A DNA stretch of 35,621 nt from a bacterium (GTDB lineage Bacteria; Patescibacteriota; Saccharimonadia; Saccharimonadales; JAUPVS01), in assembly GCA_029780855.1 (NCBI GenBank), contig JAKOXV010000012.1:1-35621 (forward strand), read 5' to 3'. Each line of letters opens with the position of its first letter. The first letter of the stretch is position 1. Below are positions 1 through 35,621 of the stretch, one piece after another. The notes beneath the pieces are model-generated. The model did not search any database, was not told where the DNA came from, and saw only the letters and a list, made by a program, of their open reading frames with translations. The translations under genes were made by a program, and so were the position numbers.

Positions 1-1
1 A

Positions 2-58
2 AAGACGGTGATTACCGAAGATAAAAAAGCTATTACCGGCCACGATACTGCCGCCTAG
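2..58 (+). CDS. C-terminal end of a gene that begins before the window
   Basis: An open frame enters from the left edge and ends with TAG at 56-58. It gives 18 residues ending ITGHDTAA. The stretch is hydrophilic and has no recognisable motif, so no family can be named. It is inferred to be the end of an upstream gene because it is open to the edge and is followed 22 bases later by the TATAGT -10-like box of the next gene. The frame could also be open by chance. Confidence 0.4.
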   Translation, partial: KTVITEDKKAITGHDTAA

Positions 59-105
59 CACGTTTCAGTAGCAGTCTGGTATAGTGCTACCAAAGGAGTA
101 GTGTC

Positions 106-789
106 ATGACAGAACTGTTACGAGTACGCAATAGTAAGAGTGAAGAGGAGTTTGAAGTTGCTGATGTCGAGCCAACGGCGACTGCGCAACGATTCAAAAA
201 AATCTCTGACAAGATTTGGTCACAAAAACCTACACATAACATCTTGGCTTCTCATGGCTTAGAAACTGTCGTAGATCCTCTGGTGGCGCGCGATTTGCTT
301 AATGGTGCTCTCGCAGAAATCGACACTGCGTTGGTACTGTCAGGAGCAGATAAGCAGGTTCCATTACCAGGGAGATGGAGAGGTGATGAGCTGACTGTGC
401 TCGCGAGTGAGCTAGATCGCCCCCAGAATGTGGGTGTCATTACCTATAATTGGGATGAACGGAACAAGTGGCGATCCATTGAACGCGACGGCGAAGCGAT
501 GATTGTGGAGGTATTGGATGGAAACTACTATCGGGCCTTAGATGTGAGCCTGTACTTTAGGGATGCGGCTGCTGCACCATTTGTGCTGACCTATGAAATC
601 GGTAGGGTACAAGAACGTCAGGATCAGCCTACCTGGATCAGTATGAATCTTTGGCATAGTAACTACGCCGAGACGGGCTACGAAGGTAGTCAGTTGGCTT
701 ACGAATCATTAACACTTGCTCAAGAAGACGGCATCCTTGATGTTATCCAGACAATTGGTGGCATCGCAATCGATTCTAAAAAAAGCTAA
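106..789 (+). CDS. hypothetical protein, 227 aa
   Basis: I do not recognise this protein. It is soluble-looking and acidic, with no signal peptide or membrane segment. The central part (about residues 95-215) alternates aromatic and polar residues (VITYNWDERNKWRSI, YYRALDVSLYFRD, WISMNLWHSNY), which suggests a beta-rich domain. The first 60 residues look helical. The start is well supported: AAAGGAG lies 8-9 bases before ATG 106, and a TATAGT box at 80-85 is a plausible -10. The stop is TAA. The convergent methyltransferase ends 11 bases away. It could be a lineage-specific protein; nothing in the neighbourhood fixes a role. Confidence 0.75.
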   Translation: MTELLRVRNSKSEEEFEVADVEPTATAQRFKKISDKIWSQKPTHNILASHGLETVVDPLVARDLLNGALAEIDTALVLSGADKQVPLPGRWRGDELTVLASELDRPQNVGVITYNWDERNKWRSIERDGEAMIVEVLDGNYYRALDVSLYFRDAAAAPFVLTYEIGRVQERQDQPTWISMNLWHSNYAETGYEGSQLAYESLTLAQEDGILDVIQTIGGIAIDSKKS

Positions 790-800
790 TTCACGGAGGG

Positions 801-1433
801 TTACACTTGTTTTTGGACGACGTAATCCATCCATACCTTACCGAAATCATCGGTGAGATCTTCGTGGTAGGTAATGTCAAAGCCGCTGCCTTGTATTGCT
901 TCCTCAAATTCCGGCTGGGTCCAACGCTTGCGGAATCTATGCGCAGTGGCGGTGTAATCAATTTTTTGCTCAAAACCCTCGCTTGATGTGAGTGACTTTG
1001 TGGTGCTTAGGAATGCAAACCCTCCAGGGCGTAAGATTCGAGCAGTCTTTGTGAGACCTTGCAGCGCCACATCCTTAGGAAACAAGTGTATAAAGGCGTA
1101 GAGGCAGACGGCGTCAAAAGATTGTTCAGGGTAGGGCTCTGTAAAAAAATCACCCTGTGTTATTGGAGTGGCCGGATTTCTCTGTTGCGCATAGGCAATC
1201 ATGGCGGGGGAAAGTTCTATGCCTTCTGGGTTCATCCCGTGGTCTCTGAAAATCTCAAGGGTGTAGCCCACTGCACAACCAACGTCTAATATCCTAGATC
1301 CTGGTTCAAGCTCTCTAGTGAGTAACGACAGGGCGTACTCTGTCACTGGTCGTAGTGCCTGTACGCGCTGTTCGTACTCGTCCGCTAAAAGGTCATAAGT
1401 CTTGGTGTGTACCTCCGGTAGAGTCTCGTGCAT
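801..1433 (-). CDS. class I SAM-dependent methyltransferase
   Basis: A 210-residue Rossmann-fold methyltransferase. Motif I is ILDVGCAVGY at residues 48-57. The acidic end of strand 2 is EGIELS near residue 76, the QGDFF segment follows, and a post-motif FDAVCLYAFIHLF and LRPGGFAFLST complete the family pattern. The N-terminal helix (YDLLADEYEQR) is typical of small-molecule or unassigned methyltransferases of the Methyltransf_11/25 type, so the substrate cannot be named. A TATACT box (minus strand, 1445-1440) ends 6 bases before ATG 1433, so the transcript is probably leaderless and its promoter lies just after the end of the nrdR-like gene upstream. The gene ends TAA, facing the convergent hypothetical gene. 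Confidence 0.85.
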   Translation of the reverse strand: MHETLPEVHTKTYDLLADEYEQRVQALRPVTEYALSLLTRELEPGSRILDVGCAVGYTLEIFRDHGMNPEGIELSPAMIAYAQQRNPATPITQGDFFTEPYPEQSFDAVCLYAFIHLFPKDVALQGLTKTARILRPGGFAFLSTTKSLTSSEGFEQKIDYTATAHRFRKRWTQPEFEEAIQGSGFDITYHEDLTDDFGKVWMDYVVQKQV

Positions 1434-1450
1434 ACACAGAGTATAACACC

Positions 1451-1855
1451 TTAGAGCTTGTGGAATGCGCGGTAGGAGACGGCAGCAACGGAATCAAAAT
1501 TATTCAGCACCTCAGCGGTAACAACAATAAGTTGTTCGCGCTCGATTGTTGCGTGGGATATGCCTTTGAGTAATTTGTTCAATACGGTGCCGGTCAGTGC
1601 GCTCGCATCGTTTAGTGCCGTATCTCGGTGCCTGAGGGCATCGTACAGGCTGATAAACAGCTTTTCTTGTACAAACGGCTGTATGTGCCCGTTTTTATCT
1701 AAAAATGCCCAGGAGCCGCTAAAATCGGCTAATTCATGAGTCGTAAATATATTTCCGCAGTTCTTACAGAGGCGGCGGCGCCATATAGCGTTGGTGCGCT
1801 TTTGGGGACGAGAGTTAGTTACTTCGGTGTCGCCACCACAATAGATGCATTTCAT
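1451..1855 (-). CDS. nrdR: NrdR-like transcriptional regulator (zinc ribbon plus ATP-cone)
   Basis: 134 residues when started at ATG 1855. The N-terminus has a zinc ribbon with Cys3/Cys6 and Cys30/Cys33 around the signature SRPQKRTNAIWRRRLCKNCG, closely matching NrdR (SRxxxxGxxIRRRRxC). The rest resembles a divergent ATP-cone (FLDKNGHIQPFVQEKLFISL), the nucleotide-sensing domain. In known bacteria NrdR represses ribonucleotide reductase genes in response to dATP/ATP; no nrd gene is in this window. An upstream in-frame ATG at 1885 falls inside the -35 element, so it cannot be the start. The promoter is TTGACA (1890-1885), a 17-base spacer and GACAAT (1867-1862), then only 6 bases to ATG, hence leaderless. 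An 18-base perfect palindrome overlaps the -35 box. Confidence 0.82.
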   Translation of the reverse strand: MKCIYCGGDTEVTNSRPQKRTNAIWRRRLCKNCGNIFTTHELADFSGSWAFLDKNGHIQPFVQEKLFISLYDALRHRDTALNDASALTGTVLNKLLKGISHATIEREQLIVVTAEVLNNFDSVAAVSYRAFHKL

Positions 1856-1861
1856 GGCTCT

Positions 1862-1901
1862 ATTGTCGCGTATGTGTAAAACCATGTCAACATGTTGACA
1901 T
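1862..1901 (-). promoter_or_regulatory. nrdR promoter with overlapping 18-bp palindrome
   Basis: On the minus strand TTGACA (1890-1885), 17 bases, GACAAT (1867-1862) and 6 bases to the start codon. The perfect palindrome ATGTCAACATGTTGACAT covers 1884-1901 and contains the -35 hexamer, as expected for a repressor operator. It does not resemble the known AT-rich NrdR box, so the binding protein is unknown; autoregulation is an inference. Confidence 0.65.
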
Positions 1902-1944
1902 TACCCTGTATAAATCTGCAGTGGAAAACCCCTGGGAAAAGTGG

Positions 1945-1984
1945 GGAAAACAAAAGAACCACCGCTTTAACAGGGGTGGTTCTT
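1945..1984 (-). terminator. Rho-independent terminator (minus strand)
   Basis: AAGAACCACC (1954-1963) pairs perfectly with GGTGGTTCTT (1975-1984). On the minus strand the hairpin is followed by TTTGTTTTCC. The only candidate it could serve is the 18-codon frame just upstream on the same strand (1999-2055) or a short RNA. Confidence 0.6.
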
Positions 1985-1998
1985 GCTGTGTATCTACC

Positions 1999-2055
1999 TT
2001 ATTTTGCTAAAACAGGTCGATTGCGTCGTATGCGCCCAGCGGGTTTTGTAACCAT
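1999..2055 (-). CDS. possible 18-residue basic peptide or short RNA
   Basis: A minus-strand frame from ATG 2055 to TAA encodes MVTKPAGRIRRNRPVLAK, a very basic peptide with the flavour of a ribosomal-protein tail, though I cannot match it to a known one. A TATTTT box lies 8 bases before the ATG, matching the leaderless spacing of other genes here, and a strong terminator follows the stop by 14 bases. The promoter-frame-terminator arrangement suggests a discrete short transcript; that it is translated is an inference. Confidence 0.3.
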   Translation of the reverse strand: MVTKPAGRIRRNRPVLAK

Positions 2056-2185
2056 TTCTTCGTAAAATAGTGTAAACCCTTCGAGTGAACTCGATTTTTG
2101 GCTACTCACACAGTTGCCTCGTTTAACGGAACTACGTTATCAGCGCAGAGTTTATGTGTCAAGTTTCTGTTACAATAGAGCGCAT

Positions 2186-3268
2186 ATGTCGACCCCTGTA
2201 TTTCAAGTAATTCGTAGTAAAAATTATAAGCGGAGCGGTTTGCTGCATACTAGAGCTGGTTCTGTACAGACTCCAACTTTTATGCCGGATGGTACCAGGG
2301 GCGCCGTTAAAAGCCTTACCCCGGATCAAGTTGTTTCAACAGGGGTAGAAGTAGTGTTGAGCAACACGTATCATTTACACCTGCAGCCAGGTGAGCAAAC
2401 CATTAAAAAACTCGGTGGATTACATACATTCGCCAATAGAAAAGGTCCTATTCTTACTGATTCGGGTGGATTCCAGGTATTTTCTCTTGCCCATATAAAT
2501 AAGATTACCGAGGAAGGGGTAACGTTTAAGGATCCACGAACGGGCGATATCGTTACGTTGACCCCTGAAAAATCCATTCAGATCCAGTTTGATCTTGGGT
2601 CGGATATGATGGTGGCTTTTGATGACGTAACGGCGTTGGATGAAACAGGTAGGATGCGCACCCTCGAAGCGTTTGAGCGAACACATCGCTGGCTGGAGCG
2701 CAGCCTGGCTGAGTTCCAAAGGTTAACAAAAGGAATGAAAGAACGTGAACGACCCCTGTTGTTTGGCGTTGTTCAGGGAGGTCTGGATAAAGATTTACGG
2801 AAGAAAAGCTTGGGGATAGTACAGTCATTACCGGTAGATGGCATAGCCATAGGAGGATTATCTGTAGGTGAGTCACGTAAAGAAATGCACGAAATGTTAG
2901 AGTATTTGGCGCCCCTGTATGACGATTCTACTCGACCACGATTTTTGCTTGGGGTTGGCGATCCGATAGATCTTCGTTTTGCTGTTGAGCATGGGATAGA
3001 CATGTTGGACTGTGTGCTTCCTACCCGTAACGCTCGTCATGCAACCGCTTGGATAACGGGGGACAAAAAGGTCCACCTTACAAACGAAAAATTTAAAGAA
3101 GATACAGAGGTGATTGATCCCGCTTGTGATTGTACGACGTGCGAATCGGGATACAGCAGAGGGTTTCTGCGTCATCAATTTAAGGTAGGCGAACCGCTTG
3201 CCGGTACTCTGGTAAGTATTCATAACATCCGATACTTACAGCGGATTTGCGAAGAATATCGAAGTTAA
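2186..3268 (+). CDS. tgt: queuine/preQ1 tRNA-ribosyltransferase
   Basis: Exchanges guanine for 7-aminomethyl-7-deazaguanine (preQ1) at position 34 of GUN-anticodon tRNAs. Hallmarks: TPTFMPDGTRGAVKSLTP near the N-terminus, SNTYHLHLQPG, the catalytic-region LTDSGGFQVFSL with the substrate Asp, GVVQGG, GGLSVGE, the nucleophile region MLDCVLPTRNARHATAW, and the zinc site CxCxxC plus a later His (CDCTTCESGYSRGFLRHQF). From ATG 2186 it has 360 residues, normal for bacterial Tgt (about 370). Upstream in-frame ATG 2114 would add 24 residues that match nothing in the family. TACAAT at 2171-2176 lies 9 bases before ATG 2186, so the transcript is likely leaderless. It works ahead of queA, found at 9.4 kb. 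No preQ1 synthesis genes are in the window, so the precursor may be salvaged. Confidence 0.96.
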   Translation: MSTPVFQVIRSKNYKRSGLLHTRAGSVQTPTFMPDGTRGAVKSLTPDQVVSTGVEVVLSNTYHLHLQPGEQTIKKLGGLHTFANRKGPILTDSGGFQVFSLAHINKITEEGVTFKDPRTGDIVTLTPEKSIQIQFDLGSDMMVAFDDVTALDETGRMRTLEAFERTHRWLERSLAEFQRLTKGMKERERPLLFGVVQGGLDKDLRKKSLGIVQSLPVDGIAIGGLSVGESRKEMHEMLEYLAPLYDDSTRPRFLLGVGDPIDLRFAVEHGIDMLDCVLPTRNARHATAWITGDKKVHLTNEKFKEDTEVIDPACDCTTCESGYSRGFLRHQFKVGEPLAGTLVSIHNIRYLQRICEEYRS

Positions 3269-3280
3269 ATTTCGGTGTAT

Positions 3281-3442
3281 CTATTCGGAATCAGGAAGGC
3301 CTTCGTCTGGCTGCGTATCAGTTGCGGGATGTTGTTTTCGGGGAGTGGCCGAAGAAATCCCTCGTATAGCAATCGTCTTCCATACTCCATCAGGGGTCTC
3401 TACTTCACTATATTGATCTGGGTACTCTGGATACTTATCCAT
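3281..3442 (-). CDS. small acidic hypothetical protein, 53 aa
   Basis: A short minus-strand gene running from ATG 3442 to TAG 3281-3283. The protein starts MDKYPEYPDQYSEVETPDGV, continues WKTIAIRGIS and ends in a Pro/Asp/Glu-rich tail; it is acidic with no membrane segment. The start has an AGGAG Shine-Dalgarno about 7 bases upstream. It begins only 18 bases after the 3' end of tRNA-Val on the same strand, so the two probably share a transcript. It is convergent with tgt, 12 bases apart. No function can be assigned. Codon-like composition and the good ribosome-binding site argue that it is real. Confidence 0.6.
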   Translation of the reverse strand: MDKYPEYPDQYSEVETPDGVWKTIAIRGISSATPRKQHPATDTQPDEGLPDSE

Positions 3443-3460
3443 ATTACACTCCTAGATTAC

Positions 3461-3537
3461 TGGTGGGCGGTATAGGATTCGAACCTATCACCTCAACAAC
3501 GTCAATGTTGCGCTCTAGCCAAATGAGCTAACCGCCC
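3461..3537 (-). tRNA. tRNA-Val (GAC), CCA encoded
   Basis: The minus strand folds into a full cloverleaf: acceptor stem starting GGGCGGT and closing ACCGCCC, D stem GCTC/GAGC, anticodon stem CAACA/TGTTG with loop TTGACGT giving anticodon GAC, and a T arm with GGTTCGAATCC. The 3' ACCA is encoded (TGGT at 3461-3464 on the plus strand). Confidence 0.97.
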
Positions 3538-3570
3538 TCGAACAGAGAAATAATAGCAGAAAAAGGGCGT

Positions 3571-3602
3571 ATATAAAACTATGTCATATATGATATAAAA
3601 CT
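3571..3602. repeat. ATATAAAACT direct repeat, two copies
   Basis: ATATAAAACT occurs at 3571-3580 and 3593-3602, 22 bases start to start, about two helical turns. The copies sit in the 150-base AT-rich stretch between tRNA-Val and the small RNA candidate. The tRNA-Val promoter (TATTAT on the minus strand) lies on the left side of this stretch. Apart from this repeat I see no gene in 3540-3678. Confidence 0.35.
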
Positions 3603-3690
3603 GTGAAGTTGAGATATCCCCAGGTAGTGGTGTAGGAATAACAATACTAAAGTACTAGCCTTATAATACTATTACTACTATAATCTCTGA

Positions 3691-3775
3691 TTACGAGGTG
3701 AGTTTTGCCGGGTGCTTTGCCAGACAAAACAGGGAACGAATCGAGTGTTATGCGAGAACACTCGATTCTTTTTTT
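3691..3775 (+). ncRNA. candidate small RNA of about 85 nt upstream of thrS
   Basis: TATAAT at 3679-3684 (another at 3662-3667) puts a start near 3691, and a very strong terminator closes the unit at 3775. In between, GTTTTG (3702-3707) can pair with CAAAAC (3724-3729), giving a first hairpin before the terminator hairpin. thrS has its own -10 box after the terminator, so this is either an independent short RNA or a thrS attenuator. No T-box motif or convincing peptide was seen. No clear -35 could be found. Confidence 0.45.
3738..3775 (+). terminator. strong Rho-independent terminator
   Basis: GAATCGAGTGTT (3738-3749) pairs perfectly over 12 bp with AACACTCGATTC (3757-3768), followed by seven T residues. 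It separates the small RNA candidate from thrS. Confidence 0.9.
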
Positions 3776-3810
3776 GCCCTGGTATAACAGAGGTGGTATG
3801 ATACTAGCAA

Positions 3811-5673
3811 ATGGGAGCACACATGACAGAAAAAACAGATCAGTTACACGCTATGAGACATAGTCTGGCGCATATATTAGCGTTATCCGTAAAGCGTATC
3901 TGGCCGCATGCAAAGTTTGGCGTTGGTCCGGTAGTTGAGAATGGGTTTTATTATGATATAGACCTCGGCGATACGAAGCTGTCAGAGGAAGATTTTCCCA
4001 AGATTGAGGCCGAGATGAGGAAGATTATTAAGGAGGATCAACCCTTTGAAAAAAGCACAAAACCTCTTAATGAAGCTATAAAATGGACTGAAGCATGGGA
4101 GCAGCCTTACAAAAAAGAACTATTAAACGATCTCGCGAGAGCTGGTACCACAGTTGCCAAGGATTTAGACAAAAACGAATTAGGTACCATTACTGAAGGT
4201 GATAGCAAGGTGGACAGCGTGTCGTTCTATACCAACGGCGACTTTACTGACCTGTGCCGGGGTCCACACGTTGCCTCTACCGGCAAAGTTGGTGCCTTTA
4301 AACTGCTGCGCGTATCTGGTGCGTACTGGCGTGGCAAAGAGGATAATCCACAGATGCAGCGAGTCTACGGGGTTGCGTTCGCATCAGAGCAAGAACTTGA
4401 GGCCTACCTAAAGATGCTTGAAGAGGCCAAAGCTCGTGACCACCGCAAGATTGGCCAAGAAATGGATCTCTTTACGTTTTCTGACCTAGTGGGGCCAGGA
4501 TTGCCACTTTGGACACCTCGCGGAACGGTTATGCGTGAGGCGCTTGATGGCTTTGTGCAAGAAATGCGCAAAGAATATGGGTATGAAGCGGTCGCTATTC
4601 CGCATATCACCAAAAAAGACCTGTATGAAAAGAGTGGGCACTGGGCCAAGTTTGCCGATGAACTCTTCCGGATCAAGACGCGGGAGGGTCATGAATTTGC
4701 TATGAAGCCCATGAACTGCCCGCATCACACCCAAATCTATGCTTCACACCAGCGAAGTTATCGCGACTTGCCCATTCGTTACCGAGAAACAACCATGGTC
4801 TACCGTGATGAACAGACCGGTGAACTGGGCGGTTTGAGTAGGGTACGGAGCATTACGCAGGATGATGCGCATGTATTTTGCCGTTATCCGCAGATTAAAC
4901 AAGAAGCGCTAAAGATATGGGATATGATTGAGCGATTCTATACGACGCTCGGGATGGATTTACGCTTGCGCTTGAGCGTTCACGACCCTGAAGCTCAAGA
5001 CGCCTATATGGGTGATCCGAAGACATGGGATAAGGTAGAGAACCAGCTCAAAGAACTGGCCGAAGAAAAAGTAGGCAAGGATTACGAGTACGGTGTGGGA
5101 GAGGCAGCTTTTTATGGGCCCAAGCTCGATTTTATGGCTAAGGACGCACTGGGCCGTGAACACCAGGTAGCAACAATCCAGCTAGATTTTAACCAGCCCG
5201 AAGGGTTTGACCTGACTTGTGTGAATGAAAAGGGCGAGCACGAACGAATTGTGATGATTCACTGCGCAATTACTGGCTCTTTGGAGCGTTCTTTGAGCAT
5301 TATAATCGAGCACTATGGCGGCAAATTCCCAGTGTGGCTTGCTCCAGAACAGATACGCATCGCAACCTTGAACCAAGAAGATGCTATTGTTGCGTTTGCT
5401 GAAAATCTGGCCAAACAGGCTAAAGAAATGGGTTTGCGGGTAACCGTTGATAATGCGCAAGAATCGGTTGGTAAGAAAATCCGCGAAGCAGAAGTGATGA
5501 AGGTTCCGTACACAGTTGTTATTGGCGGCAAAGAGGTAGAGACCAAGGAAGTAAATCCGCGAATCCGTCAGGATATGGAAGTGCCTCATGAACGGCAACC
5601 TATCGGGACAGAAGAATTTCTCAAGAGTGTGGCAAACGAAGCTAGGTCTCGCGTTAGCAAATCATCACTGTAG
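3811..5673 (+). CDS. thrS: threonyl-tRNA synthetase
   Basis: Charges tRNA-Thr in the cytoplasm. The editing domain is at the N-terminus, with HSLAH (the HxxxH site) around residues 18-22 and DLCRGPHV plus SGAYWRG following. The class II core runs from PGLPLWTPRGTVMREAL through MNCPHH (zinc Cys), RYRETTMVYRDEQTGELGGL (motif 2) to the ITGSLERSLSIIIEHY region (motif 3). The C-terminal anticodon-binding domain begins at WLAPEQIRI. The usual 60-residue N-terminal TGS domain is missing: the protein starts only about 15 residues before the editing domain. TATGAT at 3797-3802 lies 8 bases before ATG 3811, fitting a leaderless start; an alternative start at ATG 3823 has GGGAG just upstream. Stop is TAG. 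Confidence 0.97.
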   Translation: MGAHMTEKTDQLHAMRHSLAHILALSVKRIWPHAKFGVGPVVENGFYYDIDLGDTKLSEEDFPKIEAEMRKIIKEDQPFEKSTKPLNEAIKWTEAWEQPYKKELLNDLARAGTTVAKDLDKNELGTITEGDSKVDSVSFYTNGDFTDLCRGPHVASTGKVGAFKLLRVSGAYWRGKEDNPQMQRVYGVAFASEQELEAYLKMLEEAKARDHRKIGQEMDLFTFSDLVGPGLPLWTPRGTVMREALDGFVQEMRKEYGYEAVAIPHITKKDLYEKSGHWAKFADELFRIKTREGHEFAMKPMNCPHHTQIYASHQRSYRDLPIRYRETTMVYRDEQTGELGGLSRVRSITQDDAHVFCRYPQIKQEALKIWDMIERFYTTLGMDLRLRLSVHDPEAQDAYMGDPKTWDKVENQLKELAEEKVGKDYEYGVGEAAFYGPKLDFMAKDALGREHQVATIQLDFNQPEGFDLTCVNEKGEHERIVMIHCAITGSLERSLSIIIEHYGGKFPVWLAPEQIRIATLNQEDAIVAFAENLAKQAKEMGLRVTVDNAQESVGKKIREAEVMKVPYTVVIGGKEVETKEVNPRIRQDMEVPHERQPIGTEEFLKSVANEARSRVSKSSL

Positions 5674-5680
5674 GAAGTAC

Positions 5681-5977
5681 ATGAAGACATTTAACGAACT
5701 GGTGTCCGAAACGGTTCGGGTTATCCCGTACGGTAAGGTAATGACCTACGGCCAGATTGCTGCAATTTGCGGACAGCCGCGAGCGGCAAGGATAGTGGGC
5801 GGGATAGCGCACTGGGGGAACCCCGAACTTCCATGGCAAAGAGTGGTTAAAAAGGATGGTAGCTTGGCCGAAGGATATCCGGGAGGCGTTAGAGCCCATC
5901 AAGCTCATCTAGAAGCGGAAGGCGTGAAGTTCACTGGCAACAAAGTTACGATGGAGCAGTTTCAATGGCGACCGTAG
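5681..5977 (+). CDS. alkyltransferase-like protein (ATL), DNA alkylation-damage sensor
   Basis: 98 residues from ATG 5681, 7 bases after the thrS stop, with AGGAAG as ribosome-binding site. It has the winged-helix DNA-binding half of O6-alkylguanine-DNA alkyltransferases (IPYGKVMTYGQIAAICGQPRAARIVGGIAH). The methyl-acceptor Cys of the PCHR motif is replaced by Trp (ELPWQRVV), the defining change of ATL proteins. Known ATLs bind O6-alkylguanine, flip the base and hand the lesion to nucleotide excision repair without removing the alkyl group. So this is not an Ogt/MGMT enzyme. The end overlaps miaA by 13 bases, implying co-transcription with thrS-miaA. Confidence 0.92.
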   Translation: MKTFNELVSETVRVIPYGKVMTYGQIAAICGQPRAARIVGGIAHWGNPELPWQRVVKKDGSLAEGYPGGVRAHQAHLEAEGVKFTGNKVTMEQFQWRP

Positions 5978-6843
5978 AACCGCTCGTTGTCATTGTGGGC
6001 GAGACTGGTTCGGGTAAATCAGCTCTAGCACTCAAGGTGGCCGAGCGCTGGAATGGTGAAATTATTGCAGCAGATTCAAGAACGCTATACAGAGGTATGG
6101 ACATTGGTACTGCTAAGCCCAGCCTAGCAGAGCGCAGAAAAGTGCCACATCATCTGATAGACGCGGTGAATCCTGATGAATCGTTTAGTGTTGCGGACTT
6201 TCAGTGGATGGCCAATCAAACTATAGAACAGGTTATCGAACGTGGGCATTTGCCGATTATTGTTGGCGGTACAGGTCTGTATGTAGATGCGTTGCTATAT
6301 AACTATACCTTTAGGGAAAAGCCCGACCCGGCGCATAGGGAAGTACTAAGCGCTATGACTGTACAGGAGTTGCAGGAGGCAGTAATGGACAGGGGTTTGC
6401 CTATGCCGCAGAACGCCAATAATCCACGGAACCTCATACGGACTATAGAGTCGGAAGGGAAGGCTGGTATGCGCCAAAAATTGCGAGATAATACGATCGT
6501 AATCGGTCTACGTCTTGAGCAACACGTTTTACGCAAGAAAATCGAAACAAGAGTTGACCAGATGTTTGCTCAAGGATTGAAGGAAGAGGTAAAAAAAGTA
6601 GTCGATACGTACGGGTGGGGCTGCGAAGCACTTAAGGGAATTGGGTATCGCGAATTTGAGGGATATTTTACAGGTGATAAAACGCTTCCAGACGTCCGTA
6701 AGGAAATAGTAAAAGATACGCTGGGCTACGCCAAAAGACAGCGTACATGGTTCAAGCGTAATGCAGATATTATCTGGTGTGATAGTCCTGAACAATGTTT
6801 GCAAACGATCGAAAGCTTTTTGAACAAGCATCTGCTACAATAG
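5965..6843 (+). CDS. miaA: tRNA dimethylallyltransferase
   Basis: Adds the dimethylallyl group to A37 of tRNAs reading codons that start with U. The P-loop is GETGSGKSA (residues 12-20), followed by the conserved AADSRTLYRGMDIGTAKPS, HHLIDAVNPDESFSVADF, and IIVGGTGLYVDALL. The C-terminus has KGIGYREFEGYF and KRQRTWFKRN, the tRNA-contacting segments. Length (292) is slightly short of the usual 300-316, through a compact swinging domain. The ATG overlaps the end of the ATL gene by 13 bases. The region around its stop codon (TAG, 6841-6843) also carries the TACAAT box of the next gene. Confidence 0.97.
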   Translation: MATVEPLVVIVGETGSGKSALALKVAERWNGEIIAADSRTLYRGMDIGTAKPSLAERRKVPHHLIDAVNPDESFSVADFQWMANQTIEQVIERGHLPIIVGGTGLYVDALLYNYTFREKPDPAHREVLSAMTVQELQEAVMDRGLPMPQNANNPRNLIRTIESEGKAGMRQKLRDNTIVIGLRLEQHVLRKKIETRVDQMFAQGLKEEVKKVVDTYGWGCEALKGIGYREFEGYFTGDKTLPDVRKEIVKDTLGYAKRQRTWFKRNADIIWCDSPEQCLQTIESFLNKHLLQ

Positions 6844-6847
6844 GTTT

Positions 6848-7468
6848 GTGATAGAGCAATTATTTGGGAGTAAAACAAGAGTAAAGTTGCTGCAACTGTT
6901 CTACAGCAACCCCAACCGTTCATTTTATGTGCGTGAAATTACTCGTAAAATCGACGAACAAATTAACTCAGTTCGTCGAGAACTAGCTAATCTTTTGAGT
7001 ATTGGCATTATTTCTTCTGACAATACCAATAACCGACTCTACTATGAAGTCAACCAGAAGTATGAGTACTACAAGCCTCTAGCAGCCATATTTGGCAACG
7101 AAAAACTAGCCGCTAGTACGGACACCGCCGTATCGGTTGATGGAGATGCAAAAGCCATAAAGAGCCTGGGGAATGTGGAGGTTGCGATTTTAACTGGCCA
7201 GTTTACGCGTGATGAACGCCCCGGTGTAGATTTCATTTTGGTAGGTGATGTCAATCAGACCAAACTCAATAAGTTTATTGAAGAATGGGAATCGAGAGAA
7301 GGGAAGGATATTCGATACGCTGTTATGCCGGCCGGAGAATTTGAGTATCGTCGCCAGGTAAATGACCGATTTTTGACCACCGTGCTAGAGTCAAAAATAC
7401 AAGTGATGATTGATAAGCACGACACTTTGACAGAGAAAAAACCGGAAAAAGTAAGTAAGGAGAAATAA
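6848..7468 (+). CDS. winged-helix protein with degenerate nucleotidyltransferase-like domain
   Basis: 206 residues, GTG start. The first 80 residues form an ArsR/MarR-like winged helix (LFGSKTRVKLLQLFYSNPNRSFYVREIT, INSVRRELANLLSIGII). From residue 112 there is a stretch resembling MNT-type nucleotidyltransferases (VAILTGQFTRDERPGVDFIL, then VGDVNQ), but the catalytic GS is GQ and only one of the two metal-binding Asp residues is kept, so it is probably inactive. Such HTH-MNT fusions are common in archaea and CPR; a regulator role is inferred. TACAAT (6836-6841) lies 6 bases before the GTG, so it may also start its own leaderless transcript. Its TAA stop overlaps the next start (TAATG). Confidence 0.8.
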   Translation: MIEQLFGSKTRVKLLQLFYSNPNRSFYVREITRKIDEQINSVRRELANLLSIGIISSDNTNNRLYYEVNQKYEYYKPLAAIFGNEKLAASTDTAVSVDGDAKAIKSLGNVEVAILTGQFTRDERPGVDFILVGDVNQTKLNKFIEEWESREGKDIRYAVMPAGEFEYRRQVNDRFLTTVLESKIQVMIDKHDTLTEKKPEKVSKEK

Positions 7469-8094
7469 TGGATATCCAGTTCTTTGGTGCCAATTGTATT
7501 AGATTGGCTGGGAAAAAAGCCAGCATCATAATTGACGACAACCTCGGTGACGTGGGTCTAAAATCGGTGACTAAGCCGGGGGAAATTGCGCTGTTTACCA
7601 ATGGTCATGGTGAACCGGACGTGGACGTCAAAATCGTCATAGACTATCCAGGCGAGTACGAAGTATCTGACGTATCTGTTAGGGGTATTGCTGCTCGCGG
7701 TCATATTGATGAAGAAGGCAAGAAATCGTCTGTAATTTACCGGATTATAACCGACGATATCAGGATCGCGGTTGTGGGGCACATCTATCCGGATCTTACC
7801 GAAAAGCAACTGGAGGCGATTGGTACGGTAGACGTTTTAATCATACCGGTTGGTGGTAATGGTTATACGCTTGATGGGATCGGAGCACTTAAGCTCATCC
7901 GAAAGATTGAGCCCAAGCTGATCATTCCAACTCACTATGCAGACAGTAAGATTAACTATGCGGTGCCACAAACTGACCTTGAGACTGTTCTCAAGAACAT
8001 GTCTATGGAGCCAAAGGAGCGAGTAGAGAAGTTAAAACTTAAGCCTGCGGATATAGCTGATACAACACAGTTGATTGTACTCGAGCGCTCATAG
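7468..8094 (+). CDS. metallo-beta-lactamase-fold protein
   Basis: 208 residues, translationally coupled to the winged-helix gene through TAATG, with AAGGAG before the start. The pattern is that of the Lactamase_B_3/UPF0173-like group: MDIQFFGANCIRLAGKKASIIID at the start, IVIDYPGEYEV, VVGHIYPDLTEKQLEAI, VLIIPVGGNGYTLDGIGAL and a final IIPTHYAD. The canonical HxHxDH metal motif is not present (the corresponding region reads TNGHGEPD), while the late Gly-Gly and His are kept. It may have altered metal binding or none. Known relatives are uncharacterised hydrolases, so the substrate is unknown. Confidence 0.82.
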   Translation: MDIQFFGANCIRLAGKKASIIIDDNLGDVGLKSVTKPGEIALFTNGHGEPDVDVKIVIDYPGEYEVSDVSVRGIAARGHIDEEGKKSSVIYRIITDDIRIAVVGHIYPDLTEKQLEAIGTVDVLIIPVGGNGYTLDGIGALKLIRKIEPKLIIPTHYADSKINYAVPQTDLETVLKNMSMEPKERVEKLKLKPADIADTTQLIVLERS

Positions 8095-8111
8095 TAGGCT
8101 GCTACATCTCA

Positions 8112-8154
8112 GTAATAAAATACCTCGCATTATATGTGCGAGGTATTTTATTAC
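8112..8154. terminator. bidirectional terminator
   Basis: An 18-bp perfect stem (8112-8129 with 8137-8154) around a 7-base loop; the stem foot is A/T-rich so both strands end in T-rich runs. It serves the MBL-fold gene from the left and rpmB from the right. Confidence 0.9.
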
Positions 8155-8170
8155 GTAGCGTATAGAAAGA

Positions 8171-8365
8171 TTATTTAGCGATAACGCCGTTTTTCTTAAG
8201 AGTGCGAATAGCTTGGGTACTGACTTTCATCTTAACCTTCTTGCCATCAACAACAACAGTCTTAGTCTGGAGATTAGGTTTCCAAACCTTCTTAGTGTGG
8301 CGCTGTGAAAAGCTCACGTTGCTGCCAAACTGCTTGCCTTTACCGGTTATTTCACATTTCTGCAT
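8171..8365 (-). CDS. rpmB: 50S ribosomal protein L28 (bL28)
   Basis: 64 residues, typical length. MQKCEITGKGKQFGSNVSFSQRHTKK and WKPNLQ are the L28 signature; the C-terminus VKMKVSTQAIRTLKKNG is also characteristic. The promoter is well formed on the minus strand: TTGACC (8402-8397), 17 bases, TACAAT (8379-8374), then 8 bases to ATG, so the mRNA is leaderless or nearly so. Monocistronic, ending at the bidirectional terminator. Confidence 0.96.
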   Translation of the reverse strand: MQKCEITGKGKQFGSNVSFSQRHTKKVWKPNLQTKTVVVDGKKVKMKVSTQAIRTLKKNGVIAK

Positions 8366-8373
8366 AGGGGTAC

Positions 8374-8402
8374 ATTGTACCGTGTTTCATCTGTTAGGTC
8401 AA
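8374..8402 (-). promoter_or_regulatory. rpmB promoter
   Basis: TTGACC, 17-base spacer, TACAAT, 8 bases before the start codon. It is the same hexamer pair and spacing as the infC promoter. Confidence 0.8.
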
Positions 8403-8433
8403 TACACAGATTGGACTGCTATAATGAAGCGGT

Positions 8434-9057
8434 ATGTTAGGAAATCTTGACGCTTCAGCAATCGTAGTCGTGTTTGTGACTCTGGTTATTTCAATTACTA
8501 TTCACGAAGCGATGCATGCGTTTGCTGGATACTGGCTAGGTGACGATACCGCTAAGCTGGAGGGTAGGCTGTCGCTGAATCCTCTTAGGCACATCGACCC
8601 CTATACCACGTTAATTTTGCCAATTGTTACGCTTGTCGTTTTCAAGGTGCCACTGTTGGCTGCAAAACCAGTTCCATTCAATCCTAACAGGGTAAAATAC
8701 GAAGAGTACGGCGCTGCACTCGTAGGATTGGCGGGGCCATTTAGTAACTTGGTGATGGCAGTAGTAGGTGCTGGTTTGGTGCAAATGCTTAATGGGAATG
8801 TGGCATTAGGCATCGTCAACGCGCTTGTCATTTTTGTACAAGTGAACGTAGCACTGTTTGTATTTAATATGATCCCAATTCCACCGCTCGATGGTTCGCG
8901 TGCTTTGTATGCAGTGGCACCCGAACCGGTACAAGATTTCATGGCTTCTTTGGAGCGGTACGGTGTACTCCTGATTTTTGGGCTCGTACTATTGATTCCA
9001 GGCTTTGGTGTGCTCTTGGTTAACCTCAACACTAAATTATTAAACATTCTCTTGTAA
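8434..9057 (+). CDS. site-2 protease family (M50) membrane metalloprotease
   Basis: 207 residues and mostly hydrophobic, with about five or six membrane segments. The zinc site HEAMH is at residues 24-28 inside the first helix, followed by the family pattern GRLSLNPLRHIDPY, GLAGPFSNLVMAV, and the second metal-ligand motif NMIPIPPLDGSRAL with Asp153. This is the short, PDZ-less form (YwhC/Rv-like) found in many bacteria; it cleaves membrane substrates, which are unknown here. TATAAT (8420-8425) is 8 bases before ATG 8434, so the gene is leaderless. The stop codon (TAA) is inside the likely -35 of the RNA gene that follows. Confidence 0.93.
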   Translation: MLGNLDASAIVVVFVTLVISITIHEAMHAFAGYWLGDDTAKLEGRLSLNPLRHIDPYTTLILPIVTLVVFKVPLLAAKPVPFNPNRVKYEEYGAALVGLAGPFSNLVMAVVGAGLVQMLNGNVALGIVNALVIFVQVNVALFVFNMIPIPPLDGSRALYAVAPEPVQDFMASLERYGVLLIFGLVLLIPGFGVLLVNLNTKLLNILL

Positions 9058-9081
9058 GCTGCTTGCACAAGACGATATAAT
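9052..9081 (+). promoter_or_regulatory. promoter of structured RNA
   Basis: TTGTAA (9052-9057), 18 bases, TATAAT (9076-9081). The -35 overlaps the last codon and stop of the M50 protease gene. Predicted start near 9088. Confidence 0.65.
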
Positions 9082-9087
9082 AGAGGT

Positions 9088-9263
9088 GGCTGGGGAAGGC
9101 GAAAGCCGAAGGCCAACCATATGATTATCTGAATAACTAATCATAGGGAGCTCAACATTTGGGTCGGCCGGGGGTCGACACGTGAGAGCACCCACTTGCG
9201 TACACGCAGGTGATCATGTTGGCTCCAGCTACGTAAAAACTCGAGCGAGAAGCTCGAGTTTTT
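9088..9263 (+). ncRNA. unidentified structured RNA, about 175 nt
   Basis: A promoter and a terminator bracket a GC-rich non-coding unit with clear local folds: GGC-GAAA-GCC near 9098-9107 (GNRA tetraloop) inside a larger GGC/GCC stem; ATGATTA (9119-9125) with TAATCAT (9136-9142); a long-range stem GGAGC-U-CAACAU (9147-9158) with AUGUUG-GCUCC (9216-9226); and inside it a hairpin ACTTGCG/CGCAGGT closed by TACA. It lacks the SRP domain IV motif, the tmRNA ends and a 6S-like single rod. No open frame of note. Housekeeping abundance is plausible because it has its own strong promoter, but the family is unknown to me. Confidence 0.65.
9235..9263. terminator. bidirectional terminator (RNA gene and tRNA-Pro)
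   Basis: AAAAACTCGAGC (9235-9246) pairs perfectly with GCTCGAGTTTTT (9252-9263), loop GAGAA. The T run ends the plus-strand RNA, and the A run becomes a T run for tRNA-Pro, whose 3' end is only 4 bases away. Confidence 0.9.
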
Positions 9264-9267
9264 GCTT

Positions 9268-9343
9268 TGGTCGGGGTGACAGGACTTGAACCTGCGACCT
9301 CACGGCCCCCAGCCGTACGCGCTACCAACTGCGCTACACCCCG
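9268..9343 (-). tRNA. tRNA-Pro (GGG), CCA encoded
   Basis: Minus-strand cloverleaf: acceptor CGGGGTG/CACCCCG, D arm GCGC-AGTTGGTA-GCGC, anticodon loop CTGGGGG with anticodon GGG, T arm GCAGGTTCAAGTCCTGT, 3' ACCA encoded (TGGT at 9268-9271). Confidence 0.97.
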
Positions 9344-9367
9344 ATAACAGGGGTATTTTAGCGTAAA

Positions 9368-10396
9368 TTAGTAAATTAGCATAGAGTCGCCGTAAGAGAG
9401 GAAGTTATATTCTTTGGCGATAGCTTCTTCATATGCATGCCTGAGGTTTTCCCAGCCGGCAAAGGCCGCAGCGAGCATGAGGACAGTTGTGCGGGGGGCG
9501 TGGAAATTCGTGAGTAGCATATCAACGACCTTGAACTGATAGCCTGGGTACATAAAAATGTCTGCTTCACCGGAAAGGGCGGATGGATCGTGCTGAAGTA
9601 TTTCTTGAGCGGCATATTCGAGAGTCCGGGTGACAGTAGTGCCAACTGCGCAGATACGATGGCCGGAGTGCCGGGCTTCTTTTATGGCAACTACGGTAGT
9701 TTGCGGAATCTCATAGTACTCACTGTGCATTTCATGATCCTCGACTTTATCAGAGCGGATGGGTAGGAAAGTGCCAAGTCCGACGTGCAGGGTTAGATAC
9801 ACAACTTTTACGCCCTTGGCCTTGAGCTTATCTTGCAGCTGATCGGTAAAGTTGAGTGATGCTGTCGGAGCGGCCACCGAACCAGCCTTTTTAGCGAATA
9901 CCGTTTGGTATCGTTCTATGTCTTTTTCGGTTGCTTGCCGTTTCATATATGGAGGCAGAGGAACGGTACCGGTGTGATCGGCGAGCGCAAGAAGATCTTC
10001 GCCAGACTCAATTTCGGCAATGCCGTTTGATAGTATCTTGCGTATGTACACTTTCGTTCCCTTAACATCTAGGGTCTCGCCCTCATGAAGCTTTCCGCGG
10101 TACAAGCAGTTTCTAATATTGTGCGACGGAGCATGTCCGTGGGTTTCGATGAGTAGAAGTTCGCGTTGTCTGCCGGCAGAATTTGTGCCGATCAGCCTTG
10201 CCTTGATAACTTTGGTGTTATTGAGAACAACTACGTCGCCGGCATCGAGATATTCAGCCACGCCTTGATAGCTTCGGTGCTGGATGGTGCCGGATTGTTT
10301 ATGTAAAACCAGTAGTCGAGATTGCCCGCGCACTTCTGGAGGGAATTGCGCTATTCGCTCCTCGGGCAGGGAGTAGTCGTAGTCACTTATCTTCAT
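9368..10396 (-). CDS. queA: S-adenosylmethionine:tRNA ribosyltransferase-isomerase
   Basis: Transfers and isomerises the ribosyl part of SAM onto preQ1 in tRNA, making epoxyqueuosine. It begins MKISDYDYSLPEERIAQFP, with VVVLNNTKVIKARLIG, then EGETLDVKG, the central PPYMKR, FAKKAGSVAAPTASLNF, LTLHVGLGTFLPIRSD, HSEYYEIP and the C-terminal LLTNFHAPRTTVLMLAAAF, all family signatures; 342 residues is normal. I prefer ATG 10396 over ATG 10405: the residues before MKIS do not align with the family, and TAGAAT lies 7 bases before 10396, matching the leaderless spacing. It pairs functionally with tgt at 2.2 kb and is divergent from the RNase H gene. Confidence 0.96.
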   Translation of the reverse strand: MKISDYDYSLPEERIAQFPPEVRGQSRLLVLHKQSGTIQHRSYQGVAEYLDAGDVVVLNNTKVIKARLIGTNSAGRQRELLLIETHGHAPSHNIRNCLYRGKLHEGETLDVKGTKVYIRKILSNGIAEIESGEDLLALADHTGTVPLPPYMKRQATEKDIERYQTVFAKKAGSVAAPTASLNFTDQLQDKLKAKGVKVVYLTLHVGLGTFLPIRSDKVEDHEMHSEYYEIPQTTVVAIKEARHSGHRICAVGTTVTRTLEYAAQEILQHDPSALSGEADIFMYPGYQFKVVDMLLTNFHAPRTTVLMLAAAFAGWENLRHAYEEAIAKEYNFLSYGDSMLIY

Positions 10397-10449
10397 CAAA
10401 ACCATTCTATAGGATGGCGTTCCTTAGTCCAAATGGTAGAATAGGATAG

Positions 10450-11190
10450 ATGAAGCAATTGAGACTAAAACAAAAACACATCCAGGATATTAGTCGTGGT
10501 AAAGTTTCTGCTTTATTACTAGCTGATGAGGGGCAGAGTATAACGGTACATGACAAACTCGAGCTCATAAACGATGACACAAATGAAGCGGTGGGTACTT
10601 TGGAAGTAAAGGAAGTAGTTATTCGCCAACTGAAGGACTTTGAGAAACAGGATGACGTGCTGGTGCACTTTGTTACTCAACAAGGTTTTAATCCTACGGT
10701 AGCCACAAAGCGTATCAATTTTGCGTTTCATCCTCACGCTAAGACAACGCCGGTGGAACGAAATGATGTTAATTTGTATACAAATCTATCAGAGGTAAAG
10801 ATGTATGCCGATGGTGGATCACGGGGAAATCCGGGACCGTCAGCTTCAGGATGGGTGCTGTTTGATATAGACGGAAGCGTGCTTAAAGAGGGCGGGAAGT
10901 ACCTAGGCATCACCACCAACAACCAGGCGGAATACCAGGCACTTAAATTCGGTTTGGAAGACGCCAAAAAAATGCAGGTAAAACGTGTACAGGTTTATAT
11001 GGATAGCCTACTAGTGATCAATCAAATGAAGGGTATCTTTAAGGTCAAAAACCGAGATTTGTGGCCAATTTATGAAGCAATCAGAGAGTTGGCTAAGAGT
11101 TTCCAGAAGGTGACATTCACGCATGTGCCCAGGGAGCTCAATAAGGAAGCCGACCGTATGGTCAACGAGACGCTCGACGCTAATCAGTAG
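10450..11190 (+). CDS. RNase HI domain fused to an N-terminal ASCH/PUA-like domain
   Basis: 246 residues. The C-terminal part (about 116-244) is an RNase HI: MYADGGSRGNPGPSASGWVL supplies the first catalytic Asp, NNQAEYQAL the Glu, VYMDSLLVINQM the second Asp, and HVPRELNKEADRMVNE the final His/Asp region. It cuts RNA in RNA-DNA hybrids. The first 75 residues (MKQLRLKQKHIQDISRGKV, then a beta-rich SITVHDKLELIN segment) look like an ASCH/PUA-type RNA-binding domain; that assignment is tentative. The fusion could tether the nuclease to structured RNA. TAGAAT (10437-10442) lies 7 bases before ATG, so it is leaderless. The RNase P RNA gene starts about 30 bases after the stop. Confidence 0.88.
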   Translation: MKQLRLKQKHIQDISRGKVSALLLADEGQSITVHDKLELINDDTNEAVGTLEVKEVVIRQLKDFEKQDDVLVHFVTQQGFNPTVATKRINFAFHPHAKTTPVERNDVNLYTNLSEVKMYADGGSRGNPGPSASGWVLFDIDGSVLKEGGKYLGITTNNQAEYQALKFGLEDAKKMQVKRVQVYMDSLLVINQMKGIFKVKNRDLWPIYEAIRELAKSFQKVTFTHVPRELNKEADRMVNETLDANQ

Positions 11191-11210
11191 CGTTTTAACA
11201 ACTATGATGA

Positions 11211-11216
11211 TATAAT
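11211..11216 (+). promoter_or_regulatory. -10 box of rnpB
   Basis: TATAAT 6-7 bases before the mapped 5' side of RNase P RNA. No convincing -35 hexamer upstream. Confidence 0.6.
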
Positions 11217-11221
11217 TTGTT

Positions 11222-11571
11222 GGCCAGATTATCGGCTAATCGCTCTGATGTTCAGGGAGGAAAGTCCGGGCAGCGTAGGGAAAGACAGTTGCTAACGGCA
11301 ACCAGGGGAAACCCTAGGGAAAGTGCCACAGAAACGAAACTGCCCCCTATGGGGTAAAGGTGAAACGAGTGGGGTAAGAGCCCACAGTCTTGGCCGGCGA
11401 CGGTCGAGAGAGGTAAACCCTGTCTGCTGCAAGGAGATGGATCCCCTCCGCCAATTGGTGGATGGTTTCCCGCCAGGATTCGTCATATAAAACCGCTTGA
11501 TTCCGCTGGCAACGGTGGAACTAGATAGATGATTAGCTAAAACAGAACCCGGCTTACGGATAGTCTGACAC
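11222..11571 (+). ncRNA. rnpB: RNase P RNA (bacterial type A-like)
   Basis: Catalytic RNA of the tRNA 5'-processing enzyme. The P1 helix joins CAGATTATC (11225-11233) with GATAGTCTG (11559-11567). The universally conserved GGAGGAAAGTCCGGGC is at 11256-11271, GAAACGAAACTGCC follows near 11332, and the 3' ACAGAACCCGGCTTA is at 11542-11556, pairing back to the 5' region (P4). Length about 350 nt is normal. It stands alone between the RNase H gene and the ribosomal operon, with its own -10 box and terminator. Confidence 0.97.
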
Positions 11572-11580
11572 TAAAAATAT

Positions 11581-11616
11581 GAAAACACCGCCCTATTCGG
11601 ACGGTGTTTTCTTTTT
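11581..11616. terminator. bidirectional terminator (rnpB and rplT)
   Basis: GAAAACACCG (11581-11590) pairs with CGGTGTTTTC (11602-11611), followed by five T. On the minus strand it is followed by ATATTTTT and closes the infC operon. Confidence 0.9.
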
Positions 11617-11628
11617 GATGGTAAACAA

Positions 11629-11979
11629 TTATTTGGCTTTTTGAGCAGTCTCGACTACTGATTTGAACGCAGCTGGTTCGTTGACGGCTAACTCACTCAA
11701 TACCTTTCGGTCCAAGCTGATGTTGGCCTTCTTTAGCGCGGCAATTAGGCGACTATAGGTAGTGCCGTTCTGACGTGCACCGGCGTTAATTCGAGCATTC
11801 CAAAGTGCCCGCATGGTTCGCTTGCGGTTTCGTCGGTCACGGTAGGAATATACCAGTGACTTAGTAATTGCTTGCTTACCGCGCTTAATGCTAGAGCGGT
11901 GTGACCGCTGCATACCTTTGGTTGCTTTGCGGATTTTCTGGTGTTTGCGATGACTTGCAACGCCTCTTTTAACTCGCAT
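11629..11979 (-). CDS. rplT: 50S ribosomal protein L20 (bL20)
   Basis: 116 residues, normal. Begins MRVKRGVASHRKHQKIRKATKG and continues with RDRRNRKRTMRALWNARINAGAR, YSRLIAALKKANISLDRKVLSELAV, the L20 pattern. Basic N-terminal extension binds 23S rRNA; L20 is an early assembly protein and in known bacteria represses its own operon. It starts 4 bases after the rpmI stop, with TAGGAG inside the end of rpmI. Last gene of the infC-rpmI-rplT operon. Confidence 0.97.
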   Translation of the reverse strand: MRVKRGVASHRKHQKIRKATKGMQRSHRSSIKRGKQAITKSLVYSYRDRRNRKRTMRALWNARINAGARQNGTTYSRLIAALKKANISLDRKVLSELAVNEPAAFKSVVETAQKAK

Positions 11980-11983
11980 TCTC

Positions 11984-12178
11984 TTAGACTCCTAGATTTC
12001 TCTTAATGCTCTTGGTGGCTCGGCCGGTGAAGGTCTCGAGACCGCTGATCCGGCGTTTGCGCGCAGCAGACTTCTTCTCTAGAAGGTGGCTACCATGCGT
12101 GTGGCCGCGACGGACTTTACCGTTCTTGGTGATACGTATACGGTCTTTAGTGCCGCTATGCGTCTTTAGTTTTGGCAT
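11984..12178 (-). CDS. rpmI: 50S ribosomal protein L35 (bL35)
   Basis: 64 residues: MPKLKTHSGTKDRIRITKNGKVRRG and the HLLEKKSAARKRRIS signature. The start overlaps the last 23 bases of infC in another frame, so its AAGGAG ribosome-binding site lies inside infC; translational coupling is likely. Middle gene of the conserved infC-rpmI-rplT operon. Confidence 0.96.
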   Translation of the reverse strand: MPKLKTHSGTKDRIRITKNGKVRRGHTHGSHLLEKKSAARKRRISGLETFTGRATKSIKRNLGV

Positions 12179-12686
12179 GAGGATTGCTCCTTATTACAAA
12201 GTTTAATTGTTTACCTGATAACTGTGGTTGTTGATCTACGACGATTACATCTCCGAATCCGGCGATGACTTTATCGGCAAGGGTGAACCCGATGTCCTTG
12301 TGGGCGAGTTCTCGACCGCGGAAAAAGATGGTGATTTTGACCTTATTGCCAGCTTCTAGGAAACTGGTGACTTTCTTGAGTTTCACTCCGAGATCATGAT
12401 CACTGATCTTTAGCCCAAAGCGAATCTGCTTAACCTCCATGCTTTTAGCGTTACGCTTGCTCTTTTGTAGCTGCTTCGTTCGCTGGTAGTTGAATTTACC
12501 CCAGTCGATGATTTTTGCTACAGGCGGTTCGGCATTCGGTGAGATTTCTACAAGATCAAGATCTTGTTCACGTGCCATGTCCAGAGCTTCATTACGCGAT
12601 AAAACACCAAGCTGTTGGCCGTTTTGGTCAATCACGCGTAAGCGCGGGGCCCGAATACGTTCATTCAGGCGAGTCTGCTTGTCGAT
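12156..12686 (-). CDS. infC: translation initiation factor IF-3, apparent AUC start
   Basis: Binds the 30S subunit and checks start-codon pairing. The N-domain begins TRLNERIRAPRLRVIDQNGQQLGV; the linker and C-domain carry KQIRFGLKISDHDLGVKLKK and FLEAGNKVKITIFFRGRELAH. The first in-frame ATG (12743) is excluded because the promoter TTGACC-17-TACAAT (12753-12725) starts RNA near 12718, downstream of it. After that point there is no ATG, GTG or TTG before the conserved domain, but AAGGAG (12701-12696) sits 9 bases ahead of the in-frame ATC at 12686. An AUC start yields 176 residues beginning (I/M)DKQTRLNERIRAP, where other IF3 proteins begin. In E. coli infC starts at AUU and IF3 represses it; the same autoregulation is inferred. 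Confidence 0.93.
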   Translation of the reverse strand: MDKQTRLNERIRAPRLRVIDQNGQQLGVLSRNEALDMAREQDLDLVEISPNAEPPVAKIIDWGKFNYQRTKQLQKSKRNAKSMEVKQIRFGLKISDHDLGVKLKKVTSFLEAGNKVKITIFFRGRELAHKDIGFTLADKVIAGFGDVIVVDQQPQLSGKQLNFVIRSNPHAKTKDA

Positions 12687-12724
12687 ATTATCGTTCTCCT
12701 TAACCTTAGTATTTGGCTTGCAGC

Positions 12725-12753
12725 ATTGTAACAGATTAGCCAACAGGGGTCAA
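12725..12753 (-). promoter_or_regulatory. infC operon promoter
   Basis: TTGACC (12753-12748), 17 bases, TACAAT (12730-12725). The predicted start near 12718 gives a leader of about 32 nt holding AAGGAG. This promoter decides the infC start codon. Confidence 0.8.
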
Positions 12754-12812
12754 TAAACTTACGATTTTCTATTCTAAAACGTAAGCAAAAACAGGGGTGA
12801 TGGAAGTGTGTG

Positions 12813-14333
12813 CTAGACGTTCACCGGCTGCCTGCGGTACTGTAGCGCCTCTGAAATATGTGCTGTATCAATTACATCACTGTTATCCAAATCAGCGATG
12901 GTGCGGGCAACCTTTATTGTTCTCATGTAGCTTCTCGCCGATATGCCGAGTCTTTCGGCTGCAGTATTAAGTAGCGCTTGGGCTGGTTCGGTGAGGCCGG
13001 CTTTAGCTTTTATGTCACGGTTGTTCATGTCCCCGTTCAGTTTGCGCTGCTTGCCAAAGCGGGCTGCTTGGCTGGTTCTGGCCTTAGAAACACGTGTTCT
13101 AATGACAGTGCTCGGTTCTTCTGATTGCTTGTCGGAAAGTAGGCGTGCATGTTCAATTTCTTCGACTTCAACGTATAGGTCAATCCTGTCAAGAATAGGA
13201 CCAGACAGTTTCCGTTGATATCGAATGATCTGATATGGAAGGCATTGGCAGGTACGGCTGGTTCCGTAGTAGCCACAAGGGCAGGGGTTAGCCGTGGCAA
13301 CGAGCAAGAAGTTTGCTGGGTATTCGATGCTTTCTTTGGCTCGGGCAACGGTGATTATACGGTCTTCAAGAGGCTGCCGGAGAGCTTCAATTGCTGAACG
13401 GTTAAACTCTGGGAATTCATCAAAAAATAAGATCCCCCGATGGGCCAAGCTAATTTCTCCCGGCCTGGGTGATTGCCCACCCCCGATAATTGCTATATCG
13501 CTTGCGCTATGGTGTGGTGAACGGAAAGGACGCTCCTCTACAATTTTCTCAAACTGTCTACTCGCTAGGCTATGTAAATGGGTAACTTCTAATATTTCTT
13601 CATGCGTAAGTAGTGGCAGGATTGAGGGAAGGGCACGGGCGAGCATGCTCTTACCGGTACCCGGAGCGCCATTCAGTAAGATATTGTGACCTCCCGCAGC
13701 TGCAATCTCCATGGCTCGCTTAGCCCGTTTCTGACCCACGATGTCTCTAAAATCAGAGTATTCCTTAAGGGATGTATCTACCTTGAATGATCCAACGTTC
13801 GTTTTGGTACCGTGGATTGGAGCACTGTTCGTAAGGTGTAGGTATATACTCCTAAGGTCTTTTACGGGGTAAATCATTAACCCGGGTACAAGTTTCGCTT
13901 GATCAAGGTTTGCCTCTGGAATGTAGAAGGTAGAAATACCGAGCTCACGTGCAGCAAGGAGCTTGCCTATGATCCCTCGGACAGGTCTTACGCCGCCATC
14001 CAATCCTAGTTCGCCCACAAACACACTTTTGGGTGTGGGCGAGATGTTGCACTGCCCATCAGCAAGCAGTATGGCTGTTGCGATAGCTAGGTCAAAGCCG
14101 GTTCCGTCTTTTGGTATGTCGCCTGGTGCTAAGTTTACGGTAATCCGTTTTTTGGGCATCTGTAGCTTTGAATTTGAAAAAGCGCCACGCAGGCGCTCTT
14201 TTGCTTCATCAACTGCTTTGCTAGCAAACCCGACGATTACTATTGCCGGGAGTCCGTTACTAATATGACACTCTATATCAACCAAAGTGCCCTTCAGGCC
14301 CGTTTCAATAATGCTCGCAACTGTTGCTCCCAT
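12813..14333 (-). CDS. comM: YifB/ComM family Mg-chelatase-like AAA+ ATPase
   Basis: 506 residues, full length. The N-terminal ChlI/Lon-type domain is at 20-140 (IVIVGFASKAVDEAKERLRGAF, NLAPGDIPKDGTGFDLAIA). The AAA+ core has Walker A GAPGTGKS at 222-229, Walker B ILFFDEFPEF and a DRIDLYVEV sensor region. The Cys-rich loop ANPCPCGYYG with further Cys residues is typical, and the C-terminal lid carries RSYMRTIKVARTIADL. ComM is a hexameric branch-migration helicase that helps integrate foreign DNA in natural transformation; here that role is inferred from the family. TACAAT (14347-14342) is 8 bases before ATG 14333, so it is leaderless. Confidence 0.95.
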   Translation of the reverse strand: MGATVASIIETGLKGTLVDIECHISNGLPAIVIVGFASKAVDEAKERLRGAFSNSKLQMPKKRITVNLAPGDIPKDGTGFDLAIATAILLADGQCNISPTPKSVFVGELGLDGGVRPVRGIIGKLLAARELGISTFYIPEANLDQAKLVPGLMIYPVKDLRSIYLHLTNSAPIHGTKTNVGSFKVDTSLKEYSDFRDIVGQKRAKRAMEIAAAGGHNILLNGAPGTGKSMLARALPSILPLLTHEEILEVTHLHSLASRQFEKIVEERPFRSPHHSASDIAIIGGGQSPRPGEISLAHRGILFFDEFPEFNRSAIEALRQPLEDRIITVARAKESIEYPANFLLVATANPCPCGYYGTSRTCQCLPYQIIRYQRKLSGPILDRIDLYVEVEEIEHARLLSDKQSEEPSTVIRTRVSKARTSQAARFGKQRKLNGDMNNRDIKAKAGLTEPAQALLNTAAERLGISARSYMRTIKVARTIADLDNSDVIDTAHISEALQYRRQPVNV

Positions 14334-14376
14334 TTGATCTTATTGTACCGTTAAGCACAACCGATTACTATCCCAG

Positions 14377-14537
14377 AAAACTAAAAAGCCCGCGGTTGAT
14401 GCACGAGCTTTTTAATAGGAGTTTTAGTGTATTGGTTTTTTGGTTTTAGTCGTTTATTTTTCTATGGAACAACGGCTTGCGAGAAGCCGTTGTTTTTGAT
14501 GCTTTTTGTTTTTGAGCACTTTTTTTATTCAAGTGCT
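14377..14537 (-). ncRNA. unidentified A-rich three-hairpin RNA, about 160 nt
   Basis: A consensus promoter on the minus strand (14572-14544) starts RNA near 14537. The transcript would carry hairpin 1 GCACTT/AAGTGC, hairpin 2 AACAACGGCTT/AAGCCGTTGTT (11 bp perfect, loop CTCGC, 14488-14468 region), then a long unpaired A/C-rich stretch, and finally AAAAAGC/GCTTTTT (14412-14383) followed by T-rich sequence acting as terminator. A 21-codon frame from GTG exists across hairpin 2 but has no ribosome-binding site. Single-stranded A-rich linkers between hairpins resemble sRNA architecture; no family match is known to me. Confidence 0.55.
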
Positions 14538-14543
14538 ACGCAT

Positions 14544-14572
14544 ATCTTATAAATTACCAAATAGACTGTCAA
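14544..14572 (-). promoter_or_regulatory. consensus promoter of the A-rich RNA
   Basis: TTGACA (14572-14567), exactly 17 bases, TAAGAT (14549-14544) on the minus strand. One of the best promoter matches in the window, with no protein gene behind it. The rest of 14573-14721 on the plus side shows no gene. Confidence 0.75.
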
Positions 14573-14734
14573 CACGTTTATGATTATTTTTTTATCAAAC
14601 CTGTGTATAACTTTTCGCTGAAGGGTTGATTTTGATTGCGTTTAGGCTACTATCGGGCTGCTATGAGCTAGTCCTGGGATCTTACTTTCGTAAAATGACG
14701 GACTTTGTACGGGATGCGGGATACAATGGAGGGT

Positions 14735-15349
14735 ATGGATGTGTTCTTCGTCAGACATGGGCAGACCGATGCAAATATACATCGAACCCACCTTGGTGGT
14801 AATGATCCAATCAATGCTACCGGCCATTTTCAGGCCAAAAAAACTGCAGAGTACCTCAAAAGCCTAGAAAAACCCGATATTTTGGCTAGTTCAGAGTTTT
14901 TACGGGCTCAGCAGACCGCCAATATCATAAGTCAGGCCCTTAAAATGCCAATTACCACGTTTCCGGACCTTTACGAAACAAAGTTTGGCGTCTGGGACGG
15001 GAAGCCTCTGACAGAGGTGTTGCCTCTGTGACAACGTATAGAAACATCAGAAATTATGGACTTCTGCCCACCGGGTGGTGAGTCTTGGCGTGACATGGGA
15101 GAACGTATAGCGAGCGTTGTAGAGAGTCTGCGGGATGGCGGTAGTAAACGTGCCATTCTGGTTTCCCACGGAGCGCCAATTCGCTTTGGGATTGCCCAAT
15201 TGATGGACGCTTCGGGGCAAAATTGGGGTAGCTTTCAGGCGCAATTTGATAATGCTTCAGTATCATTGCTGCGGTATGATGCCGGTGCCTGGGAAGCGGT
15301 GTTCACGAACTATCTTCCATACCTAAATGCACGCCAAAAAACTTCGTAG
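14735..15349 (+). pseudogene. histidine phosphatase family gene interrupted by in-frame TGA
   Basis: A phosphoglycerate-mutase-like phosphatase. The first part has the catalytic signature VFFVRHGQTDAN (His nucleophile at residue 8), SSEFLRAQQTANII and the acidic YETKFGVWDGK. The second part has GGESWRDMGERI and the second catalytic His in ILVSHGAPIRFG. Both lie in one frame from ATG 14735 to TAG 15347-15349, but codon 99 (15029-15031) is TGA. Read through, the protein is 204 residues, the normal family length, so nothing else is missing. It may be a recent nonsense mutation, a sequencing error, or a decoded UGA. TACAAT (14722-14727) lies 7 bases before ATG, so it is leaderless. Confidence 0.8.
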
Positions 15350-15451
15350 TAAAAATATTTGTTACATTTATAACAACAGATATTTATGTGTTCATAAGAC
15401 GTAAAATAAAATATTAACAGATGTACGTTGTGTAAGTTACATTAATATTTA

Positions 15452-15480
15452 TTGACAAAAATAGAAATCTGTAGTAGCTT
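15452..15480 (+). promoter_or_regulatory. promoter of the multi-hairpin RNA
   Basis: TTGACA (15452-15457), exactly 17 bases, TAGCTT (15475-15480). GTGTAAGTTA is repeated at 15430-15439 and 15486-15495, flanking the promoter; the second copy covers the start site. The AT-rich stretch 15350-15451 holds no gene. Confidence 0.65.
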
Positions 15481-15486
15481 AGTACG

Positions 15487-15687
15487 TGTAAGTTAGCAGA
15501 ACAAAAACTTACAAAACTCTTAAAAACTTGGGGGGAAATCGGCGCTCTTTGTTTGCCTAAAGCAAGCAAGAGCGGTCAGTCAAGCCGTAGACGGTAAGCG
15601 CTATAATAGTCTATTTTAATGAGCGCATTTACCGTCTTGGCTCTATGTTTATGCATAACACTATGTTGCCAACATAGTGTTTTTTTA
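15487..15687 (+). ncRNA. unidentified multi-hairpin RNA, about 200 nt
   Basis: Bracketed by a consensus promoter and a strong terminator. Predicted folds in order: a 5'-terminal stem GTAAGTT (15488-15494) with AACTTAC (15506-15512); a run of six G at 15530-15535; a stem CGCTCTT (15543-15549) with AAGAGCG (15568-15574); and a long arm AGCC..AGACGGTAA.GCGCT (15583-15602) with AGCGC..TTTACCGTCT.GGCT (15621-15642). A frame beginning at ATG 15619 overlaps it but would start inside the long arm and read a Cys-rich stretch without a ribosome-binding site, so I do not accept it. Family unknown. Confidence 0.6.
15657..15687 (+). terminator. strong Rho-independent terminator
   Basis: AACACTATGTT (15657-15667) pairs perfectly with AACATAGTGTT (15671-15681) around a 3-base loop, followed by a T run to about 15686. 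Confidence 0.9.
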
Positions 15688-15702
15688 TGCTACTGTTTAT
15701 CC

Positions 15703-16056
15703 ATGAACACACATAAGGTTCGCTCGCTAGTTTTGTTGGTTATTGTGTATATCGCACTACTCGCTATGGTGTTTATGACTAACCCGCGCAAATTACCTAT
15801 CATTATCCTTATCGTGCCCTTTATCCTCGTGTTTGCTGCGGTTTTCCTTTCTGTTAACTTGGCTGTTCGCCGGTTCTTTCCAAGAGTGGTGCGTCCCCGA
15901 CGACTATTCATAGCTGGCTGTAGTGCCGGTCTTCCAACGCTTCTTTTAATACTAAGTTCTATCAACCAGTTAACGTGGCGAGATGCTTTTTTGCTTATCG
16001 TACTGGCCGTATTTCTGTTGTTTTATAGCTCGCGCTTAGAGTTCCTGAAAAAGTAA
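15703..16056 (+). CDS. small integral membrane protein, 117 aa
   Basis: Starting at ATG 15703 (MNTHKVRS) the protein has four hydrophobic segments: VLLVIVYIALLAMVF, LPIIILIVPFILVFAAVFLSV, FIAGCSAGLPTLLLIL and AFLLIVLAVFLLFY, separated by short basic loops, so it sits in the cytoplasmic membrane. No catalytic motif. An upstream in-frame ATG at 15619 would place the start before a strong terminator, so it is rejected. TACTGT lies about 6 bases before ATG 15703, giving a leaderless start. It precedes the proline-rich protein and the VirD4-like ATPase but has a separate -10 between them, so an operon is not certain. Function unknown. Confidence 0.75.
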   Translation: MNTHKVRSLVLLVIVYIALLAMVFMTNPRKLPIIILIVPFILVFAAVFLSVNLAVRRFFPRVVRPRRLFIAGCSAGLPTLLLILSSINQLTWRDAFLLIVLAVFLLFYSSRLEFLKK

Positions 16057-16114
16057 GCATAAAAAGAATCTCTCCTCTGTTGTTGGTAGGGTGCATCTGC
16101 TATAATTCAAACTA

Positions 16115-16540
16115 ATGGATCCAAACACACTTCCTACTCCCAATTTTAATTTGCCGCCGACCCCTAACCATGAGTCAGGCGGTGTGAACCCAAATATTGG
16201 TAATGAGAATGTTCCTTATAAGGCTGAAAATCAGAATATAGAACGATCGGCGAGCGAGGTAGCACCGTTACCACCCCCACTTTCTGCCGTGCCACCAGTT
16301 CCGTCCATAGCGGCTCCTAGTCCAGCCGTGCCAGCGCCAGCTCTGCCGACGCAGGCGCAGTTGGATGATCTTGCAGCCGATGATAATGACCTGATAGAGA
16401 AAGAGTGGGTAACTAAAGCTAAGGCGATAGTTGATAGCACTCGTACTAATCCACATGAACAAAACAAACAGATCAATAAAGTAAAGGCCGACTACATTAA
16501 GAAACGGTATAACAAGGACATTAAAGTAAGCGAAGAGTAA
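16115..16540 (+). CDS. proline-rich hypothetical protein, 141 aa
   Basis: Residues 1-78 are low-complexity and rich in Pro, Asn and Ala (LPTPNFNLPPTPN, PLPPPLSAVPPVPSIAAPSP). Residues 79-141 are charged and helical (QLDDLAADDNDLIEKEWVTKAKAIVD, KADYIKKRYNKDIKV). No signal peptide. TATAAT (16102-16107) is 7 bases before ATG 16115, leaderless. Its stop is 6 bases before the GTG of the VirD4-like ATPase gene, whose product also has a Pro-rich tail, so the two are likely co-expressed partners. In related genomes small proteins of this kind accompany type IV secretion/pilus ATPases (from memory, not checked). Function unproven. Confidence 0.78.
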   Translation: MDPNTLPTPNFNLPPTPNHESGGVNPNIGNENVPYKAENQNIERSASEVAPLPPPLSAVPPVPSIAAPSPAVPAPALPTQAQLDDLAADDNDLIEKEWVTKAKAIVDSTRTNPHEQNKQINKVKADYIKKRYNKDIKVSEE

Positions 16541-16546
16541 CGAAAA

Positions 16547-19500
16547 GTGACGACATTCCTGATTATCCTGTTTGTGCTCATTACCCTGGCTATCGTCGTG
16601 GGTCTTATCTTGTATTTTCACTCTCGCAAGCTACTAAGGGAGCAAAAGAATTACGAGCGTGGACTTAAGATGGTGCCGATGTTAATACATCTGCCTCCTA
16701 TGAGTGATGACGTTCAGGCTGGCGGTAGGGACTACCGTGAAATCATGGACGAGAACATCTCCCGGGCTCAGGTGCTCTACAACATTATTGCCAGTACTAT
16801 AGAGAAGAGTTTTCGGCGTAAGTTTTATGGCCAGCGACATTTTGCATTTGAGATTGTGGGCAGTAAGGGATTTGTGGATTTTTATGCAGCCGTTCCGGTA
16901 TCGATGGTTGATATCGTGCAGCAGGCTATCGTAAGTGCATACCCATCGGCGCGGTTAGAAGAAGTGACAGAGCACAATATCTTTAGTCCGGTAGGCAAAT
17001 TGAGCGGAACTATAGGTGGGGAACTGACGTTAAAAGAGAATTTTGCGTATCCCATAGAAACCTTTCAGGATCTCAAGCGTGATGCCATGCAATCGTTACT
17101 CAACGCACTTTCAACGCTTGAAAAAGAAGACGGTGCCGGTATCCAAATCCTACTGCGGCCTGCAGAATCGGGTTGGACCAAAAAAGCTCAGAGTACAGCC
17201 AGTAAAAAGCGAAAAGGTAAAGAGAATAAAAAAGGTACCGTCGCCATGGGTGACTGGGGCCGCCAGATTGCTACGGCTCTCGTGAAACCTCCGGAACAGA
17301 AAGAGGGACAGAAGGATGATAAGCCTCAGCTTTCTTCACACGAACAGACTGTACTTGATGCCATTGACCAAAAAACCGCCTATCCAGGTTTTGAGGTGCT
17401 CATTCGGGTGGTTGCATCATCAAACATTTCCCAGCGGTCACAGACGATCCTGCGTAATATCGTTGCTGCGTTTTCGCTGTTTGACGCACCGGGAAGAAAC
17501 GGCTTTAAGTACACGCCAGCTAAGGATATAGAAAGCTTTGTGACGGCTTATATCCTGAGATTTTTCCCACCAGAGCACAACCAGAATATTCTTAATTCTG
17601 TTGAGTTGGCGACAATCTTCCACTTTCCGGATCAAAAGAACATACCCACCACCCAGCTTGAACGCCAGGCTTCTAAGCAGGTAGATGGCCCACGAAACAT
17701 ATCTGAAGACGGCACGTTCCTTGGCTATAACGTCTTTCGTGGTGTAAAGAAACCGATTCGTTTGGATGAAAATGACAGGCGCCGACACATGTATCTTGTC
17801 GGCCAGACCGGTACTGGTAAATCTACCATGCTTGAAAATCTTGCGCTTCAGGACATGTTGAGCGGTAAGGGGTTTGCGTTTATTGATCCTCACGGTGACA
17901 CCGCAGAAAAGCTGCTTGCGATGGTTCCTAAAGAGCGCACTGAAGATGTTATTTACTTTAGTCCGGCAGACATGGAATTTCCACTCGGCCTAAACCTATT
18001 TGAGTATGATTCTCCAGATCAAAAAGACTTTTTGATCCAGGAGGCTATCAACATGCTTCAAAAACTGTACGATCCCAACAACCAGGGTATCGTGGGACCG
18101 CGTTACGAACACCTGTTCCGCAATGCGGCACTCACCGTCATGGCCGATCCGGACGGCGGTACGTTTGTAGACATTCCAAAACTCTTTAGTGACCGGGCGT
18201 ACGTTAACGAGCGGTTGAAACATGTCACTGATCAAAACGTTATTGATTTCTGGACCAAGGAAATGCCTGGCTCAGAGCGGTCAAATGAATTTGGTGAAGT
18301 AAAGAGTTGGTTTGTAAGTAAGTTCGGGGCATTTTTGAGCAATGAGATGATGCGAAATATCATCGGCCAAAGTAAAAGCTCGTTTAACCTCCGGCAGGTA
18401 ATGGATGAGGGCAAGATTTTACTCGTAAACCTAAGTAAAGGACGTACCGGTGATCTAAACTCTAAGCTGCTCGGTATGATATTTGTTATGAAGTTCCAGG
18501 CCGCTGCGATGAGCCGCGCTAATATAAAGAATGAAGATGATCGGAGAGACTTCTCTTTGTACGTCGATGAGTTCCAGAACTTCTCTACAGAGTCCTTTGC
18601 CACCATACTTTCGGAGGCTCGAAAGTATCGACTTAACCTTATCGTTGCAAACCAGTTCACTACACAGCTGACCGACGAGGTCAGGGAGGCCGTGTTTGGA
18701 AATATTGGCACGGTAATTTCGTTCCGAGTCGGAACAAACGATGCAGAGTTTTTGGCAAAACAGTTTGCGCCGGTTTTTGATTCTGACGACCTACAAAGAA
18801 TACCAAATGGTAATACGGTTGTGAGGATGTTAATTGGCGGTGTGCCGGCTCAGCCATTTAGCATGGCTACGTTGCCTCCGTTTGGTAAACCTAACCAAAG
18901 ACTCGCAGATGCTCTGAAACAGCTCTCAGCGGCCAAGTATGGACGTCCTAGGGCCAAGGTGGAAGCAGACATCTTTGAACGCATGCGTACCACCACACCA
19001 CCACCGGGGCCGGCGATGGGGACTCAGCCTCAGTTTGGTGGTCAGCGAATGCCGTCATCAATGCCTCCTGGCTATGGTCAGGCGCCCGCAGCACCTTTTG
19101 GACCAAATCCCTCTTCGCAACGCCCTCTACCACCTAAGCCAGGAACGGGTTCGTTTTTGGATGAATGGCTTGCGAAACGCAAGGGTAATGTCGTGCCACC
19201 GCGTCCGGTCACAGGCCCCCAAACACCAGCCGCAACCTTTGGGGGTGCTCAGCCGACCTCAAGTCAACCTTTGACCCCTAAACCGGCAGCCGGAAATGTG
19301 ACATTTACCCCATCGGCTCCAGTCCAAAATAAGCCACCCCAGCCGCCTACTACCGGACCAGAGAAATCCAAAGAAGCTGATGTAGGACACAACATATCTA
19401 GTGACGAACTACAAAGAGACGAAGTAAAAGATATTGCGAAGGGTCTGAAGGAGAACCTAAAGGTCCCCCAGAAGAGAGAAAAGATTATTCAGCCGCCTAA

Positions 19501-19672
19501 AGAGCCCCATGAAACTCCAGTAGCTCAGCTACCGCAAAAACACGAGGGTGAGATTCACCTAACACCCAAGCAAGAGCCCAAAGCAAGTACGCCTGTAACG
19601 GATCCAGACGACACGATCTACATAGACCAAGACGGTACACTCCATCTCAGAAAATCTGAAGAAGATAAGTAG
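16547..19672 (+). CDS. VirD4/TraG-like membrane ATPase with proline-rich tail
   Basis: 1041 residues from a GTG start 6 bases after the preceding gene. One membrane helix at 3-23 anchors it; residues 40-380 form a cytoplasmic region of the type seen before such ATPases in CPR genomes. The motor has Walker A GQTGTGKST (419-427), the AFIDPHGD strand, and Walker B LYVDEFQNF near 667-675, followed by ARKYRLNLIVANQ, NIGTVISFRVG and DLQRIPNGNTVVRM. These match type IV coupling proteins and HerA/VirB4-related translocases. From about 800 it becomes a long Pro/Gln/Ala-rich disordered tail ending in charged residues. It probably pumps protein or DNA across the membrane; the other secretion-system parts are outside the window. 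Ends TAG, convergent with the next gene 3 bases away. Confidence 0.88.
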   Translation: MTTFLIILFVLITLAIVVGLILYFHSRKLLREQKNYERGLKMVPMLIHLPPMSDDVQAGGRDYREIMDENISRAQVLYNIIASTIEKSFRRKFYGQRHFAFEIVGSKGFVDFYAAVPVSMVDIVQQAIVSAYPSARLEEVTEHNIFSPVGKLSGTIGGELTLKENFAYPIETFQDLKRDAMQSLLNALSTLEKEDGAGIQILLRPAESGWTKKAQSTASKKRKGKENKKGTVAMGDWGRQIATALVKPPEQKEGQKDDKPQLSSHEQTVLDAIDQKTAYPGFEVLIRVVASSNISQRSQTILRNIVAAFSLFDAPGRNGFKYTPAKDIESFVTAYILRFFPPEHNQNILNSVELATIFHFPDQKNIPTTQLERQASKQVDGPRNISEDGTFLGYNVFRGVKKPIRLDENDRRRHMYLVGQTGTGKSTMLENLALQDMLSGKGFAFIDPHGDTAEKLLAMVPKERTEDVIYFSPADMEFPLGLNLFEYDSPDQKDFLIQEAINMLQKLYDPNNQGIVGPRYEHLFRNAALTVMADPDGGTFVDIPKLFSDRAYVNERLKHVTDQNVIDFWTKEMPGSERSNEFGEVKSWFVSKFGAFLSNEMMRNIIGQSKSSFNLRQVMDEGKILLVNLSKGRTGDLNSKLLGMIFVMKFQAAAMSRANIKNEDDRRDFSLYVDEFQNFSTESFATILSEARKYRLNLIVANQFTTQLTDEVREAVFGNIGTVISFRVGTNDAEFLAKQFAPVFDSDDLQRIPNGNTVVRMLIGGVPAQPFSMATLPPFGKPNQRLADALKQLSAAKYGRPRAKVEADIFERMRTTTPPPGPAMGTQPQFGGQRMPSSMPPGYGQAPAAPFGPNPSSQRPLPPKPGTGSFLDEWLAKRKGNVVPPRPVTGPQTPAATFGGAQPTSSQPLTPKPAAGNVTFTPSAPVQNKPPQPPTTGPEKSKEADVGHNISSDELQRDEVKDIAKGLKENLKVPQKREKIIQPPKEPHETPVAQLPQKHEGEIHLTPKQEPKASTPVTDPDDTIYIDQDGTLHLRKSEEDK

Positions 19673-19675
19673 CGA

Positions 19676-20236
19676 TTATTCAGCGCGCTTGCGTCTGAGG
19701 GAAAACCACACGAGCTCGATGGTCATGCCAATGGCAAAGCCGCCAATAAACAGCAAGAAAAAGAGTAGGTAATTGTATGCAAATCCATACCGTTTGGCAG
19801 CCCACAAAAAGGCGCTACTCCCAATAAAGGCAACGATGCTTCCCCCCAGAAGGCCAGACGGGCGGGCGACGGTTTTGGCTCCGGCACGGCTAACAGCATC
19901 AACTACCGGTTGGTGAATGACCCTGCTAAGTGTGCGTTCGTGTAGCGGTAGGGCCTTTCGAATGCGGGTCATGGTACGTTGGAAAGTCTGCGCCTTTAAC
20001 TCACGGCTTACATATAGGCTTGATGGTTCCTGTGGGGCTTTTTCACCTACGGTGTAGTCCTCACTTGCTACCGCTTCTTGTTCGGCGGTTTGTTCGAGTT
20101 CCGGGATCTGTTCCTGGTTATCGGCGGCACGCTCCGCTTTCTCTCGTAGTTCTTTCAGTTTTTCGGCTGCTTCGTGCGATTCATGAGCAGACGTTAGGTG
20201 TTCGTGGCTCTTTGGTAGGGGGTCTTTTTCACTCAT
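19676..20236 (-). CDS. membrane protein with charged N-terminal region, 186 aa
   Basis: The first 80 residues are highly charged and probably a coiled coil (ESHEAAEKLKELREKAERAA, PELEQTAEQEAVASED). Two membrane helices close the protein: GLLGGSIVAFIGSSAFLWAA and YLLFFLLFIGGFAIGMTIELV, with a basic RRKRAE tail. No known domain. The gene starts 5 bases after the stop of the LPxTG surface protein gene, with AGGAG 10 bases upstream of ATG, so it is the second gene of that operon and may support export or anchoring of the surface protein (inference). Confidence 0.75.
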   Translation of the reverse strand: MSEKDPLPKSHEHLTSAHESHEAAEKLKELREKAERAADNQEQIPELEQTAEQEAVASEDYTVGEKAPQEPSSLYVSRELKAQTFQRTMTRIRKALPLHERTLSRVIHQPVVDAVSRAGAKTVARPSGLLGGSIVAFIGSSAFLWAAKRYGFAYNYLLFFLLFIGGFAIGMTIELVWFSLRRKRAE

Positions 20237-20241
20237 AATTT

Positions 20242-21864
20242 CTAAGCTCCTGAGGCGTAATCAGCCTTTACGATTTCTAATTCCTTGGCCATTAGGCGGG
20301 ATCGTGCAAAGAAGTACCCAACTACCGCCGTTAGAGCAAAGGCGATAAGCATGTTGGTTCCGGGACCGGTGTTTGGCAGGGCAGTAGCAACTTGCTCGGT
20401 TGTTTTAATGACTGTGGGAGGCAGTTTTATCGTCACCTTGTTTCCGTATACGTTTGTGAGGGTCATATCGTATGAACCGGGGTTGCTCGCTGATGCCGGC
20501 GTGTTCGGTATGGGGTTTTTGGTCTTTACGGTGAGGTGCTGGGTTAGCGTAGCCTTTGCATCAATATCTTTGGCCGGCCAACGAACTATATTGTTATCGT
20601 CTTTTTTACCGCCATGGTAATCAATCACGTCGGCGTATTCTAGTATGTCTCCGATACTTTCTTCTACCACGAATTTCTTTACCTTTTCTTTACCGGTATT
20701 CTTAACCGAAAGGTCATAGGTTATGGTGTCGCCAGCATTGGCCGTAGTGCCATCAGCTTTAGAGATGTTTTGCGTTTCGTTCTTGGCGGTCTTGCTTAGT
20801 ACCAGGCAAGCAGTGGTGTCGTTTTTGTCCTGTGATTCGGTGCAGGGCTTACATTCTGGGCTATCTGCAGGTAAGGCTGGATTGTACTCACATTTAGGTA
20901 TGACTGGCGGAGCGGTCTCCACGTATACATCCCGTACGCAATCACCGCTAGCATTGCCGCTGGCTTCTTTTGAAGAGCCGTCATATTTGACGATCAGTCG
21001 GAATTTGTAGTGACCCGGTTGGTCCACCTTGAAGGTTCTGAGTGTGCTGTCGGTGGCAGTAGAGTTTCCTGCACTCCCAAAAGGTACCCCCAGAGCCTTT
21101 TGTTGGCCGAGTACCCAGCCGTTTACGCCGTTGACGAATTCATAGTACATATCTACAAGTTCGCCGGGTGGTAAGTTTGTACCATTGGCTTGGCCGCGGA
21201 GGCCTATGACGCTGTTGAGGGGTACTTTGGAACCCGACGTAACGTTCATAATAAGGCTGGAACAAGCGATTGCCTTAACGGCTGGCGGAGGCGTTGGTGC
21301 AGCGTTGATATAAACCAAATTACCGCAAGAAAATAGCACCATGAAAACGCCTCGACTGCTTTGACCGACCACAGCCATACAGCCTTTGCCGTCGTTGTAG
21401 CAATGGGCGCCCCACGAGGTCATTGGTCGGGAGTAGATTGTGCCTACTCCACCGATGTAATGGGATTGTTCACCTGAAAATCCGTAAGGATAACGGCCAA
21501 CCGACCGCAGCTGGCCGCTATATTCCGAATAGTCCATGCGACGGACTGACCCGTTAGCAAGATCCTGACATGAGACGCCGAAGTAGTTTAGAACGGTTGC
21601 GTAGCCGTACGCATTGGTGTTACATCGTGATACTGCTTCGGCTTGGCTAGAGAATCCTCCGGGGATAATATCGTTTCCAGAAGCCGCCAGGCTAGGCTGA
21701 GGAGGAGCAACTACCGCAAAAACCTGTACGATAAGCGTTAGGGCCATGAATACAAAACCGAGCCGTCTAATCGAGCTTTCCTGGTGTAGGCGTTTGGCAT
21801 AAAACGCTACCTGATGGATAAGGCTAGGGTTGAAGGGTAGGTTTTTTAGCAGCCGATTTAACAT
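20242..21864 (-). CDS. secreted surface protein with DUF11-like domain and LPNTG sorting motif
   Basis: 540 residues. After a basic N-terminus, LGFVFMALTLIVQVFAVVA followed by SLAASG looks like a signal peptide with cleavage after the Ala pair, although the n-region is unusually long (about 35). A Cys-rich ectodomain follows (SRCNTN, VSCQDL, HCYNDGKGC). Around 345-480 lies a DUF11-type beta domain (NAGDTITYDLSVKNTGKE). LPNTG at residues 496-500, a hydrophobic stretch LIAFALTAVVGYFFA and basic ARSRLMAK form a sortase-type cell-wall signal, though the tail is longer than usual. It is expected at the cell surface. No sortase gene is in the window. First gene of a two-gene operon. Confidence 0.82.
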   Translation of the reverse strand: MLNRLLKNLPFNPSLIHQVAFYAKRLHQESSIRRLGFVFMALTLIVQVFAVVAPPQPSLAASGNDIIPGGFSSQAEAVSRCNTNAYGYATVLNYFGVSCQDLANGSVRRMDYSEYSGQLRSVGRYPYGFSGEQSHYIGGVGTIYSRPMTSWGAHCYNDGKGCMAVVGQSSRGVFMVLFSCGNLVYINAAPTPPPAVKAIACSSLIMNVTSGSKVPLNSVIGLRGQANGTNLPPGELVDMYYEFVNGVNGWVLGQQKALGVPFGSAGNSTATDSTLRTFKVDQPGHYKFRLIVKYDGSSKEASGNASGDCVRDVYVETAPPVIPKCEYNPALPADSPECKPCTESQDKNDTTACLVLSKTAKNETQNISKADGTTANAGDTITYDLSVKNTGKEKVKKFVVEESIGDILEYADVIDYHGGKKDDNNIVRWPAKDIDAKATLTQHLTVKTKNPIPNTPASASNPGSYDMTLTNVYGNKVTIKLPPTVIKTTEQVATALPNTGPGTNMLIAFALTAVVGYFFARSRLMAKELEIVKADYASGA

Positions 21865-21949
21865 TTTTTACTTTTCGTTTGATATTACGTTTATGCTTGT
21901 ACTTATTGAACCATAAAAGTATGTGTTCAAACAAGGGTCTTTACAGTAG

Positions 21950-23998
<2,049 letters not shown>

Positions 23999-23999
23999 G

Positions 24000-26594
24000 A
24001 TGGCAGACGAAAATACACCAATGGACAACTCTCAAGACAATACTCCAGAGGAATCGGTACTGGAACAGCAAACAGGTAATTCATTTGAGCAGGCCGGACA
24101 AATGGTTGATAGTGATCATTCCCGGCAAGTAGAATTACGCACCGTAGAAGATGTAATGGAAGATAGTTATCTGCGGTACTCGATGAGCGTCATCGTGGCT
24201 CGTGCATTACCTGATGTGCGCGATGGAATGAAGCCGGTACACCGCCGTATTTTGTATTCCATGGAGAAAAACGGCTGGAAACCGGGTAGTAAGTTTGTAA
24301 AAAGCGCTCGTATTACCGGTGATGTGATGGGTAAGTATCACCCGCATGGCGACGTAGCAATCTATGATGCAATGGTTCGTTTGGCGCAGGATTGGTCCAC
24401 TCGCTACCTGTTGGTTGATGGACAAGGTAACTTTGGTTCCATGGACGGTGATCCTCCAGCTGCACAGCGTTATACCGAAGCCCGTATGGCCAAAGCTGGT
24501 TCTGCGCTACTCGAAGACATCGATAAAGATACCGTTCCATTCCGTGACAACTATGACGGTAGCGAACAGGAACCAGAAGTTCTACCTGCAAAACTTCCAA
24601 ACTTACTTTTGAATGGCCAGATGGGTATTGCGGTAGGTATGGCTACCAATATTCCGCCACACAACCTTAATGAAATCGTAGATGCAATTGTACATATGAT
24701 TGATCATCCAGAAGCGAGCATCGATGATCTCATGGAATTCGTCAAAGGCCCAGATTTCCCGACGGGCGGTGTTATTTTTGGTAAAGATTCTATTCGCAAC
24801 GCCTTCGCTACCGGTAAAGGTGGTGTAGTAGTGCGGGGTGTGGCAGATGTTCAGGAAACCAAAAAAGGCCGACACCAGATTATCATTACGGAAATTCCCT
24901 ACGCCGTAAACAAGGAAACGGGTATCATTCTGAAGATCGCTGATCTGGTACACGATAAAAAAATATCAGGAATTAGCGATATTCGCGACGAGAGTGCTCG
25001 TGGTAGCGTACGAATCGTAATCGACCTTAAGAAAGACGCCTATCCTAAGAAGCTCCTCAATCAGCTCTACAAGTTGACACCGCTCCAGACGACCTTCCAC
25101 TACAACATGCTAGCCCTAATTGACGGTATACAGCCGCGCGTGCTGGGCTTGCAGGACATTCTGCAGGAGTACATCAAGCATCGTCAGACGGTGATTCGGC
25201 GACGCACCGAATACGAGCTCCGGAAGGCCAAGGATCGCGCACACATTCTAGAGGGGCTAAAGATTGCCCTCGATCATATTGATGAAGTGATTGCGACAAT
25301 TCGCGCCAGTCAAACAACCGACGAAGCGCAAGCAAACTTAATGGAGAAGTTTGCGCTCACTGAGATCCAGGCAAAAGCTATCCTCGCCATGCAGCTTCGT
25401 ACGCTTGCCGGGTTGGAGCGCAAGAAGATTGAAGATGAATTGGCCGAACTCCTGAAGCTCATCGGCGAGCTAGAAGCAATCCTTGCTGACGAGAAGAAAA
25501 TCCTTAAGATTATCAAGGATGAACTCAAAGAATTGCAAAAGCAGTTTGGTGACGAGCGTCGAACTAAAGTTATTCCACAAGAACTTGGCAAGATGAGCGA
25601 CGAAGATCTTGTACCGGACGAGCAAGTAGTTGTAACGCTGACTTCAGCAAACTACGTAAAGCGCAGCTCAATTGCCGAGTATCGACGACAGGGACGGGGC
25701 GGTAAAGGTAAGCGCGGAATGGCTACCCGAGAAGAAGACGTTATTGAGCACGTTGTAAACGCCAGCACGCATGATTTCTTGCTGTTCTTTACCAATAAGG
25801 GGCGTGTCTTTAGATTGAAGACGTATGAAGTTCCTGCAGCTTCTCTGAGCGCCAAGGGAATTGCGATTGTAAACCTGCTTCAACTACAACCAGAAGAAAA
25901 GGTTAGTGCGGTAATTAATATTAGTAAGCAGGCTACCTCTAACTCCAAACACATGATGATGTGTACGGTAAGGGGTGTGGTCAAGAAGACGCCTTTTGAG
26001 CAGTACCAGAACGTCAGAAGCAGCGGTCTGATTGCCATTAATTTGGATGACGGGGATGAACTACGCTGGATTCGTATGACCAGTGGCGAAGATGAGGTGA
26101 TTATCTCTACTTCTCTTGGTCAAGCTATCCGGTTCCACGAAAAGGACGCCCGTCCGATGGGCCGAGCCTCGAGAGGTGTGCGTGGTATTCGTTTGCGAGC
26201 CGGTGACCAGGTGATAGGTATGGACATTGTCCGTGAAGACACTAATATCTTTGTGATTAGTCAGTTCGGGTATGGTAAACGTACGAAGGTTTCTCAGTTC
26301 ACTGCACATGCTCGCGGTGGGGTTGGTATCCGTTCTGCGGTTGTCAATAAAAAGACTGGAAATCTGGTAGGTGTTAAGGCACTTTCGACGGAGAGCGATG
26401 AAGAGGTGATTATCATCTCTAAGAACGGCCAAACGATTCGTCTAGGTCTTAAGGATATACCAGCACTTGGACGAGCAACCCAAGGTGTAAGAATTATGCG
26501 CCTCAACGACAGTGATGAGGTGGTGTCTCTAGCACTCGTTAAAAAGAATGCTGAAGGCGAAGAAGAAGTTGTAGACGAAGCCACCGAAGGCTAA
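24000..26594 (+). CDS. gyrA: DNA gyrase subunit A
   Basis: 864 residues. An acidic extension of about 45 residues precedes the conserved start ([42 protein letters not shown]). The DNA-cleaving Tyr is Tyr158 in QRYTEAR. In the quinolone-binding segment [10 protein letters not shown] the usual Ser83 (E. coli numbering) is Val119, while Asp87 is kept. A coiled-coil gate and the six-blade C-terminal wrapping domain follow; [12 protein letters not shown] around 563-574 corresponds to the GyrA-box (QRRGGKG), which marks this as gyrase rather than ParC. Directly behind gyrB. A hairpin after the stop also contains the 16S promoter's -35. Confidence 0.96.
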
Positions 26595-26646
26595 TGCGAA
26601 CAAAAATGCTTAAGCAAATCGTTGCGTAAGTTACTACAAAAATATC

Positions 26647-26677
26647 CGCTTACCTCTTGACACTAAAGAGGTAAGCG
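26647..26677. terminator. hairpin after gyrA overlapping the 16S promoter
   Basis: CGCTTACCTCTT (26647-26658) pairs perfectly with AAGAGGTAAGCG (26666-26677). There is no T run after it, so it may be a weak or factor-aided terminator. Its loop holds most of the TTGACA hexamer of the next promoter. Confidence 0.55.
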
Positions 26678-26685
26678 AGTAGGAT
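26657..26685 (+). promoter_or_regulatory. 16S rRNA promoter
   Basis: TTGACA (26657-26662), 17 bases, TAGGAT (26680-26685). RNA would start near 26692, leaving a leader of about 180 nt that contains the processing stem arm and a UUCG hairpin (AATCTGTT/AACAGATT, 26788-26807). Confidence 0.7.
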
Positions 26686-26734
26686 TAGTAAAGCTTTTTG
26701 AGGTCCTTGCTATAAGTGTCTCTGAAAAAAGTAC

Positions 26735-26771
26735 GTTAAAAATTGGTTTGTGCAAATCAACGTCAATTGAT
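26735..26771 (+). repeat. 16S processing stem, 5' arm
   Basis: This arm is complementary, with few mismatches, to 28557-28596 beyond the 16S 3' end (for example TGCAAATCAA with TTGATTTGCA-like sequence). The two enclose 16S as an RNase III-type processing stem. Confidence 0.8.
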
Positions 26772-26871
26772 TTTGAATTGTTTTTTTAATCTGTTTTCGA
26801 ACAGATTTAGTAAGTCAGTAATTTCTGATTCGTAAGAGTCAGATGTTCGACTGATACAGAGACAAATTCTT

Positions 26872-28438
<1,567 letters not shown>

Positions 28439-28556
28439 CTAGGGAGATTTACCAAGCCGTGTAGCTCTATAGACTACATGAGCTATGGTCGATCCTCGGA
28501 CATCTGGGGTTTTGAAGCGTACCAGATATCCCATGAGGAAATAGCTTCTACCTTAT

Positions 28557-28596
28557 ATCGATTGACCGTTTGATTTGCACGAACCAGTTTTTTAAC
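28557..28596 (+). repeat. 16S processing stem, 3' arm
   Basis: Complementary to 26735-26771 in the leader; contains GATTTGCACGAACCAG. Lies directly before the terminator, so the pre-16S transcript is self-contained. Confidence 0.8.
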
Positions 28597-28599
28597 GAT

Positions 28600-28630
28600 A
28601 AAAGAGCCCATTTGCGAGAGGGCTCTTTTT
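28600..28630. terminator. terminator after 16S (bidirectional)
   Basis: AAAAGAGCCC (28600-28609) pairs with GGGCTCTTTT (28620-28629), then T. It ends the 16S transcript before any spacer tRNA or 23S. On the minus strand it serves the acetyltransferase gene. Confidence 0.9.
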
Positions 28631-28634
28631 AGTT

Positions 28635-29126
28635 TTAGGATGGATTATTGACGGTGCGTTGATAGAGAACTGCGTTATTTCGGATGCCCATTCTTTTAAA
28701 GCCCAGCTTCTCATAGTATGAACAGAGGCCGACATTTGTATCGGGGCAGTCCAGACGTACATATTTCCGACCATTTTCTCGTATTTGGTCGGCAGCCCAA
28801 CCTATAATTTTGGGTCCTAGCTGCTGACCCCTAAAATCACTGTGCACAATCAACCCATGTATATAGCCCGCCAAACCATCGTTCCCTTTGTCGCCCCACG
28901 CTGGTTTATCCTCCCATCGCAATACCACGCTGCCGGCGGGTATATCATTAACTTCAACCAGGTAACAACTACCACTCTCTACGCGTAGGGTTACCTCCTC
29001 AGGGGTATATGGTTCGTCGCCCCATGCGTTATCACCAAGTGAAAGCTTAAACTTTCTTGCGTCTTCTAAAAGAGATAGTAGAGTATCTGCGTCTGATTTT
29101 TTAACATGTCTAATTTGTAGTCCCAT
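28635..29126 (-). CDS. GNAT family N-acetyltransferase
   Basis: 163 residues, single GNAT domain. MGLQIRHVKKSDADTLLSLL is the usual first strand and helix; GSVVLRWED and YIHGLIVHSDFRGQQLGPKI carry the acetyl-CoA motif A (RGQQLG), and NVGLCSYYEKLGFKRMG is motif B. Substrate unknown: it could be a small molecule or a protein N-terminus. TATATT (29138-29133) lies 6 bases before ATG 29126, so it is leaderless and separate from the tRNA transcript that ends just upstream. It occupies the place normally taken by the 16S-23S spacer. Confidence 0.9.
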   Translation of the reverse strand: MGLQIRHVKKSDADTLLSLLEDARKFKLSLGDNAWGDEPYTPEEVTLRVESGSCYLVEVNDIPAGSVVLRWEDKPAWGDKGNDGLAGYIHGLIVHSDFRGQQLGPKIIGWAADQIRENGRKYVRLDCPDTNVGLCSYYEKLGFKRMGIRNNAVLYQRTVNNPS

Positions 29127-29140
29127 ACTTCAAATATAAC

Positions 29141-29163
29141 AAAAAAACACCCGTGGGGGTGCT
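29141..29163 (-). terminator. terminator of the tRNA-Ala/tRNA-Ile transcript
   Basis: On the minus strand CACCC (29161-29157) and GGGTG (29152-29148) form a short GC hairpin followed by seven T. Confidence 0.7.
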
Positions 29164-29168
29164 TTTCT

Positions 29169-29245
29169 TGGTGGGCGATGAGGGACTCGAACCTCCGACC
29201 TCGTCATTATCAGTGACGCGCTCTAACCAGCTGAGCTAATCGCCC
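29169..29245 (-). tRNA. tRNA-Ile (GAT), CCA encoded
   Basis: Minus-strand cloverleaf: acceptor GGGCGAT/ATCGCCC, D arm GCTC/GAGC, anticodon stem CGTCA/TGACG with loop CTGATAA (GAT), T arm GGAGGTTCGAGTCCCTC, 3' ACCA encoded. One of the two tRNAs usually found inside the 16S-23S spacer. Confidence 0.97.
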
Positions 29246-29252
29246 GTAATTT

Positions 29253-29329
29253 TGGTGGAGCAACGGGGACTCGAACCCCGGACCCCCTGCTTGCAAAGCA
29301 GGTGCTCTAGCCAACTGAGCTATTGCCCC
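29253..29329 (-). tRNA. tRNA-Ala (TGC), CCA encoded
   Basis: Minus-strand cloverleaf: acceptor GGGGCAA/TTGCTCC with one G-U pair, anticodon stem CCTGC/GCAGG with loop TTTGCAA (TGC), T arm CCGGGGTTCGAGTCCCC, 3' ACCA encoded. Seven bases upstream of tRNA-Ile on the same strand, so one transcript. Confidence 0.97.
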
Positions 29330-29430
29330 ATAAAAACTAGGCCAAAATTACTCGGGGTATTCTACCGGAAACACTGGTGAATTACAAGAGTGGTGTATAC
29401 TGCAGATAGCTAAATTTACAGGAGTGAGAG

Positions 29431-29985
29431 ATGTTTCGAAGAGGTGAGCAACTTGAATCGCCAGTTGCATTGACCGATCAGGATACGGAATTGCTACATC
29501 AAGAGGTGTTGTTACGAATTGTAGTTGATGAGAACGGTGTGGAATATTTAGATGGGTTTCAGCTTCCTCCTGACAACGAAGAGGTATGGAATCCTCGAGT
29601 AATACGCGGTCAGGTGATGCGTGAAGAAACCGTTCGTGAACCGGAAACGGGGGCGCAAACGCAAGAATCTACTACAACCGATATATCGTTTGAGAGCCGC
29701 CTTACAAATAGCTTTGTGCGACACATTAACATCCGTTCAATTAGTCTCGGGCATCAACCGCTATTCATTACCTGGGAAGAAGCATCACAAGATGCTTCTC
29801 TGGCCAAAGAAGAAAGGGCAGAGCTTGAACGCTTGCGAACAAAGGAAGCCCGTGAACGCGTTGGGAGAGGTATGCGACTTGATGAAATGCTGGGTCCCGA
29901 TGAAGCAATGCGAGTTGCAAAAGAGCTTGGTTCACCACCGCAGTTCCAACGAACCAGGCGGCGCAACAGAACGCGTCTAGCTTAG
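29431..29985 (+). CDS. hypothetical protein, 184 aa
   Basis: Not recognised. Starts MFRRGEQLESPVALTDQDTE; AGGAG lies 8 bases before ATG, and TATACT (29396-29401) is a plausible -10. The middle is Glu/Thr-rich and probably disordered (REETVREPETGAQTQESTTT). A beta-like stretch SFVRHINIRSISLGHQPLFITW follows, then a charged helix (AKEERAELERLRTKEARERVG) and a very basic end (RTRRRNRTRLA), which could bind nucleic acid. Its TAG overlaps the TAA of the convergent surface repeat gene (shared bases 29983-29984). Confidence 0.7.
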   Translation: MFRRGEQLESPVALTDQDTELLHQEVLLRIVVDENGVEYLDGFQLPPDNEEVWNPRVIRGQVMREETVREPETGAQTQESTTTDISFESRLTNSFVRHINIRSISLGHQPLFITWEEASQDASLAKEERAELERLRTKEARERVGRGMRLDEMLGPDEAMRVAKELGSPPQFQRTRRRNRTRLA

Positions 29986-32024
29986 GTTAACCGGCGACGC
30001 TGCAAAAATTCGTAGGCCTGATTTCCACCGAGTAGTAGTGAGCCGATAATGAATCCGGCAATCGGCAGAACCCAAGGGTTAGCTGGAGAGTTGCTTGTGT
30101 TAACAGGTGAACTCAGGCCACCTCCAGGTCCGCTGCTACTAGCTAGGATTGCACCGGCACCCTTTCGTGTAGTTTCTCCGTTTGTGCTGTCCTGTGCTGC
30201 TTGCTGGACGTCTGATGCGGTTATTGGTTTGCTGTATACGTAGTAAGTGATTCGTTTTGATGCGCTAACCTCAGGAGCAGTACTAAAGGAAAATACCGGT
30301 GCAGGAGCGGAACTGCTAGATTGTGCCTGTGCTAGCGGTAGGTTCCCGGCTTCAGTGTTAATGCCAAAGCTGCCCACCCAATTACCGAACACGTTTATGA
30401 AAAGAACGCCAAACCAGTCGCTAAAGCTCAAGTTGCTGTTAATGATATTCAAAAGATTCACACTGGCTGTTGCATTTCCCGTGCTGGCATTACCAGCGCT
30501 GGTATTATTACGAACACTCGCATCACCGGTCTGCGCAGCAACGTTAATGTTGTTGTTGATCTGGCTGTTGCTGGCGTTGTTCAGGTTGACATCACCGACA
30601 CCGGTCGTGGGTATGCCGTCATTGGTGGTTATTCCGCCCCCCAGTGCAGCGGCGGTCGCTCCCTGAGGAGCATCCATGATGACGCCTACCCAACGGCCGA
30701 GCACGTTCACAAACACCAGTAGGGAGTCCTTACCGATAACCTGACGTCCGGTCAGGTTAAGGATGGTCAGGTTAGTCAAAGAATCGCCAGTTGTAGCACT
30801 GCCTGCAGAAGTGTTGTGGTCAACGGTAGCCTGACCAGAGGTAGCGTTGGCGTTAACGTGGTTACTAATCGCCTGAGTATCGGTATTGGAGAGGTTGAGA
30901 CTGCTGCCACCAGTAGTACTCCCGCCGTTACTGGCTAATAATGCGTTCAGTACGTCCTGTGGCAGGAGAATGTCACCGTCTAGGTTACCGTAGATGTTAA
31001 TAACACCCATAAATGACTGGCCGCTACTGATCATCGAGTTGAGCATGTTGACGACATTAGCAACGGCATCTGCATTTCCTGTGGTAGCATTGCCACCGTT
31101 TGTATTGTTTTGAACGGTAGCGCTACCGCTCTGGGCAGCAAGGTCTATCGTGTTATCAATCAACCCATTAGCTTGATTGTTGATGGTTACGTCTCCGTTA
31201 GGATTGGGGTCGGATGGTGCTTGCTGCAGGACGCGCGGATCAATGTATAGGTCGCCGGTAACGTCGCCGGTGATATCACTGCTGAATGTCTGGAGGTTGC
31301 CGCCACCACTATTCCAATAGGATTGTAAAAGGTTTATCAGGTTAGCAATTGCTGCAGCATTACCGGTAGTTGAATCGCCGGCGTTAGTATTAGAGTCTAC
31401 AGTAGTATCGCCACTTACGGCCTTTGAGGTGATACGCGTGCTGATTGAAGCGTCGTAGAAATTGTCGAACACCCCTGTACTTTTGCTAGCAGTAGAGGAT
31501 TTGTTTTTGCTAGCAGGGACGCTATTTTGAATTATTGGATCCCCGGAGGTCGATGGATCTTCTGTGGCTGTTCCTAATCCGCTGAGCTTTGCGCCTGTTG
31601 TGGTTGTAGGTCCAGTCTTACTGATAGTACCGGTTGTTCCCTGAGTGCCGGTCGGGCTAGTTGGACCGGTTGGGCCAGTGGGTCCTTGGCTGGTAGTTTT
31701 GGGGTTGGGAACGTATGTACCAGTTGATTGATCATAGGCATATGCCTTGGTGTCCCACATTCCCGTATCTGGATTGTAGCTGTAATCTTGCTTTTGGAGT
31801 GGGGTAGTCTGGCCAGTGTTCGGATCCCAGCTGTACGTTCCATTCTCCCAGAGTCCCGTAGCTTCGTTGTAATGGTACGTTGAGTCGGGAGCCGAATTAG
31901 CAGAAGAAGTGCTGGTGTTAGTGGTTGCTGTTTGAGCGTGGACGGCGCCTTGCGAGAGAGCCACTATTGAAATTGTAATGATAAGCATCGTAAGACTGGC
32001 TGGTATAGACTGATTTTTTCTCAT
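29982..32024 (-). CDS. secreted, membrane-anchored Asn/Thr-rich repeat protein
   Basis: About 680 residues from ATG 32024 (GGAGGGA 6 bases upstream); a GTG two codons earlier is less likely. Signal peptide LTMLIITISIVALSQGAVHA, cleaved before Gln. Next come about four YxYNxxTGxW-type units (residues 52-108), then a Gly-Pro-Thr collagen-like stretch (GPTGPTGPTSPTG). Between about 196 and 560 there are four units of 90-100 residues, each with an xNNTxAGxAxTGNA core, a hydrophobic helix such as VANVVNMLNSM, and a FxNVxGxWVG strand. The C-terminus has a membrane helix (VLPIAGFIIGSLLLGG) and basic RRR. It probably decorates the surface as an adhesin-like fibre (inference). Confidence 0.8.
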   Translation of the reverse strand: MRKNQSIPASLTMLIITISIVALSQGAVHAQTATTNTSTSSANSAPDSTYHYNEATGLWENGTYSWDPNTGQTTPLQKQDYSYNPDTGMWDTKAYAYDQSTGTYVPNPKTTSQGPTGPTGPTSPTGTQGTTGTISKTGPTTTTGAKLSGLGTATEDPSTSGDPIIQNSVPASKNKSSTASKSTGVFDNFYDASISTRITSKAVSGDTTVDSNTNAGDSTTGNAAAIANLINLLQSYWNSGGGNLQTFSSDITGDVTGDLYIDPRVLQQAPSDPNPNGDVTINNQANGLIDNTIDLAAQSGSATVQNNTNGGNATTGNADAVANVVNMLNSMISSGQSFMGVINIYGNLDGDILLPQDVLNALLASNGGSTTGGSSLNLSNTDTQAISNHVNANATSGQATVDHNTSAGSATTGDSLTNLTILNLTGRQVIGKDSLLVFVNVLGRWVGVIMDAPQGATAAALGGGITTNDGIPTTGVGDVNLNNASNSQINNNINVAAQTGDASVRNNTSAGNASTGNATASVNLLNIINSNLSFSDWFGVLFINVFGNWVGSFGINTEAGNLPLAQAQSSSSAPAPVFSFSTAPEVSASKRITYYVYSKPITASDVQQAAQDSTNGETTRKGAGAILASSSGPGGGLSSPVNTSNSPANPWVLPIAGFIIGSLLLGGNQAYEFLQRRRLT
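30351..31445 (-). repeat. four in-gene repeats coding for the NNTxAGxAxTG unit
   Basis: Repeat cores around residues 196-237, 289-332, 386-428 and 488-533 of the surface protein, each followed by a FxNVxGxWVG-like strand in three of four cases. The same core occurs twice in the neighbouring small secreted protein. Confidence 0.75.
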
Positions 32025-32098
32025 ACACACTCCCTCCGTAGGATTATTTGTGGATAACGAGTTGGGGAAAAGGAGGGAATGGGCGGACAGACCCTCCG
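32025..32098 (-). promoter_or_regulatory. leader with mutually exclusive Shine-Dalgarno pairings
   Basis: On the minus strand, in order: CGGAGGGT (32098-32091), TCCCTCC (32078-32072) and the Shine-Dalgarno GGAGGGA (32037-32031) before ATG 32024. TCCCTCC can pair with either GGAGGG copy, so pairing with the first would free the ribosome-binding site and pairing with the second would hide it. That is riboswitch- or thermosensor-like logic; the trigger is unknown. Confidence 0.5.
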
Positions 32099-32134
32099 AT
32101 GTACTACCCCTAAGGAACTAATGCAGTATAGGTG

Positions 32135-32722
32135 CTAGTTCGTAACGTTAAGTGTTACTTGTGACGTGTTGACGTTCTGGGCGTCACCACTGGCAGCGCC
32201 GCCTGCAGTCGTGTTATTCGTAACGACAGCTGAACCGGTAGTAGCTGTTTGGTCTGAGGTATTACAAACTTGTAGGTTGGTATTATTACGAATATTGGTA
32301 ACGTCTGAGTTACGAGTCACTACGGCATTGTAAGAGCTTGGGCCGGTGGTGCTGATTGTAGCGCTGTTGGCAGAATTGTTGGCAGCAGAGTTATTTCCAG
32401 CAGTTGCAGCAACGGAGTTATTGACGCTAGCAGCTACGGACGTCAGGTTGTCGTTGTAGGACATACCAGTTGTTGCCGAACCAGCAGTCGTGTTGTTGGC
32501 TACCGTAACGTTACCGCTATGAGCCGCCTGTGAAGAATCGTTATTCACACGGGCAGTGGTGTTATTGTGTACATTTCGACGGGTCATGTTATGGAACGTT
32601 GCACGGTTGGTAGAGTTAGGACCAGTAGTATTGATACTACCGCTCTCGGCTGCAGCCAAACCGCCTGTCAATCCCATGACCATGACGATCGCTGATGTTA
32701 GTTGAATTATTCTTTTTCGCAT
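32135..32722 (-). CDS. small secreted Asn/Thr-rich repeat protein, 195 aa
   Basis: Signal peptide MRKRIIQLTSAIVMVMGLTG with cleavage near LAAAES. The mature part is very rich in Asn, Thr, Ser and Ala and holds two copies of the unit seen in the larger downstream protein: GNVTVANNTTAGSATTG and SAVVTNNTTAGGAASGDA, plus two ISTTGP/INTTGP motifs. No membrane anchor, one Cys. Strong Shine-Dalgarno GAAGGGAGGG 5 bases before ATG. It may be secreted and polymerise with, or be displayed by, the downstream protein (inference from shared repeats). Composition is unlike its neighbours. Confidence 0.78.
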   Translation of the reverse strand: MRKRIIQLTSAIVMVMGLTGGLAAAESGSINTTGPNSTNRATFHNMTRRNVHNNTTARVNNDSSQAAHSGNVTVANNTTAGSATTGMSYNDNLTSVAASVNNSVAATAGNNSAANNSANSATISTTGPSSYNAVVTRNSDVTNIRNNTNLQVCNTSDQTATTGSAVVTNNTTAGGAASGDAQNVNTSQVTLNVTN

Positions 32723-32811
32723 AAGACCCTCCCTTCGGATTGCTTGCTTAATATCAGTACCTGTTAGTTGTCCGACCCCACAAAGTAGTCCGCCCTACTA
32801 TATGAAGCCAG

Positions 32812-32955
32812 TTAGCCAACGGTACTATGAGAAATAAAAACATCCCCGAGTAGCCTGGGGATTTTGAAGATTGGAATAGCTCGAAGAAGGGAGACTGCAT
32901 GTGCAACTACCGGAATATCAGAATTTAATGCATACTCAAAAATAACCTGTTGCAT
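32812..32955 (-). CDS. possible 47-residue peptide or leader peptide
   Basis: ATG 32955 to TAA 32812-32814 gives MQQVIFEYALNSDIPVVAHA and a hydrophobic middle (VVAHAVSLLRAIPIF). A strong Shine-Dalgarno GGGAGGGG lies 5 bases upstream, the same type as the surface genes use. The frame crosses a terminator-like hairpin and contains a segment complementary to its own Shine-Dalgarno, so it may act as a regulatory leader for the surface genes instead of a functional protein. An in-frame extension to 33012 would begin before the ribosome-binding site and is rejected. Confidence 0.4.
   Translation of the reverse strand: MQQVIFEYALNSDIPVVAHAVSLLRAIPIFKIPRLLGDVFISHSTVG
32833..32861 (-). terminator. 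terminator-like hairpin inside the small frame
   Basis: On the minus strand ATCCCC and GGGGAT form a hairpin with an 8-9 base loop, followed by GTTTTTATTT. It lies upstream of the small secreted protein gene, so it could attenuate the surface gene transcript. Confidence 0.6.
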
Positions 32956-32971
32956 AGGCCCCTCCCTTCTT
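32884..32971 (-). promoter_or_regulatory. inverted repeat hiding the small frame's Shine-Dalgarno
   Basis: AAGAAGGGAG (32971-32962, the ribosome-binding site) is perfectly complementary over 10 bases to CTCCCTTCTT (32893-32884) within the frame. Pairing would block translation and might control formation of the downstream hairpin. Confidence 0.5.
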
Positions 32972-33105
32972 GACCAAACACGCAGCTCAGTCGAATGAAA
33001 GTGTAAGCACAAAAAGCATTAGCGTCTGCAATATATTTCACAATATTTCTAGCAAATTGAACTTTACAGAGGTGGGGGTGTAGCAATTTTCGCATCAACA
33101 TAGGG

Positions 33106-33134
33106 TTGACTACCTCTGTTTTGGGTGCTAAAAT
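33106..33134 (+). promoter_or_regulatory. 23S rRNA promoter
   Basis: TTGACT (33106-33111), 17 bases, TAAAAT (33129-33134). RNA starts near 33141, giving a leader of about 240 nt with a GCTTGAG/CTCAAGC stem (33143-33208 region) and TTTTGAAACTTAACAA-like sequence typical of pre-rRNA spacers. Positions 33013-33105 hold no gene. Confidence 0.75.
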
Positions 33135-33332
33135 GGTCAGGCTGCTTGAGTTTAGGCACGAGGAATCGCGCGATAAACCGCCAAGCTTCTAGCGTAAGCT
33201 CAAGCAAACAGCAATATCCGAAGGGTTTTTTGTGGGATTGCTTAGAGTTTTGAAACTTAACAATTGAATGTAAAGAAGAGAGATGTATAGATTATGTAAT
33301 ATGGACATAATCGAATGCAGAACAAACGGCAT

Positions 33333-33358
33333 TAGTTATTGGTACCCACCAATAACTA
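33333..33358 (+). repeat. hairpin in the 23S leader
   Basis: TAGTTATTGG (33333-33342) pairs perfectly with CCAATAACTA (33349-33358). It lies about 25 bases before 23S and may guide processing. Confidence 0.6.
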
Positions 33359-33384
33359 GTCAAATGTACGAAATATCGTAAAAA

Positions 33385-35621
<2,237 letters not shown>

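Follow-up and report, generated by a model that had tools for sequence, protein, structure and literature searches.

Evidence that a structured RNA of a Saccharibacterium is a divergent 6S RNA

The RNA-like element that occupies an intergenic gap at positions 9086-9263 of the plus strand of the window (the whole stretch of 35,621 nucleotides analysed here) is very probably the single-copy, divergent 6S RNA (ssrS/SsrS, RF00013) of a Saccharibacterium, a rod that, judging its function by homology, would act as a mimic of the open promoter. In this guise 6S RNA binds sigma-A RNA polymerase, and it is released when its 5' bulge is copied into pRNA (PMC8876501, PMC8414754, PMC9130861). An earlier note had described the element as an independent structured RNA that belonged to no recognised family and lacked 6S signatures. 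The first part of this description stands, given a promoter and a terminator that belong to the RNA, an unusually stable fold and covariation in sister genomes. The second part was mistaken, since coincident and reciprocal covariance-model matches link the RNA to 6S, and both 6S anatomy and 6S model matches are found among its homologues.

The gap is flanked by an ORF ending at 9057 and by a tRNA-Pro(GGG) gene on the minus strand (9268-9343). Folding of the RNA gave -73.9 kcal/mol, against -48.7 +/- 4.0 kcal/mol for shuffled sequences (z = -6.3), with 0 of 200 shuffles as stable. The Rfam covariance search that had been proposed as a check returned no family above its gathering score at 9086-9263, but in a permissive scan there was a weak 6S match over 9127-9211 (18.0 bits, E = 0.079). 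The cut-off of RF00013 is 46.4 bits, a detection threshold and not a biological trait, and it is because of this distance that Rfam misses the RNA of the window. Weak matches to sraL, AgrB, mir-15, tsr25 and DUF3800-VIII fall on the terminator hairpin and appear to be due to chance. The 6S match, taken alone, could also be dismissed and was therefore tested with relatives.

A blastn search with 9080-9265 as query located the RNA in 29 of the 149 genomes examined from the order. A protein-level scan of contigs with the neighbouring queA-like ORF returned mainly distant bacteria, which were used solely as comparison genomes. A covariance model of 29 homologues of the order, R1 (its alignment holds 29 trimmed sequences, two of which came in via the 6S model), gave exactly one match per genome in 125 of the 149 (104 of the 117 good ones), and under strict filters gave none in 24, many but not all of which are incomplete. 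RF00013 matched 11 of the same 149 genomes, all below the cut-off, and in 11 of 11 the match was the R1 locus, seven of these having been found independently by blastn. Among 381 genomes of the phylum, RF00013 had matches in 31, with four above the cut-off, and R1 in 104; where a genome had both, place and strand agreed in 20 of 20 cases, including all four above the cut-off. Order and phylum together thus provide 29 distinct genomes with no disagreement between the two models. Furthermore, 30 loci fetched with RF00013 (two of them in the R1 training set), some of which R1 missed under strict filters, were all matched by R1 at the RF00013 position (30/30, E up to 0.05), and of 4227 Rfam families only 6S has a match to the tested homologues at the locus with E<=0.01. 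RF00013 scores run from 18.0 bits in the window through up to 39.5 in homologues of the order to 55-60 bits elsewhere in the phylum, where all homologues above the cut-off are recognised by R1.

A broader model built from Patescibacteria only, R2, has a single match in the window, at the body of the 6S RNA (E 3.6e-20), and it also recognises 6S RNAs beyond the phylum. R1, run without filters on non-Patescibacterial 6S, had given weak matches in the right place for Aquificales (E 0.19) and Paenibacillus (E 0.81). These were resolved by R2, which matches the 6S of Paenibacillus (L162, 1523-1659, E = 2.7e-8) and that of an Aquificales genome (L164, 1527-1647, E = 0.0021), each within the RF00013 position. 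Accepted 6S RNAs are recognised by the models built from relatives of the window RNA in four of four Patescibacteria (R1) and in Paenibacillus and Aquificales (R2), and the coincident matches form a chain that leads from the RNA of the window to its order, from there to the Patescibacteria above the cut-off and so to the 6S of Firmicutes. The proteobacterial 6S RNAs tested, that of E. coli included, had no R2 match. This poor recognition of proteobacterial 6S by R1 and R2, and the position of the window RNA below the Rfam cut-off, might be expected of a genuinely new RNA family with a convergent or chance likeness to 6S. We consider such a family highly unlikely, and it is contradicted by the present results: the two models coincide perfectly in the 29 distinct genomes, some members exceed the curated cut-off, and a model of Patescibacteria alone recognises Firmicutes 6S. 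We thus retain the identification as 6S RNA, which the standard databases miss in Patescibacteria because its sequence has drifted; as judged from the genomes searched, it occurs in most Saccharibacteria and many other tiny Patescibacteria.

Other known RNAs were also considered. No match to the SRP RNA model (RF00169) is present at the locus or elsewhere in the genome, and there is one weak match in 61 relatives, which would leave room for the element being the missing SRP RNA. However, Ffh (TIGR00959) is missing too, with 0 of 21 genomes matching and 14 of 14 controls doing so, and loss of SRP has been reported for Parcubacteria (PMC4508563). The SRP pathway thus seems, from its sequence signatures, to be missing in these Saccharibacteria, and with 6S alone matching the homologues at the locus, the idea of an SRP RNA is contradicted and its probability is close to nil. 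The tmRNA (RF00023) sits at G000:C17:133795-134193 and the RNase P RNA at 11224-11572 of the window, 2 kb from the element as the earlier note had stated, and its view that the element was none of these three RNAs is upheld.

The body of the 6S RNA, from closing stem to closing stem, is 9086-9232 on the plus strand, or about 147 nt with the terminator extra (R1 E 8e-20). It is a rod, backed by covariation, that runs from the closing stem through a large central bulge to the apical arm. The outer closing stem pairs 9086-9093 with 9225-9232 in the fold and has an equivalent in the folds of homologues, while the inner closing stem pairs 9111-9117 with 9218-9224, with six of six pairs covarying in both the order-level and the phylum-level test; their 3' strands (9218-9232) are supported by covariation and fold. 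The 5' central bulge (9118-9145), as defined by the R1 alignment, contains the most conserved block of the order. It is followed by the apical arm (9146-9193), where covariation supports GGG 9146-9148 with CCC 9191-9193, GCUC 9150-9153 with GAGC 9186-9189, and a terminal hairpin at 9163-9179. Opposite the 5' bulge, the 3' central bulge carries a hairpin, ACUUGCG/CGCAGGU (9194-9211), which is likewise supported by covariation and has 94% of cells paired in the order alignment, where it is helix 5 (helix 8 in the phylum set); its start overlaps the family motif CCCACCU, which in the window reads CCCACUU (9191-9197).

Covariation shows that the compensating stems proposed from the single sequence are real. 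Among 36 pairs of the order alignment, 22 have changes on both sides; cells with such double changes number 165, compared with 53 +/- 8 after shuffling, and 89.8% of cells are paired, compared to 76.0% when shuffled and 34-46% when slid. At the level of the phylum, 31 of 36 pairs covary (390 cells against 128 +/- 9 shuffled) in an alignment that was fitted to the model and so leans towards it; the CCCAC motif hardly varies there, nor do the GGG and CCC of the apical arm. Sister genomes therefore provide the conservation and the strong covariation that had been suggested as a check. Two of the stems first proposed fared less well. A GAAA-capped hairpin is indeed present on the 5' side of the closing stem (9098-9107, from sequence and fold), but it is a variable decoration, in a spot that differs in length between species and holds no hairpin in several relatives. 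The long-range GGAGC-CAACAU helix, a pairing of GGAGC..CAACAU with AUGUUGGCUCC, was rejected: it is without covariation, its 51.5% of paired cells, a level reached by 197 of 500 shuffles, compares to 51.0% on shuffling, and its two strands are parts of the closing stem and of the apical arm.

The RNA is encoded by an independent, single-copy gene with a promoter of its own. Upstream of the body lie the -10 box TATAAT (9076-9081) and, with a spacer of 18, the -35-like TTGTAA (9052-9057), which together agree with consensus at 10 of 12 positions, so that the good promoter claimed earlier is borne out. The -10 is kept in homologues, with a box of this type upstream in 48 of 58 loci (14% background) and an exact TATAAT in 36 of 58 (3.7% background). 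Downstream, an intrinsic terminator at 9235-9263, AAAAACTCGAGC-GAGAA-GCTCGAGTTTTT, is symmetric and therefore bidirectional, as had been claimed, and is common to the RNA and the convergent tRNA-Pro gene. It is the sole case on the plus strand of the window of a perfect 7-bp GC-rich stem followed by TTTTT, a pattern seen once in total across ten random sequences of window size.

The neighbouring tRNA gene raises the question of whether the element could be a leader, attenuator or processing signal that acts in cis on tRNA-Pro. The linkage is constant, in that tRNA-Pro(GGG) is the nearest tRNA in 44 of the 44 loci that have any (58 loci were examined), and in about 19 loci it lies on the same strand and starts 11-41 nt past the model match. 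But the orientation varies, the tRNA being on the opposite strand in the window and in twelve relatives, and 14 of the 58 loci have no tRNA in reach; it is because of this variation that we reject cis-regulation, and the promoter of the RNA and, in the window, its own terminator also leave a cis-element exceedingly improbable. The loci with the 11-41 nt same-strand arrangement include L004, L007, L009, L015, L021, L023 and L028. In some loci the downstream tRNA-Pro(GGG) has its own TATAAT box, and in L007 there is no room for a promoter or terminator, a spacing that suggests a 6S-tRNA precursor there. In four divergent relatives (L110, L111, L117 and L023), too, the gene for RNase P RNA is close by, at about 0.7-1 kb from that of the 6S RNA. 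The genes for 6S, tRNA-Pro and RNase P form a conserved cluster of housekeeping RNAs. The rRNA region of the window (26872-35621) has the 16S at 26872-28438 and a 23S that starts at 33379 and is cut by the window end; the gap of about 5 kb between them holds tRNA-Ile and tRNA-Ala (29169-29329) on the opposite strand, an unusual layout both for its long spacing and for the inversion of the tRNAs.

Within the 5' bulge, a pRNA template can be predicted at 9121-9134 by projection from an alignment with Paenibacillus 6S, together with published features of start sites (PMC8414754). The first templated base would be U9134 and the predicted pRNA is 5'-AUUCAGAUAAUCAU-3'. With the start so projected, A9135 adjoins it and fits the adenine hallmark, and a GG at pRNA positions 4/5 or 5/6 is not encoded (predicted AUUCAG..., AUUCAGAU...); such a GG has been reported for several 6S RNAs and is common but not universal (PMC8414754). 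The candidate template also bears on whether the RNA could be a 6S descendant or look-alike that, as Ms1 does in Actinobacteria, binds the sigma-free core of RNA polymerase. Ms1 has a structure related to that of 6S, a similar rod around a central bubble, and shows that an RNA of this kind can have another partner (PMC9130861); the hosts of cultured Saccharibacteria are themselves Actinobacteria. Ms1, however, is about 300 nt long and carries two additional short terminal hairpins (PMC9130861), dimensions not found in a body of about 147 nt plus terminator; moreover, there is no Ms1-type Rfam match at the locus whereas the 6S model does match homologues, and the candidate template sits in the most conserved block of the order. 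An Ms1-like RNA is, in our judgement, very improbable, although less so than the other alternatives, and we continue with the reading as 6S RNA.

The same bulge contains an element, UGAUUA (9122-9127), that can pair in two ways according to the fold and to counts of pairing. In form A it pairs with UAAUCA (9138-9143) as a hairpin inside the 5' bulge, and in form B with UGAUCA (9211-9216) on the 3' strand, which extends the closing stem (98% of cells paired) and in which U9211 is common to the 3'-bulge hairpin. The forms are mutually exclusive and thermodynamics does not separate their populations, the energies being -60.0 and -59.5 kcal/mol, within 0.5 kcal/mol, and the probabilities of pairing roughly 0.56 and 0.43. 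When a pairing is counted as available with at least 5 of 6 complementary bases, a definition that is loose for some divergent members, 48 of the 58 sequences from the order have both pairings at their disposal, eight have only form B, and none is restricted to form A. In 12 sequences the element reads UGAUAA; the partner in form B has changed to match it, and so, in most of the 12, has the partner in form A. Since several divergent relatives lack form A, form B looks, on sequence comparison, to be the older and form A a lineage addition. The element probably serves the refolding of the RNA, in a manner that resembles the 'central bubble collapse' helix known from other 6S RNAs.

From the homology we infer polymerase binding, pRNA synthesis and its start site, and the roles of switch and throttle, in a mechanism that would run as follows. 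The rod with its central bulge would imitate a melted promoter, and RNA polymerase with the housekeeping sigma would be expected to bind the RNA in place of promoters on DNA. With nucleotides in good supply, the polymerase would copy the strand of the 5' bulge into the short pRNA, starting about opposite U9134; this synthesis would open the adjoining extension of the closing stem, refold the RNA and free the polymerase, and the exchange of UGAUUA between its 3'-strand partner (form B) and the complement in its own bulge (form A) may serve the refolding. The genome has one Sigma70_r2 domain (G000:C9:181116-181325, L227), in an RpoD-type protein beside a DnaG-like gene, which would be the partner sigma of the RNA, and a search for sigma-70-type factors found no alternative one in this 97.8% complete genome. 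With RpoD as the sole factor of this type found, 6S may throttle transcription globally instead of switching between sigma factors; in the case that no other sigma factor exists it could not favour another of the sigma-70 type. We tentatively propose, with slightly less than even confidence, a Patescibacteria-wide subclass of 6S missed by Rfam, which in Saccharibacteria would be a two-state switch and, with a single sigma-70, a global on/off throttle tied to nucleotide supply from the host and not to a shift of sigma.

Compared with known systems, the RNA most resembles the 6S of Firmicutes and Aquificales (for example, B. subtilis 6S-1 RNA) in its closing stem, large 5' bulge with a candidate pRNA template, 3'-bulge hairpin and apical arm, and also in the GGG...CCCACC core, the single-copy gene with its own promoter, the adenine beside the predicted pRNA start and the direct R2 match to Paenibacillus 6S. 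It differs from them in being about 147 nt and not 180-200, in a divergence too great for the Rfam cut-off, in having no GG at pRNA positions 4-6, in the self-complementary UGAUUA...UAAUCA of the 5' bulge, in its tRNA-Pro(GGG) linkage and in having RpoD as the only sigma-70-type factor detected. With E. coli 6S RNA it shares the overall architecture and the expected role, but there is no direct R1 or R2 match. In E. coli, transcription can shift to alternative sigma factors. The terms '6S RNA' and 'Saccharibacteria' did not occur together in any paper of the literature searched, which left most subscription papers outside, so priority is uncertain.

A large share of bacterial diversity belongs to the Patescibacteria. 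The interest of the RNA lies in this host group, in its near-absence from Rfam-based annotation and in a possible two-state bulge. Reduced episymbionts keep a 6S RNA even though the Rfam cut-off finds it in 4 of 381 genomes of the phylum, and an apparent absence is thereby corrected. Cultured Saccharibacteria, TM7x among them, now provide a setting in which this putative global regulator of transcription can be tested and, if RpoD is the sole sigma factor, they would offer a clean test of the role of 6S where there is no alternative sigma to favour.
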